From the NCBI GenBank assembly GCA_003602475.1, contig QQSC01000005.1, positions 1 through 63,102 of the forward strand: a stretch of DNA of 63,102 nt, written 5' to 3'. The number at the start of each line of letters is the position of its first letter. The stretch's first letter is position 1. Shown in pieces: positions 1 through 63,102 of the stretch. The position numbers and the translations under genes are program-made. The stretch comes from Candidatus Poseidoniales archaeon. Its GTDB lineage: Archaea > Thermoplasmatota > Poseidoniia > Poseidoniales > Poseidoniaceae. The notes below the pieces were generated by a model, which saw only the letters and a program-made list of their open reading frames with translations, made no database searches and was not told the DNA's origin.

Positions 1-2997
1 CTGAACATGTTCCTGAACTCGGCAGAGGATCAATCCTTCGAGAACGGTACCAAGGTCTCCCCGGACTTTATTCTACGTCCACAGGCCGCAAACCGTGAGG
101 ACTTGCACTTTGATGCTGCCAACTTCACCTCCGATGGAAACGTTACCGTGACATTGACACCAGGCACCTACAACCTTGTGTTCAACCGAACAACGGCCAG
201 CGCTGAGAACGCCACCGATTACGACTTGGTGGGAGAAATTGCCTTTGACCAAATTTACATCGCTCTTGATGGTCCAGAGGAACCTCTTCCGGTCCCTCTC
301 CAACACACGTACCGTGTGAACGGCACATTGACCAACACGACTGGAGATGGAATCGCCAACCAATTCCTTCTGTACAACGAGGCCGATGAGCAGTGGTTCA
401 ACGTAGAATCGGACACCAACGGTTCGTTTTCCTCTTACGTCCCGGCAGGCGATTGGGTTGTGATTGTCGCTCCGTTCTTGAACGAAAACACGACGGAAAC
501 CCTCCGTATACCACTTTCCGTTACTGCCGACCAATCAACTCGTATCAACCTCACGTACCAAACCGTAGCAGCGGTTGATGTCTCCGTCCAACTTCTGGAG
601 GACTTGACCGAAAACGAACTGCCCGACAAGACCATCACGGCTGTAAGCCACGATGGTTTCGGGAACATCACGCTTGAACGAACGGATGCAGACGGCAACA
701 CCACAGAAATGATGATGCCAGGTGACTGGAGTTTCTACCTCAACTCAACCATTGGACGGACCATGTGGAGCCTTGACACAAGTGCTACCCCGACCACTGT
801 GACCGACAGCGGCAACGGAACGTTCGACGCCGGTGTTCTTCATGCCTCACTTGAGGTTGAAATTGGCGGCAAGGTCTATTGGGACCTCGATGACGACAAC
901 ACACCCGATGCAACCGAAGGAATTCCGGAATTCAACGTCACCGTGATGGGCAACACCACCACGGTTAGCGAATCTGTGATGACCGACGCTGATGGTGTTT
1001 GGCGCCTCTTCGTCCCCATACGCGACGATTACAACGTCACCGTCATGAAAGACGGTTTTGAGACCGTCTACTACAGCGAAGAAAACGCCTCCGCTTATGT
1101 TGTTCTGGACAGCCCAGATTCCCGTGACATTGAAGTCAGTGCTGGATCGGTTGTTGTGACTGGAACGGTTACCGATTCTGTGGACGCCAGCCGCCTCATT
1201 GATGCGAGCATCACGCTCTATCCAGTTGCAGGTGTGGAACGAGACGCTGTTGTGGTGACCGCTACCATGAACGGTTCCACCCTCGAATGGAACGCCTTGA
1301 TTCAACCCGGTGAATGGGTGGTCATGGTGGCCGAAGCCAACCCCGGTTTCAATGGGGGCGGCGTTGCCTACGGATTGCTTGACGCTACCGTTGCCAACGG
1401 TGGCAACATCAGTTTGGTGATGGCTCTTGGTGGCTATGTGAGTCTCGATACCCTTTGGCTTGATGTCAACCAAGGCGAACACCATGCCGGTTCATCCGAC
1501 GCTGGTTACGATTTGATTGACGAGCCTGTTGAAATTGAAGTGACGTACGATGAAATGTCATGGATGGTGACGGTCCCAACCAACGGAACGTTGGACCAAT
1601 TGTTCCCTGAAGGAGCAGTTGCATACGACTCAGAGTTCATCACCACCCAACATTCCACGAACCTATCCATGGAATACTACGGCGGTCAGAACGTGAACGT
1701 CCTGTCGGACACGACCATTTCATCGGTGCTCCAATACAACCGACGTGTTAACTCGGACTTGGTGGTTGAGCTCGATGCTGATTCCATTGCACCCAACGCA
1801 CTGCTGGTTGACGAGGAGGATCGCCATCTGATGGCCATTGTATCGACTTCCAACGCTTCGATGTTCAACGACATCACCGTTGACATCACCGTTACTTACA
1901 ATGGAACTGAAACCATGGACATCTTCGACGTTACCGGACAAATGGGTCTTGCACAAGATTCAGAACTCTGGTCGGTTCAAGTGTGGAACGAGACCAGCGA
2001 AGAATACGAAGATTCGATCGAGATTGCTCTCGGAGTCGGTGATGACGACACCTCTGCGGTGTTGTCCAAGACGGTTACTTTGCAGATTTCTCTCCCAGAC
2101 GTAGAGGCTGCATGGCACCTTGAAGACGCTCATCGAGTGACGCTACGGATGGAAACCGAACTCGGAGAGGCCACGACCCTCTCGTTGAAGGTGGAAGTTC
2201 CACAAACGTTCGGACTCGAAGTCTCGCAAGAATCCGACACCCTCGGTATCGGAGCCCTTGTGGAGCGTCGCTTCTCGGTTGATGTGACCAACACAGGCAA
2301 CGGCCAAGACACGTTCAACGTGGAAATTGGTTCGGCTGTTCCAGACGACTGGTCCATCACCGGCGGTGGTGACTTGACGCTTGCTAAGGGCGAAACACGA
2401 AGTTCGCTCTTCACGGCATTTGCTCCAGAATCGTTCACAGAAGGCGAATTCCCACTGACCATCCGAGTCACAAGCGAAGATGGCACCAGCACAGATGAAG
2501 TGACCCTTGACGTACAATCCGCTCGAATCACCCTTGAGGTCAATCAAGGAGCCATCGCCACGGCTTCTGATCAATACACCAAGGAAGAAGGGTCGGTGCG
2601 GGTTCCTGTCCGGAACACTGGATTCCTCGATGCTCCAAGTGTGTTCGTCTACCTTACGGACGAAAACACCGGAGATGAGATGCAGATGAACATTGAAGTT
2701 CCTGCGAATGGAAACGCAACCGCAGTGTTTGAAGGGATTGAGCAAGAAATCCAGGGCAACGCTCGTTACACAGTTCGCATTGACGTGCAAGGCGTTGAAG
2801 CCGAATTCCTTGACGCCATCCTTGTTGACGGTGAAGTGGACGACGACGGCACGTTTGATTTCTCGATTGAATACAACCCTCGCACAAGTTCTGATGGCGA
2901 CTCACCATGGCTCACGCTGGTCATCGTTGTTCTCGGTGCTTTGGTGATTTTCGGTGGTCTTCGAACCGCCCGCAGTCGAAGCAACAATCGGTTCTGA
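1..2997 (+). CDS. Large exported beta-rich surface protein, 5' truncated
   Basis: The reading frame is open to the left edge and begins inside a folded beta domain with no signal peptide, so the N-terminus lies outside the window. The visible 998 residues hold several carboxypeptidase-regulatory-like/SdrD-like beta-sandwich repeats (about residues 100-160, 190-250, 285-350, 375-450 counting from the first Met), many Asn-x-Ser/Thr sites, then an NEW3/CARDB-type domain with the motif VTNTGNGQDTFNV (about 755-840) and a last beta domain. A single membrane helix lies at about 967-986, followed by a short basic tail (RTARSRSNNRF), which predicts an outside-facing protein anchored at its C-terminus. 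The role is unknown; adhesion or substrate binding is inferred. The subtilisin gene begins about 60 bases downstream on the same strand. Confidence 0.8.
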   Translation: MNMFLNSAEDQSFENGTKVSPDFILRPQAANREDLHFDAANFTSDGNVTVTLTPGTYNLVFNRTTASAENATDYDLVGEIAFDQIYIALDGPEEPLPVPLQHTYRVNGTLTNTTGDGIANQFLLYNEADEQWFNVESDTNGSFSSYVPAGDWVVIVAPFLNENTTETLRIPLSVTADQSTRINLTYQTVAAVDVSVQLLEDLTENELPDKTITAVSHDGFGNITLERTDADGNTTEMMMPGDWSFYLNSTIGRTMWSLDTSATPTTVTDSGNGTFDAGVLHASLEVEIGGKVYWDLDDDNTPDATEGIPEFNVTVMGNTTTVSESVMTDADGVWRLFVPIRDDYNVTVMKDGFETVYYSEENASAYVVLDSPDSRDIEVSAGSVVVTGTVTDSVDASRLIDASITLYPVAGVERDAVVVTATMNGSTLEWNALIQPGEWVVMVAEANPGFNGGGVAYGLLDATVANGGNISLVMALGGYVSLDTLWLDVNQGEHHAGSSDAGYDLIDEPVEIEVTYDEMSWMVTVPTNGTLDQLFPEGAVAYDSEFITTQHSTNLSMEYYGGQNVNVLSDTTISSVLQYNRRVNSDLVVELDADSIAPNALLVDEEDRHLMAIVSTSNASMFNDITVDITVTYNGTETMDIFDVTGQMGLAQDSELWSVQVWNETSEEYEDSIEIALGVGDDDTSAVLSKTVTLQISLPDVEAAWHLEDAHRVTLRMETELGEATTLSLKVEVPQTFGLEVSQESDTLGIGALVERRFSVDVTNTGNGQDTFNVEIGSAVPDDWSITGGGDLTLAKGETRSSLFTAFAPESFTEGEFPLTIRVTSEDGTSTDEVTLDVQSARITLEVNQGAIATASDQYTKEEGSVRVPVRNTGFLDAPSVFVYLTDENTGDEMQMNIEVPANGNATAVFEGIEQEIQGNARYTVRIDVQGVEAEFLDAILVDGEVDDDGTFDFSIEYNPRTSSDGDSPWLTLVIVVLGALVIFGGLRTARSRSNNRF

Positions 2998-3055
2998 GCA
3001 TCTTTTCCCCGAAGTGGGAACAAGGGTTCTTGAGTCGGAAGGATGGTGTGTCCAC

Positions 3056-4270
3056 ATGAACGATCTTCAGGGAGTGAAATACCTCCCTGAACCAACCGAT
3101 CGGAGCATGGTTTCAGCGGTTGACGCAAGCGTTGTGGATCACGAATCCGGTTGGCGCTCCGAAGTCATGGGTTGGGCTCCTCAAGAAGTCCGCCCGGTCG
3201 GTCATGCCCGTCGCTCAACGATCACTGCAGGCACACTGGTTCTCTCCGTGTTGATGGTTGCTTTGGGCCTCATTGCGTGGCAGAATCAGTGGTACGTGAT
3301 CGAACTGCCACTGCCCGATTCAGAGTGGGCGTTTGAAACGACCGACATTCGCGAACTGCAGGACATGGGGCTTACTGGGGAAGGCGTCCGTCTCTGCATG
3401 GTGGACACCGGCATTGATGCCCAACACGAGGCTTTTTCTTCCGCTAGCATTGATTTCCGAGATCTCGTTGGTGGTTCTACGGACCCGGTGGATTACGGAA
3501 CGGTGGCTCATGGGACGCTGATGTCTGGCCTGATGTTGTCCACCACCCACCAGATTGGAGTAGCGCCCAACGTCACGTTTGCAATGGTCGCCGCATTGAG
3601 TTCCGGTGAAGGCGATGAAAACAGCGGAAGCGACGACGATGTGGCCGATGCCATCCGTTGGTGTCAATTTGAGTTTCAAGCCGACATCATTTCCCTCTCA
3701 TTGGGTGGGGAGTCGGCTGGTGTAGGCGAACGAGAAGGTGCCAGCTCATCGGCCACGAGACAAGCCACCGATGCAGGTGTCTATGTCATCGCTGCTGCTG
3801 GAAACGACGGAGGCCCGGACGACGATGGTGACGTGGCTTCTCCGGGAAGTGCTCGATTGGCCATCTCCGTAGGCGCAACCGATCGAGATGGAACGGTTTG
3901 GTCCAATTCATCCCAAGGAGACGCCATGGGTATGAACGGCAGCCCGAGAGATGCTCCCCATCAAAAACCTGAGGTCGTTGCTCCTGGGCAAGCTATTGTG
4001 AGTACGGGTGAGAGCAATCGGTGGTATTCATCGAGTGGAACCTCTGATTCAACGGTCTTTGTCGCCGGTTCTTTGGCCCTCATTCTGGAGTCACATCCTC
4101 ATTTGAAACCGCAACCATCCGGCAATTCATCGTGCCTTGAACTTGTCAAGGAGGCATTGATGACGTCATCTCAGGGAGACACCAACCAAGGTCATGATCC
4201 GAGAAACGGTTATGGTTTGCTCAATGCAGTTGGATGGCATAACGCGCTCTCAAACAGCGAACAGTGCTGA
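3056..4270 (+). CDS. Membrane-anchored subtilisin-like (S8) serine protease
   Basis: From the Met at 3056 the product is 404 residues. An open frame extends further upstream into the previous gene, but 3056 is preferred because GGAAGGA lies about 10 bases before it. A basic cytoplasmic N-terminus of about 55 residues precedes one membrane helix (about 56-75). The peptidase S8 fold follows, with catalytic Asp117 in MVDTGID, His152 in AHGTLMSG, oxyanion Asn250 in AAGNDGG and Ser330 in SSGTSDSTVFVAG. The Ser motif departs from the usual GTSMAxP. No pro-domain is obvious between helix and catalytic domain. It probably cleaves proteins on the cell exterior while tethered by its N-terminus. It follows another surface protein gene on the same strand. 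Confidence 0.88.
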   Translation: MNDLQGVKYLPEPTDRSMVSAVDASVVDHESGWRSEVMGWAPQEVRPVGHARRSTITAGTLVLSVLMVALGLIAWQNQWYVIELPLPDSEWAFETTDIRELQDMGLTGEGVRLCMVDTGIDAQHEAFSSASIDFRDLVGGSTDPVDYGTVAHGTLMSGLMLSTTHQIGVAPNVTFAMVAALSSGEGDENSGSDDDVADAIRWCQFEFQADIISLSLGGESAGVGEREGASSSATRQATDAGVYVIAAAGNDGGPDDDGDVASPGSARLAISVGATDRDGTVWSNSSQGDAMGMNGSPRDAPHQKPEVVAPGQAIVSTGESNRWYSSSGTSDSTVFVAGSLALILESHPHLKPQPSGNSSCLELVKEALMTSSQGDTNQGHDPRNGYGLLNAVGWHNALSNSEQC

Positions 4271-4288
4271 ACTGTGATTCAGATAACG

Positions 4289-4320
4289 GGCCTTTCTTGG
4301 CCTCAGTAGGCCGAAGGCCT
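4289..4320. other. GGCC-rich hairpin cluster after the protease gene
   Basis: Four GGCC copies fall within 32 bases. They can form a stem AGGCC (4308-4312) with GGCCT (4316-4320) and a three-base loop, or GGCC (4299-4302) with GGCC (4309-4312). The cluster sits in the 112-base gap between the subtilisin and the beta-helix protein. There is no strong T-run after it, so a role as transcription terminator or RNA stabiliser is only a guess. Confidence 0.3.
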
Positions 4321-4382
4321 CTGCACCCAATCCCCCTAAAAACCTGAAATTCGCAATGTATGGGTGATACAAAAAGGAGTGA

Positions 4383-7300
4383 ATGATATTCTTATTCAAT
4401 CCACAAGGGCGCAGTATTATATTCTTGATGGGTATGGAGAAAATTGGTGCCTCAATGCTGAATCGTCAGAAATCCAAATCCATCTCACTGGTTCTCCTGT
4501 ACATGCTGTCCATTCTCTTGGGCCTCGCGGCATTGCCCACCGTTCAAGCCGTCAACGAAACAACACAAGGTACCGTGACCGGTGTTGAAACGTGGACGGG
4601 AACGATGAACCTCCAGGGTGACGTGGAGGTTGCTGAAGGTGCGAAACTCATCATCAATGCCGGAACCACCATCAACATCCCACCCGGAAAATACATCGAT
4701 GTCCGTGGCGCCATATGCATTGGAGACACTGCTTGCGGAGCAAGTGCTGGTTCCGCATCGAGTCAAGCCCGTTTTATCTGGTCTGATCCAACCGACACCA
4801 CACGGTACGGGCGTTGCACCAACGATTCATTGGTCCAAGATCTTGACAACATCGACGCTGCTTGCGGATCAGGCATGGTTGTTCGCAACACCATTGACCA
4901 AGCACAAACCTCGATCAAGTTTGCCCACTTTGAAGGGGCCTACGGCTACCCACTCTACATTCAAACGGACAGCGCCGGTTACAAGTACGGCGTGCTGGTC
5001 TTTGACGGCTCAAGCACCACGGTCCAAGGTTTGACCTTCAACGATGTGAACACATCCAACGTGCTGCTCTACAACCTCGCTTCGCCAACCATCAGCGATT
5101 CATCGTTTGTGGTCGGCAACGATGCAAGCTTTGAATCACCCGCCATTCAAGCCTATGGAGCAGGAGCCGGTATCTTCTCGTCGTTCCGAGTCTTGGATTC
5201 AGATTTCACGGGCAACGACGCAAGCTGCGATGATGGTGTGAACGTCATCGATGTTGTCGAATCCTACATTGACCTGTCGAGGTTGAACATTGACCAGAGT
5301 TCATTTGGGGTGATTCTCAAGAAGACATCTGGATCCATCACCAACTCCACGATCAATGTCGAATGCAGCGGTATCAACACCAACGGTTTCAAATCCACCG
5401 GGTTGATTGAACACACCCTCTATGTCAACGACAACGTCATCACAACCACCGACCTTGCGGGGCTCACCGCTTACGACAACGCCAAAGTCGTTGCCCACAG
5501 GAACGAGATATCAGGTGCAGCGTCCGGTTCAGGTGTTGGTATCCGATCCTCCCAGGTTGAACTCGTCGACAACACGATTGGACCTGTTGAAGGGTACAAC
5601 GGACTGTGGATTTACGGCGCTTCCGATGTGACCGCCATCGGAAACACGATTCAAGACACCGGTGCTGAACCTGTGTTGATGGGTGAATACCACATTGACG
5701 ACCAAGGCTGGAGCGGCTTCGCACAATACTTGCTCCCGGCTCGTCTTTACCTTGACAACAACATCATCTCAAACGTCTCCGGAACCTGCACGGCCAACGT
5801 GTATGACGGTGAATTCGATTGTCCAGCAATCCACGTCTTCAGAACTTCAGCCACCATTGTCAACAACACCATCAGCGGAAACACCGGGGACATCATTCGT
5901 GCTACTGGAGCCATCGTTAACGTGCAAGGCAACACGGGTGATTCACTCGGCGGTTTTGCCGGCAACATCAGCGTTCACGACAACAACCAAAACACCCGTG
6001 TTGGTTCCATCGGTTACTTCTCTGGCAACACATGGACTGGTGTGTCCCAAGTTTACAACATCACCGAATCCCGTGTGACGGTCCAATCGGAGCAAATTCC
6101 TTCCCCTGGCAACGGTGAACTGTATCCCGTTAATCTTCAGTGGCTCAGCAACGAATGCCCCTACGTCCAGAACGCTTGCATTAGCGTTCCACCCACCTCA
6201 ATCATGCCTCCACGAGGGATGCCAATGGCACTCGAACTCGTGCAAAACGCCACGGTCTTCTCCTTTGCAGACCTCGCAAACTTCGATACCAGCATGATTC
6301 ACGTGCAGAATCAAAATTCAGCATGGGGTTCTCAAATTCAGGAAGGTGAACTTGTTCGCTATCAGGTGAAGGCGAAGAACTCCAACATGGCTGGCGCCAC
6401 GGTTGTGATCCGTGATGCCACAGGTTTGCCACTGTACGAACTCGAGACCGACGCTTTTGGTTTCACACAACAAGTATCGTTGCCATCCGACTTCATGCTG
6501 GACCACAACTGGAACCACGAAGTTGGTGAGCGATCTGTTGCTGTGCCCGGTTCCAATGACGGCACAGGCCAACCCATTGTGATGGACGAAGATTCCTGTG
6601 CAGACGGGATTGACAACGACGGAGACACGCTCGTTGACGGCGACGATGCAGACTGCCTAAACGGCCGCGAACTCCCGTTCTACACCGTCGATGCCTACAA
6701 GTTCGGTAGCGGTAAAAAGAACCTCACATTTGTCCTCTCCGGCGAAATTGATGAAATCATCAACCTAGAAAACCTCAGGCCCAGTGTTTCTGTGGACCAA
6801 GCCGACGGTGCTTCCTTCGCAACCAACGTTGTCATCACCGGAGATTCCTACGACGGCATCGACTTGCCCACGACCATTGACTATGTGGAATACGAAAACC
6901 AATTTGGATTGATTCGAAGGGTCGAAGTTCAACCACCCGGTTCACAAGACTGGTACTCAGCCGTTGACACCTCAGGAGCCAACGGTATGCTGACAGCCAC
7001 CAACCATCCGTTCAAGACCTGGTCGTTTACTTGGGACTTGTCGGCCCATCCAGAGGGAGAAGGCGATGTCACCTTCCGTATTCGTTCCTACGACGGTCTT
7101 GACTATTCTCCCGTTCAATCAAGGTTGTACAAACTCAACTTGGTTCCTCCGACCTTGCTTGTTGATGTCCCAACTTCTGGAAGCACACACAGCACGGGTA
7201 GCATTCTGTTCCAAGGGACCGCCGCAGATCCCTATGTTGGCGTTTACCCGCAAGACATTCAGAACATCTGGTTCAAAATCACAGGGCCAGGTTACAACGC

Positions 7301-8846
7301 TACAGTACCTTCTCCAGGTTCAACAAGCTGGTCGTTCAACTGGGATGTCTCTTCCTTGCCAAGTGGTGAATACACTGTCGATGTTTGGGCTGCAGACTCT
7401 GACTTCTGCATTGAATCGCCGGGCCCCGAGGGTGAACCAGGTTCATGCACCATCGAACGACGGGTCCTGACCATTGACAACGAAAACACACCACCTATTC
7501 TTCAAGTTTCATGGGTCGGTGCCATGGACCAATCCAACGGTGGTATTGACGGAGGCACCATCCGTGCTGCTGAAAACACCACGATTTCCGGTGTCGCTCG
7601 CGACGTCGGAGGACAAGTCACACGTGTGGAAATCGGCATTGTGGCGCTCGCTACCGGACTGGAATTGAACGACGGACCCTTGCCAGTAACCCAATTCAAT
7701 CCCGACGGGTCCTGGATGACGACATGGGACACATCAGACCTGGTTGACCAACAGGTGTACCAGCTCACCGTCCGTGCTTACGATGGAAGGGATTACTCAG
7801 AGGCCACCGTATGGCGGTTGACCATCTCCAATCCATTGGATGCCAACAATTTGGACCCTGTCTTTGACGAGACCTCATGGCCCGGTACCATCACCATTTT
7901 CTGTGATTCTGAGTCAAACTCATTCGACCGATGCGGTCAAGGTGCTACCATTGACCTCACCCAGTTCTTTTCGGATCCAGACGGCTCAGGTGTCGTTGTT
8001 GACGACCTTGAGTTTTACGTTTATGACAGCCCAGACAATGCAGGTGATGACTTCCACGACCAATACATCCGTTTGACGGCGGATGGTGAAGCGATCTACA
8101 ATCCAGTGGAAACCATTGCACAAACGACCAACAACATTCCGGATTGGTCCCTCAACGGGGTGATGTTCTATGCCGTGGACACCCAAGAATCTCGCAACTA
8201 CTCGTTGCAGGTGAACTTCCTTGTCCGTGCTGTGGCCTTCACCGTTGAACGAGTCGACAGTGGAGAAATCAAGTCCAATGACCCAGCTGAATTCCAAGGA
8301 ACCGGCTTGCCGGGCAGTCAAGTCGTGATTCGCTTCGCAGACGGAAACTCCAGACTCAACGACACGCGTGTCCTCTCCGACGGCACATGGTCCATGCAAC
8401 TGACCAGCGGTCAATTGGGCGATGAAGGTCGTTCTGCAGTGATTTTCGAAATGGACGGTCAAATCTACCAGTTTGCAGGTCAGAACGAGCCCGGTGAATT
8501 CACCGTGGCCGTGGCTTCAGGCGACGGTGCAGGTTCAGGTGTTTTGAACATCGTTTTGCTCGTGCTGGGCGTCCTCGTTCTTCTCGGGGCAGGGGCTTAC
8601 TTCTTCATTGAGTTTGAAGACGTTGTTGACGAAGACGAGTTGACCGCTGATGACAGTCAGCCAGAGGAAGACCCCTACGCATGGGCCAAAGCCAAGCAAA
8701 CACCTGAATTGCCTGCTGCATCACAAGTTGCTGCACCAGCCGTCGCTGCTGAACCTGCTGCACCTGCATCTCAACACCCAGGCTGGTTGTGGGACCAAGG
8801 TTCCAACCAGTGGGTGGCAGATCCCGACTACACTGGCGAACAGTGA
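4383..8846 (+). CDS. Giant exported beta-helix/Ig-like membrane-anchored protein
   Basis: The product is up to 1487 residues. The start at 4383 has AAGGAG just upstream; Met codons at 4434 and 4455 would place the signal peptide (KSISLVLLYMLSILLGLAAL...VQA) nearer the N-terminus and are good alternatives. About residues 60-560 show the short N/D/G-rich repeats of a right-handed parallel beta-helix (NosD/pectate-lyase-like: NNTIS, DNNIIS, GNTIQDTG). Residues 734-765 hold an Asp-rich calcium-type element (CADGIDNDGDTLVDGDD). Several Ig-like/cadherin-like domains follow (about 780-1370). A membrane helix lies at about 1387-1408, then an acidic, Ala/Pro-rich cytoplasmic tail ending in PGWLWDQGSNQWVADPDY. 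This fits a cell-surface polysaccharide-binding or polysaccharide-degrading protein; no catalytic residues are assigned. Confidence 0.85.
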   Translation: MIFLFNPQGRSIIFLMGMEKIGASMLNRQKSKSISLVLLYMLSILLGLAALPTVQAVNETTQGTVTGVETWTGTMNLQGDVEVAEGAKLIINAGTTINIPPGKYIDVRGAICIGDTACGASAGSASSQARFIWSDPTDTTRYGRCTNDSLVQDLDNIDAACGSGMVVRNTIDQAQTSIKFAHFEGAYGYPLYIQTDSAGYKYGVLVFDGSSTTVQGLTFNDVNTSNVLLYNLASPTISDSSFVVGNDASFESPAIQAYGAGAGIFSSFRVLDSDFTGNDASCDDGVNVIDVVESYIDLSRLNIDQSSFGVILKKTSGSITNSTINVECSGINTNGFKSTGLIEHTLYVNDNVITTTDLAGLTAYDNAKVVAHRNEISGAASGSGVGIRSSQVELVDNTIGPVEGYNGLWIYGASDVTAIGNTIQDTGAEPVLMGEYHIDDQGWSGFAQYLLPARLYLDNNIISNVSGTCTANVYDGEFDCPAIHVFRTSATIVNNTISGNTGDIIRATGAIVNVQGNTGDSLGGFAGNISVHDNNQNTRVGSIGYFSGNTWTGVSQVYNITESRVTVQSEQIPSPGNGELYPVNLQWLSNECPYVQNACISVPPTSIMPPRGMPMALELVQNATVFSFADLANFDTSMIHVQNQNSAWGSQIQEGELVRYQVKAKNSNMAGATVVIRDATGLPLYELETDAFGFTQQVSLPSDFMLDHNWNHEVGERSVAVPGSNDGTGQPIVMDEDSCADGIDNDGDTLVDGDDADCLNGRELPFYTVDAYKFGSGKKNLTFVLSGEIDEIINLENLRPSVSVDQADGASFATNVVITGDSYDGIDLPTTIDYVEYENQFGLIRRVEVQPPGSQDWYSAVDTSGANGMLTATNHPFKTWSFTWDLSAHPEGEGDVTFRIRSYDGLDYSPVQSRLYKLNLVPPTLLVDVPTSGSTHSTGSILFQGTAADPYVGVYPQDIQNIWFKITGPGYNATVPSPGSTSWSFNWDVSSLPSGEYTVDVWAADSDFCIESPGPEGEPGSCTIERRVLTIDNENTPPILQVSWVGAMDQSNGGIDGGTIRAAENTTISGVARDVGGQVTRVEIGIVALATGLELNDGPLPVTQFNPDGSWMTTWDTSDLVDQQVYQLTVRAYDGRDYSEATVWRLTISNPLDANNLDPVFDETSWPGTITIFCDSESNSFDRCGQGATIDLTQFFSDPDGSGVVVDDLEFYVYDSPDNAGDDFHDQYIRLTADGEAIYNPVETIAQTTNNIPDWSLNGVMFYAVDTQESRNYSLQVNFLVRAVAFTVERVDSGEIKSNDPAEFQGTGLPGSQVVIRFADGNSRLNDTRVLSDGTWSMQLTSGQLGDEGRSAVIFEMDGQIYQFAGQNEPGEFTVAVASGDGAGSGVLNIVLLVLGVLVLLGAGAYFFIEFEDVVDEDELTADDSQPEEDPYAWAKAKQTPELPAASQVAAPAVAAEPAAPASQHPGWLWDQGSNQWVADPDYTGEQ

Positions 8847-8865
8847 AGCTTGAGGTCGTGAATGC

Positions 8866-11388
8866 ATGGCAATTCAGCCAAAACCGGGTGTACAGGAACG
8901 CATCCTGTTGCACTTGTTGGATTATTCGGATTACAAGGACAGCATCGAGGTCCCGTTTGCTCTTTCGCAAATGGGGATTGCCAACGCCGTCGCCATAGCC
9001 CGGTCAAATGTACCACGAGCAATTGCTGGACTGAAAGATCAGGGGTCCTTGATTGAACGTCAAGCGCACGTCAAAGGCGTCTCACGAAAACGAAAAGCCT
9101 ACTTCTTGACCGATGGAGGCGTTGCTTTGGCCAACGAAACATGGCAGCGGCTTCGCTCGTTTCCACTTCGATGCATGTTGGACGACCAACTGGCAGAGAA
9201 CACCACGCTGGGAAGTGCCAAATCCGTCTTGCCTTTCGAGATGCGCCCGGTTGACATCATCAGGTACATGGACGAACAAGGCATGCTGGATGTCCGCAAC
9301 CTCAGCGAGGAATTGATTCAGAGAGACCTCTCCAAACATGTCGAAAAGCAGTTGGTTACATCGCTGGCAGATTTGCCTCGCCTTCGTCACTTCTACGGCC
9401 GAACATCTGAATTGGACAACATGGTCAATCTCTTGGACGCCCGCGCCACCACATTGCTCGTGCCTGGCATCGCTGGTATTGGCAAGACGACCATGGCTTC
9501 GAAACTGATTGAACAATTTGTACACCGACGCAATCTTCTGTACCACCGCTGTCAAGATTGGGAAGGCTCCAGGTCGTTCTTTGAATCCGTTGCTGATTGG
9601 TTTTCCAGCATGGGCGACTCGGATTTCGCAACCTACCTTGCAGCAACCCCCGTTCCCAATCCAGCCGACGCTGCTCGGCTGATGGTCGATGCACTCACCG
9701 GAACACCTGCATTGATGGTGGTGGATGATTTCCATAAGGTTGCAGATTTGGTCCTCCATCAAACATTCCAAGCCATGGCGTTGGCGTTGCTTGGCAGCGA
9801 AGAGAGCATCGGACTGGTGATCTTTTCACGCTCCTTCAAACCCGTGGTCCCTGCGAAGGACGCCGAAGGCCGTATCGCAAGCTTGGTTCTTCCTCTGGAC
9901 GGTTTGGACCCCGAATCTGGGCGCAAACTGCTTTCAAGTTTTGATGAATTGGCTGACGAACAATGGCTTCACATTCATGGTTTGTCACGAGGCCATCCCT
10001 TGGTGCTTGAACTCATCAACCGTGGTGCATCCGCCGGAGCCTACCACGAAACGCTTGAAAATTATGTCACGGTTGAAATTTTCTCCAAACTCACAGCCGA
10101 ACAGAAACGTGTGCTTTCTGCACTGGCCGTCTTCCGAGAGCCAGTGGGTCTTGAGGCGTTGGCTCGTCAGGAACTCGATACGGATGTGTTGGACACCCTC
10201 GTGGAGTCCGGTCTCGCCCGTAGAGCGGACTCTGATGCCTACGACGTCCACGACTTGATTCGTGAATTTCTCTTGCGCAGCATGGCTCCTTCCTTGAAAA
10301 AGGAATTCCACCAACGTTGCTCTGAATGGTACAAACAACATTCCGAGAATCAAGACCTTCTGATCGAACACATCTATCACTGCATTCAATCAGAACAACA
10401 TGAAGAAGCCTCGGAACTGGTTGTCAAGGACGGCAGAGCCCTCGTTTCCGTGGGTCATTTAGAATTGCTGGGCTTGATCGAACAAATCGACCTGTCCGAA
10501 TTGGCCCTTGATACGGTTCTGAACCTTTCTCAGTTGAAGGGCGAAATGATGGCTTTGCTGGGTCGATTCGACGATGCAGAGCACGTTCTTCAAGGTGCTT
10601 TCGACCAAACCGATGACACGTGCCTCATCCTCCGTGCCCAATTGCTTTCTTCGATGGCTGATGTGAGCAGAAAGCAAGGCAACAGCGATTTGGCTTTGAC
10701 TCGACACAAGCAGGCCTTGAAGCATTACGTTGAATTGAACGACGCTCTCTGGGCTTCTCGGACCTACAACAACATCGGGTACCTCCTTCGCCGAAAGAAG
10801 GAACGAAGCAAAGCCCTGGAGGCGTATGCTGAAGTTGAGGCGATACTCGACTCCAACCAAGATCCTACGTTGTTGGCAAGTCAAATCACCTTGGCACGAG
10901 CCCTGATCGATTTGGACGAGCTTGATCGGGCCAAGGTCCACGCCTTGACGGCCTACGAACAGACCCAAAACTGCGACGACCCCGGGCTTCATGCACGAGC
11001 CCAATCGGTTCTTGGGCGCTACTATGCCCGAATGAACCAAGCCGAACTTGCCATGTTCCACTACACTGCTGCCCTCGAAAGCATGAACGAAGCAGGCGAC
11101 CTGCAATCCTTGGTTGAAGTGACCATGTTGTTGGGCGGTGTTCTCCAAGACGCCGGGAAAACAGAAGAAGCCCTCGACCACTATCAACAGGCCTTGGTGG
11201 TTGCAGAAGCCAACGACATGCGAATGCAAATCGGTGAGCTTCTCACCAGAATTGGAGGAACTTCTTCGGTTCGACAAGAGCGAATGGAATACCTTCAACG
11301 CGCACTGTCAGTTTTCAGGGAATTGGGAGCTCGCTCAAGAATGAAGGAAGTCCAAACCATGGTTCATCGGGCCGTCATGGGCCGATGA
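8866..11388 (+). CDS. Winged-helix STAND-type ATPase with C-terminal TPRs
   Basis: The product is 840 residues. Residues about 9-95 form a winged-helix DNA-binding domain of MarR/ArsR type (AIARSNVPRAIAGLKDQGSLIER...KAYFLTDGG). A STAND/NB-ARC-like P-loop ATPase follows: Walker A GIAGIGKTT (201-209, Lys207), Walker B LMVVDD (Asp287, Asp288), then a winged-helix-like region near residues 400-470 (VHDLIREFLLRSM). From about 540 to 830 there are TPR repeats (YNNIGYLLRRKKERSKALEAY; LDHYQQALVVAEA). The layout resembles MalT/AfsR-like signal regulators, in which ligand or partner binding to the repeats releases the ATPase switch. It is cytosolic. It starts 20 bases after the beta-helix gene and converges on the pilin operon with one base between them, so it may control neighbouring surface genes (inference). 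Confidence 0.85.
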   Translation: MAIQPKPGVQERILLHLLDYSDYKDSIEVPFALSQMGIANAVAIARSNVPRAIAGLKDQGSLIERQAHVKGVSRKRKAYFLTDGGVALANETWQRLRSFPLRCMLDDQLAENTTLGSAKSVLPFEMRPVDIIRYMDEQGMLDVRNLSEELIQRDLSKHVEKQLVTSLADLPRLRHFYGRTSELDNMVNLLDARATTLLVPGIAGIGKTTMASKLIEQFVHRRNLLYHRCQDWEGSRSFFESVADWFSSMGDSDFATYLAATPVPNPADAARLMVDALTGTPALMVVDDFHKVADLVLHQTFQAMALALLGSEESIGLVIFSRSFKPVVPAKDAEGRIASLVLPLDGLDPESGRKLLSSFDELADEQWLHIHGLSRGHPLVLELINRGASAGAYHETLENYVTVEIFSKLTAEQKRVLSALAVFREPVGLEALARQELDTDVLDTLVESGLARRADSDAYDVHDLIREFLLRSMAPSLKKEFHQRCSEWYKQHSENQDLLIEHIYHCIQSEQHEEASELVVKDGRALVSVGHLELLGLIEQIDLSELALDTVLNLSQLKGEMMALLGRFDDAEHVLQGAFDQTDDTCLILRAQLLSSMADVSRKQGNSDLALTRHKQALKHYVELNDALWASRTYNNIGYLLRRKKERSKALEAYAEVEAILDSNQDPTLLASQITLARALIDLDELDRAKVHALTAYEQTQNCDDPGLHARAQSVLGRYYARMNQAELAMFHYTAALESMNEAGDLQSLVEVTMLLGGVLQDAGKTEEALDHYQQALVVAEANDMRMQIGELLTRIGGTSSVRQERMEYLQRALSVFRELGARSRMKEVQTMVHRAVMGR

Positions 11389-11389
11389 G

Positions 11390-11866
11390 TCATTCCACGG
11401 TCGTTGGTCTATCCAGGCCAATGCTGGTGACACCGTCTTCGTAAATCACCCAAATTCTGTCAACGCCTGCCAGCGGAATCAGTCCCTCATGAACGCCTCG
11501 CCCAGTTCCTGAAATGGGCACTTCCATGTCAAGAGGGCCTCCTTCGTCCATGAGAATCACTTCAGTGTCAGTTAATTCGACCCAAAACAAGGATTCGTCA
11601 GCTTCAGTAGGTCGCCACATCACTTCTTCTGCGTAACTCACGTTACCAAGGCGGCTGGCTTCATCGGCTCGTTCAACCGCCGCTGCGATGTCGTCCATGT
11701 TGGCCTGAATCGCCTCCTGATTCCATCGCAGTCTGGTGTTTGTTTCAATGTCCCACGCCCAAACGCTGAACATCGTCATCAGCATCACGCCCAGAAGGAA
11801 CGTGAAAATGTAACCCAGTTCGGTGGCAGCGGCTTGTACATCTCCGGTGATTCGTCGTCGCCTCAT
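11390..11866 (-). CDS. Small type IV pilin-like protein
   Basis: The product is 158 residues. A basic N-terminus (MRRRR) precedes a hydrophobic helix (about 14-35, ATELGYIFTFLLGVMLMTMFSVW) and an extracellular beta-rich domain, the arrangement of archaeal class III signal peptide pilins. ITGDVQAAATELG resembles the prepilin peptidase region but is not a textbook match. The ATG overlaps the stop of the upstream large pilin-like gene (ATGA), so translation is probably coupled. It is the last gene of a four-gene minus-strand operon and is probably a minor pilin or assembly subunit. Confidence 0.65.
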   Translation of the reverse strand: MRRRRITGDVQAAATELGYIFTFLLGVMLMTMFSVWAWDIETNTRLRWNQEAIQANMDDIAAAVERADEASRLGNVSYAEEVMWRPTEADESLFWVELTDTEVILMDEGGPLDMEVPISGTGRGVHEGLIPLAGVDRIWVIYEDGVTSIGLDRPTTVE

Positions 11867-14094
11867 GAGAGATCCCCCCTGGCTGTGACGTCAAGCATGG
11901 AAAGTTGAAGGGTGAATTCAATGACCTCTCCGTTGGTATGCCAAACGGCTTCAGCCGTTCCGTAACTCGGATCTGGCACCCAGCCAACATAATCGGTGAG
12001 TAAATCCAACCTGCCCGGATAGATGGTCCAGTCTTCGCTGGCATCAAGCCCAACAGCAGCGTGGTCGGCAATGGCGGTTCCATAAGGCTCACTCCAGCCC
12101 CGGCGAATTTCAAAAGCGGGAGCCGAAGCCAAGGAACGTCGATTTACCAATTCGATATCCAAGTCCAGGGCACCCCCACCGCTGATGCTGTCACTGGTTG
12201 GATGGAGCGACGGCACGGTGGCTGCAAATCTTGGTCCAGGACCGCCACGGTCTGACGGTGGTACGATGACGTAGGGCCGAAACTCGGGATGGTTTGTCAA
12301 CACAGCACCACCGCTGAAGGCCACTTCCATGCCTTCGACGGAGGAACTGAACGTGTAGGCCAATCTTGACAAATGGAAGGCCCATACCGTGCCAACAACA
12401 GCATGTGTTTCGAGGTCCGCACCACCGATGACCTCGATTTCAACACTGGAGGGGTGGGCTCCGCGAATCCAAGCCTGCTCCACATCAACAGCACTCCGTC
12501 CACCCATACGCTCCCAAGGTAGGTCGGTGGTCAACCAACCACTTGCTTGGGTGCCCACCGTTGTGCATCGTTCCTCTCCGTCGTGGGGGAGTTGATGGAC
12601 GCCGTGAGATCCAGCGGCTCGAGTGAGCCGAAGTGGATGGCCGTCAATGACCTGCAAGCTGGTGTTGCCCTGAGCCAATGCAACCGTACTGATTCGGTTG
12701 TCTGTAAGGAAGGAACCCGATGCATTTGTGGAACCGGTGGTGTTCCATTCAGTGACATAGCCCACCAACTCCACCCTCAATTGTTCTGAGGTAGCATCGG
12801 TCTTGATGAACACAAATTCACCACCTGAGAGGGCACCGGTGTCATGCGCTGGTACAATGTGATGCCCAACGGCTGAGTTTGTGCTGCTCAAGTTGTCCTC
12901 TGCAGACCAGAGCATCATGAGCGCTCCGTCTGCGATCAACACAGGTGCCCCTTGGGTGTTCTCGGGGGGCCAAGAAACGTGCTCCATGCCTCCAGGTTGA
13001 ACAGAGATGCCACTTCCAGTCCATGTGGCGGTGACCACCTCCTCTCCTGGATTGGTCAGTCGCAAGGTCCCTGGCTGTGCTGGAGGGGTAAAGGTGGTGC
13101 CCGTGTATTGGCCCGTGCTGGATGGCCATGGCGTGATACCAAGATCGGCACTGATGTTTCGAACAAACAACAAACGCGACGGAGCGCTTGTGGTGATGTA
13201 AACCACCGATGGGTCAGTGATGTTTACAGGGGCCACAAACGAGGTTCCAGTTCGCATGGTGCCATCGGGCAGGGCGAAGCCGATTGATGTCTCATCACCG
13301 ATGTCAATCTGGACTTGGTTGGCCGTTTTGCTCAGAATTTCAACGGTGTGATTGCCAGCAGGCATCGGAACAGCCCAAGCGTGTCCCTTGTCGTCAACGG
13401 GTTGGTGATCGTCCGGCAGCATAACGGTCGCTCCTGCTTCGCCTGTGAAGGCCAGCACCGTGAGCTCATGGGTTGAACGAAGGACGAGGTCTTCGTCTGA
13501 TGATAGAACAATCTCGGTCAATTCGTCAACTCGCAATTCACGTTCCTCAATCACATCAACGTCGTTGGACAGGATCAAGTCAACCGGGCCCAAGGGCATG
13601 GCAAGGCCGGGTAGGACCGATACGAGAACCGAATCAAGGTCGTTGTCGAGCGTGTAGGCATACGGGCGATTGACTCCTTGCCGCAAATCGGTGATGCAAA
13701 CAGCTTCCACCGGCGACTCAGCATGTCGAATCTCGACTTCATCGTCAAAATCCAGTGCACCACGTGCTCTGAGTTCTTGCCCCTCTTGCCAGGTGGCAGA
13801 ATACCACATTCCGCCTCTTAGGCTGTCCCAATTGAGGTTGCCATCAACTGGAATCAACTCGGCCGAGGTGGAATCTCCGGGCATGCCTCGTTCGCTGAGG
13901 GAATTGGTTTGTGATGCCAACAGCGTCATCTGAGCCGACATGTCATGTCGTTCAACCGAACCTTCCATCTCTTCGATAACCGGCATCATTGACACCATCA
14001 TCAGCCCAATGATGGACAAGACTCCCCCGAACAGCAACACCGTAGCTACCGCTGCTGATACCGCTTGCTCATCTCGACGCATGGCGCCGTTCAT
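11863..14094 (-). CDS. Very large type IV pilin-like surface protein
   Basis: The product is 743 residues. The N-terminus MNGAMRRDEQAVSAAVATVL has the charged segment and the [AV]-V-S hydrophobic start of archaeal type IV pilins; prepilin peptidase would cut near DEQ/AVS. The N-terminal helix (about 11-36) is followed by a long, Thr/Ser- and beta-rich ectodomain. Most archaeal pilins are 100-250 residues, so this is unusually large and may be a tip adhesin carried on a pilus (inference). The start overlaps the preceding stop as ATGA at 14091-14094, and its stop overlaps the next pilin gene in the same way. A second Met at residue 5 (14082) is also possible. Confidence 0.72.
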   Translation of the reverse strand: MNGAMRRDEQAVSAAVATVLLFGGVLSIIGLMMVSMMPVIEEMEGSVERHDMSAQMTLLASQTNSLSERGMPGDSTSAELIPVDGNLNWDSLRGGMWYSATWQEGQELRARGALDFDDEVEIRHAESPVEAVCITDLRQGVNRPYAYTLDNDLDSVLVSVLPGLAMPLGPVDLILSNDVDVIEERELRVDELTEIVLSSDEDLVLRSTHELTVLAFTGEAGATVMLPDDHQPVDDKGHAWAVPMPAGNHTVEILSKTANQVQIDIGDETSIGFALPDGTMRTGTSFVAPVNITDPSVVYITTSAPSRLLFVRNISADLGITPWPSSTGQYTGTTFTPPAQPGTLRLTNPGEEVVTATWTGSGISVQPGGMEHVSWPPENTQGAPVLIADGALMMLWSAEDNLSSTNSAVGHHIVPAHDTGALSGGEFVFIKTDATSEQLRVELVGYVTEWNTTGSTNASGSFLTDNRISTVALAQGNTSLQVIDGHPLRLTRAAGSHGVHQLPHDGEERCTTVGTQASGWLTTDLPWERMGGRSAVDVEQAWIRGAHPSSVEIEVIGGADLETHAVVGTVWAFHLSRLAYTFSSSVEGMEVAFSGGAVLTNHPEFRPYVIVPPSDRGGPGPRFAATVPSLHPTSDSISGGGALDLDIELVNRRSLASAPAFEIRRGWSEPYGTAIADHAAVGLDASEDWTIYPGRLDLLTDYVGWVPDPSYGTAEAVWHTNGEVIEFTLQLSMLDVTARGDLS

Positions 14095-15149
14095 CCGCTC
14101 ACCTCAATGCGTTGCAGGTCCATTTCAAGGAAGAGAGGTAAGCCTTGGTTGCTGACGGTTATGCCGTCGGAGCCGCTTGCCCTTTCATAGGGTGTAAAGC
14201 CAATGTACGTGTCAAGAGTTCCGGCGGCCCGCTGAACGGTGTAGTCGGTCAACCATGTTTCGTGATACTGAGGGGTGACCACGGCATGAAGGGCATTGAA
14301 CACGTTAAATCGCACGTTGTACGCTTCACCGGTAAACAGCATCATCGGTCCTTGCGAAACGAATTCAATGCCGATGTTGCTACCGCTCCCCACTGACCCT
14401 TCCGTGACCGCATCGGTCAGCAGGATGGAGAGCCGCAATTCATCGTTGGCCATTCTGTCGAATTCAACCATGGGCATCTGTGTCACGTCCCACGCTCCGT
14501 TTGGAAAGCGCTCTCCGCGGGCGTTGTTCATCAGCACGATGTCATGTTGACCTTGACCCAACGACGTTGTGACTTGGAGTCCAGAAAGTGAAATGTCTAC
14601 CGAACGATGCAACTGTTCGCCGATTTCATCGTACACCGTGACGATCATCCAATGGCTCGAATAGGCGTCATGTTCAATGAGAATTTCCTGATGATCAGCC
14701 TCCAGTGTGGTGTTGAACATCCCGTTTGGGTGCTCAATCGTGAGGCTTCGCGCGGTTTCATTGGCAGACAGGAGGCCAATGACCGTATCGTTGACATGCC
14801 TCACACTGATCCGTTCGGTCGAGGTCAAATCTGCAGCAATGGTCCACGTTTCCACGTTTTGAACCGACAAGATCGATGTGGATTGAATCGCCAACGTGTT
14901 TCTAAATCCTGTTCCATCCGGAGCATTTCCTGCAACTTGCAAGCGGTCCTCCAGTCGGTCGGCGATCCCCGTTGCGGAATTCCAGTTGGTGTTGTCTTCA
15001 AAATCTGAGAGGTACGGGTTGAGAAACACCCACACACCCCCCATGATGGTAATGACCATGGCAAGAAGCATCACCACGCCGAGGACTTCACTTACGCCAC
15101 GCTCATCGGCATCCAGCCGTTGACGAGCGGTTTGACGGCGCCGGCGCAT
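14091..15149 (-). CDS. Type IV pilin-like protein (SEVLGVVMLLAM type)
   Basis: The start at 15149 is chosen because its ATG forms a TGATG overlap with the stop of the metallo-beta-lactamase gene; a GTG at 15164 would add five residues. The product is 352 residues. After a basic leader, DADERGVSEVLGVVMLLAMV is the classic euryarchaeal pilin/archaellin-like motif (compare RGVSxVIGxILMxA), with cleavage expected near the ERG/VSE junction, followed by a hydrophobic helix to about residue 43. The rest is a beta-rich ectodomain. It is the first of three consecutive pilin-like genes, which probably build one surface filament or pseudopilus. Confidence 0.78.
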   Translation of the reverse strand: MRRRRQTARQRLDADERGVSEVLGVVMLLAMVITIMGGVWVFLNPYLSDFEDNTNWNSATGIADRLEDRLQVAGNAPDGTGFRNTLAIQSTSILSVQNVETWTIAADLTSTERISVRHVNDTVIGLLSANETARSLTIEHPNGMFNTTLEADHQEILIEHDAYSSHWMIVTVYDEIGEQLHRSVDISLSGLQVTTSLGQGQHDIVLMNNARGERFPNGAWDVTQMPMVEFDRMANDELRLSILLTDAVTEGSVGSGSNIGIEFVSQGPMMLFTGEAYNVRFNVFNALHAVVTPQYHETWLTDYTVQRAAGTLDTYIGFTPYERASGSDGITVSNQGLPLFLEMDLQRIEVSG

Positions 15150-16024
15150 CACGATTTGCCACACCTGTTGCTCTCATTTAGCCCTTGACCTTCATGCTCT
15201 GTTCGAACCGCCATTGCTTGGGGGGCTTGAATGCCATCATGCTCGCCCCTGTCCGCTCCGATGTAGTGGGAAAATTCGGGTCCATCTTGGGTCGAGATGG
15301 TGAGGTCTCCCGAAAACACTTCCTCGATGTAATACAGTACGGTGGACTCAGCGATGTGGGGTTGGTTGTTTTTTTGACTCAAGTGGGTCAACACCACACT
15401 GCGAGTGTCTTGGGTGCAAACTTCGGCCAAAAATTGGCCGGTTTGGTCGTTGGACAAGTGGCCTCCCGGACCTGAGATTCGGTCCTTGAGGGACCGGGGG
15501 TACGGTCCGTTGAGCAATCGTCGTTCATCGTAATTCGCCTCAACGGAAATGTGTTCGCAGCCCCGAACATGACGAACGAGTTCGTCGGTGAAGGTTCCCA
15601 GGTCGGTGATAATGGCGGCACGCTCACCATTGTGGCTGGCCACGAAAGCCACGTTATCGGAACCGTCATGGGGAACTGGGACCGGGAGGACGCTCAGGTC
15701 GTCACCAATCCGTATCAAATCCAGCGATTCAAAAAACGTGGTATGCTCGGGATTCAACCCCAGTTCCAGCGACGTTCTTTCGTTGGCGAGGACCTGAAGT
15801 TGCCATTTGTTTTGCACAACCGCAGCCCCCCCACCATGGTCACCATGGTGGTGAGTGATCAACACGCAATCAATGTCTTCGGGTGAGAGGTTCATCAGTG
15901 CAAGTCGTTTTTTGAGTTGCACGCCACTGAAGCCCTGATCGATCAGCACATTGACCTTCGGTGTGGAGAGCAGCGTGGCGTTGCCACGGCTCCCCGTTCC
16001 GAGGTGCGTGATGGTCATGGGCAT
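15149..16024 (-). CDS. WalJ/YycJ-like metallo-beta-lactamase-fold hydrolase
   Basis: The product is 291 residues from the Met at 16024 (MPMTITHLGTGSRGN); the longer frame adds residues unlike the family. The GTGSRGN start, the zinc-ligand motif THHHGDHGGG, the downstream PVPHDG, ITDLGTF and LTHLSQKNN elements match the small MBL-fold family that includes WalJ (YycJ) and other YhfI-like hydrolases, several of which are nucleases or phosphodiesterases. The substrate is not evident. It is cytosolic, with no signal peptide. It is the first gene of an operon and is coupled by TGATG to the pilin-like genes. It is divergent from the calcium-repeat protein gene across about 180 bases. Confidence 0.8.
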   Translation of the reverse strand: MPMTITHLGTGSRGNATLLSTPKVNVLIDQGFSGVQLKKRLALMNLSPEDIDCVLITHHHGDHGGGAAVVQNKWQLQVLANERTSLELGLNPEHTTFFESLDLIRIGDDLSVLPVPVPHDGSDNVAFVASHNGERAAIITDLGTFTDELVRHVRGCEHISVEANYDERRLLNGPYPRSLKDRISGPGGHLSNDQTGQFLAEVCTQDTRSVVLTHLSQKNNQPHIAESTVLYYIEEVFSGDLTISTQDGPEFSHYIGADRGEHDGIQAPQAMAVRTEHEGQGLNESNRCGKS

Positions 16025-16175
16025 GCTTGGATACCCAGCGCGGGAACCACTTGAACACACCGCCCTGTCGGATGAATAAGCGATGATTTGAAGTCCATTT
16101 TCATCAATTCGGATAGGGGTGTGTATGAACATTGTTCCATCAGCCTCATAAGCAAACTTTCCAAGACACAGAAGA

Positions 16176-16190
16176 GCGAAGTCTTCGCTT
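16176..16190 (+). promoter_or_regulatory. Hairpin in the leader of the calcium-repeat gene
   Basis: AGCGAA (16176-16181), a three-base loop GTC, and TTCGCT (16185-16190) form a perfect six-base stem that ends 15 bases before the ATG at 16206. The sequence TTTATGGGG follows it. It may be an operator palindrome or a leader RNA hairpin for the divergent region between the MBL and surface-protein genes. No function is demonstrated. Confidence 0.3.
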
Positions 16191-16205
16191 TATGGGGTCA
16201 CCGGC

Positions 16206-19200
16206 ATGCGACGAAGTCAAACCGCCTTGCTGACAACCATCGCTGTCGTGTCCAGTTTGCTGTTCATGTCACAATTCCCAGCCATCTCAAGTGTTGCCAA
16301 CATCCACCCGGATGACACCGATGGCTCACCGCCCCCGAACACGGACTCTGATGGGGACATGATTCCCGATGTGCACGAAACCCTGTTTGAAGAATGGATG
16401 AACTGGACGGCTGTTGACGGGAGAGATGTTGTGATCAAAGGGTTGGACAAAAACAACGCTTCCGATGCCTACGTGGACCTTGATCGGGACGGACTTAACG
16501 CCACAGAAGAATTTTGCTGGCCGTATCCTGCCAATTGCACACAACCAGGTTTTCCAAGAGGATTGACAGGGGAACTTGATGAAAACAACGACCGAGTCTA
16601 CCTTGACCCTCGTTTGTCCGACACCGATGGCGATGGGATGCCCGATGGGTATGAAGCGTACATGTGCCAACGAATCGGCGGTTTTGACACGGCAACACTG
16701 CGCTACTTGTGTCCTTCGTTCAACCCTCTGAACGCTTCCGACTTGACGCTCGATGGCGACAACGACGGGTTTGATGTCGATCGAGACGGTATTATGACCC
16801 TTTCAGAGCGCTTCACGGCCCCAGAGGAGTACGCTCACGGGACACCCGACACCTACACGCCAGAACTTGACGGATTGTGGTGCCATGCCACACTGCCAGA
16901 AGGATCGTCGCTCAAGGTTTGGCCTTACATCCCAACGGGTGCCAATGCCACCTTCCAGAACCTTCTCCCGGCTTGCACCAGCAACGCCACATTCCCAGTG
17001 GGTGAAGATCTGTGGCTTGGTACGGACCCGCTTCTTGACGATTCAGACCGTTACAACTGGGATGGTTTCTCTGTGCGGCCGCTCTATCCATCGTTCGGAG
17101 ACGGAATCCCTGACGGTTGGGAAGCCCACTTCGGTCTTGATCCACTCAATCGGTCCAACGCCTTGCTCGATTCGGATCAAGACGGTTGGGATGCGAACAG
17201 GGACGGTTTCATTTCTGCAGACCTTTCGAGAACCTCCACCGCCATGACGCTGGGCGAGGCTCTTTCAACGCTTCAGGAGTATCTCGTTCACGAAGATGGA
17301 GGGAACACCGTATATCCCGGCCTCAAGAACACCGAACTGGGCACAGACGGGGATGTCACTGTTCATCCGCTGATTTATGACAGCACCGAAAACGACCCGT
17401 CCGTCCTTCACCACGACATCAGGTCACTTGACCATTCCAACGGGGATTTGTACGTGACCACACGCTACGGTGTGTCCATCATCGACCTCACGGAGAACAC
17501 TTCACGGCATTCGTCCATGGTCCAGGGTGTTGATATCATGGCCTCCACTCTTCTGTCAGCGGACGGTCAGTCCTACGCAATGGTCATGGCCACAAGCGTT
17601 GGCATGGTGGTTTCACCCCTTCAAGCCGATGGCCAGTTGGCTGAAGCATCCGATTGGACTTGGGCTCTGGGGCCGAAAATCACCGCCATGACCGTGCTTC
17701 ATGGCACCGACGGTGACGCTCAATTGCTGGGGTTGGGGCACGCAGGTGCAGGCATGGTCGTTGAGGTGGATGGCGCTGGTCAGTTGTCGGCAAGCCACGA
17801 TGTCGGAACCGGCATCGTCGAAGCACTTGCGGCCGCCAATGCCTCGGTTACGGCTTTGGATCATGGGTCCGCAGCAGGAACGACACTCACCCTCTACGTG
17901 GGGACCGACCGGGGGATGCTGGTTGTTGACACCCCCTCTGCTCGCGACGAAGCCACCGGACTTTGGCGTTTCTTTTACACCACCGAATCGGTGAGCATCA
18001 CGGCCAACGTGGATGAACTTCGCCCACTGCCTTTGGGCACCACGGGCAACCCTGCGGAAGTGCGGGATTTGGTGCTTGAAGGACCAAGTGAGAACAACGC
18101 CCAAGCGTTGTGGTTCGGTACGCCTTTCGGCCTTCACAAGATGAACCTCAACGATGGCACCATCTCTCACAGTGGCTTGCTTACCCATCCCGGGGTCGAT
18201 GGTCAGTTGGCACGGGAGAGCAACAGCATCCGGAGCATCCACCCGACCGGGGACGAACTTCTCATCGGTTCTTCTTGGGGCCTATGGGCCGTCGCAGGCG
18301 ATTATACTGCGGTTTACGGGGTTCAGGACCAAACGTGGATACCTGGTGACATCACGACTGTTCTATCGGTTGACATTGATGGCCAAACAACCGTGTTTGC
18401 GGGTTCTTCTCCCGGTCAATATGCCAATCTCCGATTGATGGACCCTGGTGCGAACGATTCGGACGCCGATGGGATGCCCGATGGCTGGGAAGTCGTGCAC
18501 GGCCTTGACCCCACGGACCCCTGGGACGCCCTTTACGACACGGACAGCGACGGTCTGGACCTCGATCAGAACGGCGACATGAACCTTGAACGCCTATGGA
18601 CCAACCTTGATGAATTTCGATACAGTGCCTCCACGCCTCAAGGGTACAACTCAACCGACCCAAGGGTGGGCGATACCGACGGGGACGGTCTGACCGACGG
18701 GTCAGAGTATTTCGGCTTCTTCTACGATGTCAGCACGTTATGGTGCCATTACTCCGTTCAAATGGAATACATTTGCGGCGATTCAGCTGGCCAAGCAGCC
18801 AACGCCACGTACCTTGCCGTAGCCAACATTGACGCTTCATTGGACCCTACAAACCACGATTCCGACCAAGATGGGATGCCAGACGGCTGGGAAATTGAAC
18901 ACCGACGTTGGGTTGGCTCGACCTTTAGCGGCGGCAACAACTGGACACTGGATCCACTTCGCGCTGACGATGCATCATGGGATGCTGATGGGGATGGCTT
19001 GGCCAACCTGTGTGAATACCAATGGTCCATCGTTCGTGACATGGCAGCCAATGGTGACTTGTTCGAAAGTCACGGGGAAGCCTCTGCTTCAGCGGCGTTG
19101 TGGTCGGTAGCCGACCCCAACAACGTTGATTCTGACGGAGATACACTCCCAGACGGGTGGGAATCCAAAGGGTTGTGTTCTTGGGACCCGAGCCGTCAAG

Positions 19201-21959
19201 GTGTCAATCCGCTGAACGGTTCTGACGCTTTCCAGAATCCGGACGGTGACGGATACGATGTCAACCGTGATGGAGTTCTTTCTCCCAACGAGTCGTTTGT
19301 GAATTATCTTGAGTACCACCTTAGGAGCGACCTCTTTTTGGGCAACGCCACCCTTGACGGTGTGACACTTCCTGACGGGTTCAACACCTCGTTGTTCAAC
19401 AACATCGCTGCTCTTGGAGAACCTGAAGCCACCTTTGCCGCCCGCGCTTCCGGCTCGGTCACGGCGGGGTTGTCCTCCTACAGTGTTGGCGCATCAGACC
19501 CGCTTAGCGCCGACACCGATGAGGATGGGATGCCCGATGGTTGGGAAATCTGGTTTGCACGTTGGGACCTCCTTTCCGATGAATGGACCCTCAACCCCCT
19601 TGACGCAGCCGATCGCTGGGGTGATGCTGATCAAGACGGCATGACGAATTGGGAAGAGTACAACACCGTTGACCGCAACATGAGTGAAACGGATGCGAAC
19701 CGTTCTTCTCCACAATGGTTCGTGACCACCATTGGTCAGGCATTTGCCATTCAACAATGGCCGGGAATCCCCACTTCTGATTCGTTTGGTACCTTCTTGA
19801 CCACGGATCAGTACAACTTGACGGGTCCAACCTCCGACCCCAACAACATTGACACTGACGGCGATGGCATGCTTGACGGTGTTGAACTGCTCTTTACTGC
19901 GTGGAACAGCTCCGCACGCGTTTGGACCCTCAATCCACTGGTGCCTGGAGACGGCGACTTTGACGGTGATGAAGATGGTCTAACGGACCGTCAGGAATTC
20001 GCCATCGCGATCGCACAACCTGACAACGGTGAATCTCACCCAAGCGATGCTCCGCTTCTTCACATCGATGGAGATTTGCAGCAGCCCACAGAAAAGGCAC
20101 AACGGGTGTTTAACATCCTCATCTCAAAAGAAACGAGAGGGAAGCGACTGTTGAACGATTTCAACAACTGGCAGCAAGGTGAACCTCCCAACGCCTTCCT
20201 TGAGGTTGTGCTGGGAATGACCGATCCAACCATCGCCGACACGGACAGTGATGGCATGTACGACGGTTTTGAATACTGGTTCACGTCATGGGATTTGGAC
20301 GAAAATCGCTGGTCGATGAACCCGCTCATCGATAACGATGTCAACCTTGATTCCGATGGTGACAGTTATGATTGCAATCGTGACGGTACCGTCGATGCCA
20401 ATGAGACGTTCTCAAACCTGCGTGAATGGGAATCAAGGACATGGGGCAAATACCTCAACAGGGACACGGTTCCTTCTGCTTTGGGGATTGTTGATTTCGG
20501 AAAAGACGCCATGAACGCCTACGCAGAGGAATTGGGATATTCAGCGTTCCAGGCTCAACTTGCCCTTTACAACGACTTCGTAAGTAAGGGAACATCGTCC
20601 ATGGACAGGATGATGAAAATTAACGAGTTCGACAGTGAAAACTTCAACAGAAGCCTCCGAGGAGTTGCCGACCCAACCCACTCTGATTCCGACAACGATG
20701 GCATCCCCGACGGCTGGGAATACTGCTATGCCATTTTCGGGATGGACGATGCGTCCACCTTGACCCATTGGGCAGCCAATCCAATCAATCCTTGGGATGT
20801 TGGATACGATGGTGACCGAGATGGTTGGTACGACCGCACACCCTTTGACATTCCTGCAACGCAGGGTGGATGGGACAATCGAGAATTCACCCCCTCAGGC
20901 CAAGTCATCCAGAACGGCGAGGGAGACCTGCCGTTCACCAACGCCATGGAATTTGACAACGACACGCGACCCGACCTCAACGACAGCGATGGAGACAGCA
21001 CCACATACATCACGACAACCATCAACGGCGTGGTTCAATCCCACCTGAGGGATTACAACTATTCCGATGGCCGTGAAGTGTTCAAATACGGTTCAAACCC
21101 GAACGACAACGATACAGACGGTGACATGCTCCCGGATTGGTACGAATACAAAATGGCGTGGAACGAGAGCAACGACAACTTCAGCTCCTATTTGGCGATA
21201 CAGGTTGTTTTTATCGATGTTGGGACCGGAGGTCCCTGCACAGCGACCACCGCCTCATGCTTGCCGTTGTCTCAAGGTGGCGGCGGAACGCTCAGTCGCC
21301 CCGACCTTGCCATGGCTTGGTTCACATTGGATCCTGCAGATCCTGCAGATGCCAATCTTGACCCCGACCAAGACGGAAGATGGGATTGTTCTGGTGCAGG
21401 AGGCTGCCTCTACGAATCGTACACCAATTTCCAAGAGTTTTACGCCATCACGACAAGCGATTATTCATCTCCAAATTCGGTTCGCTTGAGTGGGTTAACC
21501 TATCAGGGGTCCCCTGTAACGGAAGGTTGGCAATTCCGTGCTTCGTTGCTCGGTCTCGGCCAGACCAACGAATTGGTCCTCAACTATCTCAAACTTGACA
21601 AATACGCCGGCATGGACCGCCAATACGGATACATCGTTGACGATATGGACAGCGATTTCCTTACTGTTGACACCAGCGACGATGTGGTCCTTATGGCTGG
21701 CAATCGCACGGACCAATGGGACATCTACTACGCCTCGTCACCGAACACACCACCGATTCGCAACGTTGGTGAACACGAATTTGGATGGTACCTCCTCGAC
21801 TTTGACAACGATCATCTCGCCGAAGGCAGCAACCCCATGAATTGGGATACGGACGGCGACTGGATGAACGATTGGTTTGAGGTTCGAGACGATGAGGAGG
21901 ACGGGGTTCGTGGCGATTCATCACCGATTCGTTACGACTCTCGACAAACCAGTGCCTGA
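16206..21959 (+). CDS. Giant secreted TSP3/calcium-repeat protein with propeller insert
   Basis: The product is 1917 residues. A signal peptide (MRRSQTALLTTIAVVSSLLF, cleavage near AISS) is followed by at least 11 copies of a DTDGDGMPDGWE-type motif like thrombospondin type 3/EF-hand-like calcium loops, at about residues 137, 297, 751, 822, 886, 975, 1103, 1216, 1345, 1493 and 1637, with a divergent one near 1881. Many are followed by W/F-x-LNPL-x-D and a second D-x-D-x-DG loop. Between about 395 and 748 the repeats are interrupted by beta-propeller-like sequence (GDLYVTTRYGVSIIDL, LWFGTPFGLHKM, LLIGSSWGLWAV). No C-terminal membrane helix or sorting signal is seen; it ends DSRQTSA. It is probably released or held by calcium-dependent surface contacts. 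No catalytic function is evident. Confidence 0.85.
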   Translation: MRRSQTALLTTIAVVSSLLFMSQFPAISSVANIHPDDTDGSPPPNTDSDGDMIPDVHETLFEEWMNWTAVDGRDVVIKGLDKNNASDAYVDLDRDGLNATEEFCWPYPANCTQPGFPRGLTGELDENNDRVYLDPRLSDTDGDGMPDGYEAYMCQRIGGFDTATLRYLCPSFNPLNASDLTLDGDNDGFDVDRDGIMTLSERFTAPEEYAHGTPDTYTPELDGLWCHATLPEGSSLKVWPYIPTGANATFQNLLPACTSNATFPVGEDLWLGTDPLLDDSDRYNWDGFSVRPLYPSFGDGIPDGWEAHFGLDPLNRSNALLDSDQDGWDANRDGFISADLSRTSTAMTLGEALSTLQEYLVHEDGGNTVYPGLKNTELGTDGDVTVHPLIYDSTENDPSVLHHDIRSLDHSNGDLYVTTRYGVSIIDLTENTSRHSSMVQGVDIMASTLLSADGQSYAMVMATSVGMVVSPLQADGQLAEASDWTWALGPKITAMTVLHGTDGDAQLLGLGHAGAGMVVEVDGAGQLSASHDVGTGIVEALAAANASVTALDHGSAAGTTLTLYVGTDRGMLVVDTPSARDEATGLWRFFYTTESVSITANVDELRPLPLGTTGNPAEVRDLVLEGPSENNAQALWFGTPFGLHKMNLNDGTISHSGLLTHPGVDGQLARESNSIRSIHPTGDELLIGSSWGLWAVAGDYTAVYGVQDQTWIPGDITTVLSVDIDGQTTVFAGSSPGQYANLRLMDPGANDSDADGMPDGWEVVHGLDPTDPWDALYDTDSDGLDLDQNGDMNLERLWTNLDEFRYSASTPQGYNSTDPRVGDTDGDGLTDGSEYFGFFYDVSTLWCHYSVQMEYICGDSAGQAANATYLAVANIDASLDPTNHDSDQDGMPDGWEIEHRRWVGSTFSGGNNWTLDPLRADDASWDADGDGLANLCEYQWSIVRDMAANGDLFESHGEASASAALWSVADPNNVDSDGDTLPDGWESKGLCSWDPSRQGVNPLNGSDAFQNPDGDGYDVNRDGVLSPNESFVNYLEYHLRSDLFLGNATLDGVTLPDGFNTSLFNNIAALGEPEATFAARASGSVTAGLSSYSVGASDPLSADTDEDGMPDGWEIWFARWDLLSDEWTLNPLDAADRWGDADQDGMTNWEEYNTVDRNMSETDANRSSPQWFVTTIGQAFAIQQWPGIPTSDSFGTFLTTDQYNLTGPTSDPNNIDTDGDGMLDGVELLFTAWNSSARVWTLNPLVPGDGDFDGDEDGLTDRQEFAIAIAQPDNGESHPSDAPLLHIDGDLQQPTEKAQRVFNILISKETRGKRLLNDFNNWQQGEPPNAFLEVVLGMTDPTIADTDSDGMYDGFEYWFTSWDLDENRWSMNPLIDNDVNLDSDGDSYDCNRDGTVDANETFSNLREWESRTWGKYLNRDTVPSALGIVDFGKDAMNAYAEELGYSAFQAQLALYNDFVSKGTSSMDRMMKINEFDSENFNRSLRGVADPTHSDSDNDGIPDGWEYCYAIFGMDDASTLTHWAANPINPWDVGYDGDRDGWYDRTPFDIPATQGGWDNREFTPSGQVIQNGEGDLPFTNAMEFDNDTRPDLNDSDGDSTTYITTTINGVVQSHLRDYNYSDGREVFKYGSNPNDNDTDGDMLPDWYEYKMAWNESNDNFSSYLAIQVVFIDVGTGGPCTATTASCLPLSQGGGGTLSRPDLAMAWFTLDPADPADANLDPDQDGRWDCSGAGGCLYESYTNFQEFYAITTSDYSSPNSVRLSGLTYQGSPVTEGWQFRASLLGLGQTNELVLNYLKLDKYAGMDRQYGYIVDDMDSDFLTVDTSDDVVLMAGNRTDQWDIYYASSPNTPPIRNVGEHEFGWYLLDFDNDHLAEGSNPMNWDTDGDWMNDWFEVRDDEEDGVRGDSSPIRYDSRQTSA
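16632..19540 (+). repeat. Identical 17-base repeat units in the calcium-loop codons
   Basis: The sequence GATGGGATGCCCGATGG occurs exactly at 16632-16648, 18468-18484 and 19524-19540, encoding the DGMPDG core of three calcium-type loops. Other loops keep the protein motif with different codons. The identity over 2.9 kb suggests fairly recent internal duplication or gene conversion. Confidence 0.7.
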
Positions 21960-22020
21960 ACTGCGCTGGATCGTTTGACTGTGTCGGCGAACCGCATGGT
22001 TCAAAGTCTATGTTGACCCT

Positions 22021-25000
22021 GTGTCAGTCATGCAGGGTAGCGTACAGCATGCCAACTCGTCGCGAGGCGTTCTCTTCTTGCTCGTTGGCCTGATGTTCTT
22101 CGTTCCACTGACACCACTTGTGGATCACGTTGTTGAATCGGTTGAGGCTGCCGCCGGCACTCGCCACGTCTACGAATTCCATGACGGTTCGGTCGACTAC
22201 ATCGCCCTGTACCAAGGTGCAAATCCCGACGCAGGGGCCATGGTCTCCCTTCCGCGAGGTGCCGAAGTCACCGACGTCAGTCTCACGCTCTCAGGTGCTT
22301 CGGCCACGGGATGGTCCCAGAGCGTTGCGGACGACCGAATTCATTGGGTCTCCGGTGAAGAGAGCGCTACGGACGACCGCAGCGATGATTTGACTCTAGG
22401 ACTCGACAACAGCATGGATCTCTTTCTCCCTCACGGTCAAGACGCTTATGTTGACACCAATTCCGACGCCTGGCTGGACAACGGTTCCTACGCTCTTCGC
22501 CAACCTCACACCTCCAACGCTACCGAAACCCTGTTTTCTCAACAACTCACGAAAACTTCACCCAGCTTCAGTGGTTCCTCGCAAGGTGCTATTTTGAGCC
22601 ACCATGACTGGTTGTTCCTTTCAACATGGACGTCGTCGAGTTTCACCAATGTCGTTCATCGCTTGTACCCAAACAACGCCACACGGGAGAGCATCATCAC
22701 CCTTGACCAAGGGGATTGCACCCTCCCTCAGAAGCATCCATCCTCTTACTCGGCCTACTACGGGTTCCGAGACTGGACCGTGACCGATGACGAACGTTTG
22801 TTTGGCATCCTCTCTGGCTACAGGACGACCCAATCTTCGGCCTCTGTGAACTATCACCGGGTGATGGAAATGGACATCTCAAGGGACGACACGTGGACTT
22901 GCATCGATTCCTACGACGTGTCGCCATCGGTTGGTGAATACACTGGCATTGCTTATGACCGCAACACGAGTGACGTGTGGATCGCTCACAACGCTATGAA
23001 TCGCCTCTATTCCTATGATTTCGCTGGCGATGGAACGGGCAGTTACACCCGGAGTTCAGATTTTTACACCTACCAATCCTCTCAAGGTTCAACGTGGGAC
23101 TGTGGAGGGACGGACGCCAACGGTGGCCGTCAAATGCTCCGTGGATTGGAAGTGAACGGTTCCACGTTTTACATGCGTTGTCAAAAGGACTTCTATTACA
23201 ACGACAAGGACTCGCTTGAAGCCTGGTCTGTCTCAGGCTCATCGCAAGCCCTCATCCCTGAGACCACCACACGTCAAATTTCCCGATTGGGCCACGGGCT
23301 CCAATTCGATGGTGAGCGCTTCATCACGGTAGACAGTGGCTACAGCACGTGGTCAAGCACCACGCTGTATTACCGAGAATTTGGAACCGGATGGTTGTAC
23401 GAAACGACACCTTCTCCAGGAACACATACTTGGTACGGAGAGGTGGTTCGCACCGCTGAGGATATCGTAGCCGCCAACGTTCAGACGTACTGGTCGGCCG
23501 CATCCATTGGAGACAGCGTTGAATATTGGGTTTCTGCAGACAACGGGACCCATTGGGAGCAAGTGACGTCGAATTCGACCATCCACTTTGATTTCCCCGG
23601 TAACGAACTGGTGTGGAAGGCTCAACTCATCGGCTCAACAGCAGTGTCGTGGTGGGTCGACATTGAATACGCTTCAGATTACGTGACTTCGGGTGACTGG
23701 ACCTCAACCCCGCTCAACACGGGCACCAAGGTTGGCAAAGTACGACCTTCATGGACCGCCGACGTGCCAGCAGGTACCGGCGTTCAGGTCTTGGTCTCGA
23801 ACGACAACGGAACATCGTGGTTGGAGGCAACCAACAATGCTGAGACCAGTTTCTCCGCAGAGGCAGCAGGCAACACCCTTCGCTACTCCATTCTAATGAC
23901 AACAACGGACAGCAGAATTACACCGAGCATCGATCGTTTCCTGTTGGAATACGAAGAAGGGTACCCGGACAGGCCAATGATTGATGTTGGCTCCGACGGT
24001 ACATTCGACTGGGAATCGCTGATGTTCCTTAACGAATCCAGCGTTGTGGCTACAGACGACTCAGAGGTGGGTGTTGTGGTCCGTCGGGCTCCTACTCTTG
24101 TGGATGCGTTCAACGACTTTGTTCCCGATAACGGTGACGGAATGGTGAACGTGCCGTTGTCCATCAAAGCCGCCACCTCAGGACGAATTAAGCTGTCCAA
24201 CATCGACGTGACCTACGCCATGCAAACACGTGCACTTGACGCCACCTTTGAGGGAAGTCGTGCCTCTCCAGATGGCATGTATCGCAATTTCATCACCCGT
24301 GTGGCTCCCGGTGATGACGTTGATTACGTCACTCAAGCCACGGTGTTTATCGACCACACTTACGGGGAAAACCCTGGTTTCACTTGGGAGCGTGGTGACA
24401 GCTGTTCTTCAGTCAACGATGGTGGTGGAATTGTGCTCTTTGACACCGCCAATTGCACCTCCATGACCGACAGCAACGGCATCGTTTCCATTTGGATGCC
24501 GACCAAAGTTAACTGGAGTTGGAACGATCAACCGGATACTGAAGCGATCATCAGCGTCCAAGACGACCTTGGAATGGCCGTAAACGCATGGACCACCAGC
24601 GACATGGATTTGGTGATTGAAAACGATATTCAACTGGACGGCCTTCGAGTCTGGGAAGAAACCGGACGTCAACTCTACCCCATGGATTGGGTCCGAGGTG
24701 GGTTTAACCTGAGTTTCACCGGGAGAATGGTCTTCCAAGATTCACAACTCATGCCTCCGTCAGGAACCTTTGACCTCCAAATACTGGGTCAAAACGTGAC
24801 CTTTGACGGTGATGCCATAGGCGAACCAGAATTGCTCTATCAAGAAGCAAATCCGGCGTTTGGAGATTACAACATCACGTTCATGTCACCCATTGAATCA
24901 ACACCTGGTGGCATGGTGTTCTATGTACAAGCGGTCAACCTGGAAAACGGTTCCACCTACACAAACCCCAACTACAACACAATTCGACTTATTTTGGACG

Positions 25001-27450
25001 GTAATTCGCCTTTGGTGCTCGCAGCGACACCCGCCGACGGTGATGAACGCCACGTCGGTGCTGAAGGTGCAGGTCAACCCCTCTCAATCGTCGTTCAAGA
25101 CACGGTGGACCCCCCCAACCAGATCAACCTCCATTACTGGGTTGGATGCAATCCGAGTGAAGCCATTGGATGCCACGATTACAACTTTGATGGTTTGCCC
25201 AATGAAGACGAGTACGAGATGACCACGCTGTCCTCTCCCGAGAGGAGGGCTGGAGGTTTGAACATCTTTGACGGATTGGTCGATGATTCCATGCTGCTTC
25301 ACAAGCAAAAAGTTTCGTTCTATGTCTCCGGGTCGGACGGTCAAGACAACGAGATTGCCATGGGCCGGGGTCCGGTTTGCCCCCCCAGCACAATCGCCTG
25401 CGGGTACCGCCCAGGTGAGACGCTTCCTGACTGGTCAGCTGACTTGGTGACGTATTTTATTCGACAAGAATTTGAGCCCACCATCGATCTCGGCAATTCC
25501 ACCATCATCGGTCACGATGACAACGCACCACTCCACCCAAGTGTCCCCTACACCGTTCAGGTGAAACTCATTGACCAAAACGGTTGGAAGGACATTGAAA
25601 CGGTACAGATTGCTCTTGGTGGCGACTTTGCAGACGAAGAATCCTCCATGTTCGTGACCCTTGCAGCTGATGAAAACGGCTTGCCTCAAGCGGTCATGGC
25701 TTCCGGCAGCGACAACATCGCCGTCTCCAATCTGTACTCTACGGTGGAACTTGAAGAAAACGACGACACCGTTGTGTTGATACAGGCCCGCTTCCAATTG
25801 ACTTGGATGTTCCCAGAATCCTTTGACACCAACGGAGACAGCACCTTCATTCCCAAAGTTAGGGTCACGGATCAACCCTGCAATGAAGGTGAAGTGATCC
25901 CATGTTTCGTTGTGGATGAAGGATTGGGTGACGACCACTGGAGCCTTGACAATGATTTCAGATTTGATGTTGAGCAAGGGCACATTCGGGCGATAGAATT
26001 ACGCAACAGCGTGAACCATTACACCTCGGAAAATTACGAGTCCATCATTGGAGCAGGTCAAGCCCTACGTGTAACGGGTCGTGTGCTGTTCTCGGAAACC
26101 GAAACTCCCGCTCCTGCTGGTGCGTTTGACGTGGTGTTTGGTGATTATGAGAACAACTGGCGGACCTCCACAAGAGACGATGGCGAGTTCTCCCTTGACC
26201 TCCTGGTGCCAGCCGTTCGGTCTGGGCGTCTTGACTTGCGCCTCAACATGGATGACCTTCCAGGATTGGCACTCGATGAATCTGAATTCCAGCCACGACT
26301 TCGACTCGCAGTTGACAACGACCGTCCCACCATTGACAGCATCTCCCTCAGCGGTGTTGTTGAGGGCCAGCCTCTTCCCATTGGTCAGGCATCAAATCTT
26401 GAAGTGATCCTCATCACCAACGATGAAAATGGATTTGATTTGACCGAGCCAGCCGTTTTGCATTATCGTGTCAAGGCCGGAGAATCTGAGATTTCACGTG
26501 GCAGTGTGTTGCTCCCCGACATCACACCGTTCGGTCAACAATTTTTCTGGAGCGGCGTGTTGGACTTGACCGATTCAGGAGCCACCACCTTGCTCCCGAC
26601 ATACATCGTCGACGTTTGGGTCTCGGGGTCGGATGAAGCAGGCAATCCATACGATACCACCTCAAACACCATGGAAAGCGCCTTTGCTTCCTGGCCTCTT
26701 TCCTTAACGGGTCCTCGTGTTGATCTTCAAGACAGCAGCACCGTCCTTTCTTGGGATACACCGAGTCCCTACCAGGGCGATTCGGCCACCATGAACATTC
26801 AAACCGACAACCTCGGAGGTAACGGGCGCGTTGCCTTTGCGCTTCAACGCCTCACAAGCGGTGGGTTTTGGGCTACAGAAGCCAACGTCAGCGTCGATAC
26901 TCGGACAGGAGAAACCGTGAGAACGAGTCTATCGGTTCTACCGGATGCAGACATCGGTGATGCAGTGGAATACCGAGTCATCGTGCTGGTCGACGATGTA
27001 GAAATGGACCGACAAGTCGTTCCGTCGCTGTTGGTGAAAGCAGAGACTGTCCGAGACGGAGAAGCACTCTCTCAGCAACTTTCAGAAGACGTGTTCAGTG
27101 TTACGTTGTTCCTGGTGGCCTTGGGTTCGGTCTCCTTCGGAATGTATGCCCTTGTGATGCGCCGTCGTTTACTGGCTCCACCCTCTGAGGAAGAGTTGGT
27201 TGACCAAACCGAGGATGTGGTTGAAGAAATGAACGCCGAGAAGACCGTTCCGACCATCGCTGCGGCAGCACCTCATGCGCCCGCTAACAACGCTCCAGCC
27301 ACCCCTTCCATGACTGCTCAGCCTCCTGCTCCAACAGGAAATCGTCAGCAAGCACCGCCCGTTCCACCGACCGGATTACCAGACGGATGGACCGAACAAC
27401 AGTGGGCTTCTTACGGATGGCAATACATTGACGCTCTTTCGGGGAAGTGA
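22021..27450 (+). CDS. Giant exported membrane-anchored protein with cytoplasmic WT..QW..YG tail
   Basis: The product is 1809 residues from GTG 22021; ATG 22030 is the alternative, and neither has a clear Shine-Dalgarno. An N-terminal hydrophobic segment (about 16-38, GVLFLLVGLMFFVPLTPLV) is the signal peptide. The ectodomain is long and beta-rich: a lectin/propeller-like region with Trp-rich repeats (YWVSADNGTHWEQVTSN; VLVSNDNGTSWLEATNN), then Ig-like/cadherin-like domains. One membrane helix lies at about 1691-1713, then an acidic and Pro/Ala-rich tail ending in GLPDGWTEQQWASYGWQYI (1785-1803). The same C-terminal motif occurs in the giant subtilisin of this window. No catalytic motif is recognised. 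Its stop overlaps the next start as GTGA. Confidence 0.82.
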   Translation: MSVMQGSVQHANSSRGVLFLLVGLMFFVPLTPLVDHVVESVEAAAGTRHVYEFHDGSVDYIALYQGANPDAGAMVSLPRGAEVTDVSLTLSGASATGWSQSVADDRIHWVSGEESATDDRSDDLTLGLDNSMDLFLPHGQDAYVDTNSDAWLDNGSYALRQPHTSNATETLFSQQLTKTSPSFSGSSQGAILSHHDWLFLSTWTSSSFTNVVHRLYPNNATRESIITLDQGDCTLPQKHPSSYSAYYGFRDWTVTDDERLFGILSGYRTTQSSASVNYHRVMEMDISRDDTWTCIDSYDVSPSVGEYTGIAYDRNTSDVWIAHNAMNRLYSYDFAGDGTGSYTRSSDFYTYQSSQGSTWDCGGTDANGGRQMLRGLEVNGSTFYMRCQKDFYYNDKDSLEAWSVSGSSQALIPETTTRQISRLGHGLQFDGERFITVDSGYSTWSSTTLYYREFGTGWLYETTPSPGTHTWYGEVVRTAEDIVAANVQTYWSAASIGDSVEYWVSADNGTHWEQVTSNSTIHFDFPGNELVWKAQLIGSTAVSWWVDIEYASDYVTSGDWTSTPLNTGTKVGKVRPSWTADVPAGTGVQVLVSNDNGTSWLEATNNAETSFSAEAAGNTLRYSILMTTTDSRITPSIDRFLLEYEEGYPDRPMIDVGSDGTFDWESLMFLNESSVVATDDSEVGVVVRRAPTLVDAFNDFVPDNGDGMVNVPLSIKAATSGRIKLSNIDVTYAMQTRALDATFEGSRASPDGMYRNFITRVAPGDDVDYVTQATVFIDHTYGENPGFTWERGDSCSSVNDGGGIVLFDTANCTSMTDSNGIVSIWMPTKVNWSWNDQPDTEAIISVQDDLGMAVNAWTTSDMDLVIENDIQLDGLRVWEETGRQLYPMDWVRGGFNLSFTGRMVFQDSQLMPPSGTFDLQILGQNVTFDGDAIGEPELLYQEANPAFGDYNITFMSPIESTPGGMVFYVQAVNLENGSTYTNPNYNTIRLILDGNSPLVLAATPADGDERHVGAEGAGQPLSIVVQDTVDPPNQINLHYWVGCNPSEAIGCHDYNFDGLPNEDEYEMTTLSSPERRAGGLNIFDGLVDDSMLLHKQKVSFYVSGSDGQDNEIAMGRGPVCPPSTIACGYRPGETLPDWSADLVTYFIRQEFEPTIDLGNSTIIGHDDNAPLHPSVPYTVQVKLIDQNGWKDIETVQIALGGDFADEESSMFVTLAADENGLPQAVMASGSDNIAVSNLYSTVELEENDDTVVLIQARFQLTWMFPESFDTNGDSTFIPKVRVTDQPCNEGEVIPCFVVDEGLGDDHWSLDNDFRFDVEQGHIRAIELRNSVNHYTSENYESIIGAGQALRVTGRVLFSETETPAPAGAFDVVFGDYENNWRTSTRDDGEFSLDLLVPAVRSGRLDLRLNMDDLPGLALDESEFQPRLRLAVDNDRPTIDSISLSGVVEGQPLPIGQASNLEVILITNDENGFDLTEPAVLHYRVKAGESEISRGSVLLPDITPFGQQFFWSGVLDLTDSGATTLLPTYIVDVWVSGSDEAGNPYDTTSNTMESAFASWPLSLTGPRVDLQDSSTVLSWDTPSPYQGDSATMNIQTDNLGGNGRVAFALQRLTSGGFWATEANVSVDTRTGETVRTSLSVLPDADIGDAVEYRVIVLVDDVEMDRQVVPSLLVKAETVRDGEALSQQLSEDVFSVTLFLVALGSVSFGMYALVMRRRLLAPPSEEELVDQTEDVVEEMNAEKTVPTIAAAAPHAPANNAPATPSMTAQPPAPTGNRQQAPPVPPTGLPDGWTEQQWASYGWQYIDALSGK

Positions 27451-27902
27451 ACACGTTGACGGCCGATGAATCGGTGACCGATGGCCTGGTGACCTTACAG
27501 GAACGGACGGTTAATCTGATCAACCAACTCACCATGCCGGTGGTCGAAGTGGCTTTGGTGCTTCAGAAACACATCAACGCCCTCATGAACACCCTCACGG
27601 AACACGTGAGCCTCCAGGGCGGTGTTCTTCCGAACAATGTGGCCGAACCTTGGCCATTGGAGAGCGGTTTGATCGAGAGCAAGGCCACTTTTTCTCTCGA
27701 CAAGGTGATGGACATCGTTGACGAACAACGAATGGACATCCTTGATACCTTGATTCGGGTGACCCTGGTTGAAATCAACATCAACGTGCTGGAAGCCGTG
27801 TTGGCCCTTCGCTCATGGGAGCATTTGGTTCGCACTCAACTGGCTGCAGCCACCGGACCGGGTCAATTGTTTTCCCCATTGGTCATCCCCGAGGACTGGT
27901 AG
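27447..27902 (+). CDS. Small helical protein of unknown function
   Basis: The product is 151 residues and starts with a GTG whose last two bases are shared with the TGA of the giant upstream gene (GTGA), so it is probably co-translated with it. The sequence is predicted helical and amphipathic (LINQLTMPVVEVALVLQKHINALMNTL; VMDIVDEQRMDILDTLIRVTLVEININVLEAVLAL), with no signal peptide, no cysteines and no clear membrane helix. I do not recognise a family. The coupling suggests a cytosolic partner of the tail of the 1809-residue membrane protein. Confidence 0.6.
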   Translation: MNTLTADESVTDGLVTLQERTVNLINQLTMPVVEVALVLQKHINALMNTLTEHVSLQGGVLPNNVAEPWPLESGLIESKATFSLDKVMDIVDEQRMDILDTLIRVTLVEININVLEAVLALRSWEHLVRTQLAAATGPGQLFSPLVIPEDW

Positions 27903-27939
27903 GGCGTGGATTGAAAAACCACCAACTCGAGGTCCAACC

Positions 27940-28728
27940 ATGAATGGCTTGCACATCAAAGCCTTGGCAGGATTGTTGCTGCTGCTGTGCAGCCCACTCG
28001 CAGGGTGCTTGGGCGATGCAGTGGACGATTTGCTTCCCGAGCGTAAAGGCATCCCAGGAAGTCTTGCCCTTGCCTGTCTCCAAAGCGATCGATTCACGTC
28101 AATGGTCGTGGAGATCGACTACGAACCGGGATACAAACCAATGACGAGCAGCACGGACATGCTTCTCGAGCGCTTGGAGGAAGTCTGCGACAAACCAAAC
28201 GGTATCTCCGTTGAGTTCTCAGAAGTGAACTACGAGTTTGAGGGAGCATGGACCGCAGATGCGGTGAGAGAACAAGCTTGGATTCACAAGTCTGGAGACG
28301 TGATGGATGCAGGCGAACTTCGGTGGCAGTTGTTGTTCCCGGAAGGTGAGTACAGCGAAAACGGTGTCCTCGGTGTGGCCGTGGACGGGTCAAGCATTGC
28401 CTTGTTCGGGGACACCATCCAAGAATCGGACGGACCCTTTGGACGTCCCTCGGTCGAAAACGTCGAAAACAGCGTTATCGTTCATGAAATCGGGCATCTC
28501 TTGGGTTTGGTTAACCTCGTTTACACCTCTCCAGCCGACCATGAAGATTCCGAACACCCTGGCCACTCCAACAACGAAGATTCAGTCATGTATTGGGCGG
28601 TCAATTCGGCAGATTTAGCCAACATCTTTTTTGGCTCCATTCCAAATGAATTTGACCAAGATGACCTTGCAGACCTCGCAGGGATGGCCGATGGTTCCAT
28701 ACCGGCCGACGATCAGCTCTGGTCCTGA
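27940..28728 (+). CDS. Lipoprotein zinc metalloprotease (HEIGHLLG)
   Basis: The start at 27940 is chosen because it gives a lipoprotein signal peptide: MNGLHIKALAGLLLLLCSPLAG followed by Cys (lipobox LAGC, Cys23). The mature protein has the zinc-protease motif VHEIGHLLGLVN, with His182, Glu183 and His186. The usual third metzincin ligand (H/D at the 11th motif position) is Asn. A His-rich segment ADHEDSEHPGHSNNED and a Met-turn-like SVMYW follow, so a downstream His is the likely third ligand, as in other membrane metalloproteases with HExGHLLGLVN. It is predicted to be anchored outside the cell by lipid. It lies 37 bases after the small helical protein gene and its 3' end overlaps the convergent gene. 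Confidence 0.8.
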   Translation: MNGLHIKALAGLLLLLCSPLAGCLGDAVDDLLPERKGIPGSLALACLQSDRFTSMVVEIDYEPGYKPMTSSTDMLLERLEEVCDKPNGISVEFSEVNYEFEGAWTADAVREQAWIHKSGDVMDAGELRWQLLFPEGEYSENGVLGVAVDGSSIALFGDTIQESDGPFGRPSVENVENSVIVHEIGHLLGLVNLVYTSPADHEDSEHPGHSNNEDSVMYWAVNSADLANIFFGSIPNEFDQDDLADLAGMADGSIPADDQLWS

Positions 28729-29054
28729 GAGCGACTCATGTACGCCACAGCGTCGCGCCATGCATCAAAAATGGACCAGAGGTACAAACCAACCCACAAA
28801 ACGAGTGTAAATGCGAGAGGAATTTGCAAAAACGACCACTCAAACGCCCTGCGGTGTTCGCGGTTGAAATGTTGACCGAGAAACAAAAAGGGAACCAAAG
28901 CCAAGACTGCCGTCACCAACGGACGGAAGGCCCCCCACATGCCAACACCAAAGGTGATTTCTCTCCAAATTTCCTTGATGAGGCGCCCCGGCGACATGCG
29001 TTGTTTGGTGGCCGGTGCATCGTTCGAAAGCACCACCACCAATTCCTCGTCCAT
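28713..29054 (-). CDS. Small two-helix membrane protein
   Basis: The product is 113 residues with two predicted membrane helices (about 41-60, PLVTAVLALVPFLFLG, and 74-95, FLQIPLAFTLVLWVGLYLWSIFDAW). The N-terminus is charged and polar (MDEELVVVLSNDAPATKQ). The C-terminal WSIFDAWRDA is of the kind found at the ends of small membrane proteins that carry sensory or chaperone modules. No family is recognised. Its 3' end overlaps the metalloprotease gene by 16 bases on the opposite strand, and it is divergent from the Pcp-Nudix gene. Confidence 0.6.
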   Translation of the reverse strand: MDEELVVVLSNDAPATKQRMSPGRLIKEIWREITFGVGMWGAFRPLVTAVLALVPFLFLGQHFNREHRRAFEWSFLQIPLAFTLVLWVGLYLWSIFDAWRDAVAYMSRSQDQS

Positions 29055-29149
29055 GGGCGCACCTTGGGATGTGGTGGAGCCTTGTGTTTGTGAAGGTGAC
29101 GCCTGCGCGTAGGCGCATGGTCCAATAACCGAAGGCAGTAGGGTTTCCC

Positions 29150-30151
29150 ATGGCAGCCCCTCGAGTCCTTCTCACGGGCTTTGAACCGTTTGGAAACCAC
29201 ACGAGCAACATCAGTCAAACCGTGGCGTTGGCACTTCAAGGCCATCATTGTCGTCGTTCTCCTTTGGCTGGCGATGAGGTTGAATTTGATGTTGAATCTC
29301 AGGTGTTGACCGTTGATGAGCACGGGGCCAACACCGTTGCATCTCGCTTGGCTGAGGGTGAACAGTGGGACATCATCCTCCATCTCGGATTGTGCGAATC
29401 TTGTGATACAACCCGTCTTGAGGTTCGTGGGTCGGACCGGTTGTCAATGCGAATTCCTGACAACGCTGGTCGGCAATTGCACAACATCGTTGTGAGCGGG
29501 CAAGGAGTGCAAGGTGCGGTGGTTGATCCAACATCTTGGCCCGTCGATCGTTTTTCGATGCCCTTCACGGTGTCAAAGGATGCCGGTGAATTCATCTGCA
29601 ACGAGTCCTATCATCGAACCCTCTTGCAATTGCAAGCCGTTCACCACGGGCCGGGATTGCCTGTCCCGTGTTTGTTTATCCACCTTCCACCGTCAAGAAA
29701 ATGCTCTGTTGTTCAAGCCAATGAATTGGTCCTCGAGGTGATTGCGAGCCTCGTTAAATCGCCTCCGGTGATTGACGTGGTGGCGGGCGTGGTTCCTTCA
29801 ACCGACGGTCGGTTTTTGATTGCAAAGCGGATGAAATCCAGCGAACACGGGGGCACATGGGAGTTCCCGGGGGGGAAGCTAGAACCTGGTGAATCATGGT
29901 CGGATGCCACGGTTCGTGAGTGGAAGGAAGAGTTGGATGTGGATGTGGAACCTCTTCATTTGCTTGGAACCCGTTCGCATGTCCATGAGGGCTACATGTA
30001 CAACGTTCATGCCGTGTTGTGTCGACCGATCGAGGGCAACCTCAAGGTGATTCTTAAGGACCACGAAGAATGGCTATGGTGGTCTCCAACCGAACGCAAG
30101 GAGCGTCGGTGGACCGGACGAGATGATGAACTGGCTGCCGAACTGCGTTGA
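29150..30151 (+). CDS. Pyroglutamyl peptidase - Nudix hydrolase fusion
   Basis: The product is 333 residues. Residues 1-205 form a peptidase C15 (pyrrolidone-carboxylate peptidase) domain: N-terminal LLTGFEPFG, HLGLCESCDTTRLE around the catalytic Glu region, AGEFICNESYH with nucleophile Cys150, and FIHLPP with His178. This enzyme removes N-terminal pyroglutamate from peptides. Residues 210-333 form a Nudix domain: DVVAGVV, then the Nudix box GGKLEPGE...REWKEELDV (241-264), with Asp in place of the penultimate Gly. The Nudix part resembles MutT-like (d)NTP pyrophosphatases. The join is in one frame with no internal stop. I know of no biochemical link between the two activities. No signal peptide, so cytosolic. 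Confidence 0.9.
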   Translation: MAAPRVLLTGFEPFGNHTSNISQTVALALQGHHCRRSPLAGDEVEFDVESQVLTVDEHGANTVASRLAEGEQWDIILHLGLCESCDTTRLEVRGSDRLSMRIPDNAGRQLHNIVVSGQGVQGAVVDPTSWPVDRFSMPFTVSKDAGEFICNESYHRTLLQLQAVHHGPGLPVPCLFIHLPPSRKCSVVQANELVLEVIASLVKSPPVIDVVAGVVPSTDGRFLIAKRMKSSEHGGTWEFPGGKLEPGESWSDATVREWKEELDVDVEPLHLLGTRSHVHEGYMYNVHAVLCRPIEGNLKVILKDHEEWLWWSPTERKERRWTGRDDELAAELR

Positions 30152-30153
30152 CG

Positions 30154-30669
30154 TCAATGCCAAGTGCTCGCTTCACCGTCGATGTTCATGCTTTGTTCAT
30201 CACCGACGCTTCTTGGAACTTGGGTTCGTCCAGGGTGCCAAGTAGCGGCTTCAAGCCACTCGGAGAGACCCCGCCCGCTGAGGTGGATCTCAAAGGTGCC
30301 TCCAACGGGGTGTTCATTCGGGATTGGGAAGGCTACTTTTCCTTTTACAGCAGCTTGCCGACTGATGTTGAACGTGGTTTGCTCATCGCTGAGACGGCGG
30401 CTCATCGCGTCAAGAGCGGTGTCCAAAATGCGCTGTTGGTGAAGGGCGTCAAGGAACGTGTTCATGCCTTGATGTTCCCAAATAAGTTCAGCATCTTGGG
30501 GCGTACCAAACACGGGCTCGTGAAGGTGTTCAGGACGGTTTGCTTCAGGGAACATGGTTTGCAAAGCATCGAGCACCTTCGTTGGTGAATCGGCTCCTCG
30601 CACCCGTGTTGAAACGGTGCATTCAATCCCCTCATCAACGCCAGTAAGTCGAATGCGTCCGGTGACCAT
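30154..30669 (-). CDS. COG1325-like RNA-binding protein (putative exosome-associated)
   Basis: The start at 30669 (MVTGRIRLTGVDEGIEC) is preferred over the longer frame. The product is 171 residues. The early part resembles the archaeal COG1325/DUF54 fold (RIRLTGVDEGIECTVSTRVRGADSPTKVLDALQTMFP), and the later part FLDALHQQRILDTALDAMSRRL...KQAA-like RQAAVKGKVAFPIPNEHPVGGTFEIHLSG matches the general pattern of that family, which is annotated as an exosome-associated RNA-binding protein. The assignment rests on pattern memory rather than a search. It converges on the Pcp-Nudix gene with two bases between them and is divergent from the glycosyltransferase. Confidence 0.55.
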   Translation of the reverse strand: MVTGRIRLTGVDEGIECTVSTRVRGADSPTKVLDALQTMFPEANRPEHLHEPVFGTPQDAELIWEHQGMNTFLDALHQQRILDTALDAMSRRLSDEQTTFNISRQAAVKGKVAFPIPNEHPVGGTFEIHLSGRGLSEWLEAATWHPGRTQVPRSVGDEQSMNIDGEASTWH

Positions 30670-30758
30670 GCTTGTTGGAAGCGGTGCATGTTGAAGAACT
30701 TGGCCAAAGGGAGGATGGATGCCCCAAGGGTCATATGGCCATGCTTGAACCAAGACGC

Positions 30759-31784
30759 ATGGAGGTTCACGAAGGTCCGATGTTGGCCACCGTCATCCCT
30801 CTCTACAACGAAGCAAAGCACGTTGAAGGTTTGGTGAACAGTTTGGTCACACAGACCATGGATCACACTCAACACATGGTTCTGTTGCTCGATGGTGGCT
30901 CAACGGATGGCACGTTGGAAATCATCAAACGTGTGTTGGAGGGGCTTGGACCCGAGTCTCCAATTGTTCGCCTTGTCGAGAATCCTCTCCGTACCGTTGC
31001 TCATGCTCGAAATTTAGCCCTGCAGCATCTCCCCGCCTCGGTGGAGTATGTCGTCGAGTTGTTGGGTCATGCCGACATTTCTGATGATCACCTAGAACAA
31101 CGCATGCTCGCATGGGACCGGGCTGAAAAACTCGCTCAAAAGCCGCTAGCAGGCGTGGGATGCAAAGTGGAAGGTCTGAACGACACATCCTCAAAGCGAA
31201 CGATGTGGATTGACGCAGCATTGTCTTCGCCGCTTGGCCAAAGCGATGGCCAATTCAGCACGTTCGACGCATTGGAGCCCACACAAGTACCAGCGTTTGT
31301 GACCCATCGGAAATCTTCCCTTGAGGCGGTTCAAGGCTGGGACACGTCCTTTCTGACCAGTCAGGACAGCGACCTGTCCATGCGGCTGCTCAATCAGGGT
31401 TATTCGCTCTACAGAGCACCGTACCCCGTCGTGAAAATGGCCCGCCGGGACACCCTCTTCAAGTGGTGGAAAATGGGCCACAGGTATGGATTTTGGCGTA
31501 CAAAAGTGGTGCTTCGCCATCCACGACGCATCAGGGCGATCGAATGGTTGCCATGGATGGGTGTTGTCGGCTCCATGATCTTGTTGTGGGGCAACGTCGC
31601 TCTGTGGTGGCTTGGAGCCGCCGCCTACGTGGGTGTGTTGATGGTTGAGGGCCTGCGGCATTCACGTCGCCACCCGTCGTTGTTGCTCGGCTTGCCGTTG
31701 TGCCTGTTCATTCTTCATACCAGTTTTTCCATTGGTTTGATCGATGGTTTTGTCCGTCGCGGCAGGAATGCAAGCGATCGCTAG
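30759..31784 (+). CDS. Family 2 (GT-A) glycosyltransferase with C-terminal membrane helices
   Basis: Start codons at 30735, 30759 and 30780 are all possible; 30759 gives 341 residues. ATVIPLYNEAKHVEGLVNSL and LLLDGGSTDGTLEIIKR are the GT2 nucleotide-sugar-binding motifs. The region corresponding to the acceptor/metal motif reads ELLGHADISDDHL, where many relatives have a DGH. Further on, GWDTSFLTSQDSDLSMRL matches the ED/QXXRW-type region, although RW is RL here. Two membrane helices follow (about 255-275 and 295-325). It is probably a membrane-bound transferase acting on a lipid-linked glycan or surface glycoprotein, which suits the many Asn-x-Ser/Thr-rich exported proteins in this window. 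Confidence 0.8.
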   Translation: MEVHEGPMLATVIPLYNEAKHVEGLVNSLVTQTMDHTQHMVLLLDGGSTDGTLEIIKRVLEGLGPESPIVRLVENPLRTVAHARNLALQHLPASVEYVVELLGHADISDDHLEQRMLAWDRAEKLAQKPLAGVGCKVEGLNDTSSKRTMWIDAALSSPLGQSDGQFSTFDALEPTQVPAFVTHRKSSLEAVQGWDTSFLTSQDSDLSMRLLNQGYSLYRAPYPVVKMARRDTLFKWWKMGHRYGFWRTKVVLRHPRRIRAIEWLPWMGVVGSMILLWGNVALWWLGAAAYVGVLMVEGLRHSRRHPSLLLGLPLCLFILHTSFSIGLIDGFVRRGRNASDR

Positions 31785-31815
31785 CACACCACCCCAATAG
31801 ATACATGAAGGCACG

Positions 31816-32745
31816 GTGAAAGCCTACCTTATGGGAGATGCTCGGTACCAAACCGCTCGGGGTTTGGCTCTTCTTCCACTGATTCTGATGGGTGCTTTGC
31901 ACTTGACAGTGCCTCCGTTGTCGGGTACGTTTGAACTTGAACCGCTGTTGATGGTGCTGTGGTACGCTGTGGCGTTGGTGTTGGGGCTTGTCCTCTTTCG
32001 AAAAACTCGCGTCGTGAAGGATCATGAGTACAACAGAGCGAAAGCCATGCGCTCCATTCGACACGTGTACAAAGCCGAAGCAGAAGGCGTTTGGGAACGA
32101 GATGTGCCGCTTGATGGTCAACTCGCAGGTAGCTCCAACTTGGCCTTTGGCCAAACCGTTGGTTCTCTCGCCCCGGAAACCGATGAAATCGAATTGGACA
32201 ACGATTCCAAGGTTGAAGTCAAGGTGTTGACGGGGACCGTTGGTGTGATTTCCTCAAATGCCACCACTGAGTATGACGATGCACCTGTTGTGCAGCGAAC
32301 CTTAGGCGCACAAACCAAGGAAGGACCAATGGACAGAATATTGGACAAGGTGTTTGGTTGGTTTGGGCGTGACACCAAGGCTGAACGAGATGCCCAACGA
32401 CAGGCGAGAATGCTCGAGAACGCACGAGCGGCTCCCGTCATCGCTCAACGACCCGTAGCGCCTCTTCGCCTCAACACGAGGGACGATGATGGAGAGGTCC
32501 AGATGACTTCGATGAGCGACACTGGGGGCGTTGAAACCGTGTTGACCTCCAGGGGTTCTGAAGTTTCGAATGAAATGCTCCCGGATGATTCCGGTGCTTC
32601 ACTTCCCATGACGCTTGAACAAATGGCTCAACTCCAACCCGTGACCACCTCGTCATCCTCCTCTCAAGTTCCTGCGTGCAGAGGGTGCGGTGGAACTGCT
32701 CCGGCCGGAACTGCATATTGCCCTCATTGCGGTTTGGACCTTTGA
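31816..32745 (+). CDS. Membrane protein with C-terminal zinc ribbon
   Basis: The product is 309 residues from GTG 31816; ATG 31831 is an alternative. Two hydrophobic helices lie at the N-terminus (about 16-35 and 41-62), then a long polar, low-complexity cytosolic region with basic and acidic stretches. It ends in a zinc ribbon CRGCGGTAPAGTAYCPHCGLDL, with four Cys in CxxC pairs. No catalytic motif is seen. It lies 52 bases before dnaJ on the same strand and may share its transcript. Other proteins of the window carry similar terminal ribbons. Confidence 0.65.
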   Translation: MKAYLMGDARYQTARGLALLPLILMGALHLTVPPLSGTFELEPLLMVLWYAVALVLGLVLFRKTRVVKDHEYNRAKAMRSIRHVYKAEAEGVWERDVPLDGQLAGSSNLAFGQTVGSLAPETDEIELDNDSKVEVKVLTGTVGVISSNATTEYDDAPVVQRTLGAQTKEGPMDRILDKVFGWFGRDTKAERDAQRQARMLENARAAPVIAQRPVAPLRLNTRDDDGEVQMTSMSDTGGVETVLTSRGSEVSNEMLPDDSGASLPMTLEQMAQLQPVTTSSSSSQVPACRGCGGTAPAGTAYCPHCGLDL

Positions 32746-32772
32746 GCGGCGTGAATTTCAAAGGGGACCTGT

Positions 32773-32790
32773 CCTCGTGGTGTGACGAGG
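32773..32790 (+). promoter_or_regulatory. Hairpin covering the dnaJ ribosome-binding site
   Basis: CCTCGT (32773-32778), loop GGTGTG, and ACGAGG (32785-32790) form a perfect six-base stem. The dnaJ Shine-Dalgarno GAGGGG (32787-32792) lies in the 3' arm, five bases before the ATG at 32798. Folding would hide the ribosome-binding site. In a heat-shock gene this geometry resembles an RNA thermometer, but the function is inference. Confidence 0.45.
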
Positions 32791-32797
32791 GGACTCC

Positions 32798-33925
32798 ATG
32801 ACCACCAAGCGAGACTACTACGATGTCTTGGGCGTTGAGAAGGCTGCCTCAGAATCAGAATTGAAAAATGCCTTCCGACGATTGGCCCGTAAATACCACC
32901 CAGATCGTAGCACTGAAGATGATGCTGAGGACCGATTTAAGGAAATCCAAGAAGCTTACGCCGTTCTCTCCGACCAGAAGAAAAGGGCTCAATATGATCG
33001 GTTTGGTCATGATGGGGGGCAAGGAAACCCGTTCGGCGGGTTCGGAGGAGGTTTCAACATCAATCTTGAAGACCTCTTCGGCGGCGACATTTTCTCTTCC
33101 ATGTTTGGTGGCGGCGGAGGTGGAGGAGGCCGACGCCGACAAAGCGGCTCAGACATTCTCATCCGGCATTCGATTGAACTCAGTGACGTCCTCAACGGTA
33201 CAGACCAAGAGGTTGTCATCGATTTGCCACATGCTTGCGAGTCTTGCGAAGGTACAGGAGCCGAAGGCGGTCGATTGACCACATGTGCATCGTGCAACGG
33301 GCAAGGTCAGGTACGTGTTCGCCAACAAATAGGCCCGTTCGTTCAAGAAGCCGTGCAGGCTTGCCGGGAATGCAATGCTCGTGGTAAAGTCGCAGACAAC
33401 CCGTGCGACGGCTGCGGTGGGTCAGGACAGGACATGAAAAGCAGTACGCTTCGCTTCAAGGTTCCTTTAGGGGCTGAACAAGGAACGAGGCTTCGCATGC
33501 GGGGCAAAGGCGAACCTGCTCCCCAAGGTGTTGGTTCTCCTGGCGATCTTTTCATCGAACTCGAAATTGAGCCCCATCCGTTCTTTGAACGTTCAGGGTC
33601 GGACTTGATCATGTCCTTGCCACTCGGTTATCCCGACCTCGCCCTGGGCACAACCATCACGATCGAACACATCGATGGGGATGATTTGCAGATCAAGGTC
33701 CCATCTCAATCCAATTCAGGTGAAACGGTCGAGGTTCGCAAACGTGGACTCCCCCGTCAACGAGGCAACGGGCGAGGTGATGTCGTGGTTCTCTTGAAGT
33801 TGCACATGCCCAAAAAGATCGGACGGTCCACCAAGAAATCACTCGAAACTCTTCGAGGTGATTTGGGACCTAAGGACGTCAAAAGCTCCATTTTAACCGA
33901 TGCGCAAGAACGACGCCGTGGTTGA
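32798..33925 (+). CDS. dnaJ: Chaperone protein DnaJ (Hsp40)
   Basis: The product is 375 residues, the usual length of type I DnaJ. The J domain (1-70) contains the invariant HPD in KYHPDRSTED. A Gly/Phe-rich segment follows (about 75-125, GGQGNPFGGFGGGFN), then four zinc-finger repeats CESCEGTG, CASCNGQG, CRECNARG and CDGCGGSG, and the substrate-binding C-terminal domains. It stimulates the ATPase of DnaK and delivers unfolded proteins. Neither dnaK nor grpE is in this window, although they are often neighbours. The family is of bacterial origin in mesophilic euryarchaea. It converges on the next gene with one base between them. Confidence 0.97.
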   Translation: MTTKRDYYDVLGVEKAASESELKNAFRRLARKYHPDRSTEDDAEDRFKEIQEAYAVLSDQKKRAQYDRFGHDGGQGNPFGGFGGGFNINLEDLFGGDIFSSMFGGGGGGGGRRRQSGSDILIRHSIELSDVLNGTDQEVVIDLPHACESCEGTGAEGGRLTTCASCNGQGQVRVRQQIGPFVQEAVQACRECNARGKVADNPCDGCGGSGQDMKSSTLRFKVPLGAEQGTRLRMRGKGEPAPQGVGSPGDLFIELEIEPHPFFERSGSDLIMSLPLGYPDLALGTTITIEHIDGDDLQIKVPSQSNSGETVEVRKRGLPRQRGNGRGDVVVLLKLHMPKKIGRSTKKSLETLRGDLGPKDVKSSILTDAQERRRG

Positions 33926-33926
33926 A

Positions 33927-36131
33927 TTACTCTTCTTCCATCAACACGGTTTGTGGAATCCTTGAAGCAAACGGTACACGGTCCATCCGTCCGTTCAGTT
34001 CAATGTCCACCGCTGGCGCTTGACCTTGCAATTCGACGTAAAGGAACGCTCTGTGCCCCTCGTTGAGGGTGTCCAAAAAGACCTCTTCACCTTGATGGAG
34101 GAACCTCGGTTCAACATGAACGACCTCGAAGGGTTGTCCGTATGGTGCATCAAATCGGAGAGCTGCCAATTCCCATGTGCCGTTCAGCACATGGACGCCA
34201 ATCACCAATGGCCAAGTTCCTTTGGTTCGAGCCAAGCGCTTGTCGACCCTCCAAACGCCCATGGCCATACCGTCCGTGGTGTGGGTTAAGGCTGGTTCGC
34301 CCCATGCATTGATGCCCTCTTCCCACGGCAATTGTGCTACGGCCATCAGGGCCCTGTTCAAGTCCTTCCTCGAGGCTTTGACAGTGGTCTCTCCACTGCT
34401 CAACCGTTCACTGTACCAGGCGAGTCTTGAGGCCTTGCGGACGAGCTCCTGAGCGAATTGTCGGTCGCGCTGGAACGAAACACCCACGTAAACAGCAGGA
34501 ATTAGGAACAGGAAACCCAAGAACCAACGGGCGAAACTCCCCCACCAAACGGCTTCATCTGAAGGCTCGAACCAAGGTTCCTCACCTTCATCCATCAGGC
34601 TGTATGCTGGGGTGATGAAATAGGGCTTTGAGGCAACATCCTCACCCCAGAGGTTGGATGTGGTGGCGTTTGAATCTTGGAGGCGGAATTGAATGTAGTG
34701 TGTCCCGCGTCCAACCTGAAGTCCAATTCGAAGCTGTTCGGAAACTGGCCGAGTGATGTCAGTAGCCAACACCTCTCCAGTGGTTTGGTCAATGTCCCAC
34801 ATTTGTGCTTCCATGCCCGTTACGTTGCCGTCGAGTGAGAATTGAACATAGTGGATGGAATCCTCCCAACCGTCCACCACGATACGGAAGGTGTCCGAGG
34901 TGTCGTGAATGGCGAGGGTCAATTCCGACACAGTGACGTTGCTAAGGTTGAGGATTGGCCATGAGGCGTTGTTGGTATCCAAACCACCAGGGAGGTACGA
35001 TGGTGCTTCCAAATGGTTCAGGTCAGCGTAAGATTCAGCCCTGAGATGGACGGCAAACGCCACGTTCGATTCAACCATCACTCGACCACCTGTGACGCCC
35101 GGGTACGGGTAGGTGGTCAGGGGTGAAGAACCGTTGAGGAGCACCGTTGTGCCAAGAATCCATGAGCCGTTCATCAATTGATCAACACGCACTTCAACTT
35201 CCCCATATGGGTGTTCGAGCGTCAGTTTGGTGTTGACCGGCCAATCGAACAAACCTGTGGTTGTGCCGTGGCCTTGGATGTTGGCTGCCTGCGTGAGATC
35301 ACGATGTGTCAGGTCTGTTACAGGTTGATTTTGATGGTGAAAAACGATGGCTTTCCATGTCACATGCGTGTCTTGAGTTGACAATCTGAACACCAACCTT
35401 CCATCCTCAGCAGCCGTCCACCAGGCCACCGCCTCATCGCTTGTGGGTTGAAGGTAAGACGAGGTGAGCACAGATTCTCCATCCAGCAAGATTTCTGTTG
35501 AATTTGTTTGCGCATAGGCTTGCAAACGGACGCCGGCTGTGGTGGCCAACCATTGCCATTCGACCGTGTCCCCTTCCTCAACCTCCACGATGTAAAATTC
35601 ATCGGAGCCGACAAGATGTCCCGTGGCCGCAAAGTGTTCCTCGTTGCCTTCGGGTACCGTTCCGAGCACCCCACTCCGCTCCAAATCCATGCATGCCATT
35701 GGTGTTGGGCACAATCCTGCAGTATGGTGAGGCATGGCCTGGCCCGGTGCCGGTCGCACCGTTGGGTGTTCCTGAGTCGTTGAATTCGAAAGCGTATATC
35801 GAACGTTTTCGGTCTGTTCTACGGTCATGCTGAGGTGGTATTGGCCGGTCACAAGATCGGTTTTGACCAAGGATTCAGTAAACGAAAATGACGTGTTGTC
35901 TCTGCTCAAGTTCACCGTGCACGTTGAACAATCCACCACCATGAAGAAGGTCGAATTTTGCACCAAGTCAACCGTGGTGGAATACACGACGTTTGGTCGG
36001 GCCGTGAATTCGTTTATTGGCCGGTCCAGAGGGAGGGCCAAGTCGTTTTGGGCCGATGCGGCCGGTAGGGTGGCACTCCACGAAGCCAAGAGCACGAGGA
36101 CCAGAATCCCGGTCGCAGCGAGGCGCTTCAT
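33927..36131 (-). CDS. Exported type I membrane protein with large cytoplasmic domain
   Basis: The start at 36131 (MKRLAATGILVLVLLASWSA) gives a signal peptide ending near AASAQ; the longer frame is rejected because it would place the peptide 29 residues in. The product is 734 residues. The ectodomain is beta-rich with Cys pair DCSTC near residue 65. A single membrane helix lies at about 531-550 (FARWFLGFLFLIPAVYVGVSF), and about 180 cytosolic residues follow, with a helical part (ELVRKASRLAWYSERLSSGETTVKASRKDLNRAL) and a beta-rich C-terminal part. No known catalytic motif is seen. This layout suggests a receptor or a coupling protein. It is divergent from the archaeosine synthase gene. Confidence 0.75.
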   Translation of the reverse strand: MKRLAATGILVLVLLASWSATLPAASAQNDLALPLDRPINEFTARPNVVYSTTVDLVQNSTFFMVVDCSTCTVNLSRDNTSFSFTESLVKTDLVTGQYHLSMTVEQTENVRYTLSNSTTQEHPTVRPAPGQAMPHHTAGLCPTPMACMDLERSGVLGTVPEGNEEHFAATGHLVGSDEFYIVEVEEGDTVEWQWLATTAGVRLQAYAQTNSTEILLDGESVLTSSYLQPTSDEAVAWWTAAEDGRLVFRLSTQDTHVTWKAIVFHHQNQPVTDLTHRDLTQAANIQGHGTTTGLFDWPVNTKLTLEHPYGEVEVRVDQLMNGSWILGTTVLLNGSSPLTTYPYPGVTGGRVMVESNVAFAVHLRAESYADLNHLEAPSYLPGGLDTNNASWPILNLSNVTVSELTLAIHDTSDTFRIVVDGWEDSIHYVQFSLDGNVTGMEAQMWDIDQTTGEVLATDITRPVSEQLRIGLQVGRGTHYIQFRLQDSNATTSNLWGEDVASKPYFITPAYSLMDEGEEPWFEPSDEAVWWGSFARWFLGFLFLIPAVYVGVSFQRDRQFAQELVRKASRLAWYSERLSSGETTVKASRKDLNRALMAVAQLPWEEGINAWGEPALTHTTDGMAMGVWRVDKRLARTKGTWPLVIGVHVLNGTWELAALRFDAPYGQPFEVVHVEPRFLHQGEEVFLDTLNEGHRAFLYVELQGQAPAVDIELNGRMDRVPFASRIPQTVLMEEE

Positions 36132-36218
36132 GGCCCATCGCTGTAGGCTCAGCCTTTCAAACCAACCGTTGTGCGGCCGTTCAAACCTTTCAAGAACCTC
36201 ACTCTGCCACCCCAAACC

Positions 36219-37994
36219 ATGTCCGGACCGCTTGCCCGAACGGTCCTTGCCCGAACTCGACTTGCTCGGTCATGGGGTCTGGGTGACAGGAAGTCACCAT
36301 CGGCCATGACCCCAGCCCTGATCACCACCAGAATGGATGTAGAACTTCCTGTGGGGTACGCCCCGTTCAGTTCCTCAACCAGCAACACCTTACCGTCAAT
36401 GCTCTCCATTGAATCGCGTGGAGCGTTCGTGCCACCTGCGTTTGATGTCCCAGGTCCTTCGTACGCAGTGAACATCGGTCACGTTCTCCCACCATCGTTG
36501 GAAGAAGCGAACGCAGGAGAAGCCCAAGGAACTGGGGCATTGCTACCGGTTTCATGGCAGCGAATGCATCATGATGACGGACTGATGGATGCGTCGTTAT
36601 CCCCTGAAATCGTTGTTCTCACCGATGCGCCTCAATTGGCTGCCCAACCGGGTAAACTGGCCCAAGCCTTGTTGACGCTCAAGCAGCGGTTCCCCGGAGC
36701 ACTGGTATGGACGCCGGGTTTGGGTGGGCCCGACAACATGGCGGTTCTGACCCTCATGGGCGTTGACCTCTTCGACATGGCAAGGGCGCACGAAGCCTCT
36801 GCACGAAAGGTTCTGCTCACCGCCACCGGACCTCGCTGGCCACTGGCACATGAATCCACCACGGTTGAGCACCAAGCATACCATTGGATCAAAGCGCTTG
36901 ATGAGGTCAGGGCCGCTGTGCAGCAGGGCACGCTCAGCACGCTTGCAGAACGGCAGAGTTTGTCCAGCCCGCGATTGGTGGAGCACCTTCGACATCACCA
37001 TCGAATCGTGTCGAACACCCAAGGTGTATTGGCTTCACACGTGGACGCAAAAACCGAATTCCCGTGTTACAGCAACAACATGCTTCATGATCCGCTCGTC
37101 AACGATTGGGAGCGGTTCATGAACGAAGAATACCAAGCGCCAGAAGCCACCACAACCGTCATGGTTTTTCTCCCATGTTCTGCAAGAAAACCCTATCGTT
37201 TGTCCAGATCTCATGACCGCTTCCTCTACGCCATGCGCTCATCCGCATGCCATGAAGTCATGATGACCTCTCCGCTTGGTTTGGTCCCTCGCGACCTCGA
37301 GGATGTTTGGCCTGCTTCACATTACGACGTTCCCGTGACTGGGCACTGGTCGCTTGATGAGAAGGCTCGGGTTCAACGTATGCTGATGTCCCTGGTGGAG
37401 CGCGTGGGCTACAAGTGCATCATTAACCACACGGATTTCGATTTGAGTTTCTTGGATGTGGAGGTCATCGACACCCGACAGGGCCGTGGGGCGACCCAAC
37501 ACGATGCCCTCCAGTCACTGTCGGCTGCCGTGAAATCAGCGGTCGAAACCCACGGGCTTAGGAACCAAAGGAACAATCTGCGATTGAAGGCCAAATTCAA
37601 GAGCATTGCACGTAAGCTGACGCGCAACGATGCATGGATGGAACCCTTGAGTGTGAAGGGAAAAATACCGCGCTGGCGATTGGAACTGAACGGTCAACAA
37701 CTTGCAGTTTGGTCCATTGACAGGAATGGGTTTTCATTCTCGAGAGCGGCGATAGACCACCTTCACGAACACGATGCCTTGCCCAGAGTTGTCCTCAACA
37801 CCGGGGTTGACTGGCGCGGGGATGTGTTCGCCAGTATGGTGGCGAATCACGACCCTCGGATTCGTTCGGGTGATGATTTGCTGGTGATGCAAGACGGACA
37901 GGCCATGGGTTTGGCCCGTGCGGTTTGCCCCGGTTGGGAGTGGAACACCACCGTCGGGACACTTGCCAAATCACACCAACGACGCAAGAAGTGA
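36219..37994 (+). CDS. arcS: Archaeosine synthase ArcS (TgtA2)
   Basis: The start at 36219 (MSGPLARTVLARTRLARSW) avoids overlap with the divergent gene. The product is 591 residues. The N-terminal part resembles a degenerate TGT-like barrel (about 1-290). The key motif PCSARKPYRLSRSH, with Cys320 and His332, is the PCSxxKPYxxSxSH signature of the DUF5591 catalytic core. A C-terminal PUA domain (about 515-591; PRVVLNTGVDWRGDVFASMVANHDPRIRSGDDLLVM) binds tRNA. The enzyme takes part in converting preQ0 at position 15 of tRNA to archaeosine. The partner transglycosylase (tgtA) is not in this window. Confidence 0.87.
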   Translation: MSGPLARTVLARTRLARSWGLGDRKSPSAMTPALITTRMDVELPVGYAPFSSSTSNTLPSMLSIESRGAFVPPAFDVPGPSYAVNIGHVLPPSLEEANAGEAQGTGALLPVSWQRMHHDDGLMDASLSPEIVVLTDAPQLAAQPGKLAQALLTLKQRFPGALVWTPGLGGPDNMAVLTLMGVDLFDMARAHEASARKVLLTATGPRWPLAHESTTVEHQAYHWIKALDEVRAAVQQGTLSTLAERQSLSSPRLVEHLRHHHRIVSNTQGVLASHVDAKTEFPCYSNNMLHDPLVNDWERFMNEEYQAPEATTTVMVFLPCSARKPYRLSRSHDRFLYAMRSSACHEVMMTSPLGLVPRDLEDVWPASHYDVPVTGHWSLDEKARVQRMLMSLVERVGYKCIINHTDFDLSFLDVEVIDTRQGRGATQHDALQSLSAAVKSAVETHGLRNQRNNLRLKAKFKSIARKLTRNDAWMEPLSVKGKIPRWRLELNGQQLAVWSIDRNGFSFSRAAIDHLHEHDALPRVVLNTGVDWRGDVFASMVANHDPRIRSGDDLLVMQDGQAMGLARAVCPGWEWNTTVGTLAKSHQRRKK

Positions 37995-38002
37995 AACCCT
38001 CT

Positions 38003-38017
38003 CACCGTCGTACGGTG
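38003..38017 (+). terminator. Hairpin between arcS and uS15
   Basis: CACCGT and ACGGTG form a six-base stem with a three-base loop, eight bases after the arcS stop. A weak purine-rich sequence follows rather than a T-run, so it may act as a 3' RNA stabiliser instead of a terminator. Confidence 0.3.
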
Positions 38018-38069
38018 CGGAGTGATTAAGAAGGGGTGATATTACGGTGGGCTACTTGGTGATGTCTTT

Positions 38070-38528
38070 ATGGCACGTATGTACAAATCTCGAAAGGGCA
38101 CAAGCGGTTCAACCCGCCCGCACATTACGACCGCTCCTGAATGGTCGAACACCAACAAAGATGCCGTGACGGCCCTCGTTCTTGACCTCGCCAAGGCAGG
38201 ACACTCCAGTGCTGAAATTGGCACTGCACTACGCGACAAGCACGCTGTGCCCAACGCCCGCCTTGTTCTCGGGAAGCGAATCTCACAGGTTCTGGCTGAG
38301 CACGACATGCTCGGCACCTATCCAGAGGACATGATGAACCTCATGCGACAAGCTGTCGGCATCATCAATCATTTGGGCGCTGGCAACCACAAGGACATTC
38401 ACAACAAGCGAGCCCTTGAGATCACAGAGGCGAAAATTCGCCGTCTGGCCAACTACTACAAGAGCGAAGGTCACCTTCCATCCGACTGGCGATACAAGCG
38501 AGACGAACTTCGACTGATGGTCGAGTGA
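38070..38528 (+). CDS. rps15: 30S ribosomal protein S15 (uS15), archaeal type
   Basis: The product is 152 residues, typical of archaeal/eukaryotic uS15 (about 150, against 88 in bacteria). The N-terminal extension MARMYKSRKGTSGSTRP and the conserved S15 core LMRQAVGIINHLGAGNHKDIHNKRALEITEAKIRRLANYYK...WRYKRDELRLMVE are clear. It binds the central domain of 16S rRNA. It is followed after 57 bases by a likely RecJ/Cdc45-like gene, a neighbourhood seen in other euryarchaea. Confidence 0.97.
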   Translation: MARMYKSRKGTSGSTRPHITTAPEWSNTNKDAVTALVLDLAKAGHSSAEIGTALRDKHAVPNARLVLGKRISQVLAEHDMLGTYPEDMMNLMRQAVGIINHLGAGNHKDIHNKRALEITEAKIRRLANYYKSEGHLPSDWRYKRDELRLMVE

Positions 38529-38557
38529 TGTCGCCAACGATGCTCATCTTCATGAGG

Positions 38558-38581
38558 GGTCACCTCTTCATTGGAGTGACC
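38558..38581 (+). promoter_or_regulatory. Hairpin over the ribosome-binding site of the RecJ-like gene
   Basis: GGTCAC (38558-38563) pairs perfectly with GTGACC (38576-38581). The Shine-Dalgarno GGAGTGA (38573-38579) lies partly in the 3' arm, seven bases before the ATG at 38586. An alternative hairpin GAGG-GGTCA-CCTC (38554-38566) would free it. It could tie translation of this gene to that of uS15; not demonstrated. Confidence 0.3.
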
Positions 38582-38585
38582 AACG

Positions 38586-39506
38586 ATGCGTGACCTTCTG
38601 TCCGTTCCAATGTTTGCTGACCTCGTGCAGCACTTGCGTTCACAAGCTGCGGCCCTCAATCGTGCACCGCTGTTGAACCTTCAGGCTCCTTCCTCATTGA
38701 GTGGCGTGTTGGCCATGGGTCAACTCGAAGCCGCTTGCCTTGATGCTGGCCTGATGTACAGTCGCCGGTTTTACCCTTCGCAATCCCACAGGCCGCGAGA
38801 CGAACCTCCTTCGATTGTTCGCGCCTCTCACGGTCTCACGGTGGCTTTGATGACGGAGGAATCAACGTGGACCAGCGACGAGGTAACTCTCGATGAAGGC
38901 GTGCGTTTGGTGCCCCTCGCTACATCCGTTTTGACAGGCGACACCAATAAAAATCTCCAAGGAGCTCTTGATGTGGTCGCACAAGCCGCAGCTTTAGCAG
39001 CCCTCTTGGCCCCCAACGGTCGCCGTGTACGTCTACTTCGCCCGATGGCCTCCCTGGGCATGTGGCTTGGCGGCTCGTTGGACACCAGCATGGACGTCTT
39101 TCACAACCTTATGATTCATCACTTGAATGAAGAAGGAACCCTGCGCCTGGTCCCCTTGCCTGAAGTGCTCGAACCGAAATCAGGCATGTTACCGAACGTC
39201 TCCGACCGTCGGGTGAAGAAACTCACCAAGGCTTGGGAGAAGATGAACGTTGAAGATCGAGCTCAGGCCATGAGCGAACTCACGCTGCCATGCTTGACCA
39301 ACACCACACTCTCCACACCGCGTCTTGAGTCGTTGATTTGGTGCAGAATGTTGGTCGGTGAAGAACCCGTGGATTTGGCCAGCCAACTCAGCTACCTGCA
39401 GAGCGAATGGCCTGAAGATGGAGCCGAGCAAAAACGTCACGCAAGCGACGTGTTGGACGGCTGGCTGGCCTCAGGAAGGTTGTGGTCAAGCCCAGCGACG
39501 GATTGA
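38586..39506 (+). CDS. Probable degenerate RecJ/Cdc45-like (DHH-fold) protein
   Basis: The product is 306 residues. The N-terminal segment RAPLLNLQAPSSLSGVLAMGQLEAACLDAGLMY (about 27-59) lies where archaeal RecJ/GAN proteins have the DHH motif (LLxHxDADGxxSGAIL), with the same pattern of strand, loop and helix, but the catalytic Asp/His residues are missing. The later stretch AALLAPNGRRVRLLRPMASLGMWLGGSLDT resembles the GAxGD segment of GAN, again without the acids. Position directly after uS15 matches the archaeal recJ neighbourhood. This suggests an inactivated homologue with a structural role like Cdc45 in the CMG helicase. Similarity is weak, so the call is inference. Confidence 0.5.
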   Translation: MRDLLSVPMFADLVQHLRSQAAALNRAPLLNLQAPSSLSGVLAMGQLEAACLDAGLMYSRRFYPSQSHRPRDEPPSIVRASHGLTVALMTEESTWTSDEVTLDEGVRLVPLATSVLTGDTNKNLQGALDVVAQAAALAALLAPNGRRVRLLRPMASLGMWLGGSLDTSMDVFHNLMIHHLNEEGTLRLVPLPEVLEPKSGMLPNVSDRRVKKLTKAWEKMNVEDRAQAMSELTLPCLTNTTLSTPRLESLIWCRMLVGEEPVDLASQLSYLQSEWPEDGAEQKRHASDVLDGWLASGRLWSSPATD

Positions 39507-39531
39507 AGACGAACGGGCCCTTGGCCAACCC

Positions 39532-39882
39532 ATGGCGATTGAACGACTTCTTACTGGTAGCATCCAAACCCAACTTAACGATCTCCTTTCAACCGAGGAT
39601 TTGGTCATTGAGGCATTTCGGGATCTCGTAAAGGACGAGCTCAAAGCTCATGTCCGTGCCAAGGTTGACGCAGACCCAGAACTCAAAGCCGAAATCAAGG
39701 AAGCTGTGGCGTATTATTTCCATTCCAAAGCACGGTCAATTTATGCTGAACTCAAAGCTACTCGGGCGGCGACACGTCTTGGTTTGCGCCTCCTTCCCGA
39801 CGACATCCAAGGGGAAGTTGGCAACGCACTTGTGACCTTGTTCGAAAAAGAATTGGGCGACCTTTTGGAAAAGGCCCTTTGA
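39532..39882 (+). CDS. Small alpha-helical protein of unknown function
   Basis: The start at 39532 (MAIERLLTGSIQTQL) is chosen 25 bases after the previous stop; the longer open frame overlaps that gene. The product is 116 residues, predicted nearly all helical and charged (LVIEAFRDLVKDELKAHVRAKVDADPELKAEIKEAVAYYFHSKARSIYAELKATRAATRLG), with no cysteine or membrane segment. It is cytosolic and probably co-transcribed with the RecJ-like gene. I recognise no family. Confidence 0.6.
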   Translation: MAIERLLTGSIQTQLNDLLSTEDLVIEAFRDLVKDELKAHVRAKVDADPELKAEIKEAVAYYFHSKARSIYAELKATRAATRLGLRLLPDDIQGEVGNALVTLFEKELGDLLEKAL

Positions 39883-39946
39883 GTCCGCTTCCGCCCACGA
39901 ATGAGTACAAGTTATGTGCTGAACTTTCCTCGGGAGAATGAGCATC

Positions 39947-41959
39947 ATGCGACGGACGGTAATTGTCAGTATGCTGCTGATGGCCACCGTATGGTTTCCC
40001 CTCTTCATTGGAACTGCTCAATCCGTGAACGACGGCGAATCTGTGGTGTGCTGTGATGCCGCAGAAGTGGATTTGTACCTCATCGGAAGCGACAGCAGTG
40101 CGACACTTACACCGTTTGCGAGTGAATTGGGTGACGACGTGCAGAGCATCGTGGTTGAATCCTCAGCCGTCGGCCAGGAAACCCTCGGTACGTGGTTGCT
40201 CCCAGACTTGTGGGAGGGCGCTGTTCCTGCTGGCGTATGGACATTTTCGCTGGAATACGAAGTTTCAGACGCTGCAGGTGTTCAAATCAACGCAACAGCC
40301 TCCATCAACATCGGTTCAAAGTCGTTTTCAGCCACCACAGACCCAGCATCTTCCTTCCTTGCTCAGGGAACTGGCACGTTGTCGTTCGACATTGATGTTG
40401 AAGCGTTCACGTCAAGCGGTAACTCGAACTTGGAACTGACCCTCACGGCCCAGACCATCGTGTTTGAGGTTCCCAACAGCGATGCATCGTTTGAATTGCT
40501 GTGGGGTACGGAGAACAAAGACTCCGCACTCAGCGCAACGATTCCACTTCTTGACATATGGATGATTGAGCCAGAGATCGAGGGTTCAGATGTCTACCTC
40601 GCCGTTCGATTGGATTCTCCATGGGGCTTGTCAACGCTTTCTCTCTCCGACTCGATATCGTTGCTGGTCAACGGACAGCCTGTCACGGGTGACCCAATCG
40701 AAACGGCATCCGACAATACGGTTAGAGTAACATGGACATGGGACGGAGCGGCTGGTGGCGTTGAAACCATTACTGTACAGGTGAAATTGGTGTTCCAACC
40801 CGATCAAACCGCATTAACTGGGTCATCGGTGTTCGAAATTGAAACCTTTGACACAGGGGGCGGCACCGGTACCTATTATCCGCCAGATGAACCGCTGCGC
40901 ACGGACGGCAGTGGCAGTCAATTGGACGTCAATATCCGCTCTGAATTGACCGGCGGAAGCAACAGCAATTTGGTGATGAAGACCACCACCGTAATCACCG
41001 TTCACGACGAAGTCGCCTTCTGGATGCGCTGGGGTTTGGATCACATTGGTGACGATGTGACGCCTCTATCCTCTACTCTCGGTGCTTTTTCAGCAGGTGG
41101 AGTCACCGATGATGACCGTATAAGTCGGGCCATTGAGGGGGTTGAAGTGGGTGAATTTGAGCGCCAAATGGTCAACCTCGGTCAACTGTTCTTAACCAAT
41201 GGACTTGGTTTGGACAGCGATGAATTGCTCGGCGATTTCCGTAACTTTGACCAACTGCAAATTGAACTTGACCTCATGGGTGAATCCAACGTTGTGAACC
41301 ACCCGGTTTCCATTGTGTTTTTGACCACAACCGAAGTACCGGACGGCGTGGCCATGAACTTCATTGAACAATTTGTGGTGTCCCAACCTGCTCCGATTTG
41401 GTCCTCGATCAACCTTGACGCCGAATATCGTTCCTCCATGCTCACCGCCATGACGAACAGCAAGTTGTTGAAATCAGACAACCTCCAGTTGTCCGTATCC
41501 CGTAGCCCCTTTGGGGACACGATTTCTCTTGTGGGAGAAGGGTTTGATCAGGACGAGAACTTTGCCCTCAACATCATCCCAACCTCGGCCATCACCTACG
41601 CCCCGATGCCGTTGGCCGTTCTTTCGCTGTTGGCCTGTATTGGCGCCATGGTCATTGGCCTACGTCTCTCACGAAACCGAATACGTACCTACCTGTACCT
41701 CGAACTTGTGCTGCTGCCGGTTATCGCTCTCATCTTCCTGTTTGGATTCCCACCAGTTTGGGTCGGCTCATCCATCGCCATCACGACTCTTCTTTGGTGG
41801 ATCACCGCTGTTGCAAGTCCGAAAACGGCTGTTCAACCGAGGCAGTGGCCCTCAATTTCTTGCCCCAAATGCAGCACTCCCAACCTCGTGGCGAGCGACG
41901 AGCGACCGTATCGATTGTCGTGCAGCGGATGCAGCCGAACCATCAAAATTGAAGGGTAA
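39947..41959 (+). CDS. Exported protein with C-terminal membrane helices and zinc ribbon
   Basis: The start at 39947 (MRRTVIVSMLLMATVWFPLF) is chosen because CGGGAGA lies 9 bases upstream; ATG 39938 is too near this site. The product is 670 residues. A signal peptide ends near TAQS. A beta-rich ectodomain of about 510 residues follows, then three membrane helices (about 550-630: PLAVLSLLACIGAMVIGL; YLELVLLPVIALIFLFGF; WVGSSIAITTLLWWITAV). The cytosolic end is a zinc ribbon CPKCSTPNLVASDERPYRLSCSGCSRTIKIEG with four Cys. The function is unknown; a surface receptor is possible. It is convergent with the CBS protein gene. Confidence 0.72.
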   Translation: MRRTVIVSMLLMATVWFPLFIGTAQSVNDGESVVCCDAAEVDLYLIGSDSSATLTPFASELGDDVQSIVVESSAVGQETLGTWLLPDLWEGAVPAGVWTFSLEYEVSDAAGVQINATASINIGSKSFSATTDPASSFLAQGTGTLSFDIDVEAFTSSGNSNLELTLTAQTIVFEVPNSDASFELLWGTENKDSALSATIPLLDIWMIEPEIEGSDVYLAVRLDSPWGLSTLSLSDSISLLVNGQPVTGDPIETASDNTVRVTWTWDGAAGGVETITVQVKLVFQPDQTALTGSSVFEIETFDTGGGTGTYYPPDEPLRTDGSGSQLDVNIRSELTGGSNSNLVMKTTTVITVHDEVAFWMRWGLDHIGDDVTPLSSTLGAFSAGGVTDDDRISRAIEGVEVGEFERQMVNLGQLFLTNGLGLDSDELLGDFRNFDQLQIELDLMGESNVVNHPVSIVFLTTTEVPDGVAMNFIEQFVVSQPAPIWSSINLDAEYRSSMLTAMTNSKLLKSDNLQLSVSRSPFGDTISLVGEGFDQDENFALNIIPTSAITYAPMPLAVLSLLACIGAMVIGLRLSRNRIRTYLYLELVLLPVIALIFLFGFPPVWVGSSIAITTLLWWITAVASPKTAVQPRQWPSISCPKCSTPNLVASDERPYRLSCSGCSRTIKIEG

Positions 41960-42014
41960 TATTGGATTGGCTCAATCGGCTTTGGTGACGCCGTCGAGTG
42001 AAGAGTTGTCCAAA

Positions 42015-42425
42015 TCAAAGTCCAAGTCCCTTCAAACTCTTGACCAAGTCCATCGCTTCTTGGTAGTCTCCAGGAGAGAAGTATCCTGAAAATGTCTCGT
42101 TATCGTCGACGGCGACCACGGCTTGTGGGCTTCGCTGTCGGATGTCCTTGAGGACGGCGGAAAGTCCATCGCTGAGGTTCACCTGAAGAAAATCCATCTC
42201 CATATGGGCATGGCATGGCTCATCATTCGGGTTCACACCGTTGGCAAGGGCTTGGATGAGTTGTCGTTGGCCGATAACCCCCTTCACCCTTTCATCTCCG
42301 TCGAGAACAACCAAGATTCCGCCGGTGATGGTTAACAGCCGCAACGCCGCTTCTTGAAGCGTATCGTCCATGCCGATGGTCATGTGTTCGTCGTCAAGTT
42401 TGAGGTCACTGACCTGTTTCGCCAT
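42015..42425 (-). CDS. CBS-domain protein
   Basis: The product is 136 residues and consists of two CBS repeats (about 8-62, with GGILVVLDGDERVKGVIGQRQLIQAL, and 70-130, with QAVVAVDDNETFSGYFSPGDYQEAM). CBS pairs bind adenosyl ligands such as AMP, ATP or SAM and control a partner. No catalytic domain is attached. It is the last gene of the minus-strand run that includes RNase HII and GluRS, with a 35-base gap after the GluRS gene. The target is unknown. Confidence 0.85.
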   Translation of the reverse strand: MAKQVSDLKLDDEHMTIGMDDTLQEAALRLLTITGGILVVLDGDERVKGVIGQRQLIQALANGVNPNDEPCHAHMEMDFLQVNLSDGLSAVLKDIRQRSPQAVVAVDDNETFSGYFSPGDYQEAMDLVKSLKGLGL

Positions 42426-42460
42426 GGACCGAGAGGAAGGTCCCGGCTTAGGTCTTTTCC

Positions 42461-44227
42461 TTACACAGATTCCGTTGTTCGTTCGTGGCAGAGGAAGAAT
42501 GAACCGTCTTCCATCACCTTTGCATAACCGATTCGTTCGAGTTGCACGATGGTACCAACAGGATGGTTGTGGGGTTCAATAAGGCCCTCTATGGCCGTGA
42601 TTTCCCCGCCACTCGTGCTCATCAAGACCGCTTCAACGGCGTGTTGCTCTGGAAGCCAGTGTACGATGGGGCGCCGGTCCGAACGGTCCAATGAAACCAG
42701 AGCGGCCTTGGAATTCTCAATTCTCACATCGGCATATTCCTTGAGCCGCACATCCCCTTTGATGGCATCTTCTGGTTCAAGCCAGATGCCTGTGGTGTTG
42801 AGTTCCCAACGACGCTGGCCCTGATCTGGATGGTTGGGGTGGATGGGGAATTGCAACACTGTAGCGGCATCATGAGCGTTCAAGTCCAAGCGTTGTGGGT
42901 GTCGAACGAAGGAAAGTCGAGGGGCTTGGTCATCCACTGCTTTGGTGTTGTGAGAGTAGAGGGTGGATAGAGGGACTGAGATGTCCTTCTGGGTGATGCC
43001 GAGTTCGGTCCAAAACCCTCGGAGTGCAGCGGCAGTGATGCCTCGACGAGCCAAGCCAGCCAACGTGGGCAAGCGAGGGTCGTCCCATCCTGTGAATTCC
43101 CCTGCTTCGATGTTTTTTCTCATGGCAGAGGTGGAAAAGCCTCCCCATTCGTGCACTTTTACTCGCCCCCAATACATGGTTTCAGGATAGGTCCAACCGA
43201 AATGCTCGTAGAGCAAGGTCTGTTTTCTTGTCGAATCCATGAGGTCCTTTCCACGAATGATGTGGGTGACGCCTTGAAGGTGGTCTTCGACGGCACTTTG
43301 GAAATCCAAAAGGGGCCAAACGGTGTGGCGGCTCCCGACGTTCGGCCTTGGGTGTGGGTGAGCTTTGGTGTCTTGAATACGCAGGGCCGGCCAATCTCGG
43401 AGTGCAGGATTTTTCAACTTCATGTCGGTTTTGACTCGGACAACGGCGTCTCCCTGTTGGTAGGTGCCGTTGAGCATCGAGGCCCATCGCTCCATGTTTT
43501 CAGCAACGTTGTTTGGGCGGCAAGGGCATTCTGTTTTGTTCACCCGATGTTCTCGAAAGGCTTCCGCTGAGCAGGTGCACACATAGCCGAATCCCTGCGA
43601 GAGCATCTCTTTGGCATGCTGGTGGTAGTGTTCCATTCGTTCTGATGCGATGACCACTCGGTCTGGACCTCGGCCCATAAGCCAAGTTGCTTCTTGCTCT
43701 ATTTGGGCATAAGCACTCATCATGGGCGGTTTCACCTTCGTGTCCGTATCGTCAAACCTGAGGATCAACACGCCATCGTACATCTCTCGATACGAACTGT
43801 TGATGACCAGCCCTCGAGCGTGACCAAACGAAAGCGGCCCGTTCGGGTTTGGAGCGAACCTGAGGACAACGCTCCCTTTCGTGGCGTTTTTGAGTTCTGG
43901 CAACCCTTCTCGCTTGGTCTGTTTTACCTTCACCTCGAGGAGATGAGGTGCCTCTCGAAGGAGGAGGTCACGAACATGGTCGAGGCCTTCGGATGCGGCC
44001 AACCCGTTGGCTTGGTTGACATGGGTGGCCACCAGCCCGGAAATCGTTTTCCCGTGTTGGCGTAAATCGCTTCGCGCACCCATTATTCGGCTGATGACAG
44101 AGCCAATAGAGGCTTTTCCTTCGTATTGAAGTGCATTCTGAAGAGCGAGATGATGGATGAATCGAACGGTTTCCTCATCGGGTATCCATTCATTCGTCAT
44201 GATTGTGCGCTGAAGCGCTCCCCTCAT
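42461..44227 (-). CDS. gltX: Glutamyl-tRNA synthetase (archaeal type)
   Basis: The product is 588 residues, near the usual archaeal length (about 550-570). It has the N-terminal extension, then a class I catalytic domain with RFAPNPNGPLSFGHARG (HIGH-type GHAR near residues 135-138) and the KMSKS-equivalent FSTSAMRK near 363-370. The beta-barrel anticodon-binding C-terminus is of the GlnRS/archaeal GluRS type. It charges tRNA-Glu and probably also tRNA-Gln for the transamidation route. Its ATG overlaps the RNase HII stop (ATGA at 44224-44227). Confidence 0.94.
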   Translation of the reverse strand: MRGALQRTIMTNEWIPDEETVRFIHHLALQNALQYEGKASIGSVISRIMGARSDLRQHGKTISGLVATHVNQANGLAASEGLDHVRDLLLREAPHLLEVKVKQTKREGLPELKNATKGSVVLRFAPNPNGPLSFGHARGLVINSSYREMYDGVLILRFDDTDTKVKPPMMSAYAQIEQEATWLMGRGPDRVVIASERMEHYHQHAKEMLSQGFGYVCTCSAEAFREHRVNKTECPCRPNNVAENMERWASMLNGTYQQGDAVVRVKTDMKLKNPALRDWPALRIQDTKAHPHPRPNVGSRHTVWPLLDFQSAVEDHLQGVTHIIRGKDLMDSTRKQTLLYEHFGWTYPETMYWGRVKVHEWGGFSTSAMRKNIEAGEFTGWDDPRLPTLAGLARRGITAAALRGFWTELGITQKDISVPLSTLYSHNTKAVDDQAPRLSFVRHPQRLDLNAHDAATVLQFPIHPNHPDQGQRRWELNTTGIWLEPEDAIKGDVRLKEYADVRIENSKAALVSLDRSDRRPIVHWLPEQHAVEAVLMSTSGGEITAIEGLIEPHNHPVGTIVQLERIGYAKVMEDGSFFLCHERTTESV

Positions 44228-44961
44228 GAAATGCTTGGGTCTTCAGATTGAAACAGCGTGTGTTGGACGGTTCGAGGTTGGCCTCGCGTTGGGGGCTGGC
44301 CGGCATGATGGCGTGCCCAATACCGCTTGACAGTGGCCCATTCCCATCTCACATCCACATCAATCGATTCAGAGGTGATGAGGCTAGGAAGCGCTTGCAC
44401 AGTAGCAGGGTCACTTGGATAGCCAGACCCAAGGGGTCGTTCGAGTCGTTTTGCCATGTCGCTCATGGCTTGGTCACGATGTGTTTTCGCAAGAATACTG
44501 GCCATGGCCACCACCGGGTCGCGATCGTCGGCTTTGTGTTCGCTCACCATCGTGCATTCCACCCATGGCCACCCCGGTAGGAGATTGACGATTCGCTGAG
44601 TGAATCGCTCGGCGTTCACATCGCATGCGTCCGCCAGAACACTCAACCCGGTCGTTGGGCCCAAATCCTGAATGGCTTTCGCAAAACCTCTGACTTCCAA
44701 CCAGTTCAGGCCGTCAGCATGCAATGCCTCGTCAATGTTTGCGGCGGAATACACCACTAGGCTTGAACACCATCCCCGTTCATTGCCCACTTGTTTGAAC
44801 CAATTGACCAGCTCGTCACGACGTTTAGCAGACAGTCGTTTCGAATCTCGCACACCCGCTTGAACCAGCAGGGGGACGTCTTGTTCGGGAATGCCACAAG
44901 CAGCGATGACCAATGGCCCCAACACGGGTCCTCGTCCCGCTTCATCCAGACCGACTCGCAC
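44224..44961 (-). CDS. rnhB: Ribonuclease HII
   Basis: The product is 245 residues. The N-terminal motif GLDEAGRGPVLGPLVIAACG has the catalytic Asp and Glu (residues 6 and 7); the third acidic residue is in VLADACDVN, and the fourth in the KADDRDPVVAMASILAK region. It removes RNA from RNA-DNA hybrids and single misincorporated ribonucleotides. It is translated in tandem with gltX (ATGA). Its start lies nine bases after the stop of the large exported protein gene, so an operon is likely. Confidence 0.95.
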   Translation of the reverse strand: MRVGLDEAGRGPVLGPLVIAACGIPEQDVPLLVQAGVRDSKRLSAKRRDELVNWFKQVGNERGWCSSLVVYSAANIDEALHADGLNWLEVRGFAKAIQDLGPTTGLSVLADACDVNAERFTQRIVNLLPGWPWVECTMVSEHKADDRDPVVAMASILAKTHRDQAMSDMAKRLERPLGSGYPSDPATVQALPSLITSESIDVDVRWEWATVKRYWARHHAGQPPTRGQPRTVQHTLFQSEDPSIS

Positions 44962-44970
44962 ATCAGCCCC

Positions 44971-47415
44971 TCAGAAATCCAAATCGTCGTCTTGCCAAAT
45001 TGGGGGTGTATTGGTGGTGGTTGTCCCCGGTTTGGTTTGGCTTGGCATGCTGGTTGCGGGCGGTTCAGTTACCTCAACCGGTGGGGCAATGTCCAGCATT
45101 GGAGAGGCGATTTGACCAGCTTGAAGAGCGTTCAGGAGGTCATCAGCACGTTGCAATTCCCGTTCTTCCGTTCGTTTTTCAAGAACGAGTTGTGCGGCGT
45201 TGACGAGCTGAGGATTCACCGGCGTTTGTTGTACTGCGGCGTGGCCGTGTTGTTGACGAAACTGCCTCGCATAGTCCTCTTTGTGGATTGCATCTGGAGT
45301 GCTCGCAGGCTCAATTCCGGGTGGTGTGGCAGGTTCAGAGGGCCCTGGATTGAATTTGGCCATCCAATCGTCAGCGGTTTCGGATGCGCGTTGGTAAGGC
45401 ATGAGAGTGTTTTCGGCCCTTCTGCGCTGACGAGCACGCACGGCCACCACAACCAAAGCAAAGGAGAACGCACTCGCCAAGAGGACACCCGCCCATGCCT
45501 CAAGATAGGCCAACGACAAGGACACCCTTTCGGCCCAAACCGAGGCCTCATCATCTTCACCAAGCGGTTGCCAAGGCGTTCCGAGATAATCCGCTTCTGT
45601 GGTGTGAACAAACATGTCTTCGGGCGTGTAGCGAGAACGCAAGGTGGTGTTGAGATACATGGTGCCGTTCGAGGACTGATCTTGTGGCAATTCGGCCCAA
45701 GCACGCAAGGTGAAGGTGGAACCAATGGGTACTGTATTGATTTCCATCGATCGTGGTTCAACCACGCCATCTTCGTAAACGGCCCCTTCTGGTGGGACGA
45801 GTCCCATCTCAACGGCATGACTTGATTGGAGTTGAACCATCAGCCCATCCGCAGCGTTCCCGTCGTTACGAACTTCAAAAGCCATGGAGAGCCGGCCGTT
45901 TCGGTCAACCGTTTCATCCACGACGGTTAGATTCCAACGAATCAAAGGGCTCACGCGCAGATTCACTGATTGTGCGGCCACAACTCGACCGGTATCGTCC
46001 ACAACCTCAAGGTCCATGGTTCCCCTGGTGAAGGCCAAGAGTTCAGGACGTGAAACAACGGTGACCACGGCCAATTCCTTTTGCTGACCTCTGAGGAAAA
46101 ACGCACGGTCTGTTTCCCCGACTGAAGTGTTGAAGCCGTCGGTCACATCCGAAATGCGAACCGTGAAGGTGTTGAATGAATTACCTGTGTTTGTTACCGT
46201 GGTCTCAACGGCGCAAGAGTTGATCTCGTTGAGATCGTCGCAACCCTGGTGTTCCACTGAGAACTCAGCCCCAGTGGTTCGCACAATGGTAGCCTGTACC
46301 GTTGTTTCTCGTTGCAACAACGAGGCACCCTGTGCAAACACAATCAGTTTGACACGAAGTTCACCTGTCAGCTCGTAGGGGGCTTGTATGCCTACTTCGA
46401 CCACCCTGGATTCGTTGGGCGACAACGGGACGTCTTCCAAGCCACCAAACAGGGCCACGGTCCATCCACTGACGTTGAATCTGTCTGAGCGTGTCATCCC
46501 TGGCAACACTTGACCGTCCTCATCAACGGCGACCATGCTGATGTTGAGGGTGTTGACCGTGTTGCCCACGTTTCGAACCGTTATCTGTGCCCGACCGTCT
46601 TGGGTTGGTGATAGGGTAAGGTTGGAATCGACATGGTCGATGCTTACGTTTCGTTTTTCATTCATCAACAGATCAAACTGCCACGTGTGGGCAGCGAGGT
46701 CCAATCCTGAAACACCCGTGAGTGTGAACCTCGGCCCTGTTCCTGCCAGAGGCGCGCCGTCAAGAACTTCAGGAACGTCCACCCAAAGGTACACGTAGCC
46801 AGTCTCACCTTGCGTGAGGTTCAACACCGCTTGGCCCTGGGTGTTGCTGTCCATGTTCCAACCCCAGGACCATGACGAAGGCGAGGACAATGAAAACGTC
46901 ACGTTGTCAACACGTTCGGCGTTGTTGGTCATGTTGACCGCTACGGAAGTTCTCACCGTTTCATCAACGACAAACTGAGAAATGCCATTCACACCCCAAC
47001 TCAGGTTTGAGTAAGGTGCAATTCGCACACTCATGTTGACCGAGAGAACAGCATCGGTGTCAACATCTCCTGTGATGTGAAAAGTGATGTTGCTGCTCTG
47101 AAAAGCTGAGGCATTGGACGCCATCACTTCAAACGTGAATTGATGGAGATGGTTGGCCGCTAAATTCGCGCTCGTTGGGAGACCAAGCACGGTCAAATCC
47201 GTATGATTTGAAACCACATCGATCGTTACGGTTTGGGTCACGCTGGCCGTGTTGTGAACGGTGACGTACGTGGTTACGGCCTCTCCGGGATGAACGATCA
47301 CATTCTCTTCAGATACGGCTTCCAAGTTATCGTTGGAAACGGGCATGGCTTCAGCGGGTACCATGGAAGCAAAAAGTGGCGCCACGAGGATGGTCACCAA
47401 CACCCACCAACGCAT
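44971..47415 (-). CDS. Exported NEW3/CARDB-repeat protein with C-terminal anchor
   Basis: The product is 814 residues. A signal peptide (MRWWVLVTILVAPLFASMVP, cleavage near AEA) is followed by repeated NEW3/CARDB-type beta-sandwiches with the hallmark VTNTGNSFNTFTV, VRNVGNTVNTLNI and VRNDGNAADGLMV motifs. One membrane helix lies at about 635-658 (LEAWAGVLLASAFSFALVVVAV), then a basic stop-transfer and a cytosolic tail of about 155 residues, rich in Pro/Gln, ending IWQDDDLDF. Such proteins are common surface proteins in archaea, with an adhesive or S-layer-associated role (inference). It is divergent from the small acidic protein gene. Confidence 0.8.
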   Translation of the reverse strand: MRWWVLVTILVAPLFASMVPAEAMPVSNDNLEAVSEENVIVHPGEAVTTYVTVHNTASVTQTVTIDVVSNHTDLTVLGLPTSANLAANHLHQFTFEVMASNASAFQSSNITFHITGDVDTDAVLSVNMSVRIAPYSNLSWGVNGISQFVVDETVRTSVAVNMTNNAERVDNVTFSLSSPSSWSWGWNMDSNTQGQAVLNLTQGETGYVYLWVDVPEVLDGAPLAGTGPRFTLTGVSGLDLAAHTWQFDLLMNEKRNVSIDHVDSNLTLSPTQDGRAQITVRNVGNTVNTLNISMVAVDEDGQVLPGMTRSDRFNVSGWTVALFGGLEDVPLSPNESRVVEVGIQAPYELTGELRVKLIVFAQGASLLQRETTVQATIVRTTGAEFSVEHQGCDDLNEINSCAVETTVTNTGNSFNTFTVRISDVTDGFNTSVGETDRAFFLRGQQKELAVVTVVSRPELLAFTRGTMDLEVVDDTGRVVAAQSVNLRVSPLIRWNLTVVDETVDRNGRLSMAFEVRNDGNAADGLMVQLQSSHAVEMGLVPPEGAVYEDGVVEPRSMEINTVPIGSTFTLRAWAELPQDQSSNGTMYLNTTLRSRYTPEDMFVHTTEADYLGTPWQPLGEDDEASVWAERVSLSLAYLEAWAGVLLASAFSFALVVVAVRARQRRRAENTLMPYQRASETADDWMAKFNPGPSEPATPPGIEPASTPDAIHKEDYARQFRQQHGHAAVQQTPVNPQLVNAAQLVLEKRTEERELQRADDLLNALQAGQIASPMLDIAPPVEVTEPPATSMPSQTKPGTTTTNTPPIWQDDDLDF

Positions 47416-47507
47416 GAAACACTCAAACCCTCATCGTGTATCAACTCCGCGTTTCGGTGTGTTGGAGAATGCGTAGGTTTCATCAACGCCTCCTCCTACC
47501 GCAATTC

Positions 47508-47948
47508 ATGCCTCCGTTCTGGCCATTTAAGAGAGGGCAACGAGGACCCGAGCAAGTTGAGGAAGAAGCCCCTCCCATATTGACGTACAAAAAAGGCGAG
47601 AGTGCGGGTCGAACAACCACCACCACAATCGAGGACAGGTCAGCCTACACCGATGCATTGGCCTTGTTTGGTGATGGTTCCTCTACGGTTAAACAAGCTG
47701 AGGACCAATCGGTGCGCTACGAAGGCGTGACCGACTCACCATCGGACCAACCCGATGCTCACGAGGTTGACGCCCACGCAAGTCCCCTTACGGACGCCAG
47801 TACCGATTCCGATATCGGACATGAAGATGGCATTCATTCGTGGATTCATCATACCGATGGCTACCATTACAAGAAAATGGCTGATGGTTCGTTTGAGAGC
47901 ACGCCTTATGTGATGCTTGAGAACGGCTCGTACGCTCCTTACGGCTGA
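47508..47948 (+). CDS. Small acidic protein of unknown function
   Basis: The start at 47508 (MPPFWPFKRGQRG) is preferred; the longer frame has an untypical Arg-rich N-terminus. The product is 146 residues. It has a short basic start, a disordered acidic middle (PSDQPDAHEVDAHASPLTD), and a Trp/Tyr/His-rich end WIHHTDGYHYKKMADGSFES followed by PYVMLENGSYAPYG. The end resembles short Tyr/Gly motifs that bind or form small beta-units. No signal peptide and no known family. It is divergent from the NEW3-protein gene (92-base gap) and convergent with the SRAP gene with no gap. Confidence 0.55.
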   Translation: MPPFWPFKRGQRGPEQVEEEAPPILTYKKGESAGRTTTTTIEDRSAYTDALALFGDGSSTVKQAEDQSVRYEGVTDSPSDQPDAHEVDAHASPLTDASTDSDIGHEDGIHSWIHHTDGYHYKKMADGSFESTPYVMLENGSYAPYG

Positions 47949-48611
47949 TCAAAAGAGGGTAGGTAGCGGGTGAATCAGCCCCTTGTGGTCATTGTTTGCA
48001 TTGTTGACATCTCTAGAGACCGCGTGGCATTTCACGGTACCTGCAGGCGTTGGAGACGGCAGAACTGCCTCCCGAACCCAAGCCGAGAGTTCATGCTGCC
48101 TGAGCAACACCGGCATCCTGTGATGCACCTTTTTGCAGTCTTCGTTGGCTTCCGTCGTAAGCATGGCAAACGATGTGTGTGATGTGTTCGAACCCTTCCA
48201 TTCCTCATGCACAACGGCAGCATAGAGCACCTCGTCAGCAATGTGAGTGTTGTACCAAGGTTGTTGCCCAACTGGCGTCGTCATCCATTCGTACCAGCCG
48301 TCCATTGGAAGCAACCCACGACGATGGTTGAAGGCGTCCCGAAACATTGGTTTTTCATTGACAGTCTCCAATCTCGCATTGATTGGTTCCGTGTTTGATG
48401 GACGAGACCAAGACGGCCGCAGCCCCCACGCCATTCGTTTGACCCTCATCGGACCGTTGGGATTGTTGGGGTCAAGATACACAACCGCAGGACGTTGCGT
48501 TGGGGCCACGTTCCACGAAGGGTTCATCGGTTCAAGATCCGACAGGTCAATTGATTCTTCAACAACAAGGGCCTTTTCAAGCGGGGTGGCCAATGCAAAG
48601 CGCCCGCACAT
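47949..48611 (-). CDS. SRAP-domain protein (YedK/HMCES family)
   Basis: The start at 48611 is chosen because it places Cys directly after Met (MCGRFALATP); this Cys must be residue 2 to act. The product is 220 residues. NARLET, GWYEW and HHRMPVLL carry the Asn, Glu and His residues of the active site. SRAP proteins form a thiazolidine crosslink with abasic sites in single-stranded DNA, protecting them during replication. Two further in-frame starts (GTG 48623, ATG 48620) overlap the pheT stop. It is in a run with pheT and the GXGXG protein. Confidence 0.92.
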   Translation of the reverse strand: MCGRFALATPLEKALVVEESIDLSDLEPMNPSWNVAPTQRPAVVYLDPNNPNGPMRVKRMAWGLRPSWSRPSNTEPINARLETVNEKPMFRDAFNHRRGLLPMDGWYEWMTTPVGQQPWYNTHIADEVLYAAVVHEEWKGSNTSHTSFAMLTTEANEDCKKVHHRMPVLLRQHELSAWVREAVLPSPTPAGTVKCHAVSRDVNNANNDHKGLIHPLPTLF

Positions 48612-48619
48612 GACGCTCA

Positions 48620-50374
48620 TCACACAGGGTCTTCAACCACGCCCATCAACGCCATCACATCGATTTCGCCCCCGTTGAGGGGTACGTTCAATTCGTATTG
48701 GTCAGCGATTGCGGGGTCCAATTCACCAAAGCAGCCAACCCATGTGTCGTCAATGAACAATTTAGCACCTCGGCCAGCCAACCACGGACCATCGTTGGCC
48801 TCAAGAGGCTCTGCTCGCCAGGAGATGATGCCCAGGTCACGGCAGAACGCTTGGATTCGACCACGGACGGCGGCAAAACCTCCCGAACGTTCCGCAGACA
48901 AGAACGCCAACCGGTCCGTGTTGATGTGGTTTCTGACCACGGTCCCCAATTCGTAAACACGTTGCGGCAAGTCGTGGTGCTTGTTGGCAGCCAGCAGACG
49001 AATCAACCCTGGCATGAGGTGTTGCCGAAGAACGGTGTGATCGACGGTTATGGGGTTCGTGATGTGCGTGACATCGTGGTTTGGCTTCCAACGCATCTTG
49101 GAAAATTGGTCTTCCATGTTGGACAGCGTCAGCGACTGTATCTGCAAGAATCCCATGCCTTGGAAGGCTTCCCTTAGCCTTCGCCTCAATTGATGGTCCG
49201 GACGAGCCGTTGCGGTCAGATGTGATTTGGGCCAATCTTGGCCAAGGTCTTCGTAACCGTGCCCAATGGCGATGTCTTCAACGATGTCAACGGGATGAAG
49301 CACGTCAAAACGCCATCGCGGCATCTCGATGTCGAGCAAGTGCGTTCCACGACTGGCCTGAGCCATCGATTGACTGCTCATTGGGGCTTCGTCCGGAGCG
49401 TTGACACGTCCGTGCAATCGCCCCCCCATTCGTGTTAAGGCCGTGACGATCTCTTGGTCGTTCATGGTCCGGCCCAGAAGGTGTTTGACAAGTTCTTCGG
49501 GCACCATATGGCGTTGACCTTCTGTGGATGGCATGGTGATGGTGTCTCCGTCGCAGGTGGTGATCTCGACCGATTGAACCTCGCCACCGCGCTCCCTGAG
49601 TTGCAAGCAAACGAGCATCAAGGCTGCTTCGCATGCTCTGGTGTCCCAACCTGTTACGTCGATGAAAAAGTCCTTTGTGGCGTGAGTAACCGTTGTGTGG
49701 GCCCCATTGATGATGGGTGGGAAGGAAAGAACATCGTTCGCCTGGTCCAGAATCAATGGAAACCGTTCCATTCCATCAAGCAAGTGAGCGTATTCTGTTC
49801 CTTTGGGGTGGTGCTGGAGAATGTCACCGATGGACATGGGCTTGGTTTCCCCAAGAGGTACAAACGACGTGTCTGAAGAAACGGCTTCAACCCGGAAGGG
49901 GGGATGGAGCTGTTCGAGGTCGTGGACGCCAATCGATGCTCGTTGACGACCTCGTCCAAGAGCAAAGTGAAGTTTCTCTTGGTGGTCCATGAGGGCCTTG
50001 ATGAACGCTTCTCGACCTTCTGAATCGTTGGGCACGGTGACGTTTCTAACGACCGCTCCGTAAATGACTGGACGCACCGATTTTAACTCTGGATCAACGG
50101 TCATGGTCAAGCCGCTGGGTGTTGAGGCCATGCCAGGTTGGCTTTCAGCATCGTGCAGAAAATTCCGCATGGCGAAGGCAAGTGTTTCACCACTCAGTAA
50201 ATCTGGGCGGTCGGGGAATATTTCGATGTCAAGCGTCTCGGGCGTGCACCCATCGATGTCGGTTCCGAGGAGAGGGAGTCGATGCTCGACATCCTCATGG
50301 TCGTGCGTGTAGCCGTGATTGGCCATGAGTTCGGCCAAAAGGGCTTGTGGGACAGAGATGGTGGGCATGGACAT
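48620..50374 (-). CDS. pheT: Phenylalanine-tRNA ligase beta subunit
   Basis: The product is 584 residues from ATG 50374 (GTG 50377 and ATG 50368 are alternatives). It has the archaeal/eukaryotic PheT layout: an N-terminal domain without the bacterial OB fold, the B3/4 domain with DILQHHPKGTEYAHLLDG and SFPPIINGAHTTVTHATKDFFIDVTG, the B5 domain (DIEMPRWRFDVLHPVDIVEDIAIGHGY) and the catalytic-like core (IQSLTLSNMEDQF...LGTVVRN). With PheS it charges tRNA-Phe. pheS is not in the window. It begins directly after the stop of the GltB-like gene. Confidence 0.95.
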   Translation of the reverse strand: MSMPTISVPQALLAELMANHGYTHDHEDVEHRLPLLGTDIDGCTPETLDIEIFPDRPDLLSGETLAFAMRNFLHDAESQPGMASTPSGLTMTVDPELKSVRPVIYGAVVRNVTVPNDSEGREAFIKALMDHQEKLHFALGRGRQRASIGVHDLEQLHPPFRVEAVSSDTSFVPLGETKPMSIGDILQHHPKGTEYAHLLDGMERFPLILDQANDVLSFPPIINGAHTTVTHATKDFFIDVTGWDTRACEAALMLVCLQLRERGGEVQSVEITTCDGDTITMPSTEGQRHMVPEELVKHLLGRTMNDQEIVTALTRMGGRLHGRVNAPDEAPMSSQSMAQASRGTHLLDIEMPRWRFDVLHPVDIVEDIAIGHGYEDLGQDWPKSHLTATARPDHQLRRRLREAFQGMGFLQIQSLTLSNMEDQFSKMRWKPNHDVTHITNPITVDHTVLRQHLMPGLIRLLAANKHHDLPQRVYELGTVVRNHINTDRLAFLSAERSGGFAAVRGRIQAFCRDLGIISWRAEPLEANDGPWLAGRGAKLFIDDTWVGCFGELDPAIADQYELNVPLNGGEIDVMALMGVVEDPV

Positions 50375-50377
50375 CAC

Positions 50378-51955
50378 CTAACGAGCAAACCAATGGGGCA
50401 GCGGACGACCGTATCCAGCCAATCTCAAGCCGCTTACGGAGGCGGTTTCCGTATCGAGTGCTCGCAAATGTTGACGCTGAAGCATGTCAACGCTGGTGAC
50501 CCCGACACGCCTGAGTTCGTGGGCCAAGTCGTCTTGGGTTCCCATCAACCACAAGGCCATGTCATCGAGGTCAGCGACCGGTACCTCGCTAGCAACGATG
50601 TGAACGCCAGCCGCAAGAAGGACGGCGACATCATGACCCGTGGCTGCGAAACCCAGCAGAACGGCAGATTGTGTGCTGCTGTCGGTGAGGTGTTCTTTGT
50701 TGGAACGGCCGATGATGGGCAGTGCTGCAGCCTCGCTCAAACCGGAACCGTCCTCAATTCGAGCCATGGCGACATGGACGTCGTGATGTACTGCCGAACG
50801 GTGGAGTGCCTCAACCCGTCCAACGGCTTGAATCAACATCGACGGTGCATTTTCTCGTGCGATGGAGCGCAAGGCGACCAGCAATCCATCAAGCTGTTCC
50901 GCGTTCATGGATGGCAAGCGGTCCAAATCCACGGCAAAGCCTCCGGCCATTGGAACAGCGTTCACCACGTCCGTTAGACGATCACCATCCACGATGTAAA
51001 CGTCCATCGATCGAGGTTGATTGTGAACGAGGGAGGGATGCTGGTTGAGCACGGCTTGCGTGGCTTCGCTCGCTGACTCCCCCGAGAGGTCCATGTCAGC
51101 GGGGAGATGCGGCATCATGGGAATTGGCAGTGCGAGTGGGTTGACCTCCTCCGTCACTCCGATGAGTGCGATGGTGTCCACCGTGGCGTAGGGCGGAAGA
51201 CGAGGCTGGCCGCTTGGTGTCAATCCGACTGACGAGAGGTCGCTTGAAGACACCATGTCCCCCAAACCTTCCACGGTCAGGCTGTTTTCATGAGCAGACA
51301 AGCACACAGCATCGCTGGGTACGTGAAGCGATTCATCAGCGAGTTCCTTGTTGATGGCATTGAGTTCCTTGGTTTCAAGTGGTCGGAGAACAACACCGGG
51401 TGGCGGTGTGGGGCAACGTCCGTTCACCACGATACAGCCACCCGTCATGCCGGCTCCGGGGTCGGGTCCGACATCGCCATGGACGACGATCAATCCATCT
51501 GACATGCCACCGCCAACTCGAGCTCCGCACGGTCCACGAACGACAAGACGGCCGCCCGTCATCATGGCCCCTGCATCGTTTCCTGCCCCCTCGAGGACAG
51601 TTATGTCGCCGCTGTGCATGGCGAAGCCGGTGAAATCACCGGAGAGTTGTTCGCAACGAATGCTGGTTCCGTCGTTTCCGGCTCCTAAGAACCCTCCAGA
51701 ATCCCCTTGGATGGTGAACGTACCTCCTTTGCCAAAAGCAGCCGTCCATGAACCCAACACACCCAGTGCGCGAATTCTTGCCCCCTCCGGCAACCCGGGG
51801 CAAAGACCCAATTCCCCATTTTTGGGGACAGGGTCTCCAGCGTTTGTCCACCCGATGCGCAGGATAGCGTTCTGTTTGGCAGCTGCCTCGAGGCGAGGAA
51901 CCAACTTTGTGTTGATGTTTAGAGAACGCTGGACGACCTCGGACGTGCCCGCCAT
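50378..51955 (-). CDS. GXGXG-domain protein with degenerate glutamate-synthase-like C-terminus
   Basis: The start at 51955 (MAGTSEVVQRSLNINTK) is preferred, with AAGGAG about 14 bases upstream; GTG 51979 is the alternative. The product is 525 residues. Residues about 80-195 form the GXGXG beta-helix of the glutamate synthase alpha subunit (GGFLGAGNDGTSIRCEQLSG; GAGNDAGAMMTGGRLVVRG; GAGMTGGCIVVNG). The C-terminal 250 residues resemble the tail of the GltB FMN barrel (AVLLGFAATGHDVAVLLAAGVHIV; LQRQHLRALDTETASVSGLRLAGYG), but the 3Fe-4S cysteine motif and the GGTGAS loop are absent, and the GXGXG domain precedes instead of following the barrel. It is unlikely to make glutamate alone. It heads the run with pheT. 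Confidence 0.6.
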   Translation of the reverse strand: MAGTSEVVQRSLNINTKLVPRLEAAAKQNAILRIGWTNAGDPVPKNGELGLCPGLPEGARIRALGVLGSWTAAFGKGGTFTIQGDSGGFLGAGNDGTSIRCEQLSGDFTGFAMHSGDITVLEGAGNDAGAMMTGGRLVVRGPCGARVGGGMSDGLIVVHGDVGPDPGAGMTGGCIVVNGRCPTPPPGVVLRPLETKELNAINKELADESLHVPSDAVCLSAHENSLTVEGLGDMVSSSDLSSVGLTPSGQPRLPPYATVDTIALIGVTEEVNPLALPIPMMPHLPADMDLSGESASEATQAVLNQHPSLVHNQPRSMDVYIVDGDRLTDVVNAVPMAGGFAVDLDRLPSMNAEQLDGLLVALRSIARENAPSMLIQAVGRVEALHRSAVHHDVHVAMARIEDGSGLSEAAALPIIGRSNKEHLTDSSTQSAVLLGFAATGHDVAVLLAAGVHIVASEVPVADLDDMALWLMGTQDDLAHELRRVGVTSVDMLQRQHLRALDTETASVSGLRLAGYGRPLPHWFAR

Positions 51956-52090
51956 GGGTTTCGCTCTTGCTCCTTGCACAAATATCCATCCGTTTGGGGG
52001 GAAGGTAATCGGGGGTTGGGCAACCGGTCGCTGATGATGGATGAAGAACCCTTATTGAGGTCGTTCACGACGGGAGGATTGGGGAACAGG
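51956..52090. promoter_or_regulatory. Divergent region between the GltB-like gene and GAPDH
   Basis: The 135 bases hold no gene. AACCCTTATTGAGGTC (near 52046-52061) is the best AT-rich candidate for a TATA box of the GAPDH gene, and GGGAGGATTGGGG ending 6 bases before 52091 is a probable ribosome-binding site. The promoter position is a guess. Confidence 0.3.
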
Positions 52091-53128
52091 ATGACCATCA
52101 AAGTCGCCATCAACGGATTCGGTACCATTGGAAAGCGTGTTGCTGACGCAGTCGATGCTCAAAGCGACATGGAGATCGTTGGCGTCACCAAAACGCGACC
52201 ATCTTTTGGCTGTGACCTTGCCGTTCGAAAGGGTTACCCATTGTACTGCACCTTCAACGATAAAGAGCGGATCGACGCTTTCGCACCGGCCGGTTACACC
52301 TGCATGGGCGGTTTGAGCGACCTGCTTGAACAAGCGGATGTGGTCGTGGATTGCTCACCTGGAAAGGTGGGTGCGGCCAACAAAGAAATCTACGTTAACG
52401 CCGGTGTAAAATACATTTTTCAGGGTGGAGAAAAACATGCCATGGCTGAACGGTCGTACACCTCATCCGCCAACCACGAACAGAACCTGAACGCTCCGGG
52501 AACTCGAGTGGTTTCCTGCAACACCACTGGGCTTTCACGAACCTTGGTTCCGCTCTACGACCGTTGCGGTTCACTCAAGGTTGAGTGCACCATGATTCGA
52601 AGGGCAGCAGATCCCGGCGACTCAGCAAAGGGTCCCATCAACGCCATCAAACCCGTGCTGAAGGTGCCATCGCATCACGGCCCAGACGTGATGACCGTCA
52701 AACCGGAGATTCAAATCAATTCCATGGCCGTTGCTGTCCCAACCACCTTGATGCACTGTCATTCCATCGTGGCTTTCCTCCCGCCAGGTCACGGTCTAAC
52801 CACCGAAAGTGTGCTCGATTTGTGGCGCAATCAACCACGAATCATCATCATGAACGGAGGAGAAACCAACATCACCACAACCGCAGAGGTCATGGAATAC
52901 GCTCGGGATATTGGAAGGAAGTGGGGCGATCTCCACGAAATTTTTGTCTGGGAAGACGGGGTCAAACTCGACGGAGACACCCTCTACTTCTTCCAGGCCA
53001 TCCATCAAGAGTCCGATGTGATTCCCGAAAACGTTGATGCGATTCGCGCCCTCATGGGAACCGAGTCAGATTGGAGAGCCAGTGTGGCGCAAACGGACGC
53101 CGCCATCGCCACCTACAACGGCATTTGA
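52091..53128 (+). CDS. gap: Archaeal glyceraldehyde-3-phosphate dehydrogenase
   Basis: The start at 52091 (MTIKVAINGFGTIGKRV) gives 345 residues and avoids a 39-residue extension with no similarity. The Rossmann motif INGFGTIGKRVADAV, the catalytic motif VSCNTTGLSRTL (Cys143) and the archaeal-type C-terminal domain identify the type II family specific to archaea. The phosphorylating enzyme interconverts glyceraldehyde 3-phosphate and 1,3-bisphosphoglycerate with NAD(P), mainly for gluconeogenesis in many archaea. It stands alone on the plus strand, divergent from the GltB-like gene. Confidence 0.95.
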   Translation: MTIKVAINGFGTIGKRVADAVDAQSDMEIVGVTKTRPSFGCDLAVRKGYPLYCTFNDKERIDAFAPAGYTCMGGLSDLLEQADVVVDCSPGKVGAANKEIYVNAGVKYIFQGGEKHAMAERSYTSSANHEQNLNAPGTRVVSCNTTGLSRTLVPLYDRCGSLKVECTMIRRAADPGDSAKGPINAIKPVLKVPSHHGPDVMTVKPEIQINSMAVAVPTTLMHCHSIVAFLPPGHGLTTESVLDLWRNQPRIIIMNGGETNITTTAEVMEYARDIGRKWGDLHEIFVWEDGVKLDGDTLYFFQAIHQESDVIPENVDAIRALMGTESDWRASVAQTDAAIATYNGI

Positions 53129-53189
53129 ACTTCGTTTGGTTTACGCACCGAAGAGGTGTATTGAAAAACGGTCTTGAAGTCCCAACGAC

Positions 53190-56100
53190 ATGCGTTCTCA
53201 GTCCACCTTGTGGCTTGTGTTGTGGCTGATGGTGACCCTCCCGCTCACGGGAATGGCTCAGCCTTCCTCCACAGGCCATGATTTCGATGTGAATGAACAG
53301 GCATCAGAGGCCATGGCGGTTTCGGAGGAGGAGCGTTTGGCAAGAGCAGCTTCACGTTGGAGTTTACTTCCCCAACCTCAGGTGTTGGCTGGCGACGTCG
53401 CCAACTCGACAGGCACGATCCATTTGGCAGCGGGTTCGTTTGACCCCCTTCTTGGAGAAGGGCCCGAAGTCCCCAAAGGCTTTGATCGTCAAAACGACGG
53501 GTTGACCACTGGACTGGCCATCGTTCAACTTCATGCACCCAACGGTGATGTCATGGAAGAGCTCGCTAAAAATCACGGTTTGAAAGTGTTGGACGTTTTG
53601 CATGACGCAGCATGGCTGGTTCGTTTGCCATCGCCTCCAGCATTGGCCATCGATGGTCTTCAGGTCAGCGAACTGGTCAGGTGGGTCGGTCATCAGCAAC
53701 CAGGATGGCGGCTTGCGCCCATGCTTCACGAAACTTGGGATGAGGTTGACGCCTTGACCGTCGTCCCAACTCCGGATTTGGCCGTTGGAGGGTACGAATC
53801 CCTTGCTCGAGATGCTGTTCGATACGGCGCAGATGATGCATGGTGTGATGCTTGGCTCTGTCGCCTCTCCGTGGACCACACACGTAGCGATGACCTGTTG
53901 TTGCACTTGGTCCGTGATGGTCGTGTGATGTGGGTTGAACCTTCTGCACCAATGGTGCCTCACAACGCCGTGGCATGGACCATTGCTGGCGTGGCGGATG
54001 TTTCCAGCAACGCCACCTTCTCGCTCGACGGTTCTGGCGAAATGATTGCTATTGCGGACACGGGATTGGATCAGAACCATCCCGACCTCACCGGACGTGT
54101 GGCAGGTGTGGTGACCCAATACGGGTTGGACTCTTCACCTGCCGATTCCAATTCAGGACACGGCACACACGTGGCGATTACCGTGGTTGGCAACGGCACA
54201 GGAGATGCTTCTGCACGAGGCGTAGCTCCGGCTGCGAACTTGGTCATGTATGCACTGGAATACGACCCTACGGGGGCATTTGGCCGAATCGGCTCGATCT
54301 ACGACATGTTGCGCGACGCTGAGCAGTTAACCGCACGTATTGCTGTGAATGCTTGGGGCTTGAACGGGAACTACGGTCAATACACCGCCGATGCTCGCTC
54401 GGTCGACATTTTCGTTCGTGACCGTTCGGACGTGACGCCGGTGTTTTCGGTGGGGGACCGTGGAACCTTGGGGGCGTCCCAAATTACCTCACCGGCAACC
54501 GCCAAAAACGTGATCGCCGTAGGTGCGTCCACAACCGGAGTCGGCGGAACGGCCGCTGCAGGCAGCGTAGCGAACTTTTCATCTCAGGGACCGGCTTTGG
54601 ACGGTCGGATCAAACCGGATGTCGTTGCGCCGGGTGTTGGGATTTGTTCAGGACTTGCTGAGGAGGCTCAGTATCCGGCCGGCCCAGATTGTCTTTCCGG
54701 CTCCCACAGCAGCGGCAACGCCTACTACATGTCGCTCTCAGGAACATCTCAAGCCACGGCTGTCGCCTCCGGCATCACTGCATTGACCAGAGAGTTCATC
54801 CGTGAACAAGTGGGTGTCAACGCCCCAAGCAGTGCTCTGGTCAAAGCCGCTGTCATCAACGGGGCTGAAGACTTGGGAACGCCCGACATCCCCAACGCCA
54901 TGGAGGGGTGGGGTCAAGTTGACCTCGAACGGACCTTGATGCCCATGAACGGGGCACAAGCGCTCGACACGTTTTTGGGCGACGCTACAACACTCAATCC
55001 CGGCTATTCACTCTTGTATTCTTTCGATCTCAACCCTTCCCACGGGGTGGACATCACCCTCGCATGGACGGACGCTGCAGGCAGTGCAAACGGCCCTCAA
55101 AACACCCCTCGGTTGGTGAACGATCTCGACGTGACCCTCATCAGTCCCAGTGGTGACGAATGGCACGGTAACGTGTTCTCAAACGGCTTTTCTGTCACCG
55201 GAGGGACCGCCGACACCGTCAACAACGTCGAGCGCATTCGCATTGACGCAGGGACGTTGCCTGATTTGTCGGGAGACTGGACGGTCCAAATTGACCACAA
55301 AGAAGGTTCATCCCAGCGCTTTGGCTTGGTGGTGACGGCCGTCGCTTCCCCCACACCACAGTCCGATTTGGCGGTGTTCAACGAAAGCATTGTCTTGTCT
55401 TCGGTCGAACCCCTGCTCAACGACCTGATTTCCATTCGACTTGCTTGGGTGAATCAAGGAACAAGCACCACACCGGGTTTTGACATTCTTGTGGAAGACC
55501 TGACCACCAACGAAACCCTCACCACTTCCACTCGAAGCGGTTTGACTTCTGGGGCGTTGGATTCGTTTACCATTTTCCATCAATTCACCACCACTGGGTT
55601 GCACCGCTTACGGCTGTCCGTTGACACCACAAACGGCGTGACAGAACTCAACGACGCCACAAACGGTGTCAACAACAACATTTGGGAACAAGACATCATC
55701 GTACGAGCTCTCGGTGTTCGTGTCGTGGTCAACAATGCAGACGGGACCGTGCCGCAAACAGCCGAAGAGCGAGAAGACAACGCGATTTTCACGCTCGACG
55801 TTGCGAACGAGTCAGGTTTTGACATTCCGTTGTCTGTGTTGCACGAAGGTACTGGCAACCAATCGGTCACCATCTCATCGACCACGGTTCAGGTTCCTGC
55901 GGAGGGGAGGCCAAATTTCTTCCTTCCAAGCGAAGATGCATGGTCACGAACATTCAACGAAACAACGGAATTCCTCTTGACCCCTCAAGGCACCGATGAC
56001 GCCAACAAAACCTTGGACTTGAGATTGGAAGATTTGGACGCAGATTTCACCACCTCTCCCGAAAACCCACGCTTCGTTCGTGCGGGTACCTATGTCGTTG

Positions 56101-58175
56101 AAATCACCGCTCGTTACGAATTCCAGCCGTCTGTTGCCCACACACAGCGAATCATGTTGATCGTCCCCCAGGTCGACCAAGTACAGGTGGTGGCGGCAGG
56201 GACGGCTGGGCTGGAAGCGCAACCGGGCAGCTCCAGCTTTTTCTCCATCTCGGTTCGTAACACCGGGAATGCTCCAGCCCAATACAGCGTTGAATGCGAA
56301 TCTCAAAACCGCTGGCAATTGATGCTTGGTGGATCAAATTCGTCACGGCTTGATTTCGAACCACTGAACATTCTCGAATTTCTCCCCATGTCAATACGAA
56401 TCATTGTCCCCCTTGTGGCCAATGGGATGCCTGCAGCAGGGGATGTTGACAGCGTCACCTGTTACGTCACCTCGGCCACAGACCCCTTGATGAATTTCAC
56501 AGAAACCGTATCCATTGTCGTATTGCCTCAGGAGTCCTTCACCGTCGACGTCTACGACGATGACGGTCCGCTTGGTCCGAGTCAACTCGCAGACGATATT
56601 TCGGTGGATTCTGGGCAGCGGTATCATCTCAACGTCTCGGTCGAGAACACGGGCAACATTGCGGTCGACCTCGAAGTCTCAGCTCTTCCGGACAATCCAC
56701 AATGGGCCATGAGAGTGTTCTATGGGGGCGAAGAGGACAACCGACGGGTGAGATTCACCCTGCAGCCAGGCGAGACCACTCGTGTTGAGTTGCTCTTTGC
56801 GGTTCCCATCACTGCAGAAGAAGACGATTTCAACGTTTACACGATCAGAACCGAACGCAGCGTTCAGAATTTTGTACAAAACACCACACGTTTGGTGGTG
56901 CGTGAGGAGCTCGACATTCGACTCGACGGCCCTGAAGACGAAACCGTCGGTGTGAATGTTTCAGAATCGTATTCATACGGTGTGTTTGAGGTTCAAAACA
57001 CCGGTAACGTCCCGTTGAATCTGGCATGGACTCACGGCCTTGTGCCAGACGGGTGGACCGTTGGTTTCGCAAACCCCACAGTTTACCTTGAACCAAGGGA
57101 ATCTCGAACCGTACGGCTTGGATTGGTGCCTCCGGCCCAAACCCCTGCTGGGCCCCAAGATTTTTCTGTGCTCGTCGTCGTCAATGCCTCCAATGCCGGA
57201 CGATTCATTGAAGCGTCGATGAACGTCGATGTCGAGGTCGCTTCAACCATGTTTGCGAATTTGAGTGCGGCTGGCACGACCAACCCGTTCACGGGTGTTT
57301 CTCGCAACGATGAGGCTCAGCAAACATTCAGTGTGCGCAACGACGGTAACGTCGTTCTCAGTGGCATCGTACTCGAGGCCGTTTTGGTGGACGGTTCGGG
57401 TGTTGAACGCTCGGATTGGTCCGTGTCCTTGTCGGCTGACGATCTCAATGGCCTTGGTGTCGGTGAGGTCCGAGAGGTCGTTCTGACGTTGACACCTTCA
57501 GGAGATGCCAACCGAGCACCGGCTACCCTTTACGTCAACTTAAGCAACGACGAAGGTGTGTTGGTAACGTTTGAATCCAAAGCTTCCGTTGAATCAGCGA
57601 CGGGAGACGACGGTTTGTTCGCCACCTTGCCTCCAGCGGTCAGCGTAGCCTTGACCCTCGTGATCTTGCTCGGCTTGATCGTTGGTGCCCGTCGGCTCAA
57701 GCAGACCGGCACCATTGCTGAGGACGGTTTGGAACTCGTGGCGCCCAACACACACGCACGCCCAGATCATCTTGGTGAACGAAGGGATGAAGTCTTGGAC
57801 ATCAGCAGTGCCATTAACGACATTGCCAGCGGTGAAGTGAGCGATGATGAAATCGCTGCAGCCATCATGCAATCAATGGACCTCCCTGCAACGCCAGTGG
57901 CTCCACCAAGCGGCCTACCGCCTTCTGGTATGCCTCCTGCCGGCATGCCCCCAGCAGGGATGCCTCCAGCAGGGATGCCTCCTGCTGGCCTGCCACCATC
58001 GGCGCTTCCAGCCCTCAAGCAACTCCCCAGCCTACCAGCCGTCGCTCCGCCATCATCTGTTCTGCCAGCCGTCCCACCCGGGCCACCGTTGCCACCCAGC
58101 GGTTTACCTCCCGGTTGGACCATGGACCAATGGCGACATTACGGTGAAGAATGGCTTCGTCGCCAGCAGGGCTGA
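53190..58175 (+). CDS. Giant exported subtilisin-like protease with WT..QW..YG tail
   Basis: The product is 1661 residues. A signal peptide (MRSQSTLWLVLWLMVTLPLTGMA) is followed by an N-terminal propeptide-like region and a peptidase S8 domain with Asp290 (IADTGLD), His324 (GHGTHVA) and Ser520 (SGTSQATAVASGI). A pre-P/PPC-like beta domain, CARDB and several NEW3-type repeats follow (VRNTGNAPAQYSV; VENTGNIAVDLEV; VQNTGNVPLNLAW). The membrane helix lies at about 1482-1501. The cytosolic tail has a GMPPA repeat (about 1580-1602), a Pro-rich linker and the C-terminal GLPPGWTMDQWRHYGEEWL (1638-1656). It probably degrades extracellular protein while anchored at the surface. The adenylate kinase gene follows. 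Confidence 0.93.
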   Translation: MRSQSTLWLVLWLMVTLPLTGMAQPSSTGHDFDVNEQASEAMAVSEEERLARAASRWSLLPQPQVLAGDVANSTGTIHLAAGSFDPLLGEGPEVPKGFDRQNDGLTTGLAIVQLHAPNGDVMEELAKNHGLKVLDVLHDAAWLVRLPSPPALAIDGLQVSELVRWVGHQQPGWRLAPMLHETWDEVDALTVVPTPDLAVGGYESLARDAVRYGADDAWCDAWLCRLSVDHTRSDDLLLHLVRDGRVMWVEPSAPMVPHNAVAWTIAGVADVSSNATFSLDGSGEMIAIADTGLDQNHPDLTGRVAGVVTQYGLDSSPADSNSGHGTHVAITVVGNGTGDASARGVAPAANLVMYALEYDPTGAFGRIGSIYDMLRDAEQLTARIAVNAWGLNGNYGQYTADARSVDIFVRDRSDVTPVFSVGDRGTLGASQITSPATAKNVIAVGASTTGVGGTAAAGSVANFSSQGPALDGRIKPDVVAPGVGICSGLAEEAQYPAGPDCLSGSHSSGNAYYMSLSGTSQATAVASGITALTREFIREQVGVNAPSSALVKAAVINGAEDLGTPDIPNAMEGWGQVDLERTLMPMNGAQALDTFLGDATTLNPGYSLLYSFDLNPSHGVDITLAWTDAAGSANGPQNTPRLVNDLDVTLISPSGDEWHGNVFSNGFSVTGGTADTVNNVERIRIDAGTLPDLSGDWTVQIDHKEGSSQRFGLVVTAVASPTPQSDLAVFNESIVLSSVEPLLNDLISIRLAWVNQGTSTTPGFDILVEDLTTNETLTTSTRSGLTSGALDSFTIFHQFTTTGLHRLRLSVDTTNGVTELNDATNGVNNNIWEQDIIVRALGVRVVVNNADGTVPQTAEEREDNAIFTLDVANESGFDIPLSVLHEGTGNQSVTISSTTVQVPAEGRPNFFLPSEDAWSRTFNETTEFLLTPQGTDDANKTLDLRLEDLDADFTTSPENPRFVRAGTYVVEITARYEFQPSVAHTQRIMLIVPQVDQVQVVAAGTAGLEAQPGSSSFFSISVRNTGNAPAQYSVECESQNRWQLMLGGSNSSRLDFEPLNILEFLPMSIRIIVPLVANGMPAAGDVDSVTCYVTSATDPLMNFTETVSIVVLPQESFTVDVYDDDGPLGPSQLADDISVDSGQRYHLNVSVENTGNIAVDLEVSALPDNPQWAMRVFYGGEEDNRRVRFTLQPGETTRVELLFAVPITAEEDDFNVYTIRTERSVQNFVQNTTRLVVREELDIRLDGPEDETVGVNVSESYSYGVFEVQNTGNVPLNLAWTHGLVPDGWTVGFANPTVYLEPRESRTVRLGLVPPAQTPAGPQDFSVLVVVNASNAGRFIEASMNVDVEVASTMFANLSAAGTTNPFTGVSRNDEAQQTFSVRNDGNVVLSGIVLEAVLVDGSGVERSDWSVSLSADDLNGLGVGEVREVVLTLTPSGDANRAPATLYVNLSNDEGVLVTFESKASVESATGDDGLFATLPPAVSVALTLVILLGLIVGARRLKQTGTIAEDGLELVAPNTHARPDHLGERRDEVLDISSAINDIASGEVSDDEIAAAIMQSMDLPATPVAPPSGLPPSGMPPAGMPPAGMPPAGMPPAGLPPSALPALKQLPSLPAVAPPSSVLPAVPPGPPLPPSGLPPGWTMDQWRHYGEEWLRRQQG
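57951..57980 (+). repeat. 15-base tandem repeat in the protease tail
   Basis: CCAGCAGGGATGCCT occurs twice in a row (57951-57965, 57966-57980), within a longer run of degenerate copies (about 57915-57998) that code for GMPPA units. The copy number probably varies between strains through replication slippage. Confidence 0.75.
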
Positions 58176-58213
58176 TGTGTGAATCTTGAAAGGTGAGAGG
58201 TTCTCCCAGCCTC

Positions 58214-58840
58214 ATGGGCAGCATCGTATTGTTTGGACCTCCCGGCGCTGGAAAAGGCACGCAAGCTGCCAACATCATGCGCGAGACTGGGCTCCCACAG
58301 GTCTCCACAGGTGACATGCTCCGTGCAGCCATCAAGGCTGGCAGTTCCATCGGGTTGGAGGCCAAGGCCTACATGGACCGGGGTGCACTTGTGCCCGACG
58401 ATGTCATTTTGGGTCTCATTCAAGGTCGATTGTTGGAAGACGACGCCAAAAACGGCGTGATGTTTGACGGCTTCCCACGAACCATCCCTCAAGCAGAGGC
58501 TCTTGCCGACTTGACCACCATCACACACGTGTTGGCCATCGAGGTGCCGGACGAGCGAATCGTTGAACGAATTTGCGGAAGGGTCAGCTGTGGTGCATGC
58601 GGAGCCGTTTATCACGACGTGTTCAACAATGTCCCCAGCAGCGGATGCCCCTGCGGGACATTCATCGAAAAACGTCGAGCGGATGACAACGAATCCACGG
58701 TCCAAAACAGACTGCATGCCTACCATGAACAGACCTCACCGTTGGCGGCATGGTATCAAGAGCGTGGCGTGTTCCATGCGGTCAACGGAGACCGCGACAT
58801 CAATGCCGTTTCGCAAGACCTTCTTGGCCTTCTGAACTGA
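58214..58840 (+). CDS. adk: Adenylate kinase with zinc-binding lid
   Basis: The start at 58214 (MGSIVLFGPPGAGKGTQ) gives 208 residues. The P-loop GPPGAGKGT (8-16), the NMP-binding region STGDMLRAAI, DGFPRTIPQAE and the lid CGACGAVYHDVFNN...GCPCG with Cys126, 129, 145 and 147 show the bacterial-type zinc-lid enzyme rather than the archaeal trimeric AdkA. It interconverts ATP plus AMP with two ADP. It lies directly before the RNase P gene and overlaps its leader. Confidence 0.95.
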   Translation: MGSIVLFGPPGAGKGTQAANIMRETGLPQVSTGDMLRAAIKAGSSIGLEAKAYMDRGALVPDDVILGLIQGRLLEDDAKNGVMFDGFPRTIPQAEALADLTTITHVLAIEVPDERIVERICGRVSCGACGAVYHDVFNNVPSSGCPCGTFIEKRRADDNESTVQNRLHAYHEQTSPLAAWYQERGVFHAVNGDRDINAVSQDLLGLLN

Positions 58841-58850
58841 GGTGATTTGC

Positions 58851-59204
58851 ATGGGTCGTCGTCGTCACTCAAAGCGCGGGCAATCTCGCCAAAAGCAGGC
58901 TAAACAAGCGCAACATCACCTTCTCAACCTCCTGGCTTCCCATCAAGAGTTGCCAGAGGAATTGGTTGATTCGGCTGCTGTTCATTTGATGAAAATCACG
59001 CGACGCCATCGACTTCGAATTCCAGTGACGCACCGTCATTTGGTGTGCCGCGCCTGCTGGGCACCTCACACACGCAGTGTCAACCTTCGAGTTCGGATCA
59101 AACACGGACAGCGAATCGCTACTTGCACCGTCTGCGGTGACTTACGGCGACAAGGGGGCGGACCCAAATCACATCGCATTCGACCTTCAGAGGTGAGCGT
59201 TTGA
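58851..59204 (+). CDS. rnp4: Ribonuclease P protein component 4 (Rpp21/Rpr2)
   Basis: The start at 58851 (MGRRRHSKRGQSRQKQ) follows the strong Shine-Dalgarno GAGGTGAT and gives 117 residues. The basic N-terminus, the zinc-binding HLVCRACWAP and CTVCGDLRR Cys pairs, and the NLRVRIKHGQRIATC segment match the archaeal Rpp21 family. It assists RNase P RNA in 5' tRNA maturation, together with Rpp29. Its stop overlaps the next start as TTGA. Confidence 0.93.
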   Translation: MGRRRHSKRGQSRQKQAKQAQHHLLNLLASHQELPEELVDSAAVHLMKITRRHRLRIPVTHRHLVCRACWAPHTRSVNLRVRIKHGQRIATCTVCGDLRRQGGGPKSHRIRPSEVSV

Positions 59205-59467
59205 CCGACATTCCTGCGTACATATTGACCCAAGCCAAATCTCGTGAATTGCAACCCAGCGTCCGTATTGGAAAGGCCGGGTTGACCGAAACAGTGGTTG
59301 AAGAAATCAATGCTCAACTCAACAAGCGCGGTCTTGTTAAAATTAAGGCCAACAAAGGATTGTTTGAACGAAATCAACGGTCGGAGGTGTGGTCCTACCT
59401 TTCCGAAGCCACCACATCGGTCGTTGTTCTAAAGCGAGGGAATATCGGAGTTTTGTGGCGCCGATAA
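59201..59467 (+). CDS. YhbY-like CRM-domain RNA-binding protein
   Basis: The start is a TTG at 59201 with GAGGTGAG seven bases upstream; it overlaps the rnp4 stop (TTGA). The product is 88 residues, a single CRM domain: KSRELQPSVRIGKAGLTETVVEEINAQLNKRGLVKIKAN and VVVLKRGNIGVLWRR are characteristic. Bacterial YhbY joins pre-50S particles, and archaeal members lie near RNase P or ribosomal genes. A role in ribosome or tRNA maturation is inferred. Confidence 0.9.
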   Translation: MTDIPAYILTQAKSRELQPSVRIGKAGLTETVVEEINAQLNKRGLVKIKANKGLFERNQRSEVWSYLSEATTSVVVLKRGNIGVLWRR

Positions 59468-59528
59468 GGAATGGGACGCAAAGGGTCAAAGAGGGGCTTT
59501 CAGTCCCCGTGGGCAGGAAGCGCACGCT

Positions 59529-61262
59529 ATGAACAGTAACCTCTTCACGAACCGAAGCCGACAGATCTCCTTCGCTTTGTTGCTCATGGTTGGCTTTATG
59601 CTGCTCATGGGGTATTCCTCGGCAGCTGGAGGAGGATCACTTGAACTCGACGTTCACATCAAAGATGGCTACGAATCGCAAGCCATTGCCGTTGGTTTGC
59701 TCATCCTCTTTGCCGTGTACGCCCTGATTATTTTTGAATGGGTTCACCGAACATTGGCCGCTGCAGTTGGCGGTCTTCTTGCCGTGTTGGCTCTCAATTT
59801 CTACGCCGTTGAAGACACCTTCACACTCGCAGAAATCACCACGATGATCGATTGGGAAACCATCGGTTTGCTGTTGGGTATGATGGTGATGGTTGGTATA
59901 TTGTCCAATACGGGGGTTTTCGAATACTTCGCAGTCCTTTCCTACAAGAAAAGCGGTGGCTCGATTTGGACGCTTGTTGTGATCCTTTGCACGGTGACTG
60001 CGGTTTTATCCGCCTTCCTCGACAACGTGACCACCATGCTTCTCCTGACTCCTGTCACCATTCAATTGGCGAAAGTTTTGGACATCAAACCAATACCCCT
60101 TCTCATCTCAGAGGTCTTGTTTTCCAACATTGGTGGTGCGGCGACCATGATTGGCGACCCACCCAACATCATGATCGGCTCTGGCCTTTCTCCTGGCAAA
60201 ATTGAGAGCGTTGAGGGCGGCAAGTACGCCTACATGTCAGAATTTGGCGTCACATTCAACGACTTCATCATCGAAATGGGCCCGGGCATTCTCATGTGTA
60301 TTGTTCCTTCTTTCATGTTCATCAAGTGGTTCTACCGCGATGAATTTTCCGGAACCCGGTTCCGCGATGTTGCTGAACTTGAAGCAAAGTACGGCATCAA
60401 GGACCCAGCCATGCTCCGTGTTGCGGGCATCATCCTTGCCATTGTGATCCTGAACTTTTTCATCCACCCCATTACGGGCATCGCTGTTTCATGGATTGCT
60501 CTTGTCGGTGCGGTTGTGATGCTGTTGGCCACGGACCGTCACGACATAGAAGAGCCACTTCACCATGTCGAATGGACCACATTGCTGTTCTTTGCCGGGC
60601 TCTTCGTCCTGGTGCACTCGTTGCAGTACTTGGACGTCATCGACTTCATCGGCAATTACGTTGAGCGAGCAATCGCTGCATTCGGCGATGACACCGCCGA
60701 GGGTCAAACCACCCGTCTTGCTGCGGCCGTTTTGATCGTCCTCTGGGTGTCGGCCATTGCTTCGGCTTTCATTGACAACATTCCGTACACTGCGACCATG
60801 ATACCCATTGTTCTCATCATTGCGGACAACCTTGGTGCTTACCTCCTCGAACCCATGATTTGGGCATTGGCCTTCGGAGCCTGCCTCGGAGGCAACGGGA
60901 CGCTCATCGGTGCTTCTGCGAACGTGGTGACGGCTGGCATGTCAGAAGACGCTGGTTATCCAATATCGTTCAATGAATTTTTCAAGGCTGGGTTCCCAAT
61001 TATGATCCTCACCACCTTCATTGTCTCGTTCTACATGTTGGCCGTTTATGTGATCGGTGGGGAAGAGTTTGGTACATACATGAAACTCATCCTCGTTGGT
61101 ATCACCACAATTGGCATCATCATGCAGGTTTCACGGGGCAGAGGCAAAGGAAAATCCTTCGCCGAAGCCCTTGTTGACGATGAAATGAGCGGCATCAGCG
61201 AATTGGTGACCACCACCAAGTCCGTCGCTGCAAGCATCGTTCGTGGCAACGAAGAGGAATGA
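59529..61262 (+). CDS. ArsB/NhaD-type ion transporter
   Basis: The product is 577 residues. About 12 membrane helices are predicted. Signature segments of the ArsB/NhaD (IT superfamily) are FLDNVTTMLLLTPVTI, NIGGAATMIGDPPNIMIGSG, FIDNIPYTATMIPIVL and GGNGTLIGASANVVTAGMSEDAG. Members exchange Na+/H+ or expel arsenite; the sequence alone does not decide the ion. In a marine archaeon a sodium/proton antiporter is the first guess. The C-terminus is cytosolic and charged. The gene lies 61 bases after the CRM protein gene; no metal regulator is adjacent. Confidence 0.85.
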   Translation: MNSNLFTNRSRQISFALLLMVGFMLLMGYSSAAGGGSLELDVHIKDGYESQAIAVGLLILFAVYALIIFEWVHRTLAAAVGGLLAVLALNFYAVEDTFTLAEITTMIDWETIGLLLGMMVMVGILSNTGVFEYFAVLSYKKSGGSIWTLVVILCTVTAVLSAFLDNVTTMLLLTPVTIQLAKVLDIKPIPLLISEVLFSNIGGAATMIGDPPNIMIGSGLSPGKIESVEGGKYAYMSEFGVTFNDFIIEMGPGILMCIVPSFMFIKWFYRDEFSGTRFRDVAELEAKYGIKDPAMLRVAGIILAIVILNFFIHPITGIAVSWIALVGAVVMLLATDRHDIEEPLHHVEWTTLLFFAGLFVLVHSLQYLDVIDFIGNYVERAIAAFGDDTAEGQTTRLAAAVLIVLWVSAIASAFIDNIPYTATMIPIVLIIADNLGAYLLEPMIWALAFGACLGGNGTLIGASANVVTAGMSEDAGYPISFNEFFKAGFPIMILTTFIVSFYMLAVYVIGGEEFGTYMKLILVGITTIGIIMQVSRGRGKGKSFAEALVDDEMSGISELVTTTKSVAASIVRGNEEE

Positions 61263-61320
61263 ACTCAACTCAGCGTTCACTTCAAGGGCTGTGGCGTAGA
61301 GCACCCGTTGGGGGACCGCC

Positions 61321-62892
61321 GTGTTTGAATGCCGTGTTTGTGGTTTGCTGTCCTTGAAGGGGCCATCATGCCCCGGGTGCGGGAGTCAATTGCGCACGGA
61401 CCTCTCCCTTGAACTGGACGATGATGAGTTCGTTCCAACAGAAGTTCCTGGTCTGGAAGATGCTGCGGAATCGTGGTACGAACTCGAAGGCATGGACCGT
61501 CCCAAAGAGAATCCAGCCTCTCCTCCCGCTTCCACCTCCTCACCAGGGAGTTTGCCGTTTGGATTTCAGGGTGAGTCCAACACCTACCAACCCAACCTTC
61601 TTTTTGGCATTGGAAGCTTTGCCAACGGTATGCCCTTTTCCGGACCGGCAGAGCCCCAAATGGCTGCACCAGCCTCGTTGCAGACGCCAACGATGGCCGC
61701 TCCGGTCACAACACCACGTGCGCCTAAAATGCCCGCTCCCCCCTCCGTATTGCCCTCAAAATCACGAGAGGGAGAGATGGCTACAGTCCCCCTCCCAAAC
61801 TTCGCTCCGCCTTCATCCAAGCGAGCAGAAGTGGCCGGGTCGGTTTCTGCCCCGGTGCCTCTGCCCTCCTCGTCCACACCAGAGATGGAACACGTGCCGC
61901 TCCCGGTCGTTGAATCTCCTTCGTCCGCGGTTGATGATGGACACGAGCCCGTTGGGCCCGAAGACGCCCCCATTGAGCCATTGGACATGCCGACCGATGC
62001 GTCCCCCCCCACGCCGCTGACAACGCCGCTGCCCCCTCCTCCTGCTCCAGTGCAGACCGAAGTGTCGCAACCCGTACGATTGGAGCCCAGCCGCCTGGTC
62101 GAGGCAGGACAAGGGTCATTCGAGCACTTGCCTGAACCTGCAGATGAGGCGGTCCCGGATTACTGGCGCATTGATGCTCCGATCCCAGATTACACCACCA
62201 TCTATGAAACGCCCGAAGAGGTGGTGGAGGTTGTCCATGACGTGGACGAAACCGACGTTGTGGTCTACCAACACGAAGCGACCCAAGCAGCAGCGGTGTT
62301 CAAGACGCCCTTGGAAGCGAGTCAGCCCGATCAACGGACCTCTGGGTTCCGACTTCGACTTCATCCCGCACAAGCCTTGGCCGTGGATGTTGAAGGTGAA
62401 CCAGAGCATGCCGAATGGGTCAAGGAAGGCTACGCTGGATTGGCTTCCTCCAATTGGGGCTCTGCGGCCCGTTCATTCCAACGGTTGGCAGGTCAACGCC
62501 CACAAGATGCTGCGGCGATGAACAATTACGGCATCTCACTTCTCCAACGAGCCATTGGGATGGCAGAATCGTCTCCAGGCGACCAAGATGCGACCGTGTC
62601 GGCCCAATTTGAATCGGCGATCCTGGCGCTGAGGGAAGCGGCCAAGGCCGATCCGACAAACGGTGATATCCTCGTTAACCTGGCACACGCCCTCATCGAG
62701 AGCGGTCGGTCGGAGAAAGCACTGGGCATCATGAACGTCCACAATCAGCGGACACCCGGCGATGCCAAGGGCATGAACACCCAAGCGGTTGCCCTTTCAC
62801 AGCTGGGTCAAATGGCCCAAGCCATTGACGTCTTGAAGTCAATTCACGGTGACGCTGTAGCCACTTCGAATCTTGCGCAATTCACCGGCTGA
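61321..62892 (+). CDS. Zinc-ribbon, Pro-rich, TPR protein
   Basis: The start is GTG 61321. The product is 523 residues. A zinc ribbon at the N-terminus (CRVCGLLSLKGPSCPGCGSQ) is followed by a Pro/Ser/Ala-rich disordered region (about 60-270), an acidic part with repeated DYTTIYETPEEVVEVVHDVDE, and TPR repeats (about 355-515; EGYAGLASSNWGSAARSFQRLAGQRPQDAAAMNNYG; NGDILVNLAHALIESGRSEKALGIM). No signal peptide or membrane helix is seen, so it is probably a cytosolic scaffold. It lies 58 bases after the transporter gene. Confidence 0.72.
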   Translation: MFECRVCGLLSLKGPSCPGCGSQLRTDLSLELDDDEFVPTEVPGLEDAAESWYELEGMDRPKENPASPPASTSSPGSLPFGFQGESNTYQPNLLFGIGSFANGMPFSGPAEPQMAAPASLQTPTMAAPVTTPRAPKMPAPPSVLPSKSREGEMATVPLPNFAPPSSKRAEVAGSVSAPVPLPSSSTPEMEHVPLPVVESPSSAVDDGHEPVGPEDAPIEPLDMPTDASPPTPLTTPLPPPPAPVQTEVSQPVRLEPSRLVEAGQGSFEHLPEPADEAVPDYWRIDAPIPDYTTIYETPEEVVEVVHDVDETDVVVYQHEATQAAAVFKTPLEASQPDQRTSGFRLRLHPAQALAVDVEGEPEHAEWVKEGYAGLASSNWGSAARSFQRLAGQRPQDAAAMNNYGISLLQRAIGMAESSPGDQDATVSAQFESAILALREAAKADPTNGDILVNLAHALIESGRSEKALGIMNVHNQRTPGDAKGMNTQAVALSQLGQMAQAIDVLKSIHGDAVATSNLAQFTG

Positions 62893-62898
62893 ACGCCG

Positions 62899-63102
62899 TC
62901 ACTTCATCAATTCGTGGATTTTAGCGAAAAAACGACGCTGTGTCGCATTCAGAAGACCAATGAAGACCGATTTCTTGATATAGGGGTCTTCAGTCGGGGG
63001 GTTGCTTAGCACCCTGTTATGCACGTAGCGGGGGAAGGGCTGAGGAGGACTTCCCGAGGAGGAGTCTTCTGTTGAGGCCGAATTGGCATGACTAGATACC
63101 GA
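62899..63102 (-). CDS. Partial protein gene of unknown function, 3' end only
   Basis: On the minus strand a frame is open from the right edge to a TGA at 62899-62901, giving 67 residues with no start codon in view. The sequence has a disordered Ser/Pro-rich part (SSHANSASTEDSSSGSPPQP) and then an ordered, helical end (FIGLLNATQRRFFAKIHELM followed by K). The real gene starts beyond the window. It converges on the zinc-ribbon gene with six bases between them. No family is recognised. Confidence 0.6.
   Translation of the reverse strand, partial: SVSSHANSASTEDSSSGSPPQPFPRYVHNRVLSNPPTEDPYIKKSVFIGLLNATQRRFFAKIHELMK

Follow-up and report, generated by a model that had tools for sequence, protein, structure and literature searches.

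A truncated RecJ/Cdc45-like protein without catalytic motifs, encoded beside uS15 in Poseidoniales

An open reading frame in the 63,102-nucleotide stretch of Poseidoniales DNA analyzed here (the window) encodes a 306-residue protein that, on the evidence of structure prediction and profile comparison, is a RecJ/DHH-fold protein stripped of its catalytic motifs. We think it probable that this protein is the form that the uS15-linked archaeal RecJ/GAN, the counterpart of Cdc45, takes in Poseidoniales, and that it serves as a non-enzymatic helicase scaffold. Cdc45 itself is an accessory component of the replicative DNA helicase. The features on which the argument draws are as follows.

38586..39506, + strand: Cdc45-like, predicted catalytically dead RecJ homologue without DHHA1, 306 aa (AlphaFold, Foldseek, hhalign)
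38070..38528, + strand: uS15 ribosomal protein gene, the conserved upstream neighbor (Pfam; order conserved)
38586..39155, + strand: alpha/beta core of DHH type spanning roughly residues 1-190 (model secondary structure, collinear hhalign)
38682..38705, + strand: residues 33-40, QAPSSLSG, at the place where active RecJ carries catalytic motif I, HxDxDG (hhalign columns)
39054..39095, + strand: GAxGD-matching region LGMWLGGSLDTSMD, residues 157-170 (hhalign, column counts)
39183..39473, + strand: C-terminal part made up entirely of helices, roughly residues 200-296, matching approximately the CID region of GAN/Cdc45 (model, hhalign)
39532-39882, + strand: 116-aa predicted protein, no Pfam match

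The reading frame begins with ATG, and its relatives are widespread: a protein search found family members in 56 of 59 close genomes, and 94 of the 119 genomes of the class have one. Values of dN/dS between close orthologue pairs (0.04-0.14) indicate purifying selection. This distribution, the selection acting on the gene and the recurrence of its uS15 neighbor at the loci inspected argue that the frame is a real gene rather than a chance one. None of the Pfam and NCBIfam models recognizes the protein in direct HMM searches with it and its relatives, a profile search of PDB sequences with the same proteins returned nothing relevant, and a single-sequence scan of genome and viral contig collections found no relative. 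The two strings quoted in an earlier, sequence-only reading, LLNLQAPSSLSGVLAMGQLEAAC and LGMWLGGSLDT, correspond to residues 29-51 and 157-167, respectively.

Predicted structures identify the fold. An AlphaFold model built from an alignment of 43 relatives has a mean pLDDT of 92.4 and a pTM of 0.91, and in a Foldseek search of the PDB all of its top 21 matches are archaeal RecJ, GAN or RecJ-Cdc45 structures, ahead of bacterial RecJ and eukaryotic Cdc45; the best match is 5ghr_C, a 344-residue GAN chain (E 3.4e-6). A second model (pLDDT 90.0), whose input consisted solely of 16 members of the order's other family, again retrieves archaeal RecJ, GAN or RecJ-Cdc45 structures as 21/21 top matches, with Cdc45 and RecJ next. 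Global TM-scores are moderate (0.46-0.56 across the top 21 PDB matches), and sequence identity to solved archaeal RecJ proteins is 9-13%.

Profile-profile comparison points the same way. With hhalign, residues 11-269 align collinearly over 241 columns to residues 9-292 of an intact, uS15-linked RecJ (L085) from the sister family, f3 of the class, which we take to be Marine Group III. The score of 43.2 compares with a maximum of 20.4 across 60 controls, of which 59 were column shuffles and one a reversal, and the P-value of 5.9e-5 should be read alongside these controls, as several versions of the comparison were run. An earlier comparison with the phylum's other RecJ paralogues was weak (local P 0.005), whereas the uS15-linked paralogues gave a clear match. 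Identity near 10% and HMM searches that drew a blank in Pfam and among PDB sequences might suggest that the resemblance is a product of chance or modeling and that the fold is unrelated, but models made from two separate families give the same class of structure in all of their top 21 matches, the gene occupies the position of intact RecJ, and the profile match is independent of structure and far above its controls; we therefore regard such an artefact as extremely improbable. The RecJ/Cdc45-type relationship proposed in the sequence-only reading is thus borne out by structure, profile and synteny, and neither model lacks a DHH fold, the outcome named there as fatal to the proposal. The structural match anticipated there, a DHH/DHHA1 fold with altered catalytic sites, was found for the DHH/RecJ part and for the altered sites, but the DHHA1 domain is absent.

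Catalytic residues are missing where the alignments place them. The HYDCDGLTSSAIL motif of intact uS15-linked RecJ aligns to QAPSSLSGVLAM in the 306-residue protein, and the first of the quoted strings sits on this motif; across the 43 relatives, the motif I columns hold no conserved Asp or His. Further along, the AGACGD segment of intact RecJ aligns to the GMWLGG region, and within the GAxGD-matching region Trp160 and Asp170 are invariant. The letters DHH occur in only one of 123 relatives (L032), where they fall in the helical region rather than at motif III. Overall, the protein has none of the HxDxDG, DHH and GD motifs of active RecJ, as the sequence-only reading had said of the catalytic Asp and His residues, and its suggestion that LGMWLGGSLDT resembles the GAxGD segment also holds. 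To judge from these substitutions, nuclease activity has in practice probably been lost. Glu48, Asp53, Asp166, Asp170 and Glu193 are invariant or nearly so and could in principle form a rebuilt active site in a protein that is still an enzyme. Such acids can equally be explained by structure or binding, however, and with the aligned DHH motif positions lost and the DHHA1 lid missing, we consider a surviving enzyme very improbable.

The protein is also shorter than active RecJ. Its local alignment to L085 stops at residue 292 of that 447-aa protein, which carries DHHA1 at residues 371-441; the stem and the DHHA1 domain are therefore missing from the 306-aa protein, which stops short of both, and a GGH motif is present in 0 of 123 relatives. 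This loss, which the sequence-only reading did not mention, removes the parts of RecJ that close over single-stranded DNA. What follows the DHH-like core is a helical region, aligned collinearly in the profile comparison, that may correspond to the CMG-interacting domain (CID); matches to PF21763 (DHH_CID) are weak and below the cut-off, lying inside two relatives, and nothing in the class exceeds the cut-off of the CID model. The 116-aa downstream gene can be ruled out as a split-off DHHA1 domain, as it has no Pfam DHHA1 match and is not found at second-family loci; it is confined to the first family, where it accompanies the Cdc45-like gene or lies close to gltX. Beyond it, positions 39938-41959 (+) of the window encode a 673-aa protein, secreted or membrane-bound, that has no Pfam match and whose C-terminus resembles a CxxC zinc ribbon; its gene adjoins the locus across the order.

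Gene order links the Poseidoniales protein to its intact relatives. The upstream gene matches the Pfam models S13_N (1.7e-21) and S15 (6.8e-10) and is separated from the Cdc45-like gene by 57 bases. At the Poseidoniales loci inspected, the dead short protein directly adjoins uS15; in other Thermoplasmatota, intact RecJ adjoins uS15 in stretches holding both (16 listed); and in genus g22 of the sister family (L085-L088), uS15, an intact GAN-type RecJ and a TrmI-like methyltransferase occur together in 4/4 stretches. The Poseidoniales gene therefore lies in the orthologous place, consistent with the earlier observation that it follows uS15 as recJ-like genes do elsewhere. The sequence-only reading had also raised the question of an active RecJ elsewhere in the genome, and none of GAN type turned up among the Poseidoniales genomes examined: their DHH-family matches comprise NrnA-like proteins of 330-340 aa, NAD-domain-fused DHH proteins and a weak third type, all belonging to other subfamilies. 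Besides the GAN-type protein, two g22 entries (L122 and L123) carry another RecJ, of the bacterial type, ~555 aa long and with its motifs intact.

Several observations from other systems suggest what this protein might do. Makarova et al. 2012 (PMC3307487) used the uS15 context to recognize inactivated RecJ orthologues and suggested that these are structural subunits of the replication machinery. GAN and Cdc45 bind GINS51/Psf1 mainly via the DHH domain, and Cdc45 binds MCM via the CID (PMC5484177). Our preferred model is that a uS15-linked archaeal RecJ/GAN ancestor became a non-enzymatic scaffold in Poseidoniales, in which the DHH core would have kept its shape while losing its metal ligands, and the CID-like helical part would have been retained as the DNA-gripping stem and DHHA1 and the catalytic parts were dropped. 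By analogy with GAN and Cdc45, the retained DHH and CID-like parts could then bind GINS and MCM and act as a scaffold of the CMG helicase; we favor this role because the parts kept are the ones that make these contacts in the better-known proteins.

An alternative is that the protein descends from RecJ but works outside the replisome, its dead fold having been taken over for repair, RNA or ribosome-linked regulation. The fixed linkage to uS15 would fit this reading, although such linkage is the ancestral state of the replicative paralogue, both in the published analysis (PMC3307487) and at loci of this phylum. Clean loss of the gene in genus g7 and the failure to find GINS in this genome also favor a non-replisome role. 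No GINS was detected here with Pfam Sld5 or Gins51_C, models that are weak and insensitive in this phylum; three further genomes of the phylum likewise escaped Gins51_C, whose silence therefore says little. Neither the 322-aa PriS neighbor nor the 116-aa downstream protein, each considered as a GINS candidate, matches the sister-family GINS51. In Table 3 of Borrel et al. 2014 (PMC4153887), GINS51 of MG-II appears to be marked X (absent or unavailable), an entry for which the column assignment is our reading. Given that the kept parts are the GINS- and MCM-binding parts of GAN/Cdc45, we judge a role outside the replisome unlikely. Of the replisome function put forward in the sequence-only reading, the dead RecJ homologue next to uS15 stands, whereas the unfound GINS, sought with weak models, and the absence of the gene from g7 count against it; a role as helicase scaffold is likely rather than certain.

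Losses of the gene bear on how much the helicase could depend on it. In 4/4 genomes of genus g7 (G035, G049, G099 and G105; L077-L080), the Cdc45-like gene is absent from the locus, where uS15 and the following membrane-protein gene are adjacent with no room between them, and an alignment search, which lacked its own positive control, found no relocated copy. Unless it has moved and diverged, the gene cannot be essential in g7, making a strictly essential role doubtful. In genus g23 of the sister family (L081-L084), TrmI directly follows uS15 with no RecJ between them in 4/4 stretches, and the CID model search of the class lists no match for this genus; in two g23 genomes, a candidate GINS51 was detected (L174 and L175). 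Because these genomes are incomplete, both losses are best treated as leads. As a tentative and rather doubtful extension, Poseidoniales may have a minimal helicase whose Cdc45 consists of a dead DHH core plus CID, with g7 and, separately, g23 having dropped the uS15-linked RecJ/Cdc45 and g23 keeping GINS51, such that an archaeal CMG could work without a recognizable Cdc45.

More broadly, these results supply the missing case of a very abundant marine order, whose gene is named by none of the family models searched, and extend RecJ inactivation past the crenarchaeal and halobacterial examples. The truncation indicates the minimum that a Cdc45-like subunit may require, and nearby lineages without the gene allow a natural test of the need for Cdc45 in archaeal CMG. 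In the literature searched, we found no paper on Poseidoniales with RecJ or Cdc45, and loss of DHHA1 by truncation in a further inactivated archaeal RecJ found no description in the literature examined.

Compared with known systems, the protein most resembles the uS15-linked archaeal RecJ/GAN (arCOG00427_II; references T. kodakarensis GAN, PDB 5ghr/5ghs, and M. thermautotrophicus RecJ-Cdc45, 7bhi/7bih), sharing the overall fold of the DHH core and CID-like region, the position after uS15 and a collinear profile. Unlike these proteins, it lacks the catalytic motifs, stem and DHHA1, has 306 rather than about 450 residues and is near 10% identical. A dead DHH domain is shared with the inactivated RecJ proteins of Halobacteria (arCOG00428), Desulfurococcales (arCOG00432), Thermoproteales (arCOG05692) and Sulfolobales (RecJdbh, arCOG05902), and the same gene neighborhood with the first three of these. 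These inactivated orthologues have been proposed to be dedicated replication subunits, as we suggest for the Poseidoniales protein. The Thermoproteales family reportedly retains the majority of core DHHA1 elements, whereas the Poseidoniales protein has no DHHA1, and inactivation in Poseidoniales was probably separate from that in the other archaeal lineages. Eukaryotic Cdc45, which Foldseek finds after the archaeal proteins, is likewise a non-catalytic RecJ fold and has a CID, to which the helical part here may correspond, but it is much longer and retains DHHA1, whereas the Poseidoniales protein is shorter and does without this domain.
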